Assembly (NCBI GenBank): GCA_020630065.1
Contig: JAHDCC010000016.1
Coordinates: 2,973 to 66,972 of the forward strand
Direction of reading: 5' to 3'
From: Acidimicrobiales bacterium
GTDB lineage: Bacteria; Actinomycetota; Acidimicrobiia; Acidimicrobiales; SZUA-35
DNA: 64,000 nucleotides
Position 1 is the stretch's first letter. Every line of letters starts with the position of its first letter. The position numbers and the translations under genes were made by a program. Below, piece by piece: positions 1-64,000 of this stretch. A model generated the notes under the pieces. The model did not search any database and was not told the origin of the DNA. It saw only the letters and a program-made list of their open reading frames with translations.

Positions 1-462
1 TCAGATTCGTACAATAACCCGGTCGCAGAAGTCATCGCCCGCTACACGCTATACCGCCAGGCACGCTACTTTGCTGCTGGGCCGCCGGCCGTTGACCCTA
101 ACTATGAACCGATAGATGACCTGATGACAGGGAAAGTTGAGGAGCAATTTCGGGACCTCCTCACAAAGTGGAGCGATGGAAATGTGGTCCAGATTATCGA
201 AGAGTCAGACTCTGTGACGTATTCGCCGGAGGTGCTCTCACCGGTGATCAACAAGGTCGAGGGGTCAACTGTGATCGTTCAAGACTGCGTTGTCGACGAT
301 ACTTATTTACAGAATCGGACTACGGGAGAAATAGTGGACGAAGGCTTGAGGACACGCCAAGTGACGGTGGAGTTGGTTTATCTAGAAGGTCGGTGGCAGG
401 TGCGGGAATCCAACATAAACCACAAATATGAGGGGGAAAGCTCTTGTCCAGAACGAGCATAA
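1..462 (+). CDS. Hypothetical protein (5'-truncated by window edge), possibly an NTF2/Mce-associated-like fold in a pilus cluster
   Basis: Frame 1 is open from base 1 (SDSYNNPVAEVIARYTLYRQARYF...) through ORF 124..462; its stop overlaps the start of the next ORF. Confidence 0.6.
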   Translation, partial: SDSYNNPVAEVIARYTLYRQARYFAAGPPAVDPNYEPIDDLMTGKVEEQFRDLLTKWSDGNVVQIIEESDSVTYSPEVLSPVINKVEGSTVIVQDCVVDDTYLQNRTTGEIVDEGLRTRQVTVELVYLEGRWQVRESNINHKYEGESSCPERA

Positions 463-1484
463 GAAAGACAGCTGCGACCGTGGCGATACTTACTCTCCTA
501 CTAACATGCACGTCCACCGTTTCTTCAGCCCAGAACAACGACGTAAGCTTGGATGATTCCGACTCGTCGGAAGAGACGACAACGGATTTGGATTCTGGGT
601 CGGCGTTTATTGGGGTTGAGGAAGGGCCTAATGGGGATCGGGTGATTGTTGGTGTTGATGAAGTTAGGACGGGCGGCAGGAATAGTCGAAGCGTGCCGTC
701 TGATCTTGATTGTGTTTCTACCACGGCAATAGAGAACGATTTGGTTCAACCGGCGTACGGCCGACTAGGCGACTACGCCCTCGACGAAACAACCAACACC
801 GTACGAGAAAACATCCCACTGTACGGCAACGCCCCAGAAGTTGGGGTGGACAGCAAAGGGCGTATCGATGCTGAGACTGTGCTGGATGTTTTAGCGGTCC
901 GCCCGTCAGATGAACGCCTTTACTCACCAACCGGGCAATGGAACTACCTGTCGTGTGTGCGCGACGACGGGACGTTGGTGTTTGATCTTTTACCAGTGGG
1001 CGGCCCGGCAGTCAGCCTCTACGATTTACTGTTGCAAGGTTTAACGGCGATCGACCCGCCGATTCACGACTTCACTGTCAACCCGGTCGGGAAACAAGCC
1101 GTCCAGTTCCGGTCCCTGTTTTGGGTTGATCAGCAATATTGGAACACCGACCGTTCCACCACTGTCGGCAACGGAAACGTGTCGCTATCTGTCGCCCTGG
1201 TCCCGTATGAATCTGAATGGGATCCCGGTGACGGCTCCGACCCGATCATATGTGACGGCCCGGGCGAAGTATGGGAACGAGGAATGAAAGGCGAAACGTT
1301 CGACTGTAAACACACCTACCGGACAGTTAAAGGTCAGCCGTTCACGTTCACGTCAACGATCCGTTTCGAAATTCAGTGGAGCTCCAACTCTTCTGAAGTG
1401 TTAGGGCCGTTCTCGCCGTTAACCCGAGTTGACACGACAGAAGTCGGAGTTCGCGAGATTCAGATAGTTGAGAGCAATGCGTAG
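444..1484 (+). CDS. Secreted hypothetical protein
   Basis: 346 aa ORF with N-terminal signal-like hydrophobic segment (TAATVAILTLLLTCTSTVSSAQ); overlaps both neighbours, indicating an operon. Confidence 0.7.
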   Translation: MSRTSIRKTAATVAILTLLLTCTSTVSSAQNNDVSLDDSDSSEETTTDLDSGSAFIGVEEGPNGDRVIVGVDEVRTGGRNSRSVPSDLDCVSTTAIENDLVQPAYGRLGDYALDETTNTVRENIPLYGNAPEVGVDSKGRIDAETVLDVLAVRPSDERLYSPTGQWNYLSCVRDDGTLVFDLLPVGGPAVSLYDLLLQGLTAIDPPIHDFTVNPVGKQAVQFRSLFWVDQQYWNTDRSTTVGNGNVSLSVALVPYESEWDPGDGSDPIICDGPGEVWERGMKGETFDCKHTYRTVKGQPFTFTSTIRFEIQWSSNSSEVLGPFSPLTRVDTTEVGVREIQIVESNA

Positions 1485-1914
1485 CTGGTACAAACCTGCC
1501 GGTGTGGCAGGATGGTGGGAAAAGGTTACATCGGAAGACGGCGGATATATGTCGGTAGTTGCCGCCATGTTCGTAATAACGTTCATTGGATGTGTCGCCG
1601 TGGTAATCAACCAACACCAACATTTAGACGCGTTGGCGTTGGCGAGAGAAACCTCGTTTAACGCCGCCCGAGCCGGCGGGCAACAAATCGATGAAGGGTC
1701 GCTCGGCGCTGAAAACATTCCAGCGTTAGACCCGGAAGCGGCCGAACAAGCAGCCGAAGAAATAGTGGCCGCCGTCCCCGAAGTCAGTATTCAGGCGTTA
1801 GATGTAGACGAAACCGAAATAGTAGTCGTAGTCGAAATAACCGCCAACGGGATCTTGACTTCTAAAACGTTTAAAGCCACCGGACGAGCGACCGCTATCG
1901 ACCCAAACCGGTAA
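1468..1914 (+). CDS. TadE/TadG-like pilus-associated membrane protein
   Basis: Single N-terminal TM preceded by 'EDGGYMSVVAAMFVITFIG', followed by 'QHLDALALARETSFNAARAGGQQ', typical of TadE/TadG-like pseudopilin-like proteins. Confidence 0.6.
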   Translation: MRAMRSWYKPAGVAGWWEKVTSEDGGYMSVVAAMFVITFIGCVAVVINQHQHLDALALARETSFNAARAGGQQIDEGSLGAENIPALDPEAAEQAAEEIVAAVPEVSIQALDVDETEIVVVVEITANGILTSKTFKATGRATAIDPNR

Positions 1915-1981
1915 CCAGCCAACCTCGCCACACTGGTTTACGTGCCGTTAACCATCAGTTGGCACGCAAAACCTGCGATGA
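1878..1981 (+). repeat. Direct repeat copy 1 (~104 bp): 3' end of tadE-like gene plus downstream intergenic sequence
   Basis: caccggacgagcgaccgctatcgacccaaaccggtaaccagccaacctcgccacactggtttacgtgccgttaaccatcag... recurs at 3742..3845 with a few substitutions near the right end. Confidence 0.9.
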
Positions 1982-2046
1982 GAAGCAACGGCCAACCAGA
2001 CTGGGTTACACAATTTGACCACGACCCTTGAGAGTGAATGCAAATT

Positions 2047-2958
2047 CTACTTTTTTGTCCATATTTGTTCGTTGGGTTTCCAACGTTTAATATCCTCGTC
2101 GTTCAATAATGGGTTTAGCAGGTTAGCCGCCACGTCCATGGCTGCCTCCAGTGTTTGCTGTACCAATTGTGGAACTTTAGCTGCCTCTCGGGCATACCCG
2201 GTTTCCCAAGAGACATCAGGTGCAACTACTGCTGTTGGTTTGGCAAGTTTGCGATGAACATATTCGCTGAACAGCGCCGCTTGCAGTTCACTCGCCTCTA
2301 AAGAATGGTTGGTTGCTAATAGAACTAGATCGACAAGGTCTCGATACCGGCTGCTCGGTCGCTTTTCCAAACCATATGTGTCAATCATCGCAGCGTGCTT
2401 GTCAGCGATATGGTCAACAACTGAATAGACAACGTAGTCTGCGCTCGGGAGTCCAGGGATTGACACTGGCCTCAGTCCAGTCACAATGTCTGGTTCTTTG
2501 GTCATATTTGATGAAATTACTACGTCGATGTTAAATCGTTGGAACTCTTTGTTGCCGATGAAGGCAACCACGTCAAGGTTGACTCCAGTCGCTGCGTTGG
2601 TGAACTGTCTTCCGTTGGTCAAGATATCGAAGGTAAAGAAGTCCCCGAAGGTATCATCGGCAGCAAGATCCTGAATTTCGGCGACTGCTTCGCTCAGCTC
2701 ACCATCGTAGAACAAGTCAATATCCATACTGTGTCTCGCTTGATCTGGAATGCGAGCAAGTAACCCTCCACCACCCTTTAGTATCCACTGGTTGGGGCGG
2801 GAGGCAAACACTCGAACCAGTAGACGATCGTAGGCAAATTGGCGGCGAAGTTCAGCCATGCTATAGGTGCCTTTATTTGCCTGATCACGAAGACGATCTT
2901 TCAGTGCCGCATCAAACGAAGGGGGCGATTCATAGGGAAACTCTAACTCTTCACTCAT
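2047..2958 (-). CDS. abiEii: AbiEii-family nucleotidyltransferase toxin (type IV TA)
   Basis: Motif WILKGGGGLLARI...HSMDIDLFYDG matches the AbiEii/DUF1814 signature (KGG-x-L ... D-x-D); overlaps the upstream AbiEi-like gene by 4 nt. Confidence 0.85.
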   Translation of the reverse strand: MSEELEFPYESPPSFDAALKDRLRDQANKGTYSMAELRRQFAYDRLLVRVFASRPNQWILKGGGGLLARIPDQARHSMDIDLFYDGELSEAVAEIQDLAADDTFGDFFTFDILTNGRQFTNAATGVNLDVVAFIGNKEFQRFNIDVVISSNMTKEPDIVTGLRPVSIPGLPSADYVVYSVVDHIADKHAAMIDTYGLEKRPSSRYRDLVDLVLLATNHSLEASELQAALFSEYVHRKLAKPTAVVAPDVSWETGYAREAAKVPQLVQQTLEAAMDVAANLLNPLLNDEDIKRWKPNEQIWTKK

Positions 2959-3578
2959 TTCGAAGTTCCAAAGTCGACCGACATATCGACAAGAGCGGCG
3001 AATTCGCTAGTGGATACCCCAACGACGGAAGACACCTGTTCAAGACTTGTTACCCCTGCTTGTGTAGCGTCGTTAATGAACCGACCCAGATGCCCTCCAT
3101 CGACCCCAGCTGCATAAAGATCCGCCGCAGTTCTGTTCACATTAGTGACAGCGAAACCATCGACAACTGTCCAATCGGATCGAGGTATCCCGTCTGAGCG
3201 GCGGTAGACCTTCACTCCTGACGATGGTTGGAGTCGTAGTGAGCTGGTGAAGGTGGGCGTGTCGGCTAGAAATACTCCTAACCCATGGACCGAAGCGGCC
3301 GATTCATGCGACACCCAAATACTAGGACGGAGTACACGTTGGCGTGGTGATAGCTCTGGACGTAGCCGTAGCCACGCAACTCGGAGATCGCTAAGGTGAT
3401 CTTCTGGCGCACCTGCTACTCGGTAAACGCCGTGCCCGACCCGATGAATAAAGCCTTTAGATGCCGAACGGGTGAGGTCATAGTCAGCGATTCCTGTCTG
3501 CGACGCTTGAGCACGAGTAAAATAGCCTCGTTGGGCTTCCGGGATGTCTTCGAGTTGTTCAACGACGTTAACTGCCAT
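2955..3578 (-). CDS. abiEi: AbiEi-family antitoxin
   Basis: N-terminal winged-helix 'GYFTRAQASQTGIADYDLTRSASKGFIHRVGHGVYRVAG' typical of AbiEi antitoxins; directly upstream of the AbiEii gene. Confidence 0.85.
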   Translation of the reverse strand: MAVNVVEQLEDIPEAQRGYFTRAQASQTGIADYDLTRSASKGFIHRVGHGVYRVAGAPEDHLSDLRVAWLRLRPELSPRQRVLRPSIWVSHESAASVHGLGVFLADTPTFTSSLRLQPSSGVKVYRRSDGIPRSDWTVVDGFAVTNVNRTAADLYAAGVDGGHLGRFINDATQAGVTSLEQVSSVVGVSTSEFAALVDMSVDFGTSK

Positions 3579-3619
3579 ACTGCAAACCTTGCTACTGGTG
3601 CAACCTTTAAAGCACTATG
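3576..3619. promoter_or_regulatory. Degenerate second operator-like inverted repeat overlapping the abiEi start codon
   Basis: catactgcaaaccttgc (3576-3592) is a near copy of the left arm at 3638-3654 (2 mismatches); the right arm (gcaacctttaaagcactatg) is imperfect. Confidence 0.5.
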
Positions 3620-3637
3620 CATCTCCTGGCTTCGAAC

Positions 3638-3678
3638 CATACTGTAAAACTTGCCCTATGTGCAAGTTTTACAGTATG
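3638..3678. promoter_or_regulatory. Perfect 17-bp inverted repeat, candidate AbiEi operator
   Basis: catactgtaaaacttgc - cctatgt - gcaagttttacagtatg; perfect arms with a 7-nt spacer, upstream of the abiE operon. Confidence 0.8.
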
Positions 3679-3686
3679 CAACCATC

Positions 3687-3777
3687 CCAGCGTTAGACCG
3701 GAAGCGGCCGAAGAAATAGTGGCCGCCGCCCCCGACCCTGTCACCGGACGAGCGACCGCTATCGACCCAAACCGGTA
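3687..3777 (+). pseudogene. Decayed duplicate of the 3' end of the tadE-like gene (1468..1914)
   Basis: ccagcgttagac(c)cggaagcggccgaagaaatagtggccgccg...caccggacgagcgaccgctatcgacccaaaccggtaa matches 1720..1914 with internal deletions. Confidence 0.85.
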
Positions 3778-3845
3778 ACCAGCCAACCTCGCCACACTGG
3801 TTTACGTGCCGTTAACCATCAGCTGGTATACAGAACCTGCGATGA
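3742..3845 (+). repeat. Direct repeat copy 2 (~104 bp)
   Basis: Near identical to 1878..1981; its right end lies at the probable ATG of the aquaporin-like gene. Confidence 0.9.
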
Positions 3846-4513
3846 CAAACGACAAGATGATGCTGGCGAGAAAAGCGGCGGCCGAGTTCACGGGAACAGG
3901 CTTTCTATTGGCGGCCGTGGTGGGGTCTGGAATAGCGGCTGAAACATTAAGCGAAGATGTTGGCCTTCAACTATTTCAAAACGCCTTCGCTACCGCAGGT
4001 GTTTTAGCGGCGCTCATTTTGACCTTCGGTGTCGTATCGGGCGCCCATTTCAACCCGGTGGTTACCCTGGCCGAACGAGTCTTTGGAACAATCGACACCC
4101 AGACTGCGGTAGCGTACGTGATCGCTCAAACCAGCGGCGGCATCATCGGAGTGATCGTCGCCAACCTCATGTTTGACCTTCCCGCCGTTGACTGGTCGAC
4201 CAAAGACCGGTCCGCCGGACATCTCGTGTTCGCTGAAGTAATCGCCACCCTCGGACTCCTACTCGTCATTTTCGGGGTGGTGCGTTCAGGAAAATCTTCC
4301 GTCGTTGCGTTCTCGGTCGCCGGCTACATCGGTGGCGCCTACTACTTCACCTCCTCAACAAGTTTCGCCAACCCAGCGGTCACCATCGCACGAACCTTTT
4401 CCGACACCTTCGCCGGAATCGAGCCCGCTTCAGCGCCCGGTTTCATAGCCGCCCAACTAGCAGGAACCGTCATCGGGCTGGCCGTCATCTCGTTCATATG
4501 GCCTGAGAAATAG
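3842..4513 (+). CDS. MIP/aquaporin family protein
   Basis: Polytopic membrane protein with NPV (GAHFNPVVTLAE) and second NPA (SFANPAVTIART) boxes. ORF track start is 3806; the ATG at 3842 (MTNDKMMLARKAAAEFTGTG) is more plausible. Confidence 0.85.
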   Translation: MTNDKMMLARKAAAEFTGTGFLLAAVVGSGIAAETLSEDVGLQLFQNAFATAGVLAALILTFGVVSGAHFNPVVTLAERVFGTIDTQTAVAYVIAQTSGGIIGVIVANLMFDLPAVDWSTKDRSAGHLVFAEVIATLGLLLVIFGVVRSGKSSVVAFSVAGYIGGAYYFTSSTSFANPAVTIARTFSDTFAGIEPASAPGFIAAQLAGTVIGLAVISFIWPEK

Positions 4514-4549
4514 AACAGCGAAGAACCCTCGATCAGTTAGGGTCGAAGA

Positions 4550-5332
4550 GTGAAACCCGAACCACCGATCCTCCAATTCGATTCGTCCCAAACCGCAGTC
4601 GTAAACCCAACCGACTGGCACCAACCCATCGACGGCATAGCGCCACGAGCCGTCATCACCTGGATGAAAGACGTGCACGACATGGTGATCGACAAATACG
4701 ACACCGTCGAACGGCACCGACTATCGGTCGAAAGCGCCGACAGCATCATCTACGAACTCGAAATCGACAACACACCCGTCATCCTGGCGGCAGCCCAAGT
4801 CGGGGCACCGATCTCGACTATCCTGCTCGAAACGTTAATAGCTATTGGCTGCGACACCTTCATCTCGGTCGGCTCATCCGGTGGGCTAACGTCCCAGCAT
4901 CCACCTTCGACCGTCGTCGTTCCCACCACCACAATCCGAGACGAAGGCACCTCCTATCACTATCTGCCTGCGAATACCGAAGCGTCACCGGACACCGCCA
5001 TCCAAAACCTGCTTTGGGCGTCCCTCAACGACGAAGGTTTCACCACCACACGAGGCGCGGTGTGGACAACTGACGGGTTGTTCAGAGAAACACGCGCCCG
5101 AGTAGACCAACGCATCTCGCAAGGGGCGTTAGCGGTCGACATGGAAGCAGCTGCCCTTGCCGCCGCCGCAACGTTTAGAGGAGTCCAACTTGGGCAGATC
5201 GTTTACGTGGCAGACACGTTGATAGAAGGTTCATGGGACCCAGAAGCTTTAGTGAACCCTGATACCGATTTTCGATACCGACTTCTACTGTCGACTCTAC
5301 GCTGCTGCTGCGCCATACCAGCCAGCCACTAG
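4550..5332 (+). CDS. Purine/uridine phosphorylase superfamily nucleoside phosphorylase
   Basis: QVGAPISTILLETLIAIGCDTFISVGSSGGL and ALAVDMEAAALAAAATFRGV signatures. Confidence 0.85.
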   Translation: MKPEPPILQFDSSQTAVVNPTDWHQPIDGIAPRAVITWMKDVHDMVIDKYDTVERHRLSVESADSIIYELEIDNTPVILAAAQVGAPISTILLETLIAIGCDTFISVGSSGGLTSQHPPSTVVVPTTTIRDEGTSYHYLPANTEASPDTAIQNLLWASLNDEGFTTTRGAVWTTDGLFRETRARVDQRISQGALAVDMEAAALAAAATFRGVQLGQIVYVADTLIEGSWDPEALVNPDTDFRYRLLLSTLRCCCAIPASH

Positions 5333-5367
5333 ACGCCCGGCCCTGACCTCACACCCTCGACGCGCAG

Positions 5368-5820
5368 ATGATACCGTTTGAAGTGATGAGCAACGTGTCC
5401 GACATCGACACCCGCAGCGGGATCACCAAACCTATCGTGATCTTCGATGGCGTATGTGGCCTATGTAATCACTCGGTTGACTTCATTATAAAACGGGACA
5501 AAAAGAAGCGATTTGTTTTCGCCCCGAACCAGAGTTCAGCCGCCCAAAGCCTCCTCGAAACCGGTAATATTTCGGCCTTCGACGTAGACACCATATACCT
5601 GTACGACAACGGCGAATTCTATGACAAGTCGACTGCCGTGCTGCGTATCGCCTCTGAACTTCCATGGCCGTGGAAAGCGGCATCGATCGGGCGCTTCCTT
5701 CCCCGTGCAGTCCGAGACGGCTTGTACGGTTTCGTAGCGACGAACAGATATCGATGGTTCGGCAAACACGAAACGTGTCGAATCCCGACCCCGGAAGAAC
5801 GATCAAGGTTCTTGCCGTAG
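5368..5820 (+). CDS. DCC1-like thiol-disulfide oxidoreductase (DUF393)
   Basis: VIFDGVCGLCNHSVDFIIKRDKKKRFVFAPNQS signature. Confidence 0.85.
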   Translation: MIPFEVMSNVSDIDTRSGITKPIVIFDGVCGLCNHSVDFIIKRDKKKRFVFAPNQSSAAQSLLETGNISAFDVDTIYLYDNGEFYDKSTAVLRIASELPWPWKAASIGRFLPRAVRDGLYGFVATNRYRWFGKHETCRIPTPEERSRFLP

Positions 5821-6068
5821 TAGGTAGTTTCACTGCAGCGATGAACTTCGACTCACAGGCCCTAGGTTATTCAGCCCGTCCGGGCACACGCTATGCCCAA
5901 CTATTCAGAGTCAAGACACCTAAAGCGACATCCGTCGCTACCTTGCGGTAACCCGGCCACTCTAAAATAGGTTCACGGGCGGACATAACTAACTCATGCA
6001 GCACTGGGTGTTCTTATTAACGCGCGTACTATGCCGTGAAAAACATGTAGAGGCGAGCAGATCACACC

Positions 6069-7571
6069 ATGACAATCGAGATCGGCGATACACCCGAACC
6101 GGAACCAAATATGGTCACCCCAGATTCGTTTTCCTATACGCCAACTGAAGCTCTGCAAATCATTGCCGGCTCCCCTGACCAGCCGCTGATTCTTGACCTC
6201 GACTTGACCCTCGTTTTTGGTCCGACAACAGAGGCGTTCCTCGATTCAGCCCGCCCGTCTAGTTACGCCTACGTTCTGCTGTCTGTGTTAGACAAAGTTT
6301 CGCCTTGGCGGTTTCTTCCGGGCGGCCAGGATAATCGCCACTGGATGCGAGTCCTGTTCCTTCTTTTGTTGATGCCATGGTCGTATTTCCGGTGGCGGAC
6401 AGAAGCAGAAAAGTGGACCAAAGTAAATGCCAACCGACAGCTGGTTGACGCAGCCAGAAACCATAATGGCAGGGTCGTTGTAGTCACCAGAGGATTCGCT
6501 GCGATCGTCAACCCGGTAGTTGATGCGCTGCGTCTATCTAACGACGAAAAAGTTCTGACCATCGCGTGTAAAGTATCGCGGTGGAGAGGTTTGCGGCAGT
6601 TCTCCAAAACTGAGCACGTCGAACAAAGCCCCCACCTTGCGACAGCGTCAGACGCGATAATGGTCAGTGGTTCGATCCAGGATTACGACCTGTTTATGGC
6701 CTGCGAAACGCCGGTTCTGACCGAATGGAAAGACGCCTATTGGATACAGCCCCATGAGAACGCCTATGTCCCGCTCCGATATGTCCAACTAACCAAAACC
6801 CCGTTCAATGGTTTCGTTCAAGCCGCGTGGATCAAAGATGACCTCTACATAGTGTTGTTGGCGCTTAGTTTGACGGTGTGGGCGCTTCCTATTCACGCCA
6901 TCGGCATCGGCATGTTGTCTTTTGCGTTATGGATCACCTACGAAACCGGTTACTACGAAAATGATGTTCTCGGCTCGACCCGTGAAACTGATCCGGTACT
7001 CCCCACCAATTTCGACGAGGTTCGAGGGTCGGTTCCCAGATTCGCTCCGTGGGTGTGGGCGCTGGCGGCCACAGTTGCCGGGGCACCGTTCATAGCGGTT
7101 GGAAGCGGTAGGTCTCTTACCGATAGCGGCGTGATCGTTCTAGGTTGGATGGCTGTGCTGGCTTTTATTCGGCTGGTTTTTGCGTTCTTCAATCGGGTCC
7201 CGAAAGTGCATCGAGTTGTTCCTCATCTGCTTCTTCAGATTGGAAAATATTTTGGATTTCTGGCGGTCACCGCAGTTACCCCTCTCGGTGTTGCTCTGCT
7301 GGCCACCCAAGTTGCGTACCGTTGGGTGCCGTATGTGAGGTACCGGTGGTCGAAGGCGGCGACGTTCGCTGCCCGGCCGCTTCATCGAACCAGGCTGTCG
7401 GTTTTTGTGGTTCTCGCCGTCCCGAGCCTGGTTTTTATCGACCGTTCGATAGGCCAGCTGATTCTGTTTAGTTTGGCGGTTGTGCTGTTCGGCAGGCGGG
7501 TTCTGAAAGAGAAATCTGCTGAGCGGGGAGCCCCGCATCGCCCGATGGCCAGTCAGCCATCTCACGCGTAA
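6069..7571 (+). CDS. HAD-like hydrolase fused to a polytopic (UbiA-like) membrane domain
   Basis: N-terminal LILDLDLTLVFG (HAD motif I) and VVVVTRG; C-terminal multi-TM region with 'YETGYYENDVLGSTRETDP', resembling UbiA-like Asp-rich motifs. Confidence 0.5.
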   Translation: MTIEIGDTPEPEPNMVTPDSFSYTPTEALQIIAGSPDQPLILDLDLTLVFGPTTEAFLDSARPSSYAYVLLSVLDKVSPWRFLPGGQDNRHWMRVLFLLLLMPWSYFRWRTEAEKWTKVNANRQLVDAARNHNGRVVVVTRGFAAIVNPVVDALRLSNDEKVLTIACKVSRWRGLRQFSKTEHVEQSPHLATASDAIMVSGSIQDYDLFMACETPVLTEWKDAYWIQPHENAYVPLRYVQLTKTPFNGFVQAAWIKDDLYIVLLALSLTVWALPIHAIGIGMLSFALWITYETGYYENDVLGSTRETDPVLPTNFDEVRGSVPRFAPWVWALAATVAGAPFIAVGSGRSLTDSGVIVLGWMAVLAFIRLVFAFFNRVPKVHRVVPHLLLQIGKYFGFLAVTAVTPLGVALLATQVAYRWVPYVRYRWSKAATFAARPLHRTRLSVFVVLAVPSLVFIDRSIGQLILFSLAVVLFGRRVLKEKSAERGAPHRPMASQPSHA

Positions 7572-7576
7572 GACAG

Positions 7577-8290
7577 TTAGCGAATGAACTCGTCGAAAAC
7601 GGTGTCTTCGACTTCGGTGCCCTCGAACGTGGAGCAGCTATCGTCGCCGTCGGTCGGTGACTGAAAGATATCGATCCCGATGCTGCTGTCGACTCGCCAT
7701 TGTCGATCTTCGCCTCTGACGACTCGAAGCAACGCCAACGCGGTCTGGCTGGAGTCATCCAGCACTTCGCCTTGTTGGTCGACCGTTACGTAGTAGTTTC
7801 GTTGACATTCCAACACTCCAATAACGTCATTGTTGGAAGCTGATTTCCGTGACCACAAGATGGCGTGTTCTGATGGGAGTGGATTAGCGGCCGAACGAAT
7901 CCCTTCTTCTTTGTACTGGGCGAAGCGGTCTGCGAGTGAAGCTAGGCTTTCGCCCGAGTCGGTGGCTGAAAAGTCGTCTTCGGTACAGAATTGTCGAGCC
8001 GAATCATCCTCGGAAGAGTCTCCAGAGACTTGGGTATAGGAGAGGCATCGGTCAAAGTTCACGAATGACCAGTGGGCGGCAAACGCGGCCGATTGCTCGT
8101 CGACGTCGGCGCTGATAGTGGTAGTCGGGGCGTCGCTTTGAGGACGGGTGTCCTCGGGTGCGGGAGCGGTGCTTGCCGTTTGTTCGGTCACTTCAGCGGA
8201 GATAGTCGGCGCTTGTGTGTTCGCAGCGTCGCTCGAACAGGCCGCACCTATACATGCCATTCCGGCTACAGCTAACATTGCGCGCCGCAA
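7577..8290 (-). CDS. Putative lipoprotein, hypothetical
   Basis: N-terminal lipobox-like LAVAGMACIGAACSSDAA; Thr/Ser/Ala linker. Confidence 0.6.
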   Translation of the reverse strand: MRRAMLAVAGMACIGAACSSDAANTQAPTISAEVTEQTASTAPAPEDTRPQSDAPTTTISADVDEQSAAFAAHWSFVNFDRCLSYTQVSGDSSEDDSARQFCTEDDFSATDSGESLASLADRFAQYKEEGIRSAANPLPSEHAILWSRKSASNNDVIGVLECQRNYYVTVDQQGEVLDDSSQTALALLRVVRGEDRQWRVDSSIGIDIFQSPTDGDDSCSTFEGTEVEDTVFDEFIR

Positions 8291-8450
8291 CTTTCTACTC
8301 CTACATATTTGACCTGCTGTTCAAAACTGTAACACCTCAATGAGGTGTACAAATGATCTGGGATAGTTAGCTAACGGGTTGTCATCTCGAATTACGGGGC
8401 GAACTGGGTCGACTGAATCACCTGTTCGGACCTCGAGAACTGCGCGGAGA

Positions 8451-9338
8451 CTACGACAAAGCTGGAATCTCAAACTCGGAACGAACGGGTAGCCGCCCTT
8501 GACCGACACCTTCACAGACGTACAGATCGCCACCGATCTCCGGATCCGGATCGTCGGTTACCGGGTCTTTACCCGCAGTTGAGATGTAAAGATCCTGCAG
8601 GTTTGGTCCACCGAAACAGCAGGATGACACATACGGGGCCGACACTTCGATGATCGACAGTGTTTCGCCTTCGGGGGACAGGTGGTGAACTGCGCCTGCG
8701 TCCCAAAGCGCTACCCACAAGTTGCCTGACGCGTCGAGAGTCATTCCGTCGGGGTGTCCAAGCTCGTTGTCAAATTCAGTGACGGTGCGCGCTTGCCCTA
8801 ACGGGCCATCCGGATTGTAGGGGTAGGCCAATACCCGCTGGCTTCGAGTGTCGATGTAGTACATGGTCGATCGGTCTAAAGACCAGTCGATTCCGTTACT
8901 GATCGTGACTGATTCGATGAGGGTTTCGATCGACCCATCAGAGCGAACCCGGTAGAGAGAGCCTTTACCGGCGACCGCTGTTTCATGCATCGTTCCACAG
9001 ACCAGTTGCCCCCACGGGTCTACGGCTGCGTCGTTGCTTCGGATCGTTGAGTCGGTCTGAAATGAAAGATGGTGGGTCCAGGTTTGTGGTTGAACCTGGT
9101 AACGGTACAGGCCTTGTCGCGCTGGAACCCACAGGTCTCCGTTGGCGCCAAGCATGATGGCCGCAGGATTTTGCGGGGCCGACACTTCGTTGAGTGTTCT
9201 CGTTTGGGGGTTCCACGTCAGAAGGCGGTTGCCGAGGATGTCGACAAACCACACGATTTGGCGGATGTCGTCCCAAATTGGGCCTTCGCCAAGGTGGCAT
9301 GTTGACGGCGCGGAAAGGTCTGCTTTGGTGAGTTGCAT
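8451..9338 (-). CDS. SMP-30/gluconolactonase/LRE family protein
   Basis: HLGEGPIWDD, NGIDWSLDRSTMYYIDT, GHPDGMTLDASGNLWVALW are SMP-30/regucalcin hallmarks. Confidence 0.9.
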   Translation of the reverse strand: MQLTKADLSAPSTCHLGEGPIWDDIRQIVWFVDILGNRLLTWNPQTRTLNEVSAPQNPAAIMLGANGDLWVPARQGLYRYQVQPQTWTHHLSFQTDSTIRSNDAAVDPWGQLVCGTMHETAVAGKGSLYRVRSDGSIETLIESVTISNGIDWSLDRSTMYYIDTRSQRVLAYPYNPDGPLGQARTVTEFDNELGHPDGMTLDASGNLWVALWDAGAVHHLSPEGETLSIIEVSAPYVSSCCFGGPNLQDLYISTAGKDPVTDDPDPEIGGDLYVCEGVGQGRLPVRSEFEIPALS

Positions 9339-9358
9339 AACGTGTGAGCGAAGCCTAG

Positions 9359-10081
9359 CTAACGGGCTTCGTCTCGTAACCTCCGGTAAAGATGTTCGTT
9401 GGAGACCTCGATAAGTTCAGCCATGACGGCTACTGCTTTGGTCGAGTCTTTGTCTAGTATCGCGTCGCGAACCCGGCCGTGCAGCTCAAGGGTTGAGCCT
9501 GGACCTTCTTCGACTTGGACAGTAACTTGACGGACGCCTTCGAGCGCGGCGCGAACGGTACCTAACATTTGGTTCAGTAGCGGGTTTGATCCGGCTTCGA
9601 GGATGGTTCCGTGGAAATCAAGGTCGGCGGCGATGTAGGCCGGGTAGTTATCGACCGAATCTGTCATTCGTTGAAACGAATCGTTCAAGGTTGCGACGTG
9701 TGCTTCGGTTCGGCGTTTAGCAGCAAGACCGGCTGCTGCGGGTTCGACCACTAGACGCACTTCGGCGACATGCGCTAGTGTCTCGCTCTGCCGGGCGACG
9801 AGCAGCCATCGGAGGACGTCGGCGTCTGCGAGGTTCCAGTCTTGTTGTTCGGCGACCGTGGTGCCGATCTTTGGGCGGGACTTCAACAATCCTTTGTCGG
9901 ACAGGAGCCGAACCGCTTCTCGAATAACTGTTCGGGAGACCCCGAGTTCTTCGGCGAGTTCGTCTTGTGTTGCCAGTCGTTGACCTGGCTGGTAACTTCC
10001 GTCGATCACACCGGTACCGATGCGTTCTACAGTCTGGTCGTGGAGACCTCCACGGGATGGACCTGACGCAAGTTTAGCCAT
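9359..10081 (-). CDS. FadR-subfamily GntR transcriptional regulator
   Basis: N-terminal wHTH 'GSYQPGQRLATQDELAEELGVSRTVIREAVRLLSDKGLL' plus FCD-type C-terminal domain. Confidence 0.9.
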   Translation of the reverse strand: MAKLASGPSRGGLHDQTVERIGTGVIDGSYQPGQRLATQDELAEELGVSRTVIREAVRLLSDKGLLKSRPKIGTTVAEQQDWNLADADVLRWLLVARQSETLAHVAEVRLVVEPAAAGLAAKRRTEAHVATLNDSFQRMTDSVDNYPAYIAADLDFHGTILEAGSNPLLNQMLGTVRAALEGVRQVTVQVEEGPGSTLELHGRVRDAILDKDSTKAVAVMAELIEVSNEHLYRRLRDEAR

Positions 10082-10202
10082 AAGTAATATTATATCACGA
10101 ATATGACGGATTGGAGACAGGCAATGACTGCAATCCCGCTCTAATCATAGGGATTCAGCAAGGGAAGACAACGAGCAGCTTTGGCCTGAGAGCTTTTAGT
10201 AC

Positions 10203-10217
10203 TATCATAGTATTATA
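10203..10217. promoter_or_regulatory. Candidate GntR operator (TATCATA-N-TATtATA)
   Basis: tatcatagtattata differs by one base from a perfect palindrome and matches the perfect one at 19829..19843. Confidence 0.5.
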
Positions 10218-10891
10218 TGACTCCACGTGATGCCTCCGTCCGGTCTAAGACCACACCCTCAACACTCACCCAACTAGCACCCAAACGTCTGCTAGTTATC
10301 TGCCGCGGACTGACAGACACCCAAGTCGAGACCATTACCCACGCTGCCGCATCTAGAAAAGTCGCAATAGAAATCGCCCTCAGATCAGCCGACGACATCA
10401 ACCAACTCACATTCGCCAAACAGTTAAAAACTGACTGCGTAATAGGAGCGGGCACAGTCACCAACACTTCCTTAGCGAAAGCGGCAATCGATGCCGGAGC
10501 CGACTTTATCCTCAGCCCAAACCTCGACATCGAGACCATTAACTACTGCGTACAACACGACGCGCCGATTATCGCCGGAGCGATGACGCCAACCGAAGTA
10601 CTCAACGCATGGAACGCCGGGGCGACCGCCGTCAAAGTATTCCCCGCGTCGCCACTCGGACCCTCATACATCAAACAACTCCTAGGACCCCTCGCCACAA
10701 TCCCGTTAGTTGCCGTGGGCGGCATGGGCAGCACCAACAGCCGGACATTCATCGACGCCGGATGCGCCGCAGTCGGTGTGGGCGGCGCAATCGCCAACGC
10801 AGTCAACCCGACAACCGAACTCGACCAGATCCTCACCAATTTAGCCGCCGAAGATCGGGAACCCCCAACCTCTAGCGGACCGACAACGTGA
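10217..10891 (+). CDS. eda: KDPG/KHG aldolase
   Basis: ADFILSPNLDIETINYCVQHDAPIIAGAMTPTEVLNAWNAGATAVKVFPASPLGPSYIKQLLGPL is the KDPG aldolase core. Confidence 0.9.
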   Translation: MTPRDASVRSKTTPSTLTQLAPKRLLVICRGLTDTQVETITHAAASRKVAIEIALRSADDINQLTFAKQLKTDCVIGAGTVTNTSLAKAAIDAGADFILSPNLDIETINYCVQHDAPIIAGAMTPTEVLNAWNAGATAVKVFPASPLGPSYIKQLLGPLATIPLVAVGGMGSTNSRTFIDAGCAAVGVGGAIANAVNPTTELDQILTNLAAEDREPPTSSGPTT

Positions 10892-11847
10892 GCCCGCTCG
10901 TCGTCACCATAGGAGAACCGGTAGTAGCGTTCGTGGCCGAAGACGTCGGTTCATTCGGAACCGGAGGCCGATGGCGCAGCGTTGTGACCGGCGCGGAAGT
11001 AAACGTATCGATCGGGTTATCCAGACTCGGAATAACAAGTACGTTCATCGGCCCCGTCGGCAACGACGACCTTGGCGGGTTAGTACGCGACGGCCTTCGA
11101 GCAGAAGGCGTCGACACGACCTGCCTTCAGACCGTCGAAAGCAAACCTACAGCCGCCCTCGTACGTTCTCGACGGCTAAACGGAGCCGGAAGTGTCAACT
11201 ATTTACGATCCGATTCGGCCGGAAGCCTGCTCGCCCTCGACCAGCACCACATCCAACGAATCAAACAAGCCGACGTCGTTCACGTTTCAGGCATTACTCC
11301 TGCACTTTCTGAACAAGCACAACACACAATCACTCAAGCCATGTCGACGACAGATTCACTCGTCACCTTAGACGTCAACTATCGTTCTCGTTTGTGGACC
11401 GAATCCGAAGCTAAAACCGCCTTGACTCCGCTGGCGGCAGTGAGCGACGTTGTTTTTGCCGACATAGGCGAAGCCCAAGTATTGACCGGCAGTCTCGAAT
11501 CGGACCCACGCAAGCTGGCGGTATCTGTCTGCGCCTTAGGGCCGTCTCATTGTGTGATGAAGCTAGGCCCAACCGGGGCAGCCGTCTACGACAAATCAGA
11601 AGACAGATGGCACAGGTACGAGGGAACACCAGCCAGTCTCGTTATCGACCCCATCGGGGCTGGTGACGCGTTCGTCGCCGGGTTCATAGCCGCCACGGTC
11701 AACGAGACCCAACTTTCAGACGCCCTCCGATGGGGCCACATTTGTGGTTCGATGTGTGTTGGCGCCCTAGGCGATACCGCAGGCGCACCTAAGCGGATCG
11801 AACTCGACCGAGCCCTTACGAGTAGCGACGCCGACATTACCCGATAG
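10888..11847 (+). CDS. kdgK: PfkB-family carbohydrate kinase, probable 2-keto-3-deoxygluconate kinase
   Basis: PfkB motif DPIGAGDAFVAGFIAA; overlaps the aldolase gene by 4 nt. Confidence 0.8.
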   Translation: MSPLVVTIGEPVVAFVAEDVGSFGTGGRWRSVVTGAEVNVSIGLSRLGITSTFIGPVGNDDLGGLVRDGLRAEGVDTTCLQTVESKPTAALVRSRRLNGAGSVNYLRSDSAGSLLALDQHHIQRIKQADVVHVSGITPALSEQAQHTITQAMSTTDSLVTLDVNYRSRLWTESEAKTALTPLAAVSDVVFADIGEAQVLTGSLESDPRKLAVSVCALGPSHCVMKLGPTGAAVYDKSEDRWHRYEGTPASLVIDPIGAGDAFVAGFIAATVNETQLSDALRWGHICGSMCVGALGDTAGAPKRIELDRALTSSDADITR

Positions 11848-11890
11848 CCGCTAACCCTCGACCACACTCATCTACAGATGAGAAGGCTCG

Positions 11891-11924
11891 TCTCCAAGGG
11901 ATCTGGGGACCGATCCCTTGGAGA
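11891..11924. terminator. Strong hairpin between convergent genes (bidirectional terminator)
   Basis: tctccaagggatc-tggggacc-gatcccttggaga: 13-bp perfect stem, 8-nt loop, between kdgK (+) and the YHYH gene (-). Confidence 0.7.
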
Positions 11925-11932
11925 GATTCCGC

Positions 11933-12970
11933 TTACCGAGCCGGGCCGTTTCCGCCGGGGCGTCCATCTCCTTGTTCGCCAGCCACAGTCTGACCAACAA
12001 GACAAGGAAGGACATCATTTTTTTCTACGCTGTTTGCGTGGTAGTGGTAACCCTCGTCCTCAGTTGAGTGACCATTACATTCGTCAAGCTCGACCCCCTC
12101 GGTTGCGCTATGGATTGCATACCCATCCATGGCGTACCCGACAACAGCAGATTCGTCTTCCGAGGCAACGTCACGTTCAGAACATCCTGTTAGTCCATGC
12201 ATGTGATACCCCTCTGTGGGGTTGAAATGTCCACCACAATCATCAAACGCCGCAATCGTGTACGCACCAAGAATTGCGTCCACGGGAGCCGACTCTGCAA
12301 TCACTACTCCATCGAGAGTTACCCCTCGGGTTCCCCGAGTCTCCGATGGGTTGTCGGCGGCCACCGGTTCGGTGGGAATCAAAACCGTGGATGTAACCGG
12401 TTGACCATTTTCAAGCCATTCGAGTCGACCCTCAACACAATGGTTCTGGTATTCCTCTGCAACGTCAGGTCGAGCTGCTGCTTCGAACCCGTCGGCAGAG
12501 TCGATTACATAAACATTGCCGTCGTCATCGTGAAGGCGCCACTCTCCATCGCCGTAGATTTCGGCCAAGCTAGCAATGAAATCACCGTCGACGTCGTAAA
12601 CCTGTTCACCGTCAAACCAGATGCCACCGGCTTCTGCGTCGTCGGTAAGAGAAGACGGACAAAACGGACCAACCTCACGATTGGCCGGATACCCGGCGAC
12701 CGTAACTCGATAGCAGGTGTGCTCGACACCGCCACTTAGTGTGCAATCTTCGGTTGTCACATCTTCTGCAAAGGCACCGTCAAAAAACAAATCTACATCA
12801 AGGCCATCACTAGCCACATCAGTCGCTGCATCCGATGACTCTTCTTCGGTGACAGTTTCGGCATCTCCAGACGACTCGTCGGTATCTAACGCTCCGGTAG
12901 ATGAGCTACAAGCAGTGAGCAGTACCAGGAAGACACCTAAGAACCCGGTAGAGCGTAGTCGGATATTCAT
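11933..12970 (-). CDS. YHYH-domain secreted lipoprotein
   Basis: Lipobox LLTACSSS; C-terminal DECNGHSTEDEGYHYHANSVEKNDVLPCLVGQ contains YHYH. Confidence 0.8.
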   Translation of the reverse strand: MNIRLRSTGFLGVFLVLLTACSSSTGALDTDESSGDAETVTEEESSDAATDVASDGLDVDLFFDGAFAEDVTTEDCTLSGGVEHTCYRVTVAGYPANREVGPFCPSSLTDDAEAGGIWFDGEQVYDVDGDFIASLAEIYGDGEWRLHDDDGNVYVIDSADGFEAAARPDVAEEYQNHCVEGRLEWLENGQPVTSTVLIPTEPVAADNPSETRGTRGVTLDGVVIAESAPVDAILGAYTIAAFDDCGGHFNPTEGYHMHGLTGCSERDVASEDESAVVGYAMDGYAIHSATEGVELDECNGHSTEDEGYHYHANSVEKNDVLPCLVGQTVAGEQGDGRPGGNGPAR

Positions 12971-13734
12971 GACTGCTCTCCAACTACGGTTCGAAGCAGC
13001 ACCGTGTTGTCGATTTCAAGGTCGGTTCCCCATATGAGTTCAGCTGAGCCGTCCCAAGAAATATCGTCATACCCCATTTTAGGGTCGACATCGGTGGCGG
13101 ACCATTCGGTGGCCTCTGCCCAAGCACTGTCGTCAAACGTTGAACCTGTCCATCCGTCCGGTGTGTCAAGAATTTCAGACTCGCAAGTTTCGTCCGGGTT
13201 TTCGTCAGCTTCGCACGTTTTGTCCAGAGGGGCACGATGCACAACAAACGATCTCCAAGACGAGTCTGTAGCAACCACAACATCGCCACTAGCGGTGTCG
13301 GTGATTTGAGCGATGATCCCACCGTCTCCCATCTGCTGATTGTCTTCACCGATGTACTCGAGGCCCGAGTCTGTCTCTTTATAGTCTTTGGCTTCGATAG
13401 CGAGTGTGAACGGGTAGGCGGCATCAAAGGTGAACGTCTCTGAGTTGAACGACCGTTCGGTCGTGATAGGCACCGAGTCTTCACCGACGAGTTCGCCGTC
13501 GACGTAGACGGCCATCCAGTTATCCGCCCAGACCTCGATCTGGAATGTGGAACTTTCGCCAATGTCGACTTCGCCTAATCCAACGCCGTCGACCGACTCC
13601 GTTTCGTCGGCGGTCGAAACATCCGAGTCATCGACGGTGGCGTTCTCCGACGTAGTTCCGCAAGCAGCCAAAATCGTTGCGCTGGCAAGCATTAGGCTCG
13701 CGGTTCGTTTAGGTCGTGTGTTGAAGCTGATCAT
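12967..13734 (-). CDS. Secreted lipoprotein, partner of the YHYH protein
   Basis: Lipobox ATILAACGTT; beta-rich ectodomain; 4-nt overlap with the downstream YHYH gene. Confidence 0.65.
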   Translation of the reverse strand: MISFNTRPKRTASLMLASATILAACGTTSENATVDDSDVSTADETESVDGVGLGEVDIGESSTFQIEVWADNWMAVYVDGELVGEDSVPITTERSFNSETFTFDAAYPFTLAIEAKDYKETDSGLEYIGEDNQQMGDGGIIAQITDTASGDVVVATDSSWRSFVVHRAPLDKTCEADENPDETCESEILDTPDGWTGSTFDDSAWAEATEWSATDVDPKMGYDDISWDGSAELIWGTDLEIDNTVLLRTVVGEQS

Positions 13735-14282
13735 AGGCCGAACGATAGATTCAGTTTGTTAGGGCAACATGATGGCACTATGACAACATCATGACGCAGC
13801 CTAGCCATAACGGCAGCCCAGACTCATGATCATTACACAACCTTTGACACGGAGAGCCTTGGCCTGGGAGACTGTTGAGACCCGGTGGGACAAAACACCT
13901 AAAGAGAACTATGCTATTTTCGCATTCGCAAAAAAGAAATGGAGATCCGCAACCATACAACGCTGAACGAACTACGCAGATGCGGGTAGTACCCGACCGG
14001 TGAGGTTCACGCCTCGCCACTACTGAAGTCGAAGAGCTGGCGCCGCCGCCCTTGAAGCCATCATTCCCGCTCAGCGTCGCGAACACACCCTTGGCAGAAC
14101 AAGTCTTACCCTCGGAGCTTGGAACCCAACAACCGTGTTCATTCGCCACACCCACCTAAAGGCGGGTATGGATTGCCCTCAAGTCCATGAGGGCAGAGGC
14201 AACAGTCGAATCTTCGACCAGCCCATCACGACACTACGGCCGAGCGTGCTAGTCACACTCCTCGGCGACGAAGGGAACCTTC

Positions 14283-15056
14283 ATGACTGCTACAACACAA
14301 CCGGCCGACTCCCAGAATGGCGACACAGCTAGTATCCATCATCGCCATCGCGATCTGTTCACAAACGCGGCGGCACTTGCGTTGTTGTGGGCGGCCTACT
14401 CGGCGATTCGAGGAATCACCGCCGACCAGTTCTCAACGGCCATGTTGCACGCCTCAGAACTACTTAATTTTCAGGCCGCTATCGGCCTTCCCCACGAAGC
14501 CGACCTTCAACGGATCCTCATAAAACAAGACCACATCATCAAGGCCGCCAACCTGTACTACGTGGCGATGCACTTTCCGGTGACCCTCGGCTTCCTGGCC
14601 TGGGTCTGGTACAAACACAGAAGTGCGCTTGGTCGAATACGAAACACGCTCGTCACCATCACAATCGCCGGTCTAGTTATCCACGTAGCGTTTCCTTTGG
14701 CACCACCTCGAATGCTAAGCGGCTTTGTTAATACGGCTCAAACTATCGGCCCGGACCCGTACGATATTCCGTTGTCAGGGGCGGCCAACCAGATCGCCGC
14801 CATGCCATCGCTGCATGTGGGTTGGGCCCTGTTGGTAGCGCTTGGCGTGATCTGGATTTGTTCTTCTCGCTGGCGATACGTAGCGCTTGCCCACCCTCTT
14901 ATCACCGCCGCAGTTGTTGTTGTCACCGGCAACCATTACTTGACTGACATAGTGGTGGCGGTATGCCTAGTTGGAGTCACCTGGATCGCATGGCGACACC
15001 CTTCAAGCTCAGTCAGACACAATCAGCCCGAAGACACTCGCCAATACGCCGCCTAG
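14283..15056 (+). CDS. PAP2 superfamily (AUR1-like) membrane phosphatase
   Basis: AAMPSLHVGWALLVALG and GNHYLTDIVVAV match PAP2 motifs. Confidence 0.85.
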   Translation: MTATTQPADSQNGDTASIHHRHRDLFTNAAALALLWAAYSAIRGITADQFSTAMLHASELLNFQAAIGLPHEADLQRILIKQDHIIKAANLYYVAMHFPVTLGFLAWVWYKHRSALGRIRNTLVTITIAGLVIHVAFPLAPPRMLSGFVNTAQTIGPDPYDIPLSGAANQIAAMPSLHVGWALLVALGVIWICSSRWRYVALAHPLITAAVVVVTGNHYLTDIVVAVCLVGVTWIAWRHPSSSVRHNQPEDTRQYAA

Positions 15057-15067
15057 ACACGGCCAGC

Positions 15068-16063
15068 TCAGTCAGACTTACGCTGCAGCACTGTCTGGAT
15101 CGTAACGACAACCAAGAGGAACAGCCCAGAGACGAGCTGCTGCCAGAACGCGTTTAAACCCATTCGGTTGATCATGGTCTGAATAACGACCAGCAACAGC
15201 GTTCCAAACATGGAGCCCACAACTGTTCCCCGGCCCCCGGTAAGCAACGTGCCGCCAACAACAACAGCACCGATGGCTTGCAGCTCATAGGCGTCGGCGG
15301 CAAACGGGCGGCCGATTGTCAGCTTGAACGCTAGAAGGCCACCGGCCAGCGCCGCTAAGGCGCCGGAGGTAGCGTAAGCCTGGAGCTTGACCCGATCAAC
15401 TTTTACCCCGAGCAGACAGGCAGAACGTTCGTCGTCTCCGATAGCAAACACAGAACGACCAAACGAGGTTCGACGGAGAACCCAAGCCCCGACGGCGAAA
15501 GTCACCAACATAATCAAGGTTGGAACCGTGATCTCGTATCCACCAACAGAGAGCAATGTTGCGCTCCCAATAGACTTTGCTAGTCCGTCGTTCGGTAGAG
15601 GAATATTCTGTTCGTCCGAGATCAATAACGCCAAACCGCGGACTGAAAGCAGACCAGCCAAAGTCACGATGAACGGTTCTAGCTTTCCCCGAACTACCGC
15701 TATGCCTTGAATCAGGCCGATAATCGCGCCGATAGCTATCGAAAGGCCAAGTGCCGCAAAGGGGTGGATTCCGCTCTCAACAAACCGGGCCACCGTGACA
15801 CCACTCAACGCCGCTACCGAACCGACTGCCAGATCGATGCCACCCGAAATAATCAAATACGTCATTCCGACCGCGATAATTCCCACAAACGCCGACCGTT
15901 CAGCAACGCTCGAAAGATTCGCTCCGCCAAGGAAGTTATCGAACGAAATTCCAGCAACCAGTATGAGTAAAACCAGCGTCGCCGGCGGGCCGAAAGTTTG
16001 ACCGAGATCGGCGGCAGAACGACTTTGAGACGTTCTTGTAAATGAAGACATTGATAGGGACAT
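15068..16063 (-). CDS. Sugar ABC transporter permease (RbsC-like)
   Basis: SGGIDLAVGSVAALSGV, AYELQAIGAVVVGGTLLTGGRGTVVGS are BPD_transp_2/RbsC signatures. Confidence 0.9.
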   Translation of the reverse strand: MSLSMSSFTRTSQSRSAADLGQTFGPPATLVLLILVAGISFDNFLGGANLSSVAERSAFVGIIAVGMTYLIISGGIDLAVGSVAALSGVTVARFVESGIHPFAALGLSIAIGAIIGLIQGIAVVRGKLEPFIVTLAGLLSVRGLALLISDEQNIPLPNDGLAKSIGSATLLSVGGYEITVPTLIMLVTFAVGAWVLRRTSFGRSVFAIGDDERSACLLGVKVDRVKLQAYATSGALAALAGGLLAFKLTIGRPFAADAYELQAIGAVVVGGTLLTGGRGTVVGSMFGTLLLVVIQTMINRMGLNAFWQQLVSGLFLLVVVTIQTVLQRKSD

Positions 16064-17085
16064 TACGACTCCCGTGAAGAGGTTGAGAGACGACTTGCTA
16101 GCAGCACAGCCGACAAGATGAGCAGACCAGTAATGAGCTGAGTGAGAGCGGTATCGACGTTGTTGCGAAGCAAAGTTGACTCGGCGAGGAGAACGAAGTG
16201 AGCACCAGCCACCGTCCTCGAAGCCGAAAATTCGCCACCGCGAAGCGTTGTGCCGCCCACGACCACCGCAGCGATGGCGTCTAGTTCAACGAGGTTTCCG
16301 ACTTGGGTCGCGTCACTTGCACTTTGAAGAGAAGTAACGAACACGCCAGCTAAACCGGCGAGCACACCACACATCACATAGACCGACAAGATCGTTGACT
16401 TGGTTCGATAACCACTCAGTCGGGCCGCTATTTCATTTGCGCCCACCGCCCGAACTTTGAAACCAAGAGGAGTACTGCGCATCATCCAAGCAATGAACAT
16501 CGCCACCGCCACCCAAACGAACGCCGACAAAGGGACGCTCGCCCCGAAGGGCAGTGTGTAGAACTTACGCCCGAATAGCGCAAAGGCGTCGTTGTCTAGT
16601 GTGCGGAACTCGCCGTCCACGAGGACCGACGCTAAACCACGACCGCCGACAAGAAACGCCAGCGTGGCCACGATGGGCTGAATACGAAGATACGCCACGA
16701 GCGCCCCGTTGAGGGCTCCACATAACCCGGCCGCTAACAGCGCCAACACTATCGCGAACGGCCATCCGACCGTTGTGATGGTCAACCCCACCACGACAGA
16801 GGCTATTGCCATTACCGCACCGACCGAAATGTCGATGCCTTTAGTGGTCACAACTAACGCCATACCCAAAGCTGCAAACACTAACGGAGTCGCTTGTTGA
16901 AGTTGGAGCCGAAGCGTCGTCCACGCCAAAAAGTTGGGGGTGATAATAATGTTTAAGAGCACCAAGGCAGCGACGCCGATAAAGACTCCGTTGCGTCGGG
17001 CGACATCGGCTATCGATGTGCGGTTTGAACGCTGATGTTTTTCCGATCCGTCAGACACCAGACTTAGACTGTCGAGGAGGCTCAC
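16063..17085 (-). CDS. Sugar ABC transporter permease (RbsC-like)
   Basis: TKGIDISVGAVMAIASVV and ELDAIAAVVVGGTTLRGGEFS; overlaps both neighbours. Confidence 0.9.
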   Translation of the reverse strand: MSLLDSLSLVSDGSEKHQRSNRTSIADVARRNGVFIGVAALVLLNIIITPNFLAWTTLRLQLQQATPLVFAALGMALVVTTKGIDISVGAVMAIASVVVGLTITTVGWPFAIVLALLAAGLCGALNGALVAYLRIQPIVATLAFLVGGRGLASVLVDGEFRTLDNDAFALFGRKFYTLPFGASVPLSAFVWVAVAMFIAWMMRSTPLGFKVRAVGANEIAARLSGYRTKSTILSVYVMCGVLAGLAGVFVTSLQSASDATQVGNLVELDAIAAVVVGGTTLRGGEFSASRTVAGAHFVLLAESTLLRNNVDTALTQLITGLLILSAVLLASRLSTSSRES

Positions 17086-18617
17086 TGCGTGCTCGATTCG
17101 GGGCCAGCCATCATATCGATGAGGCGGTTTTCGGTTAACGAGTCGCCGGTAAGCTCCGCCACAGAGCGGCGTTCGTGCATAACTACGGTCCTTTCGGTAC
17201 CTTCTAAAAGTTCCTCTAATTCGGAGGAGATCAACAAAACGGCCATACCGTCGTCGGCTAGGTCGCTGATACGGGACTGGATCTCGAACTTGGCGCCAAC
17301 GTCAATACCACGGGTTGGTTCGTCAGCTATCAAAATTTTCGGATCGAGGCTTAAACATCGAGCCAAGATCACTTTCTGTTGATTGCCGCCTGAGAGTGTT
17401 TCGATCGGCTGGTCAACGCTTGAGAGTTTGATGCCAAGCTCTTTCACGAATTTTTCGACGATCCGGTCGACCTCGGCTTTGTCAACGACGCCTCGTTTTG
17501 TCAGCGTCGGCATGATGGCTGCTACGAGGTTGTCTCGTACCGATTGGCCCGGAAGTATCCCCTGCTCTCGTCGGTCTTCTGGCACGAGTGCCATACCTTG
17601 GGCGAGCGCTTCGGTCGGCGACTTTGGAAGAGCCTCTTGGCCTTCGAGGGCGCCGTCGCCTCTGGTTCCTTTAGTTAAACCAAATAGTGCTTCGGCGAAT
17701 TCGGTGCGGCCTGACCCAAGAAGGCCAGCGAGACCGACGATTTCACCCGCACCCACTTGAATCGTTCCAGATTCCAGGTCACTGCTTTGCAGGTTGTCGA
17801 CTTTGAGGAGCGGTTCATCACCCATGCTGGGTCGTTTACGGAAACCGGTCGCCTGCTCGTCAACGTTTGCGCTGTCACGACCCACCATGGTCGCTACTAG
17901 TTCGTTTTTGCTCATGGGATGGAGATCGCCGTCGTAGACAAGCTTTCCGTCCCTAAGGATCGTGCAGGTGGTACAAACCTCGTAGAGTTCATCGAGCCGA
18001 TGGCTGACGAACAAGACGGATCTTCCTTCACGTAACAGTTGTCGAGAGATAGAAAATAGTTGCTCGACTTCGGCTGCTTCGAGCGACGAGGTTGGCTCGT
18101 CCATAATGACTAGCTGTGCGTCTTGTGAAACAGCACGGATGATGGCAACCATTTGCCGCAACGCGATGCTTAGCCGGTGGAGCGGCATCTTCGGGTCGAT
18201 GTGATCCAGTCCGTATTGCATCAGGAGGTTGCTGGCTTCGGAGACTACGTGTTTTTGTCGAATGAATGGTCCGAGTTTTGGTTCTCGGGCCAAGAAGAGG
18301 TTTTCGGCCACCGACCTATTTGGGATGAGGTTGACTTCTTGATGGATGGTGCTGATCCCGAGGTCGACTGCATGCGACGGCGAACGTACGTCGACCTCTT
18401 GGCCTAACACCCGGATGCTTCCGGCATCTTTCTTGTGGACTCCGGCGATGACTTTGATTAGCGTCGATTTGCCGCAGCCGTTTTGCCCGATGAGGCTACG
18501 AGCCTCACCGGGCATGATACGCATATCCACACCATCGAGTGCGAGGACTCCCGGGAACCGTTTCTGGATCGAGGCGATCTCGAGAATAGGCGTCACGCCA
18601 GGATTGGAATTGGTCAT
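17082..18617 (-). CDS. Sugar ABC transporter ATP-binding protein (RbsA-like, two ABC domains)
   Basis: Walker A GQNGCGKSTLI, second domain LLGSGRTEFAEALFG and signature LSGGNQQKVILARCL. Confidence 0.92.
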   Translation of the reverse strand: MTNSNPGVTPILEIASIQKRFPGVLALDGVDMRIMPGEARSLIGQNGCGKSTLIKVIAGVHKKDAGSIRVLGQEVDVRSPSHAVDLGISTIHQEVNLIPNRSVAENLFLAREPKLGPFIRQKHVVSEASNLLMQYGLDHIDPKMPLHRLSIALRQMVAIIRAVSQDAQLVIMDEPTSSLEAAEVEQLFSISRQLLREGRSVLFVSHRLDELYEVCTTCTILRDGKLVYDGDLHPMSKNELVATMVGRDSANVDEQATGFRKRPSMGDEPLLKVDNLQSSDLESGTIQVGAGEIVGLAGLLGSGRTEFAEALFGLTKGTRGDGALEGQEALPKSPTEALAQGMALVPEDRREQGILPGQSVRDNLVAAIMPTLTKRGVVDKAEVDRIVEKFVKELGIKLSSVDQPIETLSGGNQQKVILARCLSLDPKILIADEPTRGIDVGAKFEIQSRISDLADDGMAVLLISSELEELLEGTERTVVMHERRSVAELTGDSLTENRLIDMMAGPESSTQ

Positions 18618-18677
18618 TTCTGGTATGTCCTCACAATTCGATAATGAGTGTTTTCTTTGAGGGGGCTTTAGCTGGGC

Positions 18678-19784
18678 TTAGTATCCGAGGTCGTAGAACT
18701 CGTCAACGTTGCTTGAGTCGAAGACACGATCCTCGATAACGATGCGGTCTGGGAGCGATCGGTCGAGTGTCAGTTCTTGAAGTGCATCGAATGCCATTGG
18801 CCCAAAGCGTGGGTTCGATTCAACGGTGAGAAGCATCTTGCCTTCTTTGATGGCGTCGAATGCGTCTTTGGTTCCGTCGATCGATACTACGGTTACATCA
18901 ACGCCTGGCTGACGTCCGATCGCTTCGAGTGCGGTGATGGCTCCGATGGCCATCTCGTCATTGTGAGCGTAGATCGCCGTTACATCTGGGTTGGATTGCA
19001 GCAACTGACTGGTCAGCTGTTGACCTTCAGCCCGGTTGAAGTTCGCGGTCTGTGATGCGACAACTTCCATGTCGGGGTTTGCTTCGATCACTTCGTCGAA
19101 ACCGGTTTTGCGGTCGACGGCTACGTCAGAACCGGACGTTCCTTCGAGCTGGATGATTTTCGCTTTGCCGTCGGTCGCTTCAGCCAGACGTTCACCAGCT
19201 ATTCGGCCTTGCTCAACGAAGTCGGATGAGATGAACGATTCGAACGATTCGCAAGCTTCACCTTCGTGCGAGCGATCGATAAAGAGCACTGGGATACCGG
19301 CATCTTGAGCGGCTGAGAGTCCGCTATCCAAGCCATCCGATGTGAGTGGCGCCAGCAGAATAACATCGACACCTTGGTTTACGAGGTCTTCGATGTCGGT
19401 GTTCTGTCTCGCCAAGTCACCTTGAGCGTTAGTTACTACTACTTCGGCTACCCGGTCGAGCTGGGCTTCCATAGATTCAGTTTCGGCGATGCGCCACGCA
19501 CCTTCAGAGTCGATTTGGCTGAAACCGACTTTGAGTTCTTCCATTTCTTTGTCGCCCAAGTCGCTAACACAGAGGTTCTCTGACGTTCGGAGCACACCGG
19601 ATAGTTCCGCTCCTTGTGGAGCTTCGTCGCCGGAGTCAGCGGCTGCGGTTGTTTCTCCGCCGTTTCCACTGTCGGTGGTTGTGTCACCTCCAGATGCTGT
19701 GCTTCCACCGCTAGAGCAAGCTGCGGCGCCGAGCGCCAACGCAAACAAGACCGCGGCAAACCGCGCCGATGTATTCGTATTCAT
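18678..19784 (-). CDS. Sugar ABC transporter substrate-binding protein (RbsB-like lipoprotein)
   Basis: Lipobox ALGAAACSSGG; periplasmic-binding type I core. ORF track start is 19829; MNTNTSARF at 19784 is the better start. Confidence 0.88.
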   Translation of the reverse strand: MNTNTSARFAAVLFALALGAAACSSGGSTASGGDTTTDSGNGGETTAAADSGDEAPQGAELSGVLRTSENLCVSDLGDKEMEELKVGFSQIDSEGAWRIAETESMEAQLDRVAEVVVTNAQGDLARQNTDIEDLVNQGVDVILLAPLTSDGLDSGLSAAQDAGIPVLFIDRSHEGEACESFESFISSDFVEQGRIAGERLAEATDGKAKIIQLEGTSGSDVAVDRKTGFDEVIEANPDMEVVASQTANFNRAEGQQLTSQLLQSNPDVTAIYAHNDEMAIGAITALEAIGRQPGVDVTVVSIDGTKDAFDAIKEGKMLLTVESNPRFGPMAFDALQELTLDRSLPDRIVIEDRVFDSSNVDEFYDLGY

Positions 19785-19828
19785 GATTAGTACCTTCCCT
19801 TTTCCCCTAGATGTACTAGGTTTAATCA

Positions 19829-19843
19829 TATCATATTATGATA
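19829..19843. promoter_or_regulatory. Perfect 15-bp palindrome, candidate GntR operator upstream of the ABC transporter operon
   Basis: TATCATA-T-TATGATA; closely similar to 10203..10217. Confidence 0.6.
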
Positions 19844-20108
19844 GCACCAACAAGCAGCAGCTGATCCTCTGGAAACGTCTCCGGCCGACAATCCGTCGAC
19901 ATTCACAAACAAAACAGGGCAGCTCACCGGCCATTCAGACCCTGCAAGCGACAATCGAAATTCAGCTTCAGGAGCGGGCAAACTCGCAATGGACATCCAT
20001 CCGAGCCCACCATCGACAAAAACACATCAAACTCAAAGAGAGCACTGACGAAATTAGTACTGAATACCTAACTAGCCGTGGATATAACGGCGGTTTACCC
20101 CGCTACCT

Positions 20109-20951
20109 CTACCCAGCTATCACATCAACCAAGAAACTCGGCAACGGCCGTTCATGAAAGAACCGCAACCGATTTGTCGAACGAGTGCAGGCCACATAAA
20201 ACCCAGCAGGACTCCGATCGAATATCTCAGCCGGTTCAACCACAACAACCGAATCGAACTCCAACCCCTTCGACTCATCAGGCGACAACACAACAAGGCC
20301 CGAACCCGAGCGGGCTAAAACAGAATCAAGCCGAGAACGCAGCCGGGTATCAAAACCAACCACAGCAACCGTGCCTTCACCCACCGCCGACAACTCAAGC
20401 TCAACCAGATCGACGATGCTCATCTGAGACGAAGAAACCGCGTCAGGCTGAAACCCAGACGACCTAATGGACTCAGCGGGTGACAGTCCAGGAGCGACCT
20501 CAGCCAAAACGGCCGCCGCTATGTCGTTAATCTCCGACGGCGAACGATAGTTGATCGATAGCCCAGCCTCAACGTAGTCCCCCATCGTGTCACCCAACAA
20601 TTCAGCCCACGGCTGAACCGGACCAGACGACCGCTGCGCCACATCACCAACAATCGTTATCGAGCCACCCTGGGTCCGCCGTTTTATCATCCGCCATTGC
20701 ATCGGCGAAAGTTCCTGCGCTTCATCAACAATCACGTGACCAAACCGCCAGAATTGTTGATCGCCCGCCAAATCAACAACGGTCGCACCCTCTTCGGTTA
20801 ACTGGTCGACCCGTTGCAGACCGAGTTCTGATTCATCGGTAACATCCTCACCACCTCGAGAAACACCGGTGTGCGACGTACCCATCTGGGCCGATTCCAA
20901 GTTATCTTCACCAAGATGAGCCAGCCGATCATCTGAAGTATCTTCAGCCAC
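20109..20951 (-). CDS. HelD-like (UvrD/helicase IV family) helicase, C-terminal half: Walker B and C-terminal motifs
   Basis: HVIVDEAQELSPMQWRMIKRR (motif II), GDVAQRS (motif III), SINYRSPSEI (IV), SPDESKGLEFDSVVVVEP (V), FYVACTRSTNRL (VI). GTG start overlaps the previous ORF's stop. Confidence 0.85.
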   Translation of the reverse strand: MAEDTSDDRLAHLGEDNLESAQMGTSHTGVSRGGEDVTDESELGLQRVDQLTEEGATVVDLAGDQQFWRFGHVIVDEAQELSPMQWRMIKRRTQGGSITIVGDVAQRSSGPVQPWAELLGDTMGDYVEAGLSINYRSPSEINDIAAAVLAEVAPGLSPAESIRSSGFQPDAVSSSQMSIVDLVELELSAVGEGTVAVVGFDTRLRSRLDSVLARSGSGLVVLSPDESKGLEFDSVVVVEPAEIFDRSPAGFYVACTRSTNRLRFFHERPLPSFLVDVIAG

Positions 20952-22551
20952 TCTCAGCCTCCCGTTTCTTCGCTAACATCGCCTGGAACTTAGGGTGAGG
21001 GGAAGGAGTCGGGTCAACGGATTCGTCCCATTCTTGTTCAGCTTGGTCATAGATAGTTTCAGACACACCTAGCTGCTCAGGAGTGACCACCTCAAACCCT
21101 TCAAGGTCGTCGTCAGAGACAAACTCACCCAAGTCCACACCTTCGTCTGAGCTGCTCGCAGTTTCGAACTCCGAAGCAGCATCTCGCTCAACCAGACGCT
21201 CGCTGTCGCCATCTTCACCCACCGATCCGACCAACAGGCTGAATGCCTCATCCAGCAACGGCACATCGACAACCGACCATCGCCGACGATCCAGCTCGAC
21301 CTCACCTGTTCTATCGCGAAACAGTAGCTCGGACTCACCCTCCGACAGTCCAGACTGACTCGCAGCTGCCCGCAACAAACTCTTGAACCCGTACAGGTCA
21401 TTCAAAAACTGTTCAGGGGTGAGCGGCGGCCAATGACGAAGCAAAAACGAACGCACGGTAGAAGAAGACGTAAAAGAATCTGTCGCATCGTCCCGATTAT
21501 CAAACGAAGGATGATAAACCTCCCCCAACAATTGCTCGTAGACAAGGTCAGCAAACACGCGGGCACCCGCATTGTGCGAACGGGCCCGCTGAGCCAACTC
21601 GAAAATCTGCACCAACCGTTGCACCGCCACCGTCACCCTCGTCGAACCATACCAAACCTCTAAATCAGCAGATGGGCGACGCTGCCTCGTCCGAACGGCA
21701 GCCGCCAAAAACCCTGCCATCCGAAGGTCACCCTTGAGCGCTTGCACCTCGGTGGAATCAACATAGCCTCGACGCACCCCAGGAAACAGCTCTGCTGGAG
21801 TTACCGACACCACGCCCGTCTCCCCCAACGACGGCAATACACCCTTTATATAGCTCAAGAAATGGGTGCTGGGCCCAATGAGCAGAACACCGGTATCTTC
21901 AAGTTCGGTGCGGTCGTTGTAGAGAAGATACGCCGCACGATGCAACGCCACCACCGTCTTACCGGTGCCTGGACCGCCCTGCACGATCAACGGACGCTTC
22001 GACGACGACCGAATAATTTTGTCTTGCTCGGCCTGGATCGTGGCTACCACCGAACGCATATGCCCCTGAGTAGGACCCGTAAGCGCCGCCATTAGGGCAG
22101 CCTCGCCTCGAAGCGTTTGCGCCTCGCCAGCTGACAACTCATTCGAAGCTAACAACTCGTCGGAATAGTCTTCCAACTTGTTACGAACCTCATCGGGGCC
22201 TTCATCGACATAGTGGAAGTGCCGGCGACGGGTGACCCCCATCCGGTCACCCGGAGTCGCCCGATAGAACGGCACAGCCACGTCTGCCCGCCAATCCACC
22301 AACAAAACATCGTCACCGTCGATTACACTCTGACGACCGATATACCATCGTTCGTCAGAATCATTGGTTGTGTGGCCAAACGCCAACGCGTCACCACGCT
22401 GCTCCAACTCGCGAACCCGTTTAGCGGCGTGCATCACACGCGCCGACAGCTGCCGCACCATAGCGGCCGCAATAGCTGCATCGGCCTCTGCGTCCTCGTC
22501 GACGAGATCCCTGATACCTTCCTCGGTGGCCTCTGCCGCCTCAGCCGCCAA
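20944..22551 (-). CDS. HelD-like helicase, N-terminal half: Walker A
   Basis: PLIVQGGPGTGKTVVALHRAAYLLY (motif I); lacks motifs II-VI, which are in the next ORF. Open frame with coiled-coil-like sequence continues upstream of 22551 to ~22690 without an obvious ATG/GTG/TTG, so the start is uncertain. Confidence 0.85.
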   Translation of the reverse strand: MAAEAAEATEEGIRDLVDEDAEADAAIAAAMVRQLSARVMHAAKRVRELEQRGDALAFGHTTNDSDERWYIGRQSVIDGDDVLLVDWRADVAVPFYRATPGDRMGVTRRRHFHYVDEGPDEVRNKLEDYSDELLASNELSAGEAQTLRGEAALMAALTGPTQGHMRSVVATIQAEQDKIIRSSSKRPLIVQGGPGTGKTVVALHRAAYLLYNDRTELEDTGVLLIGPSTHFLSYIKGVLPSLGETGVVSVTPAELFPGVRRGYVDSTEVQALKGDLRMAGFLAAAVRTRQRRPSADLEVWYGSTRVTVAVQRLVQIFELAQRARSHNAGARVFADLVYEQLLGEVYHPSFDNRDDATDSFTSSSTVRSFLLRHWPPLTPEQFLNDLYGFKSLLRAAASQSGLSEGESELLFRDRTGEVELDRRRWSVVDVPLLDEAFSLLVGSVGEDGDSERLVERDAASEFETASSSDEGVDLGEFVSDDDLEGFEVVTPEQLGVSETIYDQAEQEWDESVDPTPSPHPKFQAMLAKKREAESG

Positions 22552-22779
22552 CCGTTCAGCCTGCTTCCGGGCCCGAGCTAGATGCCGCGCGTGGGCGGCC
22601 TCGATAGCGCGCAGCTTCGACGTCTCATACCCAAAGTCGGTTGTTTCTACTGTTTCGTCGTCCGGTGGACTGCTGCTGAGATGTTCGATACTTACAGCAT
22701 CTCAGATCGTTGACCAACTTGCGATATGCGCAGGAAGAAAGACATCGCTAGAATCGATTCCAGCCCACAGGTATAAACC

Positions 22780-23625
22780 TTGTCACCTGTACCCAAAATC
22801 GTTGGCGGCGCCTTTAACCTCGCTGGTCTGGTCGCCCCCCAAAAAGCGGGACAGATCCTCGCCTCTATCTTCTTAACTCCCATTCCACGGATGCCAGCTT
22901 CGGAATGGCCAGCCGAACTACTCGCCGAGTCAAACACAACCATCATTGAGGTCGCCGGACATTCGGTACAAACTTGGAAATTTGGTGACAGCAAACACAA
23001 GGTCGTATTTTGTCACGGATGGGGAGGCTGCGGCGCAAATTCGCTAGCCATCCTGCCCAAACTGCTCGACGCTGGTTTCGAAGTCCACGCCTTTGATGGT
23101 CCAGCTCACGGGGACGGCAAACGACGCCCCACAAACCTCTTAGAGTTCGGCGAAGTTCTCACCAAACTCGTAGCTCAACACGGTCGATTTGACGCCGCTA
23201 TCGGTCACTCATTTGGTGGAGGCGCAATCGCATTAGCTCTGGGCCTAGGTTTCGACGTCGACCGAGCGGTTCTGATCGCCCCCATGATCGACTCAAAAGA
23301 AGCCACAGACTATTTCAACGACATGCTCGGCCTGAGCGAACGGCTTCGACCCCACGTTCACGAGGCTCTTCATCAGAGGTTCGCTGACAACATCGACGCC
23401 TGGGATTTGGCGAACTGGTCCAAACGGCATACCACCCCGGCCAGGATTTTCCATGACCCGAACGATCATCGGGTTCCCTACGACGCAGCCGTCCGTACCG
23501 CCGAGAATTGGGAGAATTGCACCATAACCCCGGTCGCCGACGTCGGTCACCACAAGATTTTGAAAGACCCAGCAGTTATCGACGACATTATCGACTTCGT
23601 AGCCACCGCTACGTCTCAACGATAA
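22780..23625 (+). CDS. Alpha/beta hydrolase
   Basis: VVFCHGWGGCGANSLAI, AAIGHSFGGGAIALAL (nucleophile elbow GHSFGG), HDPNDHRVPY, VGHHKIL. Confidence 0.85.
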   Translation: MSPVPKIVGGAFNLAGLVAPQKAGQILASIFLTPIPRMPASEWPAELLAESNTTIIEVAGHSVQTWKFGDSKHKVVFCHGWGGCGANSLAILPKLLDAGFEVHAFDGPAHGDGKRRPTNLLEFGEVLTKLVAQHGRFDAAIGHSFGGGAIALALGLGFDVDRAVLIAPMIDSKEATDYFNDMLGLSERLRPHVHEALHQRFADNIDAWDLANWSKRHTTPARIFHDPNDHRVPYDAAVRTAENWENCTITPVADVGHHKILKDPAVIDDIIDFVATATSQR

Positions 23626-23721
23626 GTTCCTATCTCGTTGACGGGCTAACGTAGCAACCTTTACACAAGTTATCCACAGAGCTGTTGCTCCAGTATCGCC
23701 GTATTAGCTCCGACAATAACG

Positions 23722-24135
23722 GTGATGGCTGTACGGGACTTCTTAGAAACCAAAAAGATTCGGCTCCCCCATGACAGCCAAGACGACGAGCCGCCAAACC
23801 TCCGATCGGCCGCCCGTTCTTGGCTCTTCTTGCCAGAACCACTAGATCGCCGCGAACGACCTCCCGCTTTGCGGCGGGCTCGGCTACTCACGTGGATTCT
23901 GATCGCGGTGATATTCGCCGGGCTTCCATCACTTGGACCGGAACGTTTCCTCGGCTCACTTAGTTGTCTATTTGTGTTTCTGCCAATGTCGCTTCTAATA
24001 GAACGTTTTGCCCCCTATCAGGCGGTAGACCGATGGCACGCGTTCGTTGCTTTACTCGCCAGCACAACCTTCGTTGTCCTATTACCTCCGACCCTGGCCC
24101 CTGCCGCCACCGCTAGCGCGTCTCGCTTGTGGTGA
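23722..24135 (+). CDS. Short membrane protein, likely detached N-terminal membrane segment of the following GGDEF-EAL protein
   Basis: Basic N-terminus then about 3 hydrophobic helices; stop overlaps the GTG start of 24129. Confidence 0.6.
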   Translation: MMAVRDFLETKKIRLPHDSQDDEPPNLRSAARSWLFLPEPLDRRERPPALRRARLLTWILIAVIFAGLPSLGPERFLGSLSCLFVFLPMSLLIERFAPYQAVDRWHAFVALLASTTFVVLLPPTLAPAATASASRLW

Positions 24136-26009
24136 ACTCCCGACACTTCGGCCGATTGAGATATCTACTCGTCGCCGTCGTCGCTGGTTCTTTCGCCGCT
24201 ATCGGTTCGATCCACGGCACGCCACATTGGGAACTGATAGCAGCCGGGGTGATGATAGTTCCGATTTCGGGAATCCAACTCGTCAGCTGGTACTCCCGAC
24301 AGATCGAATCTATCGCCAGCCGGATTCAACTAATCGCCACCTCATCCAACGCAGTGTTATGGGAATACAACCAGGAAACGATGCGATACGAAAATTTTGA
24401 GGGAGACGTTCAAAATCTGTTCGGTTGCTCGCCAAACAATCTAGGTACCATCTTCAACAACTCGTCAGATCTCTTTGACCTCATAGCAAGAACAAAGGTC
24501 GAAGAGAGCGAAACAGCGGTCATAAAACTCGGATGTCCTGGCAACCCACCTAGCTGGTTCCGATTTACCACCCTCGGCAAAGTAGCAGCGAACGGCGAAC
24601 GTTTCATCCAAGGATTTGCATTGGACGTCACCGAACTCGAAGGTTCCCGTCAGTCCCTACGGAAACGAACCGAGCGTGACAGCCTCACCGGGCTCCATAA
24701 CCGGGACGGCCTCGTAAGTTTCTTGGAGAAGTACGAGCCAGCCTACGATTCCGACGAAGCCCACCGATCAACAATTAGCACTGCCATCTTCATGATCGAC
24801 GTGGACCGATTCAAAGACATCAACGACACGCTGGGCCACCTGGTTGGCGACAAAGTAATCGTGGCCCTTGGCAACAGATTCTCTCGCCTAGCAAACGAGA
24901 CCTTATGTGTCGCCCGACTAGGTGGCGACGAATTCGCAATCGCCCTCCTAGCCGACGAAGCTTCGATCGAATCGAAAGCCTCATTGTTAGCTCAAAACCT
25001 TCTAGACCTCAGCCGAACCAACCTTGCTATCGACGAACTAGAACTTGCGACCTCGGTTTCGGTCGGCTACTCGATGAGCACAAAACTCGGGTGGGAAGAA
25101 CTATTGAAACAAGCCGACATCGCCATGTATGAGGCGAAAAGATCGGGCCAAGGTATCGGCGCTTTTTCCGAAACCAACCGGCTACTTAGCGGGACGCGGC
25201 TCGGTTTACAGGCTGAACTCGCCAACTGTCTAGAAGACCAAATCGAGTTGTGGTTTCAACCCATCATCGACGCCCAAACTCTCGAAGTTGCCAGCATTGA
25301 AGGACTCGCCCGCTGGGTCCGACCGGCAAACGAAATCGTGTTCCCTAACGAATTTCTCAACTTGATTGAGTCTGCTGGGCTGACTACAAGATTTGATCGT
25401 CACGTTCTTAACGCTGCCGCTCATGCCGCAGCCCAGCTCGACATTTTACAACAGCCGATTTCGGTGTCGGCCAATATTTCGGCCCGAAGTTTGTGGTCAA
25501 CCGACTTATCGAGACAGCTCCAATCATTAGCGGCCGTTGAGCGGTCGCATCTCACCATTGAGATAACCGAACAAGGGCTTCTGGACGACCATGTCCGCAT
25601 TGCACCCACGCTTACGACCTTCCGATTTCTTGGCTTTAAGCTCTCACTCGACGATTACGGAACCGGCGCGTCGTCACTTATTCGTCTACGAAACCTGCCC
25701 TTCACGCAGATCAAGATCGACCAGTCGTTCGTGAAAGGCATCTCTGAGGATGGGGCGGACCGAAGCATCGTACGTTCGTCCTTGGCACTGGCACGAGAAC
25801 TCGGGCTTCAGACCGTCGCTGAGGGAGTCGAAACCGCCCAACAGGCCGAACTGCTTATCGAATGGGGATGCGACCGACTGCAAGGTTTCTTCTTTGCCGA
25901 GGCGGTTCCCTTTGACGAACTTGACTTACAACGCCGCAGTCTTGACCCTCTCGTTTCTGGCGAAACCGGCCAGCCATCTAGCCTACTTAAGCCTCAGCAT
26001 CGGCCTTGA
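24129..26009 (+). CDS. GGDEF-EAL domain protein (c-di-GMP turnover)
   Basis: RDSLTGLHNRDGL...VARLGGDEFAIAL (GGDEF intact); IEGLARW (EAL variant EGL), EITEQGLLDD, LDDYGTGASSL, IKIDQSFVKG, TVAEGVET. Confidence 0.92.
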   Translation: MVNSRHFGRLRYLLVAVVAGSFAAIGSIHGTPHWELIAAGVMIVPISGIQLVSWYSRQIESIASRIQLIATSSNAVLWEYNQETMRYENFEGDVQNLFGCSPNNLGTIFNNSSDLFDLIARTKVEESETAVIKLGCPGNPPSWFRFTTLGKVAANGERFIQGFALDVTELEGSRQSLRKRTERDSLTGLHNRDGLVSFLEKYEPAYDSDEAHRSTISTAIFMIDVDRFKDINDTLGHLVGDKVIVALGNRFSRLANETLCVARLGGDEFAIALLADEASIESKASLLAQNLLDLSRTNLAIDELELATSVSVGYSMSTKLGWEELLKQADIAMYEAKRSGQGIGAFSETNRLLSGTRLGLQAELANCLEDQIELWFQPIIDAQTLEVASIEGLARWVRPANEIVFPNEFLNLIESAGLTTRFDRHVLNAAAHAAAQLDILQQPISVSANISARSLWSTDLSRQLQSLAAVERSHLTIEITEQGLLDDHVRIAPTLTTFRFLGFKLSLDDYGTGASSLIRLRNLPFTQIKIDQSFVKGISEDGADRSIVRSSLALARELGLQTVAEGVETAQQAELLIEWGCDRLQGFFFAEAVPFDELDLQRRSLDPLVSGETGQPSSLLKPQHRP

Positions 26010-26448
26010 TATAGCTGAGGGTTGCGTCAATCAGACCGGTCAGTTCTTGCAATCGTTTTGGATTCTTACCCGGCACCGAATTTTTGTCGAGCAATATGGG
26101 GGCGTCGACGTGTTCGATCAATTTGGTTGACGCTCCTCGGGTTTCTAGCTCGTAGGTCCAAACGGCGTCGAACTTTGAGTCATCTCCACCGACCCCGAAC
26201 TGAAAACGTTTCTCCGGTTCGTGAACTAGAACTTCGCAGTCCACTTCCCATTGAAAGAACCCGTTGTGGTTTGTGCCCCGAAACTTGGCGCCCCTTGCTG
26301 GGCCTGAAGCCCCATCAAGCCACTCGGTTTTCATTGTCTCCGGGCTAAATCGACCCATGTTTTCGATCGACCCGACCAGGTTCCACACCACAGAACGTGA
26401 CGCCTCTATCATTACCGATCCTGATGTTTTGGTTTGTTTTGCGTCCAT
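25987..26448 (-). CDS. SRPBCC family protein (polyketide cyclase/dehydratase-like)
   Basis: SVMIEASRSVVWNLVGSIENMGRFSPETMKTEWLDG...GPARGAKFRGTNH pattern typical of SRPBCC. Confidence 0.8.
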   Translation of the reverse strand: MDAKQTKTSGSVMIEASRSVVWNLVGSIENMGRFSPETMKTEWLDGASGPARGAKFRGTNHNGFFQWEVDCEVLVHEPEKRFQFGVGGDDSKFDAVWTYELETRGASTKLIEHVDAPILLDKNSVPGKNPKRLQELTGLIDATLSYIKADAEA

Positions 26449-26622
26449 TGGTATCTCCCAACTAGTTCATAACGTCTTGGAGCTACGTCGAATGGAATAT
26501 CGAGTTTTCGACCGTCTGAAACTAAATTGTCGGAAAGTAGATACCCGCTAACCATTTTGTTGAATGGCCAAGCGACGGACTGCATATGTGGGGCAACCCT
26601 AAGTGCGCTAGCCTTTACCAAT

Positions 26623-27840
26623 ATGAAGGTACGGTCACCGGAGCTAGTCGAAGCGGCGCAACTTTTGCGCCGCACTTCGATGCGTGTCGACCACTCGGCG
26701 GTCGAAGAACTCGCTGGACGCTCACGCGACGACATGCTCGACCAGGTATTAGTTCCATTTATCGACACTGAGCCTGTGCCAGAATCTGACGAAGCCGAAG
26801 AGGCCCTAATCTGGTGGGCCCGCAAAATGGTGGGCCCACAAAGCGGTATCCACGAACGGATGACCTTTTTCTGGCACAACATTTTGACGAGCCACCGGTA
26901 CGCCACCGGCAATCAGGCACTGGTTGCCCGCCAGCTCCAAACCCTACGTTCTAACGCTCTCGGCAACTTTCGTGACCTTCTTTTCTCGTTTGTGACCGAC
27001 GCGAACCTTCTTATTTACTTGAACGCCGACGCTTCCACGGCAGAGACCCCAAACGAAAACCTGTCCAGGGAAATTATGGAGCTTTTCAGTCTTGGTGTCG
27101 GCAACTACACCGAGGCCGACGTTAAAGCCGGGGCTTTAGCTATGGCGGGCTGGACGGTCGACCGGGACAACAATTGGACTGTCGAGTTTGTACGCGAACG
27201 AGCCCATAACGGCCCCGTCACCTACCTAGGTGAGGAACGGGTTTGGGACATGGACCAGGTAGTTGACCGCCTCGCCTACGATCCAATATCGGCGACCCGA
27301 ATCGCAGGCAAGATCTGGGACTACTTCATTGGGGTCGACCAAACCCCCGAACAACGCCGCGAACTCGGCACCTGGTGGATAACCCAAGATCTCGAAATCT
27401 TGCCGTTGCTCGAACGTGTTCTGCGTGACCCCGCTATGACCGGTCTCGAATATGCCCGTCCTCGTTCCGGGTTCGAGGCCTACGCCGCATTTGCGTCGGC
27501 AACGAACCTAACCCCAGACACCACTTGGCGTCCACGCCAGATGGGCCAAGCGTTATACGAGCCGCCTAATGTCGCCGGTTGGCCAAACGATCTTTGGCTG
27601 TCACCCGACTCGATGCTGCGGCGGCTTAACAACATTGGCTCCATCGACTATTCGAACGTCGACGGTGCGTTAGAAGCATCGGCCGACGACATCTTGGATC
27701 GATGCGGAATTTACGCTGCAGAACAAACAACTTTTGATGCGATTGAAAGCCCTCAACTAACCGACGATTTCAGCGACGAAGACATCGCAAATATTCGATG
27801 GCGAGTCGCTCTCGCATGTCCGGAGTTTCAACTCGTATGA
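26623..27840 (+). CDS. DUF1800 domain-containing protein
   Basis: MTFFWHNILTSH, ENLSREIMELFSLGVGNYTEADVKAGALAMAGWTV, LYEPPNVAGWPN are DUF1800 hallmarks. Start at 26623 inferred (ORF track 26527). Confidence 0.88.
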   Translation: MKVRSPELVEAAQLLRRTSMRVDHSAVEELAGRSRDDMLDQVLVPFIDTEPVPESDEAEEALIWWARKMVGPQSGIHERMTFFWHNILTSHRYATGNQALVARQLQTLRSNALGNFRDLLFSFVTDANLLIYLNADASTAETPNENLSREIMELFSLGVGNYTEADVKAGALAMAGWTVDRDNNWTVEFVRERAHNGPVTYLGEERVWDMDQVVDRLAYDPISATRIAGKIWDYFIGVDQTPEQRRELGTWWITQDLEILPLLERVLRDPAMTGLEYARPRSGFEAYAAFASATNLTPDTTWRPRQMGQALYEPPNVAGWPNDLWLSPDSMLRRLNNIGSIDYSNVDGALEASADDILDRCGIYAAEQTTFDAIESPQLTDDFSDEDIANIRWRVALACPEFQLV

Positions 27841-29435
27841 ATACACCCGACAATCGCCCCAACAGCCAAGAACCCCCTGACGGTAGCGAAGGCCACGAAG
27901 GCTGCTCTTGTCCTGCCCCTCAGCCAAATTCAGGCATCGACCCGTGGGCTCAGACCGCTCCTCCACCCGATCATCGAACTCGAACACCTACTGTTGCGCC
28001 CCCTGGCGCTGCGCCCACTCAGCCAAGTCCCAGGGTGCCGCCTCCACCAGCGAACGGGCCTGCGCGACGACCGGGGCTACCCAGCGAACCTCCACCCTCA
28101 TCGGCCCTGGCGGCCGGTGATGTTGCGCCACCCAACCCGGGACAACGGTCGCTTCCCGACCTGCTCGGAAAAGTAGAACCCATCACCAGACGCCGCTTCG
28201 TTCAAGGGCTTCTCATTACTGGAGTGGCTGGAGCCGGTATTGTTCTGGCTTCTAGCCCAACTGCGCGAGACGAAGCCTCAGGCGACCCTGAACCTGACGC
28301 AACCGGCCCTCGACAACAGAGTGGCCTAGCGGGCAAGGGACTTGAAGCGGCACCAGCCGATCAACGCATACTTGTTGTGTTAGAACTCGAAGGCGGCAAC
28401 GACGGATTATCGACGGTGGTTCCCCGAAATATTGGGTCCTATTACGATCTGCGTCCTGGGCTTGCTATTCCCGAAGAAGAACTCCTCGAGTTCGACACCG
28501 ACCTTGGATTAAACCCGAACCTCGTTCAGTTATCGAAACAACGCCTCACGTTGGTCGAAGGTGTTGGACCCGTGAACGGAAACTTGAGCCACTTTGAAAT
28601 GGTTCGACGATGGGAAGAGGGCGATGCGAGCGGCACCGGTAGTATTCGGTCCGGGTTTTTGGCTCGCCTGGTCGATGCGTTGGCTGACGGCTCACCGATG
28701 ACTGGCCTGTCGGTTTCGGGGCACACTCCAAGATTCACGGCGGCTCAAGGTTCTGTCTTGTCGCTCGAAAGTGCCAATCAGCTCGACAGCCTTACGAACA
28801 ACGACTGGATCTACCCGAGCTTCCGCAACGGTTTGCGGACGTTTGGGGGCGCGCCGCTAAACACCGAAGTAGCAGATTCGTTCTCACAGCTGTTCGCCAT
28901 TGGAGACAACCTCGATATCGACCTCGCCGAACTGAACGAAGAAGACCCAATGATCAAAGAGGGCGGCGATCTCGGACGGCAGCTACAAACAGCAGCCAAC
29001 CTTATTAAAGCCGACACCGGAGTGAAAGTTGTTCACGTTCAACTAACCGGTTTCGACACCCATCAAGATCACAAGTACCGGCATGGGGAGTTGATGAAAC
29101 AACTCGACGCAGCTGTCGCCGGATTCATAAACGAAATGGAACTTGCTGGTTTGGCTGACCGTGTGTTGGTGGCAACCACTAGCGAATTCGGGCGGCGAGT
29201 CAAGGAAAACAACAACGGACTCGACCATGGTTCGGCTTCGACCATGCTGCTTTCGGGTCCGATCAAGACTGGCCGCCTCGGTGAACCTTCACCACTAGAT
29301 AGTTTGGACGATGACGGCAACTTAAAGACGACGGTTTCGTTCGACCGTTACCTCGCCACTTTGGCCCAAACCTGGTTTGGCATCGAGGCTGCCGCTGTTC
29401 TCCCAAACAGCCCTGAACCGTTCGAGCTGTTTTAG
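27837..29435 (+). CDS. DUF1501 domain-containing protein with Tat-like signal
   Basis: TRRRFVQGLLITGVAGAG; VLELEGGNDGLSTVVP; VHVQLTGFDTHQDH; ATTSEFGRRVKENNNGLDHGSASTMLL. ATGA overlap with the DUF1800 gene. Confidence 0.9.
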   Translation: MNTPDNRPNSQEPPDGSEGHEGCSCPAPQPNSGIDPWAQTAPPPDHRTRTPTVAPPGAAPTQPSPRVPPPPANGPARRPGLPSEPPPSSALAAGDVAPPNPGQRSLPDLLGKVEPITRRRFVQGLLITGVAGAGIVLASSPTARDEASGDPEPDATGPRQQSGLAGKGLEAAPADQRILVVLELEGGNDGLSTVVPRNIGSYYDLRPGLAIPEEELLEFDTDLGLNPNLVQLSKQRLTLVEGVGPVNGNLSHFEMVRRWEEGDASGTGSIRSGFLARLVDALADGSPMTGLSVSGHTPRFTAAQGSVLSLESANQLDSLTNNDWIYPSFRNGLRTFGGAPLNTEVADSFSQLFAIGDNLDIDLAELNEEDPMIKEGGDLGRQLQTAANLIKADTGVKVVHVQLTGFDTHQDHKYRHGELMKQLDAAVAGFINEMELAGLADRVLVATTSEFGRRVKENNNGLDHGSASTMLLSGPIKTGRLGEPSPLDSLDDDGNLKTTVSFDRYLATLAQTWFGIEAAAVLPNSPEPFELF

Positions 29436-29531
29436 AGATCAGCCTGACTTGTCGGTCGCCTCGATAGATCGGACATGAAAAACAACCATCGACCGGGACG
29501 ATAGGTTCTCCCCACGGCTGAAACTAGGCTG

Positions 29532-31163
29532 TTGTTTATGAGTCTCGAACTACAACCGCATCCATCGTTTTCTCCTCGTACCGGTCCGGTGCTTGTTGTC
29601 GTCGCTGACGGAGTTGGCGTGGCCCCTGAAGGCCCTTCTAATGCTGTCACCGAAGCAAATACTCCTACTCTTGACGCTCTGGCTAAGTCTGCGCTGTCAA
29701 CAGAACTCGCCGCTCACGGGCCGGCGGTCGGATTACCTACCGACGACGATATGGGCAACTCTGAGGTTGGTCACAACGCTCTAGGAGCTGGACGAATTTT
29801 CGCTCAGGGAGCGAAACTGGTAAACGCTGCTCTGTCAAGCGGATCGCTGTTTGAGTCTGACGTGTGGGCTAAAGCAATCGAACATGGTAAACAAAACACG
29901 CTTCATCTTCTTGGGCTGCACTCCGACGGCAACGTTCACTCTCATACCTCTCACCTGTATCAGCTGCTGGAACAGGCGGCTGCTGAAGGGGTGACTCAAG
30001 CCTGTGTTCACATCTTGCATGACGGCCGCGACGTCGCTCCCCGGTCGGCTCTCACCTACATCGCCGAGACAGAAGCGGTCTTAACGAAGATTAACGAAAG
30101 CCACGAAGGCGCCCACTTCCGTATCGCTTCTGGTGGTGGACGTATGACGATCACTATGGACCGTTACGAAGCCGACTGGGACATGGTTGAGCGAGGCTAC
30201 AACTGCCATACCCACGGTATTGGCCGGGCGTTCAAGTCTGCTACCGAGGCGGTGGAAACCGTCTACGCTGAATCAGACCAGGGCGACCAGTACCTCGACG
30301 CCTTTGTGGTCGTCGACGACGCCGATCAACCCGTCGGCAAAATCACTGATGGCGATGCGGTTGTCATGTTCAACTTCCGTGGAGATCGCGCCATCGAGAT
30401 TTCACAAGCGTTCGAACAAGACAACTTTGACGGGTTTGATCGAGGCGACAACCCGAACGTTTACTACGCCGGAATGCTGCAATACGATGGTGACGCTCTG
30501 ATCCCCAAGAATTTCTTAGTTGCCCCTCCCGCCATCGACCGAACTATGGGCGAGTTCCTTTGCGCTTCGGGCAAAAGGTCGTTTGCGATTAGTGAGACTC
30601 AAAAGTTTGGGCACGTTACTTATTTCTGGAACGGTAACCGCTCGGGCTATATCGATGAAAGCCTCGAGACGTACGTCGAAATTCCATCCGACAATGTCGA
30701 GTTCAATACGACGCCTGGCATGAAACTGAATGAAATTACTGACAAGACCATTGAGTTTCTTCGATCTGGCAACTTCGATGGAGGCCGTATCAACTTCCCG
30801 AATGGAGACATGGTCGGCCACACGGGTGATCTTCCTGCCACTATCGAGGCCATGAAAATTTTGGACGGTTGCATGAAACGGTTGATCGACGTTATCGACG
30901 AAGTTGGCGGCGTTTTGATCTACACCGCAGATCATGGCAACGCTGACGTCATGTATACGGAGAAGAACGGTGAACGGACACCAAAGACATCTCACACGTT
31001 GAGTCCGGTACCGTTCTCGATCCATGACTCGGGTTTTGACGGCGAATACACCCTAGAACCGCCAACCGACGCTGGTTTGTCTCACGTTGCGTCGACGGTT
31101 CTTAATTTGATGGGTTTTGTAGCTCCCGACGACTACCAGCCGAGCCTCATCAAGTTCACCTGA
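29532..31163 (+). CDS. gpmI: 2,3-bisphosphoglycerate-independent phosphoglycerate mutase
   Basis: VLVVVADGVGVAPEGPSNAVTEANTPTLDAL, MGNSEVGHNALGAGRI, LHDGRDVAPRS, YTADHGNADVM. Confidence 0.95.
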   Translation: MFMSLELQPHPSFSPRTGPVLVVVADGVGVAPEGPSNAVTEANTPTLDALAKSALSTELAAHGPAVGLPTDDDMGNSEVGHNALGAGRIFAQGAKLVNAALSSGSLFESDVWAKAIEHGKQNTLHLLGLHSDGNVHSHTSHLYQLLEQAAAEGVTQACVHILHDGRDVAPRSALTYIAETEAVLTKINESHEGAHFRIASGGGRMTITMDRYEADWDMVERGYNCHTHGIGRAFKSATEAVETVYAESDQGDQYLDAFVVVDDADQPVGKITDGDAVVMFNFRGDRAIEISQAFEQDNFDGFDRGDNPNVYYAGMLQYDGDALIPKNFLVAPPAIDRTMGEFLCASGKRSFAISETQKFGHVTYFWNGNRSGYIDESLETYVEIPSDNVEFNTTPGMKLNEITDKTIEFLRSGNFDGGRINFPNGDMVGHTGDLPATIEAMKILDGCMKRLIDVIDEVGGVLIYTADHGNADVMYTEKNGERTPKTSHTLSPVPFSIHDSGFDGEYTLEPPTDAGLSHVASTVLNLMGFVAPDDYQPSLIKFT

Positions 31164-31551
31164 GCGATACCAGCTCCGATGTGACTATACAGAACTCGTT
31201 GCCTTCGGGGTCTTGCATCACGATGTGGGTTTCGTTTGGTGTTTGGTGCTGAGCTAGCACAACCCCGCCTGATTCGACTAGTGCTGCGACTAGGTCAGCA
31301 TCGCCGGTTGGTCTGATGTCGAGATGCAACCGGTTTTTGGCAGTTTTTGCCTCGGGGACTGGCACGAAGCTGACCGATGCTTGTTGGCCTGTTGGGTCGG
31401 TGATCATTTCTATCACGCCTCCAGGCTGACTATTGGTGTCAGCTGCCTCAGGTTGGTAGACGTAGCCGAGAGCGATGGCCCAGAAGTGGGCTAATCGTCG
31501 GGGGTCTTTGGCGTCGAACGTGAGACTAATCGAATGTGACATTAGTCCCAA
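31156..31551 (-). CDS. VOC family (glyoxalase-like) protein
   Basis: SLTFDAKDPRRLAHFWAIALGYVY ... RLHLDIRPTGDADLVAALVESGG ... VMQDPEGNEFCIV. Confidence 0.88.
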   Translation of the reverse strand: MGLMSHSISLTFDAKDPRRLAHFWAIALGYVYQPEAADTNSQPGGVIEMITDPTGQQASVSFVPVPEAKTAKNRLHLDIRPTGDADLVAALVESGGVVLAQHQTPNETHIVMQDPEGNEFCIVTSELVSLR

Positions 31552-31647
31552 CGGTAGACAAAAGATCGGTCCGGAACCAATTTTCCACCAGATCCGTTTC
31601 TTAGACGGATTCGGGTGGAACTTGGGCCGGACCTCAACTTCGCTTTG

Positions 31648-31833
31648 TTACTGGTATTCCTCGTCCCGGTCCAGGCTTTCATAATCCTGGCTCCGATGAC
31701 GTTCTAACAATTCCTGTGCATTTTCGTCCGCCCGTCTTCGTAGATCCCGTTGAGCGGGCCCAACGGCCCGATACAGCGAGATATACACCATCACGAAGAT
31801 AAACACAGCGCACAACACTACGAAAGTGTCCAT
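31648..31833 (-). CDS. Small membrane protein, hypothetical
   Basis: MDTFVVLCAVFIFVMVYISLYRAVGPAQRDLRRRADENAQELLERHR: one TM and an amphipathic helix; start chosen at internal ATG. Confidence 0.45.
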   Translation of the reverse strand: MDTFVVLCAVFIFVMVYISLYRAVGPAQRDLRRRADENAQELLERHRSQDYESLDRDEEYQ

Positions 31834-32185
31834 GCTGCACCACCTCCAAGGATTTGGACGTGCCACGTAGTCGTTGCCGCAACTACATGACAGTAATCGA
31901 CAGGTGAGCTGGGGCTCAATTATTCAATCGCCTCGCCATTGAGATGACCTTCTAAGCCTGGCTCAAACAATTGAATTCATAAGCAAAACCATCCTTTAGT
32001 GTCGTATCGGTTACACCACCTGCAGTATGTTGAAGTATGCGATGATGCATGCATTACAGTAGCACACCCGTTGAGATATGTGAAATCTCCGTCGACTAGA
32101 GAGTCAAAGTAGGCCATACTACATATGTGAAGGCCAACACCGCTTCCAATCACACCACCGACTAAAGAAGTACCGTAAGAGGCAC

Positions 32186-33061
32186 ATGACCATGGCACAA
32201 AAGCTCGTAGCCCTTGGAGAACTACTCTTCAACGCGCGCACCAAAGCCGACCTTACAGCCCGACAGGTCGCCGAAGCGGCCGATATCAGCCCCGCCTACT
32301 TACGAACTATTGAAACTGGCCGGAACCCAAAGACCAAAAAGCCCTCCAAACCACGCGCCGAAGTCTTAGCCAAAATCGCAGCCAAACTAAACCTCGACCG
32401 CAAAGAACTGTTAGAACTCGCAGACTACAACCCCAACCTTTTTGAGGGCAAAGCAGCCGTCGCCATCGAGCATTCCGCTGAACAACAACTCCGAGCAATG
32501 ATTGACGACAGCAAGAACCTCGGCGGCCTACATCCATTCCTACGAGAACGAACCCTCGACCGGCTCAACGAGTTCGCCGCCGACTTCAAAGCGATGAGTA
32601 GCGGCATCTACCGGGCATCACCCGACCACGAACCCCACATGATGCGCAACGCATTAGAAAGCTGCCAACAAACAATGCGCTCGGTCAGCTTCCGAAACGA
32701 CGCCTGGGGCACGTCGCGTCGCGGTCGACGATATCTTGACGCCCACCAGCTTCTCGTGGAACGAGGCGTCGACATGACCCGCATTTTTGTTGTCGATGAA
32801 CAGACCGAAGAACAACTTCAACCCACCCTTGAACGACATCAAGAACTCGGCATCAAGTACTGCCTTGTTCACATCGAAGACCTCGAAGACAGATACGCAT
32901 CAGATTTCGTAATCTACGATGACAGCCTACTTCGAACAACCGTCAACCTCGTTGGCCGTTCCGGCAAAACTCAATCAGCCGAGTACACCCAAGACCCGGC
33001 CCAAGTCCAACAAGCAATCGTGGACTTTGAATCGCTAGCTCGGTTGGCTTACGAAAGCTAA
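32186..33061 (+). CDS. XRE-family HTH regulator with large C-terminal sensor domain (possibly PLD-like)
   Basis: LTARQVAEAADISPAYLRTIETGRNPKTKKPSKPRAEVLAKIAAKLNLD (HTH); C-terminal ~170 aa includes GTSRRGRRYLDAHQLLVERGVDMTRIFVVDEQ ... DFVIYDDSLLRTTV. Confidence 0.75.
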   Translation: MTMAQKLVALGELLFNARTKADLTARQVAEAADISPAYLRTIETGRNPKTKKPSKPRAEVLAKIAAKLNLDRKELLELADYNPNLFEGKAAVAIEHSAEQQLRAMIDDSKNLGGLHPFLRERTLDRLNEFAADFKAMSSGIYRASPDHEPHMMRNALESCQQTMRSVSFRNDAWGTSRRGRRYLDAHQLLVERGVDMTRIFVVDEQTEEQLQPTLERHQELGIKYCLVHIEDLEDRYASDFVIYDDSLLRTTVNLVGRSGKTQSAEYTQDPAQVQQAIVDFESLARLAYES

Positions 33062-33213
33062 CAACCCCCGTACTAGGCGCTGACAGCTCCGTTTCGAACT
33101 CGAGCGAACTTAAGCCAAATGGTCCGTTCGACCCACAGAATCGACCGTCGCTAGGTGCATCCTCTCTTCGCTACCTCCACTACAAACAAGTACGTTGGAG
33201 CAGTAGCAAGGAG

Positions 33214-33999
33214 TTGCACTTGAGGGAACTGGCGGAACAACTGTCCAAACGATTTATTCGAGGATTTCTGATCCTTTTCCCGGTCGCTGTCTTTGTCGGG
33301 TTCGGGCTAGCCACTGACGGAACAACTTCCACAGCCGAACCTCAAGATGACGCCGTCGCTTTTGTACTTAATCAATCCCCCGAAAAGCTAGAGCGCCAGC
33401 CCGACGCCGAAATTTCGACTACACCTACCATCACGGCAGCTCCCGAAACCACAACATCGGCACCCAACCCTCCCGCTCCAGCTGATCCCCCAACCGATGC
33501 CCCGGCAACTCAAGCACCGGCAACCGCCAGCCCAACGGCGCCACCTCAAGCTCAAACCCCCGACCAACGAGGCCAGGCAGCCCTAGCCAAAATCACCTAC
33601 CCATGGGCTGAACGGCTACCAGGATGGCGAATCTCGTTCCATCCAGAACGAAGCGGCGTCTACGGGTACACTCTCGTCCACGAAAAACGCATCGAAGTGT
33701 ACGTACGCTCTGGACAATCCGACGAACTGCTGGCTCATGTAGTAGCCCACGAAATCGGGCACGCGGTCGACGTGACACACAATAACGGCGACGAACGTGA
33801 CCGCTGGTTAGCGGCCCGAGGAATCCAAGGCACCACGTGGTGGCCCAACGACGGCGCTTCGGACTTCTCAACCGGGGCTGGCGACTTCGCTGAAAGCTTC
33901 GCTGCGTGGCAAGTTGGATCAGAATCGTTCCGCTCCAAACTAGGCCCATCTCCATCCACGGCACAATTAGACGTATTACGCCAATTAGCGCTAGGCTAA
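33214..33999 (+). CDS. Secreted/anchored metalloprotease-like protein (HExxH)
   Basis: N-terminal TM, Pro/Thr/Ala-rich linker, then VVAHEIGHAVDVTHNNGDERDRW (HEIGH zinc motif). Non-ATG start likely. Confidence 0.7.
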   Translation: MHLRELAEQLSKRFIRGFLILFPVAVFVGFGLATDGTTSTAEPQDDAVAFVLNQSPEKLERQPDAEISTTPTITAAPETTTSAPNPPAPADPPTDAPATQAPATASPTAPPQAQTPDQRGQAALAKITYPWAERLPGWRISFHPERSGVYGYTLVHEKRIEVYVRSGQSDELLAHVVAHEIGHAVDVTHNNGDERDRWLAARGIQGTTWWPNDGASDFSTGAGDFAESFAAWQVGSESFRSKLGPSPSTAQLDVLRQLALG

Positions 34000-34086
34000 C
34001 TAGCTCTACGCTGTTGAGACGTGTCAACGCCGGGATATCTTCGCTACTACAGCGCTGTCTACATCAACGATGTGAACTGGAAGACG

Positions 34087-35064
34087 ATGGCCGATTTTCG
34101 TATTGTGAGTTACGCCCAAAATTGCGAAGACGTGATGCTGTGGCGCGCGTTTAAAGACGTGACGAGTGGGTTCTATGTTGACGTTGGCGCCAACTCCCCA
34201 ACAATCGACTCGGTGACCCAGCTCTTTTACGACAACGGCTGGCACGGAATCAATATTGAGCCGCTTTCGCCCTGGATTGAACAACTCAGCTCACGCAGGT
34301 CAAGAGACATTAATCTGGCTGTGTGTGCGTCAGACAAAGAGTCCGATATCGAGCTTCTTGACGTCCGCGAAACTGGTCTTTCCACCGGCGATCTCGATCT
34401 GAAAGAGTTCTACGAAGACCGTTTCGAAGTAGCCGTCGTACCATCGACGACAACCACGTTGACCGCCATTTTGTCTGAACACGCCGGTACCGACATCCAT
34501 TTTATGAAGGTAGATGTTGAAGGCATGGAATACGAGGTCTTGAACGGTTGTGACTTCACCAAGTTCCGTCCACGCATCGTGCTCGTCGAAAGCATCGACC
34601 CAGTGAGCCAAGAACCCAACCATCACGGATGGGAACCCCTGCTAACAAAAGCTGGTTATACGTTTCTGTATTTTGATGGCTTAAACCGGTTCTATGGCGC
34701 CGACGAGCATCTGCCATCGTTGACACCTCATTTTGAAGAACCTCCAAATATCTTCGACAATTTCGTTCGTCAATCAGATGAAGAGAACGCAGTGGCACTT
34801 CAACAGAGCTTGGACACGTTGCATGCGAAACAAACCGAGCTCGAAACCGTGCACCTCCGTCTACAAGAACTTCTCGCTCAACGCGCCGATCTTGAAGTGG
34901 AGTTAAACGCAGCCGAAGATGATGTCTTGTCGCTCCAGGCCGAAGTGTCCGAACTGCAGAACACACTTTCGTGGCGGGTGACAACACCGTTGCGTTGGGT
35001 TCGCCGCCTCACCGCCGACGGACCAGCAGACGCCGCCTTTAAGCTGCTGCGCAAGCGACTGTAA
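34087..35064 (+). CDS. FkbM family methyltransferase with C-terminal coiled coil
   Basis: [14 protein letters not shown]...[31 protein letters not shown] and [15 protein letters not shown]; heptad-rich C-terminus. Start 34087 inferred (ORF track 34021). Confidence 0.88.
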
Positions 35065-35122
35065 CTTAACGGCTGAAACCTTTGACAAGTCTTACAGCCC
35101 AGACCACTGCTATAGAGGGTTC

Positions 35123-35906
35123 GTGAGGATCGACCTTAGGCACTTCCGCTACTTTGTCGCTGTGGCCGAAGAGCTACACTTCGGACGGGCCGCTCAACGG
35201 CTCCACATTTCACAACCTCCGTTGAGCCAACAGATCCTGGCGATGGAACGTGAACTTGGCGTCCAGCTCTTTACCCGAACTAAGCGGCAGGTTGCGCTAA
35301 CAAAGGCCGGCGAACTTTTACTCCCCAAGCCCGCATGTTAATCGAAGACGCCGACCGTGTGATCCAATCGACGATACGTGCCGATCAAGGATTTGTTGGT
35401 TCTCTTCAGGTCGGCTTCACCGGTTCGTTCGTATGATTCCGAAACTCTCAACCACCCACGTCAGCACTAGCCTCCTGAAAACTGAGACCCTGATCGCAGC
35501 GATCCCGATCGGACACAAGCTAGCTTCTACCGATGAACTGACAATGGAACTGCTCGCCAACGAGCCGTTCATTATGTATGAGCCAGAAGCAGGAGCGGGA
35601 ATTTATAATCAGATCGTTGGCATGTGCCAAACAGCAGGTTTCACTCCCCACATTTCCCAGCACGCCCGACACATGCCCACTATTGTCAGCTTGGTGGCAG
35701 CCGGTATGGGGGTCTCGTTGGTTTCACCCGCCATGAAACGTATGAACCTGGGTCGAGTCTGTTACAGAGAACTAGCTACCCATAGCGCATCGACAGCGAT
35801 TACGACCGAAACCAGAACCGACCTTTTACTCGCCCACAGGACCAATGAGATATCGATGCTCATTCAGAACTTCATCGATGCCGCCAACGAGTCAACGGCC
35901 AGGTGA
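35123..35906 (+). pseudogene. LysR-family transcriptional regulator, frameshifted and internally deleted
   Basis: [34 protein letters not shown]...(LysR HTH) breaks at ~35330, continues in another frame ([33 protein letters not shown]), then resumes in a third frame as TETLIAAIPIGHKLAS... with part of the substrate domain missing. Confidence 0.85.
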
Positions 35907-35917
35907 TAGTCGAGCCG

Positions 35918-37132
35918 TTAGACTACCTGACCGGCTATGTAGGTTCCGATTTCTATCGAGGCGGTCGCCGCGGGCGACGGAGCATTACCTACGTGAATGC
36001 CGTGTGCGGTTTTGACGATGTGGAAGTCGTCTTCCAAGGTTCCGTCCCGTCGGAGCGCTTGGGCCCGTACCCCCGCTGGAGCAGAGATGAGGTCGTCTTC
36101 TTCGACAGAAGGAATGAGTTCTCGTAGACTGTTGGTAAAGGCCCGTTTGCTGATCGACCGGACGATTTCTCGGCCTCCTTCGCGCCAATGTTTCGCCGCC
36201 AGTTTCCAAAACCCGGGATAGCTAACCGTGTCAGCCATATCTCGCACGCTGAAATCGTTTTTGTTGTAGCCTTCTCGTTTCGTGGCGAGCACTGCGTTAG
36301 GACCTGCTTCGATACGGCCATCAATCGTTCGGGTGAAATGAACACCAAGGAAATTAAACTCGGGGTTTGGGACCGGGTAGATAAGGTTCTTCACTACATG
36401 TGTCTTGTTCGGTTTGAGCTGGTAGTACTCTCCTCGGAACGGGACGATTCGGATATCGTGATCGGCGGTTGGGGTTGGCTGGTCCGGGTCTAATTTGGTG
36501 ACCCGGTCGCTGTGGAGGCCTGCACAGTTGATGAATGTCCGACACTTTAGATCAGTGGTTTCGGTTGTGAGCACGCTGGGAGACCCCGACGTCACCCCTA
36601 TCACCCGTTGGCCTGTTTTCAGTTCGGCCCCAAGGCGTTCCAGTTTGGAAACCATCGCTATGCAAACTTTCCCGTAGTCGACGATTCCCGCCGATGGAAC
36701 ACCAATGGCCGCTATCCCCGCACAGTAAGGTTCTTGTTCTCGTAGTTCGTCGGCGGTGAGTTTGTTCACCTCGAGACCGTTGCTGCGCCCCCGTTCGTAG
36801 AGTGCTTCTAGCTGCCCGAGTTGACTGGAACGGGTAGCCACAATCACTTTTCCGCAGACCTCATGTTCAATATTGTTCGTTCGACAAAACTCGACCATCG
36901 ATTGCGAGCCAGCACGTGCAAACAGCGCCTTCCGAGTGCCCGGTTTGTAGTAGATTCCGGAATGGATTACACCACTGTTCCGGCCGGTCTGATGCCTCGC
37001 CCACTGATCTTCTTTTTCTATCACCACAACCCGTGCGTGAGGCTGTTTTGTGAGCAACGCAATGGCGGTGGACAGACCAACGATACCTCCCCCGATGATG
37101 GCGACGTCGTACACGTCTTTACGCTGATTCAT
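35918..37132 (-). CDS. lhgO: L-2-hydroxyglutarate oxidase/dehydrogenase
   Basis: DVAIIGGGIVGLSTAIALL (FAD), EKEDQWARHQTGRNSGVIHSGIYYKPGT, NFLGVHFTRTIDGRIEAGPNAVLA. Confidence 0.92.
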   Translation of the reverse strand: MNQRKDVYDVAIIGGGIVGLSTAIALLTKQPHARVVVIEKEDQWARHQTGRNSGVIHSGIYYKPGTRKALFARAGSQSMVEFCRTNNIEHEVCGKVIVATRSSQLGQLEALYERGRSNGLEVNKLTADELREQEPYCAGIAAIGVPSAGIVDYGKVCIAMVSKLERLGAELKTGQRVIGVTSGSPSVLTTETTDLKCRTFINCAGLHSDRVTKLDPDQPTPTADHDIRIVPFRGEYYQLKPNKTHVVKNLIYPVPNPEFNFLGVHFTRTIDGRIEAGPNAVLATKREGYNKNDFSVRDMADTVSYPGFWKLAAKHWREGGREIVRSISKRAFTNSLRELIPSVEEDDLISAPAGVRAQALRRDGTLEDDFHIVKTAHGIHVGNAPSPAATASIEIGTYIAGQVV

Positions 37133-38028
37133 CAGTCAACGAACCGACCGCGTTGGCGCAGAAGCTCTCGATGTAGGTTCGGTTCAGGTTTGAACGCGGC
37201 TCGTCCGTGTAGCCAGAAACGGTTGTTGATCAAGATCAGGTCACCTACTGAAAGGTCGAGTGTGATGGTTGAGGCACATGTTTCGAGTGAGTCGCTCAGC
37301 TTCCAAAGATACTCGGCCTGTTGACGTGTTTCGGGTTGTATGAATTGATCGATGTAGTTTATCTCCCATCCGTCTTGGTGTTCTGTGAAGAGCTTCCGTC
37401 GAACCGGGTGTGCGACGTTTTTACTTGGAGGGGATTGGAAGAGAAACTCTTGAGCGGATACCGGGTGCTGCGCGAAATAGTCAAGGTCTGACCAGTCATC
37501 GAGGTGGGTTATACGGGATTGTCCTCCGATTATGTGGTCGTTTTTAAGTTTCATCATCAACACCCACTCGGTCTGGTCGTTGGTGTAGGCGCCGTCGGTG
37601 TGTAACGTCAACGGCCTGTATGCCTGCCGGAGGTAGGAGTCGCTATCGTCGGTGTGTTTCACCGTGAACCGAGCGTAGAAGGTGCCCGACATTTGGTCGT
37701 AGTTCGCTACCCCAATCAAGTGACTTATCGCAGTTGCGAACTTGATGAAGTGGTCCGGGTCGGCGTCGAAGCTGTCAGAGCGCACCACGACCGCTCCGCA
37801 TCTACGGGAACGAAGCGCGGTTTGCAGGTCGACGCGTAACCCATCGCCTGTTAGTTCGGACAGTAGCGCGGCCAGCCGGAACCGTTGAAACGGCACATAC
37901 TCAGACTCTTGGACACTACATGTCGAGCTGGCGGATTGGAATTCCTGTTGGCACTGGGCCGAGAAGGTGACGCGGGTTAGCCGATGGTGTGCGGGGTCCT
38001 GTTTGATCGTGTAGCTGGACATACCCAA
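37132..38028 (-). CDS. glaH (csiD): CsiD-family glutarate 2-hydroxylase (Fe(II)/2OG oxygenase)
   Basis: FATAISHLIGVANYDQMSGTFYARFTVKHTDDSDSYLRQAYRPLTLHTDGAYTNDQTEWVLMMKL and LINNRFWLHGRAAFKPEPNLHRELLRQRGRF closely match CsiD as remembered. Confidence 0.92.
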   Translation of the reverse strand: MGMSSYTIKQDPAHHRLTRVTFSAQCQQEFQSASSTCSVQESEYVPFQRFRLAALLSELTGDGLRVDLQTALRSRRCGAVVVRSDSFDADPDHFIKFATAISHLIGVANYDQMSGTFYARFTVKHTDDSDSYLRQAYRPLTLHTDGAYTNDQTEWVLMMKLKNDHIIGGQSRITHLDDWSDLDYFAQHPVSAQEFLFQSPPSKNVAHPVRRKLFTEHQDGWEINYIDQFIQPETRQQAEYLWKLSDSLETCASTITLDLSVGDLILINNRFWLHGRAAFKPEPNLHRELLRQRGRFVD

Positions 38029-38050
38029 AACGGTAGATCACGAGAATAAA

Positions 38051-38065
38051 TATGTGAAATACATA
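38051..38065. promoter_or_regulatory. Palindrome TATGT-GAAAT-ACATA upstream of csiD
   Basis: Perfect 5-bp arms, 5-nt spacer, 23 bp upstream of the csiD start. Confidence 0.4.
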
Positions 38066-38078
38066 ATTCGACCCCTAG

Positions 38079-38097
38079 TAATATCTTTTCGATATTA
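38079..38097. promoter_or_regulatory. Palindrome TAATATC-TTTTC-GATATTA upstream of csiD
   Basis: Perfect 7-bp arms, 5-nt spacer, ~50 bp upstream of csiD. Confidence 0.5.
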
Positions 38098-38104
38098 AGC
38101 AGGG

Positions 38105-38671
38105 TTAGCCGAAGTTCTCCCAGTATCGGGAGGGCCGTGGACCTTTCTGCCCCTGATATTTGGATCCGAGAACACCGGCCCCGTACGGGTTATCGGCCTC
38201 AGTACTCATCCGCATGAAACTTATCTGACCGATTTTCATTCCCGGATACAGGGTGATTGGCAGACTGGCGACGTTTGAGAACTCCAACGTCAATTGGCCA
38301 TCCCAGCCAGCGTCAACAAATCCTGCCGTCGTGTGAATCAGTAACCCCAAGCGACCAAGACTCGACTTACCTTCGATTCGACCAACCAGATCGGCCGGTA
38401 TTGCGATCCGTTCAGCGGTCGACCCGAGTACAAAGTCACCAGGATGGAGAATAAACGGCTTGTCGTCGGATGCTTCAACTTCCGTCGTCAACGCTTCAAG
38501 ATTTGATTTAACGTCGATATGGCTAAATGTGTGGTTCTCAAAGACCACAAACCGGTGATCTAGTCGTAAATCGACCGATGACGGCTGGATGGCCGACTCT
38601 TCAAACGGTTCGATGATTATCCGGCCTGCGGCAAGTTCATTCTTAATACTTCGATCTGAAAGAATCACCAT
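38105..38671 (-). CDS. dcd: dCTP deaminase (possibly bifunctional dCTP deaminase/dUTPase)
   Basis: ILSDRSIKNELAAGRI, IQPSSVDLRLDHRFVVF, GRIEGKSSLGRLGLLIHTTAGFVDAGWDGQLTLE. Confidence 0.95.
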   Translation of the reverse strand: MVILSDRSIKNELAAGRIIIEPFEESAIQPSSVDLRLDHRFVVFENHTFSHIDVKSNLEALTTEVEASDDKPFILHPGDFVLGSTAERIAIPADLVGRIEGKSSLGRLGLLIHTTAGFVDAGWDGQLTLEFSNVASLPITLYPGMKIGQISFMRMSTEADNPYGAGVLGSKYQGQKGPRPSRYWENFG

Positions 38672-38759
38672 TCGAACACTAGCGCGATAAACACTTTCAG
38701 AGGCAGCCCAGCACGATGTGTACTTCAGTTGCAGCTAGATGAACCCGAAGATCTAGGAC

Positions 38760-39497
38760 GTGAGAGCAACGAACCTAAGACGAGCGATAGGGGTCGCTTC
38801 GTTCGTCGCGTTCACGTTGACGAGCTCAGCATGTCAGACTGCTGATCAGACTGCTGATCTGACTCGGGAAGTGTCGAAGCCCCGGATCCAGTCAGCACCA
38901 ACTACCCCTACGATCGAGACTACCCCGACGACGATCGCCCCAACTACGACGGTTCCCGCTCCTATCATTCCCGACGACTACTACGTCACCGACGGTTTCG
39001 CCATCCAACCACCGCCGGGTTGGAAACTGATCGACCAGCAATCCATTGCTGATGGAACAATCTCTGCGGGCATTCCCGTCGAGTCGGTCGAAACAATCGT
39101 GCAAGAGGTAGACAACGTGTTTGCTAACGGAGCGCTCGTTGCGTTTTACCGATTCGACGACTCAACCCAATACACCCCGAGTATTACTCTGTCACGCCAG
39201 GAGCCGCAGGCGGAAGCCGACGCTTCGAGCCAGGCGGCAAACACGGTCACCGACTTACAGGAACAGGGTTTCGTCGATGTGTCATCAACGGTTGGTTCGG
39301 CGCCTGCTGGGACAAGTGTCGGTGTCAGCTACACGGCCCCAGCGTCTCGTACCGGTTTTGGAGGCGACTTGTTTGCGAGCTCGTACGTCGTGTTTGGGGC
39401 GGACGCTACGTGGACGTTTACCGGGCTGACGTCGGACAGTCCTCAACTCATCGATGACACGGTCTCATCGCTGGCGAATTCACTCATCGAAACCTAA
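38760..39497 (+). CDS. Putative lipoprotein, hypothetical
   Basis: Lipobox-like LTSSACQTA; Thr/Pro linker; PsbP-like region (DYYVTDGFAIQPPPGWKL...). Confidence 0.65.
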   Translation: MRATNLRRAIGVASFVAFTLTSSACQTADQTADLTREVSKPRIQSAPTTPTIETTPTTIAPTTTVPAPIIPDDYYVTDGFAIQPPPGWKLIDQQSIADGTISAGIPVESVETIVQEVDNVFANGALVAFYRFDDSTQYTPSITLSRQEPQAEADASSQAANTVTDLQEQGFVDVSSTVGSAPAGTSVGVSYTAPASRTGFGGDLFASSYVVFGADATWTFTGLTSDSPQLIDDTVSSLANSLIET

Positions 39498-39516
39498 CTT
39501 CTGCCAAAATCCTTAA

Positions 39517-39540
39517 GGCCGTCCGACAATGCGGACGGCC
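39517..39540. terminator. Hairpin terminator candidate
   Basis: ggccgtccg-acaatg-cggacggcc, 9-bp stem 20 bp after the lipoprotein stop; no T-tract. Confidence 0.5.
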
Positions 39541-39577
39541 ATAGATCTGTTGGATAGGTCAAATTTGTTCTTTGGTC

Positions 39578-39910
39578 TTATGGAGTTTCAACTTCCCCTT
39601 TTCGAATCTGTTCGTAGGCAGCTGCCTTAGCTGCTCGATTCAGATTCCTTCGTTTCCAAGACTTAGTTTTCCATACTTTGAACTTGCGGCTACGAACCGT
39701 TCGTTCAGGACGGTCACTTGGGTCAGTCTTTTCGCTAGTGTGCACCGGTCGGGGTAGGGCGTAGTCATCATGTTCGGTCAACTGGGAAAGCTCTACCTGG
39801 GTTGCTCTTCGAACTCTTCGATGCTCTACACGACGGTCGTACCTGGCTGGCCTGTGTACGGCTGCTGCGCCTGGATTCTTGCTGCGACTGATCCGAGTTC
39901 TTGTTGACAT
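39578..39910 (-). CDS. Hypothetical basic protein
   Basis: Arg/Lys-rich ORF; ATG at 39910 (MSTRTRISRSKNPG...) chosen over ORF track start 40054. Confidence 0.35.
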   Translation of the reverse strand: MSTRTRISRSKNPGAAAVHRPARYDRRVEHRRVRRATQVELSQLTEHDDYALPRPVHTSEKTDPSDRPERTVRSRKFKVWKTKSWKRRNLNRAAKAAAYEQIRKGEVETP

Positions 39911-40397
39911 TACACTTCTCTTTCTCACAGCGATCTGACTCGCTGCGGATAGACGGGTGGGTAACTTGTTCATCCACTGTGGCACAAATGTAACAATCGT
40001 GCCAATACCGTAAGAATTATATATGACCAATGCCACATCACGCAAACGGAGCAAGTGAACCTTTTTGCTTCTATTTACTTTTTATGCCGTCTATCAGGGC
40101 CAAGCGGAACCAAAAAATATTGGAGAAATATTTCGAAACAGTTCGACAATAACAAACCGACATCCAACCAATCACCCATCATGGAAATGAACTGGCGTTG
40201 GCTGTGCCCTATCCATCGGCACGATCCTCTACCAACATGAGCCAACAAGCATCCCGGTTTAGCAAAAGCCGCCCCACCAGGCGAGACGACCCATCTTTGG
40301 GGCAAGGATTTTCTTGTGGAAGCGACCTTCGTTGCGGTCAAAGAGTCGCCCCCACAAGAGAACGACGCCACACGCCACACGAAGTGACGCTGGCGAT

Positions 40398-40443
40398 AGC
40401 GGGCAGGCCATCGGCGGAAGGGACCTGCCCGCTGACTACTTTT
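40398..40443. terminator. Terminator-like hairpin in a large intergenic region
   Basis: agcgggcagg...cctgcccgct: 10-bp perfect stem followed by gactacttttataatt. Confidence 0.5.
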
Positions 40444-40674
40444 ATAATTAAGATTTACGGCTCTTTCAACTCCAAAAGCAGGGGAATAGTGCCTTGCTTC
40501 TACAACAAAATAGAAGAAAAGTTCTCCACCTATTAGCTGCTATAACAGGCCACAAATTTGGCGAATAGTTCCTTATCAACTACCCCATTGAAGCACCCCT
40601 AAGGCGTCCACCAGGGCAAACACGAGCACCGACGTCGCCTCCAGCAGTCGGCACACCCCGAAACCCGGTGTGTG

Positions 40675-43023
40675 CTATCCGACAAATCCCACTTCGATAT
40701 GGTTTTCAATCCGGACATCCGCTTCGTCAACGAGCACAATAACAACCTGACTTTGTTGCCCAGCAGCTGTGGTATGCGCCGCAAACACACTATAAGGCAC
40801 CCCACCCTGATGGATGAACGGAGGCCGAGGGTCGCTGACGACACCGCTCAGAACAGACACCTGCGTTGTTGGCGTATCGGTGGTGAACGTTACGTCGGTG
40901 GCAGCCAAGTTGGCTCCGCCAGCATGTTCAAGCCACGCCTGCCACACGTCAGGCGTTCGTTGATAGACCCTTAGCAGTGGAGTGGTCGCGGTTGTCGCCG
41001 ACGACGCAACACTTAGCGAATCAACATTTGAGACGTTGGATACGACTTCGTTTAAGTCACACTCGACCGAAAACGAGGCTACCGAAGGTGTCAACGCCAT
41101 ATCGGTAGTGCACAACTCAATACGGAACTGAATCGTCGACGCACCATCAGCCAAATACGGCATAATGTCACCGTCTGAAAACGATGTAGCCGTGGTGCCA
41201 TCGACCCCATAAAAGGCGGACCCGTCGGTGGATACCTGATAGGTAGCCGACGTCCCGGCGGGTAACGAAGCGTCGATCATGACCAAACCAAACACGCCCG
41301 AAGAGGCCATCGGAGCCGAAAGCCACGTGCCGCACTGAGGCGGCAGCATCTCGACCGGATCGGCAGCCCATTTATGTTCCTCTACATACGGGATGGCGCC
41401 CTTTGCTCCAAAAATATTGGTTTCGTCTCTTGAGGTCAGACCCTCGAAATAGACAAATACCGGATGGTCGCTTTCGATTAACGTTCCCGCTGGGTGGTTT
41501 CCAAAACCTCCATAGAAATGGCCGACACCTACTCCGTTACAGGTTCCGGCAGCGACGCCATTGACTGTTATGGATGTGCCGACGACAGGGCAAGCAATCG
41601 TGTAGTACCGGGCATTGATTGGCAACCGGTAGGTTTCTGAAAGCAGCCGTTGTGGCAGAAACGACGTTGTTTCTGTCGCGTCATTGTCCGCCTGTTGAGC
41701 GGCATGATAGTACGTCCCGTTTCCGGTAATTGCGTAGGACCGGCCGTTTCCGTAAGCCCCGTTTCCCCCAACCACGGTCATAGCGTTCTGCGAAATGGCC
41801 TGCGCAGGCTGAGTGACACCGTCGTTACGGACCCAAGAAACCGTGGTGTTGGTCAACGCTGCCATATTGAGGTTGTTGGACGCTACACCATAGAGCATGT
41901 CATTAAACCAAGGGATACCAATCATCGAATCTTGATCATTGGTGCCACTATGAACAGCCAAAAATTTCGTGCCGTCAGTTGACCGGAGCGACACAAATTG
42001 CGTGCCAACCCCGGGGGCGACAAGCTCCACCGAACCCGAGCCGGGACCGACCGGAATCGACGCTATAACGGCTCCATTCGCTACCGCCTCGACCGTCGTG
42101 TTCCCATGTGGTGAACGAATCCAGAATCGTTCCACATACCTACGGGTCGGAAACGAAAACTGTGTGTCAGCGAAACTTTCCGGAACAAGAGCTTCCCGAC
42201 TCGGCCGGTCATACGATGCCGAGATAGGACCGGTAGCGGTAATGACAGAGTCCTTATCTAAACCAGAAAACGTTGCCGTGCCGCCAACGCCGAGAACCAT
42301 CGGAGCTGAACCATCGGCGGTCACCGAATTATTGGCGCTATAAGAACGAACAGTAACTCTACTATCGTCGTCTGCACCGTCGTAGATGTCGAACATCGTG
42401 TAGTACTTAATGGCCTGACCGGTCGTATAGGTGAAGGTTCCAACCTCATCCGAAACGTTCGGCGCAGAAGAATTTTCGAAGTAAACACAGTAGCTCGAAA
42501 CCCCGGCCGGTAGCGGCTCTGCTTGGGCCCACACAACCGAAGCGGCGTCGGGAAACAACCCTTCCGAATACGACGTCAACAGTGTGTTCGTGGCTGCTTC
42601 AACAACGCGAATATCATCGCCGTCAGAAGTCGTACCCGAAGTGTCGACCTCAAATCGAAGTGGGTACTCGGCCACCGCGTCAGAGGACTTGACGTCGAAG
42701 CACTGACGTTTCGACCATGCAGTATCCCACCAATCACCACTCGGACCACCAAGTTCGAGCGACCCAGCATTGTTGACGGTTCCCGAGTGGGTTCCGGTAG
42801 AAAAGTCGGCGACGTGTTGTTGACCAGAACCGTACGGGTAAATGGAAACGCCCGTGTCATTTCCCGTCCACTCCGCCACCATCCGGTTTTGAATCTCAAC
42901 GTCAGCGAGGGCGGGCCCCGCGACGAGCAGGACTGACAACCCCACTGAACACCAGATAGCGACAAGCCGTCGAAACCAACTCGAAGATAAACGATACGCC
43001 GGTTTCGGGATGCGTTGACGCAT
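40675..43023 (-). CDS. Large secreted surface protein with DUF2341-like N-terminal region
   Basis: Signal peptide (LVAIWCSVGLSVLLVAGPALA); WWDTAWSKRQCFDVKSSDAVAEYPLRFEVDTSGTTSDGDDIRVVEAATNTLL; no Walker or catalytic motifs. Confidence 0.75.
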   Translation of the reverse strand: MRQRIPKPAYRLSSSWFRRLVAIWCSVGLSVLLVAGPALADVEIQNRMVAEWTGNDTGVSIYPYGSGQQHVADFSTGTHSGTVNNAGSLELGGPSGDWWDTAWSKRQCFDVKSSDAVAEYPLRFEVDTSGTTSDGDDIRVVEAATNTLLTSYSEGLFPDAASVVWAQAEPLPAGVSSYCVYFENSSAPNVSDEVGTFTYTTGQAIKYYTMFDIYDGADDDSRVTVRSYSANNSVTADGSAPMVLGVGGTATFSGLDKDSVITATGPISASYDRPSREALVPESFADTQFSFPTRRYVERFWIRSPHGNTTVEAVANGAVIASIPVGPGSGSVELVAPGVGTQFVSLRSTDGTKFLAVHSGTNDQDSMIGIPWFNDMLYGVASNNLNMAALTNTTVSWVRNDGVTQPAQAISQNAMTVVGGNGAYGNGRSYAITGNGTYYHAAQQADNDATETTSFLPQRLLSETYRLPINARYYTIACPVVGTSITVNGVAAGTCNGVGVGHFYGGFGNHPAGTLIESDHPVFVYFEGLTSRDETNIFGAKGAIPYVEEHKWAADPVEMLPPQCGTWLSAPMASSGVFGLVMIDASLPAGTSATYQVSTDGSAFYGVDGTTATSFSDGDIMPYLADGASTIQFRIELCTTDMALTPSVASFSVECDLNEVVSNVSNVDSLSVASSATTATTPLLRVYQRTPDVWQAWLEHAGGANLAATDVTFTTDTPTTQVSVLSGVVSDPRPPFIHQGGVPYSVFAAHTTAAGQQSQVVIVLVDEADVRIENHIEVGFVG

Positions 43024-43665
43024 CTACACGTAGCCTTGATCGAGTTGGGACGGGTATGAGCTGTGCACCCGGCGACGCCGCAGCAGACTTCCATGAACAA
43101 CCCTAGAACCAACAACAAAACCTATCAGGCCTACCGCCATCAAACCCCAGGCCAAATTGACTGCACCAATATCGAAGCCGGTCAAATAGTAGCGAAGCAA
43201 AACAACCAGCCCGATAAGGAAAATATCTACCCAAGCGAACTGTCGGCCGGCCTGGACTTGGAGCCGTTGGCCAGTCAGAAACCCAGACAAGCTGAAGATC
43301 GCCAGGAAAATAGCGGATAGAAGCATAGACCAGTACATGATCTCTTCGAACTGAATTCGATTAGCTCGAAATACCAGGTACGGGAAGATGCCGCCCCAGC
43401 GACGACTTTCCACCGGCACGTTCCATTGCAGAGCAAGCGAGATCGACACCGCAAATTGGGAAACCAGTGACAGTAGGGCGGTACCGGCTACCGAGTTAAC
43501 AAACGGCCAGTAGTCTTCTTCCAACGGGGCCGGAGGACCCAAAGGCTGCAGCAATTCCTCTTCACTTTTGGCGATTCTGAGAGCCATTTCGACCTTCTTG
43601 TGGACGGTTTCGGCGTCCGATGAAACCCATGAAGGACGGCCATAGTGGCCGCCCTTCATACCCAT
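43024..43665 (-). CDS. Polytopic membrane protein, hypothetical
   Basis: Four hydrophobic segments; stop adjoins the start of the downstream surface protein. Confidence 0.65.
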   Translation of the reverse strand: MGMKGGHYGRPSWVSSDAETVHKKVEMALRIAKSEEELLQPLGPPAPLEEDYWPFVNSVAGTALLSLVSQFAVSISLALQWNVPVESRRWGGIFPYLVFRANRIQFEEIMYWSMLLSAIFLAIFSLSGFLTGQRLQVQAGRQFAWVDIFLIGLVVLLRYYLTGFDIGAVNLAWGLMAVGLIGFVVGSRVVHGSLLRRRRVHSSYPSQLDQGYV

Positions 43666-43702
43666 ACGCTCGGACGAATAATCCGAGATCTTAAACGAGT
43701 GG

Positions 43703-44338
43703 TTATGGTGCTACAGCTTGGACGGTCCAGGTTGCGCCGTCGGTTCCTGTCGCAGTAGCGCCGGTAGATACAACCATGCCGACAGGTACTTCGCTGCCTG
43801 CAGGGATAGTGACCGTACCCGTGGTGAAGTTTTGGTCAGCGGCGACCGCATCAAACACGAGAGGAGATGCATCGTAGGTGGCGTTGGTTGGGCCAGGGTA
43901 ACCGGCTGCGGTAGGTGTTCCGAGCCAAACTTCGAGGTGTTTCTGTGTGAAGGCGTCGGTTTGAACACCGTTTACGAGTGACACGTCGAGAGGGCTGTCA
44001 CAGTTGTTTTCGATTACGTAGACTTCTTCTGCTACCACTCGGTCACCGGTGAGACCATTGATGGTGATTTTCTCTTGTGTTAGATCGACGTTGTCGACGT
44101 TGGTGGTTCCGAGTGTGAAGTCAAACCCTTCGAAGTCGGTTGCGTCACCTGGGTCATTCGCATCATCACCGATTGTCTTGATTAGACAAGGGGGCGCTCC
44201 TGCGTCGAAATCGACTGCCATGAAGTTCTGGATCAGAACCGATGCACCAGCGACGGTGGCTACTGACATCAAGCCAGCGGCTACAACGGCAGCCCGTCTC
44301 TTCATTCTGCGGCGACGCACTTTAGGGTAGTTTGACAT
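43703..44338 (-). CDS. Secreted structural protein, hypothetical (signal peptide, beta-rich)
   Basis: RRRMKRRAAVVAAGLMSVATVAGASVLIQNFMAVDFDAGAPPC: signal region followed by a TasA/camelysin-like style sequence; family not certain. Confidence 0.6.
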   Translation of the reverse strand: MSNYPKVRRRRMKRRAAVVAAGLMSVATVAGASVLIQNFMAVDFDAGAPPCLIKTIGDDANDPGDATDFEGFDFTLGTTNVDNVDLTQEKITINGLTGDRVVAEEVYVIENNCDSPLDVSLVNGVQTDAFTQKHLEVWLGTPTAAGYPGPTNATYDASPLVFDAVAADQNFTTGTVTIPAGSEVPVGMVVSTGATATGTDGATWTVQAVAP

Positions 44339-44570
44339 GGTTGACTCTCCGAGCGTTGGTTGTCCATAAATCTGGCGGCAGTCATATCTCGGAGGGACAG
44401 GTGCCCGTAATTAGGTAAATGGTTCAAGAACCCCACGTGTATAGATAATTTAGCCCAGTCGATAGCGCAGATTTCTAGTCCAAACCGATGATTTCGCATT
44501 ATTCAGGGCTACTTTTCTAGTAAAGGTTTCTGGACGAAATCGGCCGTCTAACTTCGTTACCGGGAAATAC

Positions 44571-46070
44571 GTGCGACTGCTTTATATCGATATAGATAGC
44601 TTGCGAGCCGACCATCTGGGCTGCTACGGCTATCACCTGCCAACAACTCCAAACATTGATGAACTCGCAGAAGATTGCGTGCAATTCAATAATGTGTACT
44701 CGTCTGACGTCCCTAGTCTTCCGAGCCGCACCGCAGTGTCAACGGCCATGTTTGGGATTCGTAACGGTGTCGTAAGCCATGGGGGGTTGAGCGCAGACCT
44801 TCGACCTATCGGACATGATCGTGGGGTCCGTTCCCCTATCGCCGACCAATCCTTTCCGGCGACACTTCTGAGAGAGGGAATCCGTACGGTCTCGATCTCA
44901 AGTTTCCCGTTGCGATATTCGGCACCTTGGTGGAACAACGGGTTTGCCGAAACGATTAACCATATGGGGTCACCGCTACCTGAACGGGCCCACGACACGG
45001 TCCCGCATGCGCTGGATTGGTTGGGCCGAAACGGGGCCGGAGACGATTGGATGATGTACATCTGTCTTCAGGACCCGAATCGTATCAGTGACCAATTCTC
45101 GGCTCCGAACTTGTTCGAATCTGGGGCGCTTCCAGAGTGGTACACCGAAGAAATCCGTCAACTCCACTGGCAGCTTCCAGGACCATCTTCGGCACAAGAA
45201 GTCGGCGGATTCTTCCCCGATATGGTCCACCCTTCTCATCTACGTACCAGAGATTCAGAAACCGCGCCCGTGCAGGTTCGTTCGATCGAGGATGCTAAAC
45301 GGATCTTTGATAGTTACGACATGGCTGTTCGGTACGCCGACGACGCGGTTGGCCAGCTCATAAACGGGCTCGAAGATTTAGGCATCTATGAAGACACCGC
45401 TATCGTGCTCACCTCAGGCCACGGACAAGCCCTCGGCGAGTTAGGTGTCTACGCTGGGCATCAGGCAGCGGATGAAATAACCTGCAAAGTGCCGATGCTG
45501 CTGCGCTGGCCGGGCGTTGAACCATCAATCAATGAAGGCCTCCACTATCAGCTCGACGTCATCACGACGTTAGTTGATTTAGCAGGAATCGAGATTCCAC
45601 GCCACTGGGATGGCGAGTCGATTCGGTACGACTTAGAATCGATGGCCGACGGTGGCCGTAACCATCTGGTGCTGTCTCAGGGGGCTTGGTCGTGTCAACG
45701 GTCTGTCCGGTGGTCTGACCTGCTCTACATTCACACGTTCCATGACGGCTTCCACTGGTGGCCTGAGGAGATGCTCTTTAACGTGGCAAACGATCCTCAT
45801 GAGCAGAAAGATCTGGCACCGTTCGAACCATCGCTGATCCGGCAAGGTCGAGCTTTGCTCGATGACTGGACGTTTTTTAATATGGACTTGTCCCTCAGCC
45901 CGATCGATCCGATGGAAATCGTGTTGGCTGAAGGCGGTCCGTTCCAGGGTCGAGTAAACCTCCCGTCATACCTGTCACGGCTGCGAGAAACCGGTCGAAG
46001 CCATTGGGCAGACGAGCTAGCCAAGAGGCACCCGACCGAACTTATCGAACGAGAGCAGATGGCCAACTAG
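44571..46070 (+). CDS. Sulfatase family protein (Ser-type active site)
   Basis: LLYIDIDSLRADHLGCYGYHLPTTPNIDELAED...SSDVPSLPSRTAVST; active-site box S-L-P-S-R. Confidence 0.88.
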   Translation: MRLLYIDIDSLRADHLGCYGYHLPTTPNIDELAEDCVQFNNVYSSDVPSLPSRTAVSTAMFGIRNGVVSHGGLSADLRPIGHDRGVRSPIADQSFPATLLREGIRTVSISSFPLRYSAPWWNNGFAETINHMGSPLPERAHDTVPHALDWLGRNGAGDDWMMYICLQDPNRISDQFSAPNLFESGALPEWYTEEIRQLHWQLPGPSSAQEVGGFFPDMVHPSHLRTRDSETAPVQVRSIEDAKRIFDSYDMAVRYADDAVGQLINGLEDLGIYEDTAIVLTSGHGQALGELGVYAGHQAADEITCKVPMLLRWPGVEPSINEGLHYQLDVITTLVDLAGIEIPRHWDGESIRYDLESMADGGRNHLVLSQGAWSCQRSVRWSDLLYIHTFHDGFHWWPEEMLFNVANDPHEQKDLAPFEPSLIRQGRALLDDWTFFNMDLSLSPIDPMEIVLAEGGPFQGRVNLPSYLSRLRETGRSHWADELAKRHPTELIEREQMAN

Positions 46071-46112
46071 TCGTGGACGACGTTAGTTTGACCCTCGACT
46101 TAGGAACATAAT

Positions 46113-47315
46113 ATGGCCACCGAACAGATCTCAATAGGCTCAACTTTTGACATCGATGTCAACCGAGTGGCGAAGGGCGGAGCTTCGTTAGGGTCAGCGC
46201 CTGACGGTCGCACCACCTTTGTTTCCGGCGCCATCCCGGGCGAAACGGTCACAGCTGAGGTGCATGGTGTCCATAAATCTCGTCTTGAAGCTACCTGTTC
46301 GACGGTGATCAACGTTTCTGATGATCGCGTCACCCCGGCGTGTGGCCACGTAGCCGACGGCTGCGGTGGATGTGATTGGCAACATATCTCTCCTGAACGC
46401 CAGTCGACTCTTCGAGCCGACGTCGTAGCCGACTGTTTGCGACGTTTAGCCAAGATCGACAACGCCACCATAACGACTACTACACCCCTGCGCGGCGACG
46501 ACTACCGGAGCACGGTGCGGGTCGCCGTCGTTAACGGTCGAGCCGCATACCGGGCGCGAAGTTCGCATGACTTAGTGATGGTCGATCACTGCACGATCGC
46601 TCATCCCCTGATCGAAGAGATTTTGGTGGACGGAACCTTTGGTGCCGCCGACGAAGTTACGATTCGGCTTGGGGTGAACACTGGGGAACGTATGGTGATT
46701 GTGTCTCCGACCGCGGCTGGCGTGAAGGTTCCCGACGACGTGATCGTAGTGGGCGTCGACGAGCTTCGGAACGGACGTAACCCTCATTTTCATGAGGAGA
46801 TCGACGGCATTCGATTCCAGATTTCAGCTGAATCGTTTTTCCAGTGCCGCCCCGACGGTGCCCGTCTATTGGCACAGTTAGCGGGTGATGCGGTAGCCGA
46901 TGGTGAAGGCGCACTGCTTGACGCCTACTGTGGTGTCGGACTGTTCTCGGCATTAGCGGGTATGGGGCGTTCTATAGTTGGTGTCGAATCAAATCCTTCG
47001 GCGGTCGCTGATTTTAGGATCAACGCTGGACCTCACGCTACGGTCACGGAATCCAAATTCGAACGCTGGTTTGCTACCCCGGTTGGAGTGGCGATAGCCG
47101 ACCCTGCCCGAGCGGGACTTAAAGCGCCGGGGTGTGACCAGATAGCGGCTTCGGGCGCATCCCATGTAGCCCTGATCAGCTGCGACCCTGCATCGTTGGC
47201 TCGAGACGCTGTTCTTCTTCAAGAACGCGGTTACGCTCTCGACTATGTGCAAGTGGTCGATCTTTTTGGGCAGACATCTCATGTGGAAACAGTCAGCAAG
47301 TTCGTAAAGCGCTAA
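46113..47315 (+). CDS. TRAM-domain class I SAM-dependent RNA methyltransferase (TrmA/RlmD family)
   Basis: CGHVADGCGGCDWQHIS (Fe-S Cys box), FFQCRPDGARLL, LLDAYCGVGLFSALAG, ADPARAGL, HVALISCDPASLARD. Confidence 0.9.
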   Translation: MATEQISIGSTFDIDVNRVAKGGASLGSAPDGRTTFVSGAIPGETVTAEVHGVHKSRLEATCSTVINVSDDRVTPACGHVADGCGGCDWQHISPERQSTLRADVVADCLRRLAKIDNATITTTTPLRGDDYRSTVRVAVVNGRAAYRARSSHDLVMVDHCTIAHPLIEEILVDGTFGAADEVTIRLGVNTGERMVIVSPTAAGVKVPDDVIVVGVDELRNGRNPHFHEEIDGIRFQISAESFFQCRPDGARLLAQLAGDAVADGEGALLDAYCGVGLFSALAGMGRSIVGVESNPSAVADFRINAGPHATVTESKFERWFATPVGVAIADPARAGLKAPGCDQIAASGASHVALISCDPASLARDAVLLQERGYALDYVQVVDLFGQTSHVETVSKFVKR

Positions 47316-47358
47316 ATCTGGCACTTACTCGAGTGGTGGCGACTTCGGCCCCTAACTG

Positions 47359-48237
47359 TCATGGGTCGGTGCGCGTATCGGCGCTCCTCGTTAGAGTTCC
47401 GTCTAGGATCTGTTCGATGATGATGGCGACACCGTCCTCATCATTGTTTTTGGTTTGCAGCGTGCTTTGTTCTTGAACTGAGGCAACCGCGTTTGCCATC
47501 GCTACCGAATGTCCGGCCCATTCAAGCATTTGCAGATCGTTGTGTTGATCGCCGAACGCGATTATCTGGTTTGAGTCGATTCCAAGCTGACTACTAAGCA
47601 GTTCAAGCGCGGTTCCTTTGTTGACTCCAAAGGCGGTCATCTCCACAAACGCCGCGTCAGAACCGGCGATTGTTACTACCGGCTCGACGTGTAGCAGATG
47701 ATCTAGGTCTTCGATGACGGATGCTAGTAGGCGTTTCGGATCTCGGTGAGCGCCCCCTATGAGGACCTTGATAAGGTCGTCGTTGCCGGGGTTGAATCCC
47801 GGTGTCATCGACACGTGACGGCGACTAAGGAACTGACTGTGGAGATCTCGGAACTTGTCTTCGGCCCCAAACCCTTCACTTGTTAGCCAGGCAAAGGTGT
47901 AGTCGTTTGATCGACTTTTCAACTGGTCGATTGCGTGTTGTGAGATCTCGGACGAAATAGTTCGGATGGTTGTTTTCGCCGACTCTTCGGTGTTCTCTAT
48001 CACCGCTCCATTTGAGGTGATGAACCACGGCAAATTTGGGATTGATTCTAAAGCTCGGATTGCGGAAATGCTGCCTCTTCCAGTTGCTGGTACAACTAGA
48101 ATCCCTTCGCGTTGGGCGGCCTTTATCGCTTCTTGGGTTCTGACACTCACGTTGTTCCGGGAGGTCAGCAACGTCCCGTCGAGGTCCGACGCTATTAGCT
48201 GTATGGACGCAGATGATTCGGTTGTGGACGTAGACAT
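47359..48237 (-). CDS. Cof-type HAD family phosphatase
   Basis: LIASDLDGTLLTSRNNVS, ELLSSQLGIDSNQIIAFGDQHNDLQMLEWAGHSVAMANA. Confidence 0.92.
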   Translation of the reverse strand: MSTSTTESSASIQLIASDLDGTLLTSRNNVSVRTQEAIKAAQREGILVVPATGRGSISAIRALESIPNLPWFITSNGAVIENTEESAKTTIRTISSEISQHAIDQLKSRSNDYTFAWLTSEGFGAEDKFRDLHSQFLSRRHVSMTPGFNPGNDDLIKVLIGGAHRDPKRLLASVIEDLDHLLHVEPVVTIAGSDAAFVEMTAFGVNKGTALELLSSQLGIDSNQIIAFGDQHNDLQMLEWAGHSVAMANAVASVQEQSTLQTKNNDEDGVAIIIEQILDGTLTRSADTRTDP

Positions 48238-48345
48238 TTGACCTCGACCTGCTAGTGGACCTCACCTACTTTACGGGGCAATCGCTGGTTCTTCGCAGCT
48301 ATGGGGTGGATGCCACATAAGCAAACTTGGACCAACGTTGACTAT

Positions 48346-48810
48346 CTACCGGTTGGCCTCGTAGGTGCTGATGACTTCGACTTTGCTCGCCGATGGCGAC
48401 TGTTCATCGAAGACATAACCGAGCCATTCGCCGGCTAACCGTCGAGCGAGTTCAATTCCAACTACTCGCTGCCCGAAGGTCAAGATCTGACAGTTGTTCG
48501 ACAGGATCGAACGTTCGACGCTGAATGAATCGTGGGCTGTCACCGCCCGAATTCCCGGTACTTTGTTGGCAGCGATGGCGACACCGAGACCGGTTCCACA
48601 GATCAGGATTGCCCGGTCGGCTTCTCCGTCTGCGATTCGTCTACCCGCCTCGATGGCAATGTCGCCGTAGGTGATGCCGGTTTCGGGGGTAAGCACCCCA
48701 AGGTCTACGACCGAGGACACGCGGCTGTCTCGTTTCAAGTCGTCGCGTATCTCGTTCTTGTAGTCGAGACCTGCGTCGTCACAACCGACTAGCAGTCTGA
48801 GTCCACTCAT
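48346..48810 (-). CDS. rpiB: RpiB/LacAB family sugar-phosphate isomerase
   Basis: [58 protein letters not shown]. Confidence 0.92.
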
Positions 48811-50567
48811 TATTTAGTACCGCCTGTTTCGTGTAGACATGAAGTTCTTTGTTCGTTGAGCGTTTTTGCCGCCGCCGTCAGCACCAACCCCATCGAGACT
48901 GCACCGGCATCTGGCGTGCCTATGCTTCGTTCGGCTAGTGGGCGTGCCCTTCCGACGCGTGGGGTGAGGTTGGCGGTTGCTTCGGCTGCCCGTGTCGCTG
49001 TTTCTGCTGCCTCGGTCCAGGCTTGTGTAATCGAGGCACCTTGACGAATTTGGGTTTCTAGCGTGTCGATAAAAGGCAGTAGGGAGTCGAGCATGGTTTT
49101 GTCACCGAGTTTGGCTTTCCCAACACTTTGTAGGGCGTCGGCGGCTCGACGAATTCCTTGGGTGAGAAGCTCTGGGGTGATGTTTTTTTGATCACCCAGT
49201 TCGTCACCGATTGTCGATAGAAGTATTCCCCATAAGATGCCGCTTGTACCGCCTGCTTTGTCGCTGAACGCGTCACCGGCGGTTCGCAGTGTCGAACCAA
49301 TCCCTGTTTGGTCGAGATCGTTGATAGATTCTGTGGCGGCCTTAAACCCTCGAACCATCCCTACACCGTGGTCTCCATCGCCAGCGACGGCGTCGATATC
49401 GCCGAGGAGTTGTTCGTGCTCGATCACTGTCTGATTCATTGCGTTGATAACGGCAGTTGCGACCTTGGCCGCTTCGTTGGATGCGGGGGTCGCAGGTTCT
49501 TTAGAGGTGCCGTCTTCGTTGGTTTCTTGGGCCCGACTGGGGAATGGATCGAAATTGGATTCGATCGCTGTGCTTCGTCTGAAGGCTGCGGTGTCGGCTG
49601 GAGCGGTCCAGAGTTGTTCTAGTTCGTCGTCGAGCCAGGTTACCGATAGAGAACACCCGGCCATGTCGAGGCTGGTGACGTGTTCGCCGACCTCGGGCAG
49701 AATGAGCCTGACTCCTGCTTCGACTAAGTGGCTTTGGACACCACTGAATAGGACGAAGAGTTCTTCGTATTTGGTTGATCCGAGGCCGTTTACGATGACG
49801 GCTGCCCGTCCGTCGGCATGGGCGGGGCGTTCGGCCAGGACTGCCTTGGTTAGTGTTTCCGCTAGTTTGTCTGCGGGCATCGCATCGACGGTTTCGATTC
49901 CAGGTTCGCCGTGTATGCCGAGACCAAGCTCCATTTTGGTTTCTACTACTTCGAACAGTGGTTGTTGTTGGCCAGGGAAGGTGCAGCCAGCAAAGGCGAC
50001 TCCGAACGAGAACGTGGATTCGTTTGTGCGACGCATGACTCGTTCGACTTCGTCCAGCGACATTCCAGCGTCGGCGGCGGCTCCCCCTACTTTGTAGACG
50101 GTGAGTGTTCCCGCTATTCCTCGACGATTGTCTTGTTCATCGGCGGGAGCGGATGCTATGTCGTCGGTGACATAGCAGATCCGGGTGTCGATGCCGTCGG
50201 CGATAAGTCGTTCTTGGGCGGCGGCGAAGTTGAGTCGATCGCCGGCGTAGTTTCCGAACGATAGGATCACGCCGGAGTCTGACGCTGCGGCTCGGGCTAT
50301 CCGGTAGACCTGTTCGGCGGAGGGTGATGTAAAGATATCGCCTAGGACACAGCCGTCGGCTAGGCCGGCACCGACGATTCCGGCGTAGGAGGGGTAGTGG
50401 CCGGAGCCGCCTCCAACGACGACACTAACTTTGCCTACTCGGGGTCCGTTTTGTCGGATGAATCCTGACGCTCCACGAACTCGTTGAACGTATCGAGAGT
50501 ATGCCGCTGAGAAACCGGTGATTGCGTCTTGGCGAAACTCGGCTGGTTCGTTATATATACGTGTCAT
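48810..50567 (-). CDS. Dihydroxyacetone kinase family protein (DhaK-DhaL fusion), possible erythrulose/tetrulose kinase
   Basis: Dha[47 protein letters not shown]; Dha[29 protein letters not shown]. Confidence 0.92.
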
Positions 50568-50651
50568 CCACGCCCTCCGGTGGTGTGTGTCCGTCGTTGA
50601 TTGGGGCCAACTGGGTCACCGTTTTAGTCATAAAACCCGGACCCGTATAAT

Positions 50652-50664
50652 CTATATACTATAG
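50652..50664. promoter_or_regulatory. Palindromic candidate operator CTATA-TAC-TATAG in the divergent dhaKL/ribH2 promoter
   Basis: Direct inspection; perfect 5-bp arms within AT-rich tataatctatatactatagg. Confidence 0.4.
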
Positions 50665-50786
50665 GAAATATGTTTAAGTCCTCCCGTTATGGCCCCAAAG
50701 CACTACAACAATGAACCATCTCTCCTGCGTCCAACTAGGTTGAGAGAACAAACCAGAAGTCAAACAATTGGTGAAAGAAGCCCTCG

Positions 50787-51242
50787 TTGAACCAACAAGA
50801 ACCGAACCATGTCGCCATCATCCGAGCGGCCTGGCACGCAGACCTACTAGACTGCTTCGAAACCTCGATCCAAACCAAATTAGCGAGCGAGCAAGTCGAA
50901 CTTTCAACCTTCGTTGTTCCCGGAGCATTCGAAATCCCACTCCTAGCCCAAAAACTGGCAACAACCGGCACCTACGATGCCATCATTGCCTTGGCCCTGG
51001 TCGTAAACGGCGGAATCTACGAACACCGATTTGTCGGATCAGCGGTACTCGATGGACTTATGAACGTTCAACTTCAAACCCAAGTGCCGGTCCTGTCAGG
51101 TGTGCTCACTCCGCTCAACTTCCATGAAAACGACGACCACAATCGGTTTTTCTCTGAGCACCTACAACACAAAGGCAACGAACTAGCGGACTCTACACTC
51201 GCCGTTCTCCAGCTACACCAACAACACCAAAGCCCCTCCTAG
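50787..51242 (+). CDS. ribH: 6,7-dimethyl-8-ribityllumazine synthase, RibH2-like
   Basis: VPGAFEIPLLAQKLA, ALALVVNGGIYEHRFVGSAVLDGLMNVQLQTQVPVLSGVLTPLNFHENDDHNRFFSEHLQHKGNELA resembles the Brucella-type RibH2. Start appears to be TTG. Confidence 0.88.
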   Translation: MNQQEPNHVAIIRAAWHADLLDCFETSIQTKLASEQVELSTFVVPGAFEIPLLAQKLATTGTYDAIIALALVVNGGIYEHRFVGSAVLDGLMNVQLQTQVPVLSGVLTPLNFHENDDHNRFFSEHLQHKGNELADSTLAVLQLHQQHQSPS

Positions 51243-51273
51243 GCCTCCACCGGAGACCCAACGAAGGGGCTTT
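51229..51273. terminator. Bidirectional terminator between ribH and yceI-like genes
   Basis: aaagcccct...aggggcttt 9-bp stem flanked by a/t tracts. Confidence 0.65.
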
Positions 51274-51296
51274 AAAAGAAGATAATGATTGTCTGG

Positions 51297-51830
51297 TTAC
51301 CCTTGGGGAACAGCCTGAATTTCAAGCTCGATTGCGACCTTGTCACTAATCAACACCCCATCGATACCCACTGGCATATTGAAATCGATGCCGTAATCTG
51401 ATCGCTTGATCGAACCTTGGGCACTGAAACCGGCCCTGGTCACGCCATAACCATCGATGGCTACGCCGTGGTATTCGAGTTCAAACGTCACGGGCTTGGT
51501 TACACCATTAATAGTAAGGTCGCCGGTTAGTCCAGATCGAGTGGCTTCAGATGAAGCAAAAACCATTTGAGGGTTAGTTTCGGCGTTAAAAAAGTCTCCG
51601 CTTTGTAGATGCCCGTCACGATCGGCATTGTTGGTGTCAACTGAACCCATGTCGACCGACGCAGTAACCGATGCCGTCGACACGTCGTCGGCGATAGTCA
51701 CCGAGCCTGAGAAGCTATTGAACTGCCCCTTGACTTTCGACAATCCGAGGTGGCGGACGGAGAAGTTCACTGACGAGTGGGACGGTTCAATGGTCCAGGT
51801 TCCAGCGGTTAGTTGTGGTGCGTCAGACAT
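51297..51830 (-). CDS. YceI family protein
   Basis: GTWTIEPSHSSVNFSVRHLGLSKVKGQFNSFSGSV; LTINGVTKPVTFELEYHG. Confidence 0.93.
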   Translation of the reverse strand: MSDAPQLTAGTWTIEPSHSSVNFSVRHLGLSKVKGQFNSFSGSVTIADDVSTASVTASVDMGSVDTNNADRDGHLQSGDFFNAETNPQMVFASSEATRSGLTGDLTINGVTKPVTFELEYHGVAIDGYGVTRAGFSAQGSIKRSDYGIDFNMPVGIDGVLISDKVAIELEIQAVPQG

Positions 51831-51849
51831 GATGCAGAGTTTCCTTTTT

Positions 51850-51865
51850 ATTTAAATGTTTAAGC
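51850..51865. promoter_or_regulatory. MarR-type palindromic operator candidate 1
   Basis: ATTTAAA-TG-TTTAAGC in the yceI/marR divergent region; same core as site 2. Confidence 0.6.
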
Positions 51866-51881
51866 TTTCGATTCCCATCTT

Positions 51882-51897
51882 ACTTAAAAGTTTAAAT
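51882..51897. promoter_or_regulatory. MarR-type palindromic operator candidate 2
   Basis: ACTTAAA-AG-TTTAAAT; ~32 bp (three helical turns) from site 1. Confidence 0.6.
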
Positions 51898-51925
51898 AAG
51901 TCAACCTCGTAGCTAAACTAGTCCC

Positions 51926-52396
51926 ATGAGCGCTCCCCCCTGGCTAAACCAAGACGAGATGGACTTCTGGAGAAGCTACGTAGTATCGACCGCACTAGTA
52001 CGCCAGCACATCGAATCAGATCTCAAATCCGAACACAATCTGACCTTCGACGACTACGAAGTCCTCGTCCATCTATCAGAAGCCGACCACAATCGACTTC
52101 GAATGTCGGACCTTTCCGAACGTCTCATCCATTCCCACAGCAGACTGACACAACGAGTAAACCGACTAGAAAAGAAAGGCCTCGTCACCCGAGAAAAGTG
52201 TTCCGAAGATGCGCGCGTAACCTACGCCGTAATCACCAAACACGGCCTAGCCGCCATCGTCGCCGCCGCACCAGACCACGTAGTCAGCGTTCGAAATCGT
52301 CTACTCGACCACCTCGAACCATCAGAAATAGATGTACTAACCAAAGCATTCGGTCGGGTCATCAGGTCCCTACGACAACCCGACCGAACTCCATAA
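51926..52396 (+). CDS. MarR family transcriptional regulator
   Basis: LTFDDYEVLVHLSEADHNRLRMSDLSERLIHSHSRLTQRVNRLEKKGLVTREKCSEDARVTYAVITKHG. Confidence 0.92.
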   Translation: MSAPPWLNQDEMDFWRSYVVSTALVRQHIESDLKSEHNLTFDDYEVLVHLSEADHNRLRMSDLSERLIHSHSRLTQRVNRLEKKGLVTREKCSEDARVTYAVITKHGLAAIVAAAPDHVVSVRNRLLDHLEPSEIDVLTKAFGRVIRSLRQPDRTP

Positions 52397-52416
52397 CCAC
52401 GCTCACCACGGACTGT

Positions 52417-55131
52417 CTAGGTACGAGATGCAAGCGCAGCATGTGCAGCCGCGAGCCGGGCGACAGGGACTCGGTAGGCTGAGCAACTGACATAATCAAG
52501 ATCGAGACGATGGAACAGTTCGATCGAAGCAGGATCCCCACCGTGCTCACCACACACACCGGTCTCCAACGTCTCGTTAGCTAGACGGCCACGCTCAACC
52601 GCCATCTGCACAAGCTGGCCAACCCCAGACTCATCGACAGAGGCAAACGGATTCGCCGGCAAAATGCCGTCCTTCACATAGTTACGCAAAAACGCCTGCT
52701 CGGCGTCATCACGACTAATTCCATATGTAGTTTGGGTGAGATCGTTGGTTCCGAACGACAAAAAGTCAGCATGCTCAGCTATCTCAGCTGCCGTCAACGC
52801 AGCGCGGGGAACCTCAATCATCGTTCCGACGTGATAGCGAAGATCCAACTGTGACGCGGCGATGATCTCATCGGCAACTTCGGTAACCACCGAGCGTTGA
52901 GTAACCAACTCGTTCACATGACTAACCAACGGCAACATGATCTCAGGCCTCGGATCACCACCTTGTTGTTTCACCTCAATCGCCGCCTCGATAATGGCCC
53001 GAGTCTGCATCCGTGGCAGATCCGGCATTCGAATACCGAGCCGCACACCCCGCAACCCAAGCATCGGGTTCGACTCCTCTAACGTCTCGACCCGTCGAAG
53101 CAAATCATTCACGTCATTCAAATCGGCGACAGTCTTGTCGATCTCGTCGACAGTCCCCGACGACCTCAACCGAAGCTTGAGGTCCATGGCGTTGCGTTCT
53201 AGTTCGAATTTGCTCGGTAAAAACTCATGCAGCGGCGGGTCGAGTAGTCGGATAATAACTGGAAGCCCATCCATCGCCCGAAACAGTCCGGCGAAGTCTT
53301 CTCGTTGAAGCGGCAAAAGAGCGTCGATGGCTTCGCGTTGTTCACTAACCGACGGGGCGACAATCATCTGCTGAACAAGTGCCAGCCGCTCAGGAGCAAA
53401 AAACATGTGCTCGGTTCGACACAAACCAATTCCCGTCGCCCCATGATTGCGAGCTCGTTTAGCTTCAGCCTCATCGTCGGCGTTCGCGCGCACTTCGAGT
53501 CGACGGAACTCGTCAGCCCAACCCAACAGCGTCTTCAACCATTCGTTGTCGAGGTCCGGCTCAACAGTAGGGACCCGTCCGAGATACACCTCACCGGTGT
53601 TGCCGTCTATAGAAATCCAATCGCCTTCGTCAACCTCAACACCTGATACCGTCAACTTTCTCGCCGACATATCGATCTCGATATCAACCGCACCGGTCAC
53701 TGCCGGTTTACCAAACTGACGGGCCACCAACGCGGCGTGACTTGTACGACCGCCGCTCGACGTCAAAATGCCCATAGCCGCTAACATCCCGTGAACATCA
53801 TCAGGTTTAGTCTCGTGCCGCACCAACACCACATTGCGCCCCTCATCAGACCAACGCTCAGCCAAATCGGGGTCGAAGGCAACAACACCAACCGCGGCAC
53901 CAGGCGACACGTTAAGGCCCGAGGTAACCGCCGAACGTTCCATCAACGCTTCAGACGAAAACTGCGGATGCAAGAAAAAATCGACCTGATCGGCGCTAAC
54001 TCGTTGCACCGCTTCTTCCTTCGAGATCAGGCCCTCCTCGACGAGGTCAACGGCGATGCGGACCGCAGCCTGAGCGGTTCGTTTACCAACCCGGGTCTGA
54101 AGCAACCAGAGTTTCCCGTCCTCAACCGTGAACTCCATATCTTGCATATCCCGATAATGAAGCTCAAGCTGTTTAGCAATTTCAGCTAACTGAACCGCCG
54201 GTTCCGGCATCTCGGCGGACAAATCGGCGATAGGTTTAGTCGGACGATTTCCGGCGACCACATCTTCACCTTGAGCATTGATCAAAAAATCGCCTTCAAG
54301 ACGACGCTCACCAGTTGTAGCGTCGCGAGACATCGCTACCCCAGTGCCGGAATTAGCTCCGGTATTTCCAAACACCATCGCCACAACGTTAACGGCCGTA
54401 CCTAAATCGTGAGGGATGGACGCAGCGTTGCGATACTCAAACGCCCGTTTCGAATTCCAGCTATCAAACACTGCACGAACCGTAAGCTCAAGCTGGACAA
54501 GCGGATCACTAGGAAGCTCCGATCCGGATTCTCTCAAAACATGCAACTTAAACGAGGCCAACACTTCTCGCAGCGCTGCTTGGGAAAGCTCAGCGTCGTT
54601 CTCTACGTTGGCTCGAGACCTGGCCAACATGAGAATACGTTCGAACGGTTCAGAATCTAACCCCAAAACAACGGTGCCAAACATTTGAACGAACCGACGG
54701 TACGAATCGAAGACAAACCTCGCGTCTCCAGTTTTGGAAACCATCGCCGCCGCCACCTCGTCATTAATACCGACGTTTAGAACGGTGTCCATCATTCCCG
54801 GCATGGAGAACTTGGCTCCAGAGCGAACGGCTACTAGAAGCGGTTCCTCGTCGTCGCCGAACTTCTTGCCAGTTGTTGTCTCCATCGCCTCTAACGCGGT
54901 GAGCGTCTGGCTCCAGATTTCACCCGAAAGCACACCACTGTTGGCGAGGTAGTTGGTGCACGCTTCAGTTGTGATAGTAAACCCGGGAGGAACCGGAACA
55001 CCGAGCGAAGCCATATCGGCCAAGTTGGCGCCTTTACCTCCAAGTAAACCGCGGACCTTATCCCAATCGCTGTCGACGGCCCGACGAGCCGAGTCCAAAT
55101 CAACGAAGTCGTATACCCACTTATCAACCAC
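52417..55131 (-). CDS. ppdK: Pyruvate, phosphate dikinase
   Basis: LLGGKGANLADMASLGVPVPPGFTI, GILTSSGGRTSHAALVARQFGKPAV, TGIGLCRTEHMFF, GTNDLTQTTYGISRDDAE, ETGVCGEHGGDPASI. Confidence 0.95.
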   Translation of the reverse strand: MVDKWVYDFVDLDSARRAVDSDWDKVRGLLGGKGANLADMASLGVPVPPGFTITTEACTNYLANSGVLSGEIWSQTLTALEAMETTTGKKFGDDEEPLLVAVRSGAKFSMPGMMDTVLNVGINDEVAAAMVSKTGDARFVFDSYRRFVQMFGTVVLGLDSEPFERILMLARSRANVENDAELSQAALREVLASFKLHVLRESGSELPSDPLVQLELTVRAVFDSWNSKRAFEYRNAASIPHDLGTAVNVVAMVFGNTGANSGTGVAMSRDATTGERRLEGDFLINAQGEDVVAGNRPTKPIADLSAEMPEPAVQLAEIAKQLELHYRDMQDMEFTVEDGKLWLLQTRVGKRTAQAAVRIAVDLVEEGLISKEEAVQRVSADQVDFFLHPQFSSEALMERSAVTSGLNVSPGAAVGVVAFDPDLAERWSDEGRNVVLVRHETKPDDVHGMLAAMGILTSSGGRTSHAALVARQFGKPAVTGAVDIEIDMSARKLTVSGVEVDEGDWISIDGNTGEVYLGRVPTVEPDLDNEWLKTLLGWADEFRRLEVRANADDEAEAKRARNHGATGIGLCRTEHMFFAPERLALVQQMIVAPSVSEQREAIDALLPLQREDFAGLFRAMDGLPVIIRLLDPPLHEFLPSKFELERNAMDLKLRLRSSGTVDEIDKTVADLNDVNDLLRRVETLEESNPMLGLRGVRLGIRMPDLPRMQTRAIIEAAIEVKQQGGDPRPEIMLPLVSHVNELVTQRSVVTEVADEIIAASQLDLRYHVGTMIEVPRAALTAAEIAEHADFLSFGTNDLTQTTYGISRDDAEQAFLRNYVKDGILPANPFASVDESGVGQLVQMAVERGRLANETLETGVCGEHGGDPASIELFHRLDLDYVSCSAYRVPVARLAAAHAALASRT

Positions 55132-55273
55132 TCGCGTTCTCCATCTAGTAACTAAACACTTGAACTAGCCCGTTCCCCAGTTGTCCGGACCGGCTCTAGC
55201 AAACCGGTCCGGACAGATTGGGGGAAACTCAAATTGTGTGGCAATACAAAACATTGCCAGTGCGTTGGTGAGG

Positions 55274-56482
55274 TTAGATTTCTGACTGTTGTTTCAGATA
55301 AGAAAGTTCAGCCGTGCCGTGCCATGCCGAGACCTTTTCTCGGTACTCGCGCCATTGGCCAAGAATCGCAGCAAACTTTTCGTCACCAGCTGCTTGCTCG
55401 TCGAGAACCTTTTCGGTCTCTTCCTTGAACGCCGTCATCAATTCTGGTGAGAATTCGCGAATCTCGGCGAACTCTTGAATCTTGATGTAGTCATCAGCAT
55501 TAAGAACGTCGTAGCGAGCGGTGGTACGAAGGTTCGCACTTGCAGCCGCGGTACGAACAGCATTCTGATAGACCTCAGGAAGTTCGTTCCATTCGTCCAG
55601 ATTGATTTGGACTTCAAGCGTAGTACCTGGTTCCCACCAACCTGGGTGGTAGTAGTACAACGTCGAACCAAGCTCGTTCAAACCGAGGATCAAGTCATCG
55701 GTTGGGCCAACGAACTCAGCTGCATCGATACCACCGCTTTGGATCTGCTGAAGAATTTCACCACCAGGCAAACTAACTTGTTCACCACCGAGGTTCGAAA
55801 GTACGGTTCCTGCAATAACACCGGGGATACGCATCTTGAGACCTTGGAGGTCATCAACGGTGTTGATCTCTTTGGTAAACCAACCGCCCATCTGGCAGCC
55901 GGTTCCTCCACAAGGGAACGTGATGATGTTGTGCTCTTGGGCGTAGAACTCGTTCAAGAGATCAAGGCCGCCACCTTCGTAGAGCCATGCGTTGTGTTGA
56001 CGCTGAGTCAGACCAAACGGTACGGCCGTTCCGAACTGCTGGACCGGAGACAAACTGGTGTAGTAGTACGAACCAGTGTGACCCGATTCGGCACCACCGT
56101 CACGGACAGCTTGAAGAACCTCGGTACCACCAACAATTTCACCAGCGGGTTTAACGTTGATCTTGAACTTACCATCGGTGATCTTCAACAGCTCTTCTGA
56201 GAACAATTCGGCTGCACCATAGAGCGTCACCAACGAGGTTGGCCAGCTGGTCGCCATGTTCCATTCGATCTCAGCATCGCCACCGCCGCTGGAACTACTA
56301 TCGGAATCGCTATCGCCATCGCTATCGCCATCGTCGGCAACACTAGTTGTCGAGCATGCTGCGAGCACACCACTGGCGGCTGCGATCCCGGCGATGCCGA
56401 TACCGGCACTTCCTAAGAAGGACCGTCGACTCGTAGTCTCCGGACCCTCTTCGGTCTGCGAATTTTCGTTTTCTTCTGACAT
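55274..56482 (-). CDS. TRAP transporter substrate-binding protein (DctP; TakP/lactate-binding-like)
   Basis: Tat-like SRRSFLGSAGIGIAGIAAASGVLAACS; DAAEFVGPTDDLILGLNELGSTLYYYHPGWWEPGTTLEVQINLDEWNELP. Confidence 0.9.
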   Translation of the reverse strand: MSEENENSQTEEGPETTSRRSFLGSAGIGIAGIAAASGVLAACSTTSVADDGDSDGDSDSDSSSSGGGDAEIEWNMATSWPTSLVTLYGAAELFSEELLKITDGKFKINVKPAGEIVGGTEVLQAVRDGGAESGHTGSYYYTSLSPVQQFGTAVPFGLTQRQHNAWLYEGGGLDLLNEFYAQEHNIITFPCGGTGCQMGGWFTKEINTVDDLQGLKMRIPGVIAGTVLSNLGGEQVSLPGGEILQQIQSGGIDAAEFVGPTDDLILGLNELGSTLYYYHPGWWEPGTTLEVQINLDEWNELPEVYQNAVRTAAASANLRTTARYDVLNADDYIKIQEFAEIREFSPELMTAFKEETEKVLDEQAAGDEKFAAILGQWREYREKVSAWHGTAELSYLKQQSEI

Positions 56483-56554
56483 ATATTTCCCCTCCGATAC
56501 CTAACTTTGGATATTGCTATTTACCAGGCCCAGATGAGCCCGAGAACTTGTGGG

Positions 56555-58303
56555 TTAAACCGTGAGCTGCTTTCGTGCCCTTGCCCCGAGGAGCGACTTG
56601 ACTATCGCAAGGGTTATAAGACCGAAGGTTGCGGCTCCGATAATCGTGATGAACCATGACCCGGCCGTGTTGTACGGATCACAAAACTCAGTCGGCGCAG
56701 CCGGTTGAAAGAAACAGTACGAGAAATGCGTGATCTTAGGGAAGACGGCTAGAAGCAGCAGGGCCACTATCTGAAGTCCCATGAACGGGATCGCACCCTT
56801 GTGGATCGACGAAGTCTTCACTTCAGGCGGCGCAACCGACTGGAGATAGAAAAGCGAGAACCCGACCGGAGGTGAAATAAACGCCATGTTCAGATTCACC
56901 GCCATCAATACTGCGAACCAGACTTTGTCTTGTGGCGTGAACTGAAGCAGCTCCATCGCCGGAACAAAGATCGGGACCACGATGTAGGTGATCTCTAAGA
57001 ATTCAAGGTTGATGCCGAGAATAAACACGGCGATCATCGCTACGACCACGAAGCCCCATTTGCCTCCAGGAATGTCTGACAGCCAAGCGGCGACCTGATC
57101 GGATCCACCAAGTTCTTGGAACATCAAACGGAAGAACAACGAAGCGAACAACAGCGTCATTACCAGAATCGTGATGTTGGCGGTTGAGGTAGCCGCACCC
57201 TTGAGAGCTTCCCAGTTCATGTTCCAGCGAGGGTTGACGTGTTTCGCTCCATCAGCAAAGAGCAGACGGTCGAACACATAGTTGAACGCCGAGAGCATCA
57301 AAGCCCCGAACACACCAACGGCGCCTGACTCTGACGGGGTTGCGACACCTTGAAAGATCGAAACGAGGACACCCATGATCAGAACAACAACAGGCACGAT
57401 GGCTACCAGCACCTCGGCCGTGATCATTCCAAGCATTGAAATCAAACCGAACGAAATGACCATCACAACTAGCGCCGCTATGATCGCCGTTTGCAGACTC
57501 ACAAGAAGCGTCGCTAAGAAGACCATAAACCCAAGCAGGACAGCTAAGATCGCTGCGGTCTTGACAGTAGGGTTGCCATCAAGTCGGCGTTGCTCTGGCG
57601 GCATCGCTGGAGCGGCGTCTCGGCGTACAAATGCAACCCCGAGAACGTAGAGAATGTAGAGCAATGCAAGAAGAAGACCGGGAAGTAACGCACCTGCGAA
57701 CAGGCCGATAATCGGTGCGCCGAGCTCAGTCGATAGAAGGATCAGTACGATGCTGGGCGGCAAGAGCTGAGCCAGCGTTCCCGAGGAAATGATCGCTCCG
57801 GTAGCTAACTGATGGTCGTACTTCAACTTCAACATGGCGGGAAGCGACAGCAAGCCCATAACGATTACGGTTGCTGCGACCACGCCGGTGGCTGCGGCCA
57901 GCAACGTTCCTACGATGATGACGGCTGCTGCCACACCACCACGCAACGACCCCATCATGAGGCCGAACGCATTCAGAAGCCGTTCCGCCAAACCCGATCT
58001 TTCGAGTATGGCGCCCATTAACACGAAGAGGGGAACCGCCAATAATGTGCCGTCCCGCATGGACTTGGACCAGTTTGAAGGCATTTGCCCGGACAGCGTG
58101 CCCGGGTCGAACGTATCGACGCTGATCACATTGAGCATGTCAGCCACGAAGGCGAACCCGAGTGCGACTGAGGCGAAACAAAACGCTACGTTGTAGCCGG
58201 AAAGGATGAGCGCCATGAACACGACGAACATGAACAGGGCAAGAATTACCCCCAGGTCTAGCCCAAGTATTTGAACAGTTTGAGCTGCAAGTGTTAGATA
58301 CAT
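56555..58303 (-). CDS. TRAP transporter large permease (DctM)
   Basis: 12+ TM; LLAVPLFVLMGAILERSGLAERLL, LGINLEFLEITYIVVPIFVPAM. Confidence 0.9.
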   Translation of the reverse strand: MYLTLAAQTVQILGLDLGVILALFMFVVFMALILSGYNVAFCFASVALGFAFVADMLNVISVDTFDPGTLSGQMPSNWSKSMRDGTLLAVPLFVLMGAILERSGLAERLLNAFGLMMGSLRGGVAAAVIIVGTLLAAATGVVAATVIVMGLLSLPAMLKLKYDHQLATGAIISSGTLAQLLPPSIVLILLSTELGAPIIGLFAGALLPGLLLALLYILYVLGVAFVRRDAAPAMPPEQRRLDGNPTVKTAAILAVLLGFMVFLATLLVSLQTAIIAALVVMVISFGLISMLGMITAEVLVAIVPVVVLIMGVLVSIFQGVATPSESGAVGVFGALMLSAFNYVFDRLLFADGAKHVNPRWNMNWEALKGAATSTANITILVMTLLFASLFFRLMFQELGGSDQVAAWLSDIPGGKWGFVVVAMIAVFILGINLEFLEITYIVVPIFVPAMELLQFTPQDKVWFAVLMAVNLNMAFISPPVGFSLFYLQSVAPPEVKTSSIHKGAIPFMGLQIVALLLLAVFPKITHFSYCFFQPAAPTEFCDPYNTAGSWFITIIGAATFGLITLAIVKSLLGARARKQLTV

Positions 58304-58315
58304 GTGTGTTGTTTC

Positions 58316-59305
58316 CTATTCGATTCGCAGCGGAACGTCGGACACTCGAACGTCGCCGAGGTCTTCACGACCTGCGAGCACATAACCTGATTTGATAATT
58401 TCTGCGACGACTTGTGCCGTCCATAGGACGAAGCCAATCAAGATAAACGCATTGATGGGACCTAGCGGTAATTCCCCTGCAGATTCAGGGCCGTTCCATG
58501 TCCGCCAGACTGCTAAACCTTCAGGCCAGCTACCGTCGTTGCGTCGACGACCGAGCGCAAATGCCGAATATGGCACGAGCATTCTCATCGCCAAAATCAG
58601 GAACGGCAAGAAGAAGAACGTGTGCATAGTGAAATCGAGCCACGCCTTTTTGCGGGTCGAGAATTCAGCCCACCAGAAGTCGATTCGCGGATTGACCTGC
58701 GCTTTAACCCCGTAGCCGACACCGATCAAGAAGATAAGCGCAAACCCGAACCGGGAGGCGCTAGCAACCTGACCAAAGAGGATGTCTTGTTCGAACCAGT
58801 CGTTGGTGTATCGGGTTACCACGTTGACAAACTGAAGGAGGAACACCGCCCAGACAAGTATTTTGGCTACGACGCCGGCGGCGTCGGATACTTTTTCGAT
58901 ACCCAGTCTGACGACGTGAAAAAACTTCGGTACCGCCGCACATACGATGACCAAGATGGTCAAGATCCACAAACCGATCGGCATTCGCCCGACCAGCCAG
59001 TTAGAACCGCCGATCGTGGCGACCACGGCCACCAACGCAAATCCGAGAGCCACCCATCCGAACGGGTGTAGCCGTTGGAAATACTTGTCGTAAGGCGACG
59101 GCTCAACCTCGACCGGCGCCTCGGCTTCTTTTGCTTCCCGCTCGGCTTGGGCTATCCGTTCGAGCTCAGCAGCAGCGTCGATTCCGCCGACAGCGCCAAT
59201 CGCCGGGTCGGGTGTGTTCGATTGTTCTTGAGCGGCTTCGCCACCCTCAGCCACAGGCGGTGGAGTACCGCTATCTGTGTGTTCTGAATCGCTTGAGTCA
59301 GTCAA
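58316..59305 (-). CDS. TRAP transporter small permease (DctQ)
   Basis: Membrane protein immediately upstream of DctM with Q-subunit architecture and an N-terminal acidic extension. Confidence 0.8.
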   Translation of the reverse strand: MTDSSDSEHTDSGTPPPVAEGGEAAQEQSNTPDPAIGAVGGIDAAAELERIAQAEREAKEAEAPVEVEPSPYDKYFQRLHPFGWVALGFALVAVVATIGGSNWLVGRMPIGLWILTILVIVCAAVPKFFHVVRLGIEKVSDAAGVVAKILVWAVFLLQFVNVVTRYTNDWFEQDILFGQVASASRFGFALIFLIGVGYGVKAQVNPRIDFWWAEFSTRKKAWLDFTMHTFFFLPFLILAMRMLVPYSAFALGRRRNDGSWPEGLAVWRTWNGPESAGELPLGPINAFILIGFVLWTAQVVAEIIKSGYVLAGREDLGDVRVSDVPLRIE

Positions 59306-59412
59306 TTTTTACTTCCCCCCTTGAAAAATCAACGGTAAGGCCATGACGAGCGTCACCTAACAGGCCTGCGACCCTTTGCGTTTAGATGGATCAGGTAGCG
59401 TCTACCGGAACA

Positions 59413-59439
59413 AAAAAAGACCGCTAAGCGGTCTTTTTT
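59413..59439. terminator. Strong bidirectional intrinsic terminator
   Basis: AAAAAAGACCGC-TAA-GCGGTCTTTTTT, 12-bp perfect stem with A/T tracts. Confidence 0.85.
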
Positions 59440-59483
59440 GTGGGTTAAACGGCCAGAGCCTATGGGAAGGTATTTCGAGGAGT

Positions 59484-60218
59484 TTAGAGGCTTTGCAACA
59501 ACCTGCTGTAGCGACGACTCACGGGAAGTTCTCTTCCAGCGATCTTAACTGTGCGAGTTGAATCCACCCGACAAACTTCGGTAATGGCGTCCAACCTCAC
59601 AAGATAGGAGCGATGAATACGAACAAACCCGTGGGCTGACCACGCGCTTGTCAACGTCGAAATCGACTCGCGAACCAGGAACGATTTGTCCTTTGTAACG
59701 ACCTCGATGTAGTCGCCGGCAGCCTCGACGATCAACACATCGTCGCGCTCGACTCTGAAATGAACCGAGCCGAGTTTGCCCGAAAGGTACGGCAACAATC
59801 CGACGTTCTGTCCCGCCGACTCACCCGCCGAAAGCTCAACTGGAGTTGATCTTCTGGCCCCGATACGGCGAACGGCTTCGGCTAGCCGGGCCTGTTCTAC
59901 CGGTTTGACGAGGTAGTCACATACGTCGTAGGAAAACGCGTCGACCGCGTAGTTGTCGTAGGCGGTGACGAGCACTACGGCCGGAGAATCTTGGTAGTTG
60001 CCAAGAACTTGCAAAACATCCATGCCAGTAAAATTTGGCATTTGAACGTCTAGAAAAACCGCGTCGAATGATTCCGGCCCATTCAGTAACCGAAGCGCTT
60101 CTGTGCCCGACGATGCGAGCAGAACTTCCGCTACATCATCGACCTGCTGAAGCAACCAAACGAGGTCATCCCGAGCGTGCTTTTCGTCGTCAACTACCAG
60201 AACTCGGAAATTAGTCAT
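59484..60218 (-). CDS. LytTR-family response regulator
   Basis: FRVLVVDDEKHARDDL ... FDAVFLDVQMPNFTGMDVL receiver; C-terminal IEVVTKDKSFLVRESISTLTSAWSAHGFVRIHRSYLVRLDAI (LytTR). Confidence 0.93.
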   Translation of the reverse strand: MTNFRVLVVDDEKHARDDLVWLLQQVDDVAEVLLASSGTEALRLLNGPESFDAVFLDVQMPNFTGMDVLQVLGNYQDSPAVVLVTAYDNYAVDAFSYDVCDYLVKPVEQARLAEAVRRIGARRSTPVELSAGESAGQNVGLLPYLSGKLGSVHFRVERDDVLIVEAAGDYIEVVTKDKSFLVRESISTLTSAWSAHGFVRIHRSYLVRLDAITEVCRVDSTRTVKIAGRELPVSRRYSRLLQSL

Positions 60219-60232
60219 ATCTAAGTCATATC
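60211..60232. repeat. Tandem 11-bp direct repeat overlapping the LytTR gene start
   Basis: ttagtcatatc taagtcatatc (10/11 identical) followed by a partial third unit agtcaaaagtc. Confidence 0.6.
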
Positions 60233-60291
60233 AGTCAAAAGTCACACCCGCTAGTTGCAAACGTACTATTCTTCGGTTACCACTTGGCAGC

Positions 60292-60669
60292 ATGGAAGAT
60301 CCGACTGTGCCCGAAAAACGTTTGGTTCTTCACCCCGCGACAGCCGCAGCTAGACGACATGACCGTCAACGAGCGTATGGCAGCCACGTTCGCGGCCATA
60401 CCGTCGATAACACCGAAGTCCTGGCTTTGATGCGCCGACATCGTCGATTAGGTTTACTGTTTGCGTTGCTCCAAATCACGACGGGCATTTCACTACTGAT
60501 CGTGTTTTTGATATGGCCGGAGCTGGGCCGGTGGCAGCCAATCGGTTCGATCCCGTTCGCTTGGATCGCCCCAGGGCCGGTCGCATTGGGAAGCATCGTA
60601 GTCTCGGCTTTCATCCATGAACGGTGCGCTGTCCGCATGGACGACGTGTGGTCAAAGGCCCACCAATGA
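60292..60669 (+). CDS. Small membrane protein preceding the SSS symporter
   Basis: 125 aa, two hydrophobic segments; stop overlaps symporter ATG (aTGATG). Confidence 0.65.
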   Translation: MEDPTVPEKRLVLHPATAAARRHDRQRAYGSHVRGHTVDNTEVLALMRRHRRLGLLFALLQITTGISLLIVFLIWPELGRWQPIGSIPFAWIAPGPVALGSIVVSAFIHERCAVRMDDVWSKAHQ

Positions 60670-62384
60670 TGCCAACAATCGCGGTATGTCTGGTCGCGTT
60701 GTTTACTTCCATCTTGGGTGTGACCGGTCTTCGGTTCGCCCGGACTACATCCAATTTCTATGTTGCGTCGCGGGCCGTTCATCCGGTTTGGAATGCTTTC
60801 GCCGTGTGTGGAGAAGCGCTGTCGGCCGCGAGTTTCCTCGGCGCCCCTGCACTGCTTTTAGTGTACGGCGCCGACATGTTGTGGGCGTTGTACGGCTGGG
60901 GGATTGGCTTTCTGCTCTTGTCGCTTTTTATCGCCGCCCCCGTGCGACGGTTCGGTTCGTATACCATCCCAGAGTTCATCGAAGGTCGACTTGATTCGCC
61001 GTCGATTAGGCCAGTAGCGGCAGGCGCCGTCATCGTAATCAGCTTTCTGTACCTACTCGGGCAACTGAAAGGAGCAGGCGAGGTTGTTCGAGAACTTACC
61101 GGTGCCCCGTATTGGGTAGGCGTTGTCGCCGTTGGCCTAGTCGTCGCAGTCAACTTAAGCGCCGGAGGGATGCGCGGCATTACGTTTGTTCAAGGCTTCC
61201 AATTCTTCTTTATATTTTTGGGAATCCTCGTTCCTTTCTCCGTCATTTCTGTTCTATGGACGGCGGACGATATAGACCGAATAACTACCGAAGAAAATCT
61301 TGTCTTTACAGAGAATACGACCGTCGAATATCCGGGAACAATTCGGCTTGATGTTGAACAGCCAGCTTCTGGGGTGGTCGAAGGAACGATCGACGGTGCA
61401 GAAGTTTCAGGCCCAGTCCAGTTCGAAGAAGGACTGTACGAGATCGGGGCGGACACCGTTATCGATTGGCCAGCAGGTGCCGCTGTGCCCCATGTGGAGG
61501 GCCTCCCTAACTTATCGGGCCGAGAGTGGGCCCAACCACCATCACCGGACCAAGCCGACACGGGGGCAACAACGTACCGGTCGTTTGCGATCTTCATTGC
61601 CAATCTGCTCGGCATTATGGGCCTACCCCATATCGTCATCCGGTTTTACACCAACCCGACCGGCCGGTCAGCTCGACGCACAAACCTGTGGGCCGTCGCT
61701 ATGATCATGCCGTACTACGCCATGTTGCCCGCAGTCGCCGCCACAGGGCGACTACTCGGCCCCGGACTTGTCAGCAACGGAACCACCGATGCGGTCACCA
61801 TCGTGGTAGGAAACAATATTCTCGACGGCCAAAACGGTGAACTGCTAGGAGCGATAGTGGCCGCAGGTGCAACCGCAGCCTTTTTGTCTACAGCCTCCGG
61901 GATCTTGATAACGATGGCTGGCGCCGTCAGCCACGACATGTTGGGGGCTGGGATACCACAGTTCAGACGAGCCGTATGGGGTGGCGCGATCGCCGCAGCC
62001 ATCGCGGGAATAGCGGTCCAACCAGTAAATATCGCCGTACTTATTGGCTGGTCGACGTCGTTCTCGGCATCGTCAATATGCCCTCTACTAGTTCTCGGGA
62101 TTTGGTGGCCAGGCTTAACTCGCCGAGGCGCATACGCTGCGGTCATCGTCGGAGCATTGCTCAATACCGGCGCCGTTGCGTTATCGCTATCCGGTTTGTT
62201 GACCGGCGCTTGGCCAGCCGCACTAGTTCAAGTTCCAGCCGTTTGGACGGCTCCGGCCGCTTTCTTAGCTGCCATTATCGTATCCCGTCGAGACGGCGAC
62301 CGGGTAGCGTCAATTGGCTACAAATTTGCTCTCATGCACGTGCCCGACCGGCGAACACCTCTTCCAGAAAAGGAGCTAGCGTGA
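60666..62384 (+). CDS. Sodium:solute symporter family (ActP-like monocarboxylate symporter)
   Basis: TSNFYVASRAVHPVWNAFAVCGEALSAASFLGAPALLLVYGADMLW, FLYLLGQLKGAGEVV, GIMGLPHIVIRFYT. Start 60666 inferred (ORF track 60624). Confidence 0.9.
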   Translation: MMPTIAVCLVALFTSILGVTGLRFARTTSNFYVASRAVHPVWNAFAVCGEALSAASFLGAPALLLVYGADMLWALYGWGIGFLLLSLFIAAPVRRFGSYTIPEFIEGRLDSPSIRPVAAGAVIVISFLYLLGQLKGAGEVVRELTGAPYWVGVVAVGLVVAVNLSAGGMRGITFVQGFQFFFIFLGILVPFSVISVLWTADDIDRITTEENLVFTENTTVEYPGTIRLDVEQPASGVVEGTIDGAEVSGPVQFEEGLYEIGADTVIDWPAGAAVPHVEGLPNLSGREWAQPPSPDQADTGATTYRSFAIFIANLLGIMGLPHIVIRFYTNPTGRSARRTNLWAVAMIMPYYAMLPAVAATGRLLGPGLVSNGTTDAVTIVVGNNILDGQNGELLGAIVAAGATAAFLSTASGILITMAGAVSHDMLGAGIPQFRRAVWGGAIAAAIAGIAVQPVNIAVLIGWSTSFSASSICPLLVLGIWWPGLTRRGAYAAVIVGALLNTGAVALSLSGLLTGAWPAALVQVPAVWTAPAAFLAAIIVSRRDGDRVASIGYKFALMHVPDRRTPLPEKELA

Positions 62385-63466
62385 TAGGCCGCATTCTCCC
62401 TAAAAGACACAGCACAGGCGAACGGGGAGACAATCTCGAGATTTTACAGATCATCAGCCGGGTAGCTAGAAGTATCCGCCAAGGATTTGACCAGCAGTCG
62501 GCGAATGAGATCGCCAGCGCAGCCAAAGAGGTACTTGATGCCCAAGCCGTAGTCGTCACCGAACAGGACCGGGTCCTAGCCACTGCCGGAAACTATCCCG
62601 GTCTGGCGGCGTCAGCCCATATTCAAGCGGCGGCAGTGTTAGATCGGCGCCGAACTAAAAGACCAACTCTGTATCAAGCATCGGTTGAGGGGCAACAAGT
62701 AGAGGTAGCTGTTGCGGTGTTGACCACCGACGGCGTACCTCGGGGGACTCTTCACGTAATGCCCAAAGCGGGCAGCGAAAGCCGAATCGATGAACTCAAA
62801 GAGTTCGCCATTATCGTGTCAAGCCAGTTGGAGCTGGCCGAAATCGAACAGGCCAAAGCCTACGCGGCTGAAGCCGAACTCCGATCCTTGCGGGCCCAGA
62901 TTTCGCCTCACTTTGTCCATAACGCTCTGACCGCGATAGCGGGACTTATCCGAACCGACCCCGACCGGGCCCGGTCACTCATCGCAACCATGGCCGCTTT
63001 TCTACGATCGAGTTTCCGAACCCAGACCGAACTCACCTCAGTTGCCGCCGAACTTCAACTCGTCGAACAATACATTGAACTCGAACAGGCCCGGTTCGAG
63101 AACCGGTACGAGGTTCGACTCAGCATTTGCCCCGAGGGGCTACCGGTTCAAGTCCCCTATTTGACGCTTCAACCCTTGGTAGAAAACGCGTTCCGACACG
63201 GCCTCGAGAAAAGACCAGGTCGAGGCAAAATTTCGATCATTGCCGAAAACATCGGACCAGAAATTCTTATACACGTGGAAGACGATGGGGTTGGAACCGA
63301 TCCCGATCAACTCCAAAAAGCCTTAGCGGGGACAAGCTCAACCCCTCACGTCGGCATTCTGGCCGTTGACACTCGACTGCGGTCACAATTTGGGCCGGAA
63401 TACGGGTTAACGATTTCGACCAATCGAGATGCCGGGACCAAGGTGACTATTCGTCTTCCGAAGTAA
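62381..63466 (+). CDS. LytS-like sensor histidine kinase (GAF-like input, no obvious TM)
   Basis: LRSLRAQISPHFVHNALTAIAGLIRTDPDRARSLIATMAAFLRSSFR (His_kinase), LTLQPLVENAFRHGLEKRPGRGKI. GTG start overlapping symporter stop (GTGA) preferred to ORF track 61976. Confidence 0.9.
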   Translation: MIGRILPKRHSTGERGDNLEILQIISRVARSIRQGFDQQSANEIASAAKEVLDAQAVVVTEQDRVLATAGNYPGLAASAHIQAAAVLDRRRTKRPTLYQASVEGQQVEVAVAVLTTDGVPRGTLHVMPKAGSESRIDELKEFAIIVSSQLELAEIEQAKAYAAEAELRSLRAQISPHFVHNALTAIAGLIRTDPDRARSLIATMAAFLRSSFRTQTELTSVAAELQLVEQYIELEQARFENRYEVRLSICPEGLPVQVPYLTLQPLVENAFRHGLEKRPGRGKISIIAENIGPEILIHVEDDGVGTDPDQLQKALAGTSSTPHVGILAVDTRLRSQFGPEYGLTISTNRDAGTKVTIRLPK

Positions 63467-63478
63467 AAGACCGACACG

Positions 63479-64000
63479 TTATTGAGTTTGCTGCTCCAGG
63501 TAGGAGAGCTCTGCTGTTCCGTGCCAGGCAGAAACTTTGTCACGGTACTCGCGCCATTGACCCAGGATTTCGGCGAACGTGGCGTCAGCCTTCGCCTCCT
63601 CGTCCAACACCTTCTCGGTTTCGACTTTAAACGCTTCCATCAGTTCGGGCGAGAACTCTCGAATCTCAGCGAACTCTTGAATTTTCTTAAAGTCGGCGCC
63701 GTTTAGAACGTCGTAGCGGGCCAGCGTTCGTAGATTTGCGTAACCGGCCGCGTTTTGAATTGCGTCTTGGTATTGGGTGGGCAGTTTGTTCCATTCGTCC
63801 AGATTGATTTGGATTTCTTGCATAGTGCCCGGTTCCCACCACCCCGGGTAGTAGTAATACAAGGTTGTTCCGAGCTGGTCGAGACCCAAAATAAAGTCGT
63901 CGGTTGGCCCAACAAATTCGGCGGCGTCAATTTCGCCGTCCCTGATCGATTCGAGAATTTTGCCTGCCGCGACTTCGACCTGTTCACCACCGAAGTTAGA
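63479..64000 (-). CDS. Second TRAP transporter substrate-binding protein (5' part beyond window)
   Basis: Open to window edge (SNFGGEQVEVAAGKILESIRDGEIDAAEFVGPTDDFILGLDQLGTTLYYYYPGWWEPGTM...), close paralogue of 55274..56482. Confidence 0.9.
   Translation of the reverse strand, partial: SNFGGEQVEVAAGKILESIRDGEIDAAEFVGPTDDFILGLDQLGTTLYYYYPGWWEPGTMQEIQINLDEWNKLPTQYQDAIQNAAGYANLRTLARYDVLNGADFKKIQEFAEIREFSPELMEAFKVETEKVLDEEAKADATFAEILGQWREYRDKVSAWHGTAELSYLEQQTQ

What the first reader, a model, noticed from the sequence alone, without database searches (positions are those of the whole stretch)
1720..3848. AbiE toxin-antitoxin module bracketed by a duplicated 3' gene end (scar of a small defence-cassette insertion)
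Seen: the last part of the tadE-like gene plus its downstream spacer (1878..1981) recurs at 3742..3845, and a degraded copy of more of the gene's 3' end begins at 3687. The only genes between the copies are abiEi/abiEii and their operator. Established: AbiE is a type IV TA/abortive-infection system, and defence modules often move. Inference: a ~1.86 kb TA-only cassette entered by target duplication or att-like recombination that preserved an intact host gene end. No integrase or transposase lies inside, so the mechanism is unknown. Copy 2 has diverged, suggesting the event is not recent.
Basis: partly seen in the sequence, partly recalled or inferred. Interest (0 to 1): 0.72.

Follow-up and report, generated by a model that had tools for sequence, protein, structure and literature searches.

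The report
Toxin-antitoxin cassette with duplicated insertion target
A two-gene toxin-antitoxin module (AbiE) sits between an intact gene end and a decayed copy of that same gene end, and about one in eight other AbiE modules checked in the same phylum is bracketed in a similar way, which suggests these modules can move as bare cassettes that duplicate the DNA where they land.

Summary
Window 1878-1981 recurs at 3742-3845 (99/104 identical). The match extends leftwards as a decayed copy of the tadE-like gene's 3' end (1713-1877 against 3680-3741: a frameshift, a 12-bp deletion and a roughly 85-95-bp loss). Between the copies lies only an intact, 4-nt-overlapping abiEi-abiEii operon with its operator palindrome: 1.69 kb, with no recombinase. 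The empty-site test could not be run because no same-genus genome is held. I instead surveyed AbiE loci across the phylum. Excluding the window, 13 of 98 have a strong direct repeat across the toxin gene (40-280 bp), against 0/73 aquaporin loci, 0/27 C5-methylase loci and 5/400 random spans (p=2e-7 against aquaporin plus random spans). Duplicated targets include tRNA 3' halves, a tRNA 5' end, 3' ends of protein genes and the start of hsdM. ParE (2/30) and PIN (3/30) toxins show it too, so it is not AbiE-specific. One Rhodococcus strain carries the same AbiE unit (97.6%) on two plasmids; AbiE-free relatives of one plasmid have a single copy of the repeat. Best reading: AbiE entered as a bare cassette with long target duplication, as described for restriction-modification genes. 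An integrase-type att origin remains possible for the window and likely for the tRNA cases.

The parts
1468..1914 (+). tadE-like gene (148 aa), intact host gene whose 3' end is duplicated
   Evidence: ORF; 71% paralogue at C8:211483-211854 downstream of Tad ATPase/TadB/TadC/TadE genes; no Pfam hit of its own
1713..1985 (+). repeat copy 1: gene 3' end plus spacer, intact
   Evidence: alignment with copy 2
1878..1958 (+). 81-bp core identical in both copies (counterpart 3742-3822)
   Evidence: longest perfect run, permutation P=0.0075
1935..1973 (+). hairpin after the tadE-like gene (probable terminator, no U-tract), stronger in copy 1 than in copy 2
   Evidence: RNA fold -14.6 against -9.1 kcal/mol for the counterpart; z -2.9 against -1.0
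1986..3679 (.). inserted unit: AbiE operon and its operator only, about 1.69 kb
   Evidence: boundaries of the two repeat copies
2047..2958 (-). abiEii toxin, nucleotidyltransferase
   Evidence: PF08843 2e-22; PADLOC AbiEii 4e-86; motif residues G62-G63, D79/D81, K187, R204/D207/D210 present, most invariant in 12 aligned homologues
2955..3578 (-). abiEi antitoxin/repressor; 4-nt overlap with abiEii
   Evidence: PF13338 1e-8; PADLOC AbiEi 2.5e-56
3638..3678 (.). perfect 17-bp inverted repeat with 7-bp spacer: probable AbiEi operator/promoter; a related half-site lies at 3577-3593
   Evidence: I5; sequence
3680..3849 (+). repeat copy 2: decayed 3' end of the tadE-like gene plus spacer, running into the aquaporin start
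3842..4513 (+). aquaporin (MIP family) gene; ATG at 3842 preferred over the GTG at 3806 that lies inside the repeat
   Evidence: PF00230 2.8e-26; homologues align from the region after 3842

Best explanation
An AbiE operon carrying its own promoter/operator was inserted, as a unit of about 1.69 kb, just downstream of the tadE-like gene. The insertion left about 270 bp of target (3' gene end plus spacer) on both sides, so the host gene stayed intact and the second copy, freed from selection, decayed. [quoted passage not shown] The most likely route is host recombination: incoming AbiE DNA carried, or was circularised with, a stretch homologous to the gene end. One crossover in the identical core would then give repeat-AbiE-repeat, leaving copies made of one native and one donor arm. 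Shown: the repeats, the AbiE-only content, the recurrence at other loci. Inferred: that it was an insertion, its direction, and the recombination route. The operon itself should act as ordinary AbiE: AbiEi represses its own promoter and neutralises a GTP-binding nucleotidyltransferase toxin.
For: Repeats hug the operon: 62 bp from the toxin stop, 99 bp from the antitoxin start. No recombinase lies between them, and none of the genome's three tyrosine integrases is on this contig. Similar brackets occur at 13/98 other AbiE loci, against 0/73 aquaporin, 0/27 C5-methylase and 5/400 random spans, p=2e-7 for AbiE against aquaporin plus random. Targets are unrelated, and the intact copy lies on either side: 3' end of a FAD oxidoreductase gene (L302, about 280 bp, 93%), start of hsdM (L278, 126 bp, 89%), 5' end of tRNA-Leu (L315, 123 bp, 98%), tRNA 3' halves. 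That variety fits target duplication better than one integrase. An identical 81-bp core with differing arms (P=0.0075) fits a crossover between two diverged versions. The same 1,990-bp AbiE unit sits on two plasmids of Rhodococcus DN22 in unrelated surroundings. At one of them AbiE-free relatives have one copy of the flanking 136-bp repeat where DN22 has two.
Against: No empty allele of this locus could be found, so polarity is inferred. Roughly half of the bracketed AbiE loci involve a tRNA, mostly its 3' part, which points to integrase-type attachment sites for those. The Rhodococcus case is not clean: the repeat belongs to a small family on those plasmids, and the 900 bp to the right of copy 2 also differ. 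The identical core might instead reflect constraint (terminator, aquaporin leader). The literature example is for restriction-modification genes, and C5-methylase loci in my sample showed 0/27.
Confidence: 0.55

Rival explanations
1. Attachment-site insertion: AbiE is the cargo of a small integrase-less element (CIME-like) that was inserted into the 3' end of the tadE-like gene by an integrase acting in trans, or is what remains after the integrase was deleted; the repeats are attL and attR.
For: Gene 3' ends restored by the repeat are typical att targets. Several AbiE modules in the survey sit between a tRNA and a 40-60-bp copy of its 3' half: L226, L262, L282, L212. In G083 the same tRNA end occurs three times: 32 kb before, just before and just after AbiE, as expected for accretion. 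L217 has three tandem tRNA-Val ends. CIMEs and accretion are described in PMC5704250.
Against: The window repeat is about 270 bp, longer than usual att cores. It is not in a tRNA and has no third copy in the genome. There is no integrase on the contig. No fixed orientation of AbiE relative to the target is seen across cases.
Confidence: 0.25
2. The gene end was tandemly duplicated first, or copy 2 is the remnant of a second tadE-like gene, and AbiE came in later or was trapped by a deletion; the repeats are not a product of AbiE insertion.
For: The genome does hold a second, paralogous tad locus. Copy 2 is already degraded. No empty allele is known.
Against: It needs two events, with AbiE landing exactly between the copies. 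The C8 paralogue is only 71% identical at protein level and shares no spacer. The same bracket at many other AbiE loci makes coincidence unlikely.
Confidence: 0.13
3. Assembly artefact or chance similarity.
For: The genome is a draft in 81 contigs, and no reads could be checked.
Against: Alignment score 230 against at most 34.5 in shuffles. The copies differ by indels and substitutions, which an assembler would not invent.
Confidence: 0.02

Closest known systems
Insertion with long target duplication of restriction-modification genes (Nobusato et al. 2000; Furuta et al. 2010; described in PMC1643837 and PMC3874152)
   Same: Small two-gene addiction module, duplicated target in the order of 100 bp or more on both sides, variable unrelated targets, no transposase
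   Different: Cargo is a type IV toxin-antitoxin module, not RM; no empty allele is available here; copies already decayed. PMC3874152 describes this mode for RM and, in the passages read, not for TA modules
AbiE type IV toxin-antitoxin / abortive infection system (Dy et al. 2014, PMC3985639)
   Same: Antitoxin-toxin gene order, winged-helix AbiEi, DUF1814 nucleotidyltransferase with the conserved motifs, inverted repeats in the promoter
   Different: Nothing notable in the operon itself; the interest is in its borders
CIME: cis-mobilizable element with attL/attR but no integrase (PMC5704250)
   Same: Direct repeats that preserve a gene 3' end, no integrase inside
   Different: Repeat about 270 bp, no neighbouring element with the same att, target not a tRNA
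Homology-facilitated illegitimate recombination (PMC3240628; invoked for orphan immunity gene arrays in PMC5361080)
   Same: One-sided homology can add foreign genes next to a retained or displaced gene end
   Different: Documented mainly in naturally competent bacteria and in E. coli conjugation; not tested for this organism

Membership tests
AbiE type IV TA system | abiEi upstream of abiEii in one operon | tested here: met
   ORFs 2955-3578 and 2047-2958 on the minus strand overlap by 4 nt
AbiE type IV TA system | AbiEii with nucleotidyltransferase motifs I-IV | tested here: met
   PF08843 2e-22; GG x15 DxD at 62-81, K187, R204/D207/D210 present
AbiE type IV TA system | AbiEi with winged-helix N-terminal domain | tested here: met
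   PF13338 1e-8, PADLOC AbiEi 2.5e-56
AbiE type IV TA system | Inverted repeats in the promoter | tested here: met
   Perfect 17-bp arms 3638-3654 / 3662-3678
AbiE type IV TA system | Toxicity neutralised by AbiEi; phage resistance | not testable with these tools
   needs bench work
Insertion with long target duplication | Unit flanked by a direct repeat of the target, on the order of 100 bp | tested here: met
Insertion with long target duplication | Empty allele with a single target copy in a relative | not testable with these tools
   no same-genus genome held; no tadE-aquaporin junction in other species. Partial analogue in Rhodococcus plasmids
Insertion with long target duplication | No transposase or integrase in the unit | tested here: met
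   integrases only on other contigs
Insertion with long target duplication | Described cargo is a restriction-modification system | tested here: not met
   cargo is AbiE
CIME | attL and attR recognised by an integrase | tested here: inconclusive
   repeats present, but no cognate integrase or third copy
CIME | No integrase or transfer genes inside | tested here: met
Composite or unit transposon | Transposase with terminal inverted repeats or flanking IS | tested here: not met
   none between or at the repeats

The most novel reading that the evidence does not exclude
Small toxin-antitoxin operons as a class (AbiE, and apparently PIN/VapC and ParE) are bare mobile units that insert with long, variable target duplications by a common mechanism, as proposed 25 years ago for restriction-modification genes, rather than being carried only as passengers of integrase- or transposase-bearing elements.
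Probability: 0.25. Interest if true: 0.8.

Novelty: new variant of a known kind. Interest (0 to 1): 0.55.

Why it matters
How TA modules spread when no mobile element is visible is an open question. A border signature that marks over a tenth of AbiE loci gives a way to find insertions, reconstruct empty sites and test mechanisms in species with many sequenced strains. It also shows that these insertions spare the neighbouring gene by duplicating its end.

Tried and rejected
Same-genus empty site: none in the held genomes or in GTDB r220 contigs (best aquaporin 79%, no tadE next to it). Family-level tadE and AbiEii hits are too distant (37% and 48%). The repeat flanking other cargo in the own genome, viral contigs or plasmids: none. 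Copy 2 as derived from the C8 paralogue: rejected, it matches only over 35 bp. Promoter/terminator scan: nothing above chance. AbiE-specific enrichment: rejected as too strong, since ParE 2/30 and PIN 3/30 are similar. Furuta 2010 itself is not held, so its content is taken from PMC3874152. The Rhodococcus case as a perfect empty/filled pair: rejected, because the right flank also differs.

Full report
What is there. The tadE-like gene (1468-1914) ends in a stretch that recurs downstream. A gapped alignment joins 1713-1985 with 3680-3849. It contains an 81-bp core identical in both copies (1878-1958 and 3742-3822) that spans the last 12 codons, the stop and 44 bp of spacer. Left of the core, copy 2 has lost one base, 12 bases and about 85-95 bases of the coding part. 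Right of the core there are several substitutions in the last 25 bp before the aquaporin start. The score is 230 against at most 34.5 in shuffles. Copy 1 keeps a hairpin after the gene (-14.6 kcal/mol) that copy 2 has largely lost (-9.1).

Between the copies. Only abiEi and abiEii are present, on the minus strand with a 4-nt overlap, with the catalytic and AbiE-specific motif residues in place. A perfect 17-bp inverted repeat lies upstream of abiEi, in the place and style of the AbiEi operator described in PMC3985639. Copy 2 of the host repeat begins two bases after that palindrome, so the unit is the transcription unit and little else: 99 bp beyond the antitoxin start and 62 bp beyond the toxin stop.

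Direct test not possible. The genome is a draft of an acidimicrobial actinobacterium, the only held member of its genus (its nearest named matches are Acidimicrobiales and Ilumatobacteraceae MAGs). None of 80 aquaporin loci from other species has the tadE-like gene beside it. The tad segment is itself a paralogue of a fuller tad locus on contig C8. Whether an empty site exists in relatives therefore stays open.

Survey. I fetched AbiE loci from samples of about 400 genomes of the class and about 400 of the phylum, found by similarity to this AbiEii (set 1) and by PF08843 (set 2), and searched for direct repeats with one copy on each side of the toxin gene within 1.5 kb. At 60 bits or more, set 1 gave 7 of 41 including the window and set 2 gave 7 of 58. 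Aquaporin loci gave 0 of 73 with a similar rule, C5-methylases 0 of 27 and random spans in the same loci 5 of 400 from three loci. AbiE without the window, 13 of 98, against aquaporin plus random, 5 of 473, gives p = 2e-7. Other toxins are not clearly lower: ParE 2 of 30 and PIN 3 of 30. The trait looks like one of small TA modules rather than of AbiE alone. For 14 cases examined, some of them below the 60-bit line, the unit between repeats is 1.7-2.5 kb and the operon fills most of it (a few operon limits, as in L226 and L302, are approximate).

Targets. L302 duplicates about 280 bp of the 3' end of a FAD oxidoreductase gene, L278 the first 126 bp of hsdM, L315 the 5' end of tRNA-Leu and its upstream region, L273 and L292 the very end of a tRNA and its downstream region, L226, L282 and L262 a tRNA 3' half, and L216 a tRNA-Asp 3' half plus 155 bp. 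The intact copy can lie on either side of AbiE. tRNA 3' halves of 40-45 bp are classic integrase attachment sites. In G083 the AbiE unit is the outermost of two intervals delimited by the same tRNA end, 32 kb and 2.2 kb long, as in the accretion of elements described in PMC5704250. Others, such as the hsdM start, the tRNA 5' end, the FAD oxidoreductase end and the window, do not look like attachment sites and match long target duplication as described for RM genes (PMC1643837, PMC3874152). I therefore think two routes feed the same picture.

Strain-level evidence. Rhodococcus sp. DN22 carries the same AbiE unit (1,990 bp, 97.6%) on two plasmids with unrelated surroundings. On p4 it is flanked by a repeat of about 138 bp. 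Related plasmids without AbiE (L393-L397) have one copy at that place, which aligns to both DN22 copies (94% and 84% for L393). Two cautions apply: the repeat also occurs elsewhere in those plasmids, and the 900 bp to the right of copy 2 are variable.

Mechanism for the window. The identical core between differing arms (permutation P = 0.0075) is what a single crossover between a resident gene end and a donor's already degraded gene end would leave: each copy is half native and half donor. Plain duplication followed by drift predicts evenly spread differences. Selection on the core is a possible alternative, so this is weak evidence. No integrase gene is on the contig and the site has no third copy. 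I put long target duplication by host recombination at 0.55, an att/CIME origin at 0.25, and a prior local duplication at 0.13.

Novelty. The operon is ordinary AbiE. The border is a new variant of insertion with long target duplication, with a TA module as cargo. The literature I could search reports this mode for RM systems. Small variable segments flanked by repeats are common in bacterial genomes, but most of those repeats are under 30 bp (PMC2884548).

Noticed in passing
L143 (G000 C8:203000-215844): A second, fuller tad locus carries paralogues of the three genes at 124-1914 of the window, in a different order (tadE-like, then orf124-like, then orf444-like).
   Followed up: partly
G083 C1:1816481, 1848722, 1850944 (L212): Three copies of a tRNA-like 3' end delimit a 32-kb interval and a 2.2-kb AbiE-only interval: tandem accretion next to what is probably a tRNA-Met gene.
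   Followed up: partly
L217: 1603-1675, 3982-4026, 7574-7617: tRNA-Val followed by two further copies of its 3' 45 bp, delimiting two cassettes in tandem, the second with AbiE.
   Followed up: no
L196: 1927-1980 and 3978-4031: A 54-bp hairpin-forming sequence repeated exactly about 2 kb apart near an AbiE locus; possibly a small dispersed element.
   Followed up: no
L278: 4918-6336: AbiEii toxin apparently fused to a WYL domain, placed directly before hsdM whose first 126 bp are duplicated on the other side.
   Followed up: no
L346: 130-230 / 1190-1290 and L413: 1376-1419 / 2684-2727: ParE and PIN toxin loci bracketed by near-perfect direct repeats (99% over 101 bp; 100% over 44 bp), similar to the AbiE cases.
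   Followed up: no
L202: 112-1254 and 2984-3167: A tyrosine integrase gene directly upstream of AbiE, with a 72% copy of the integrase gene's own 3' end on the far side.
   Followed up: no
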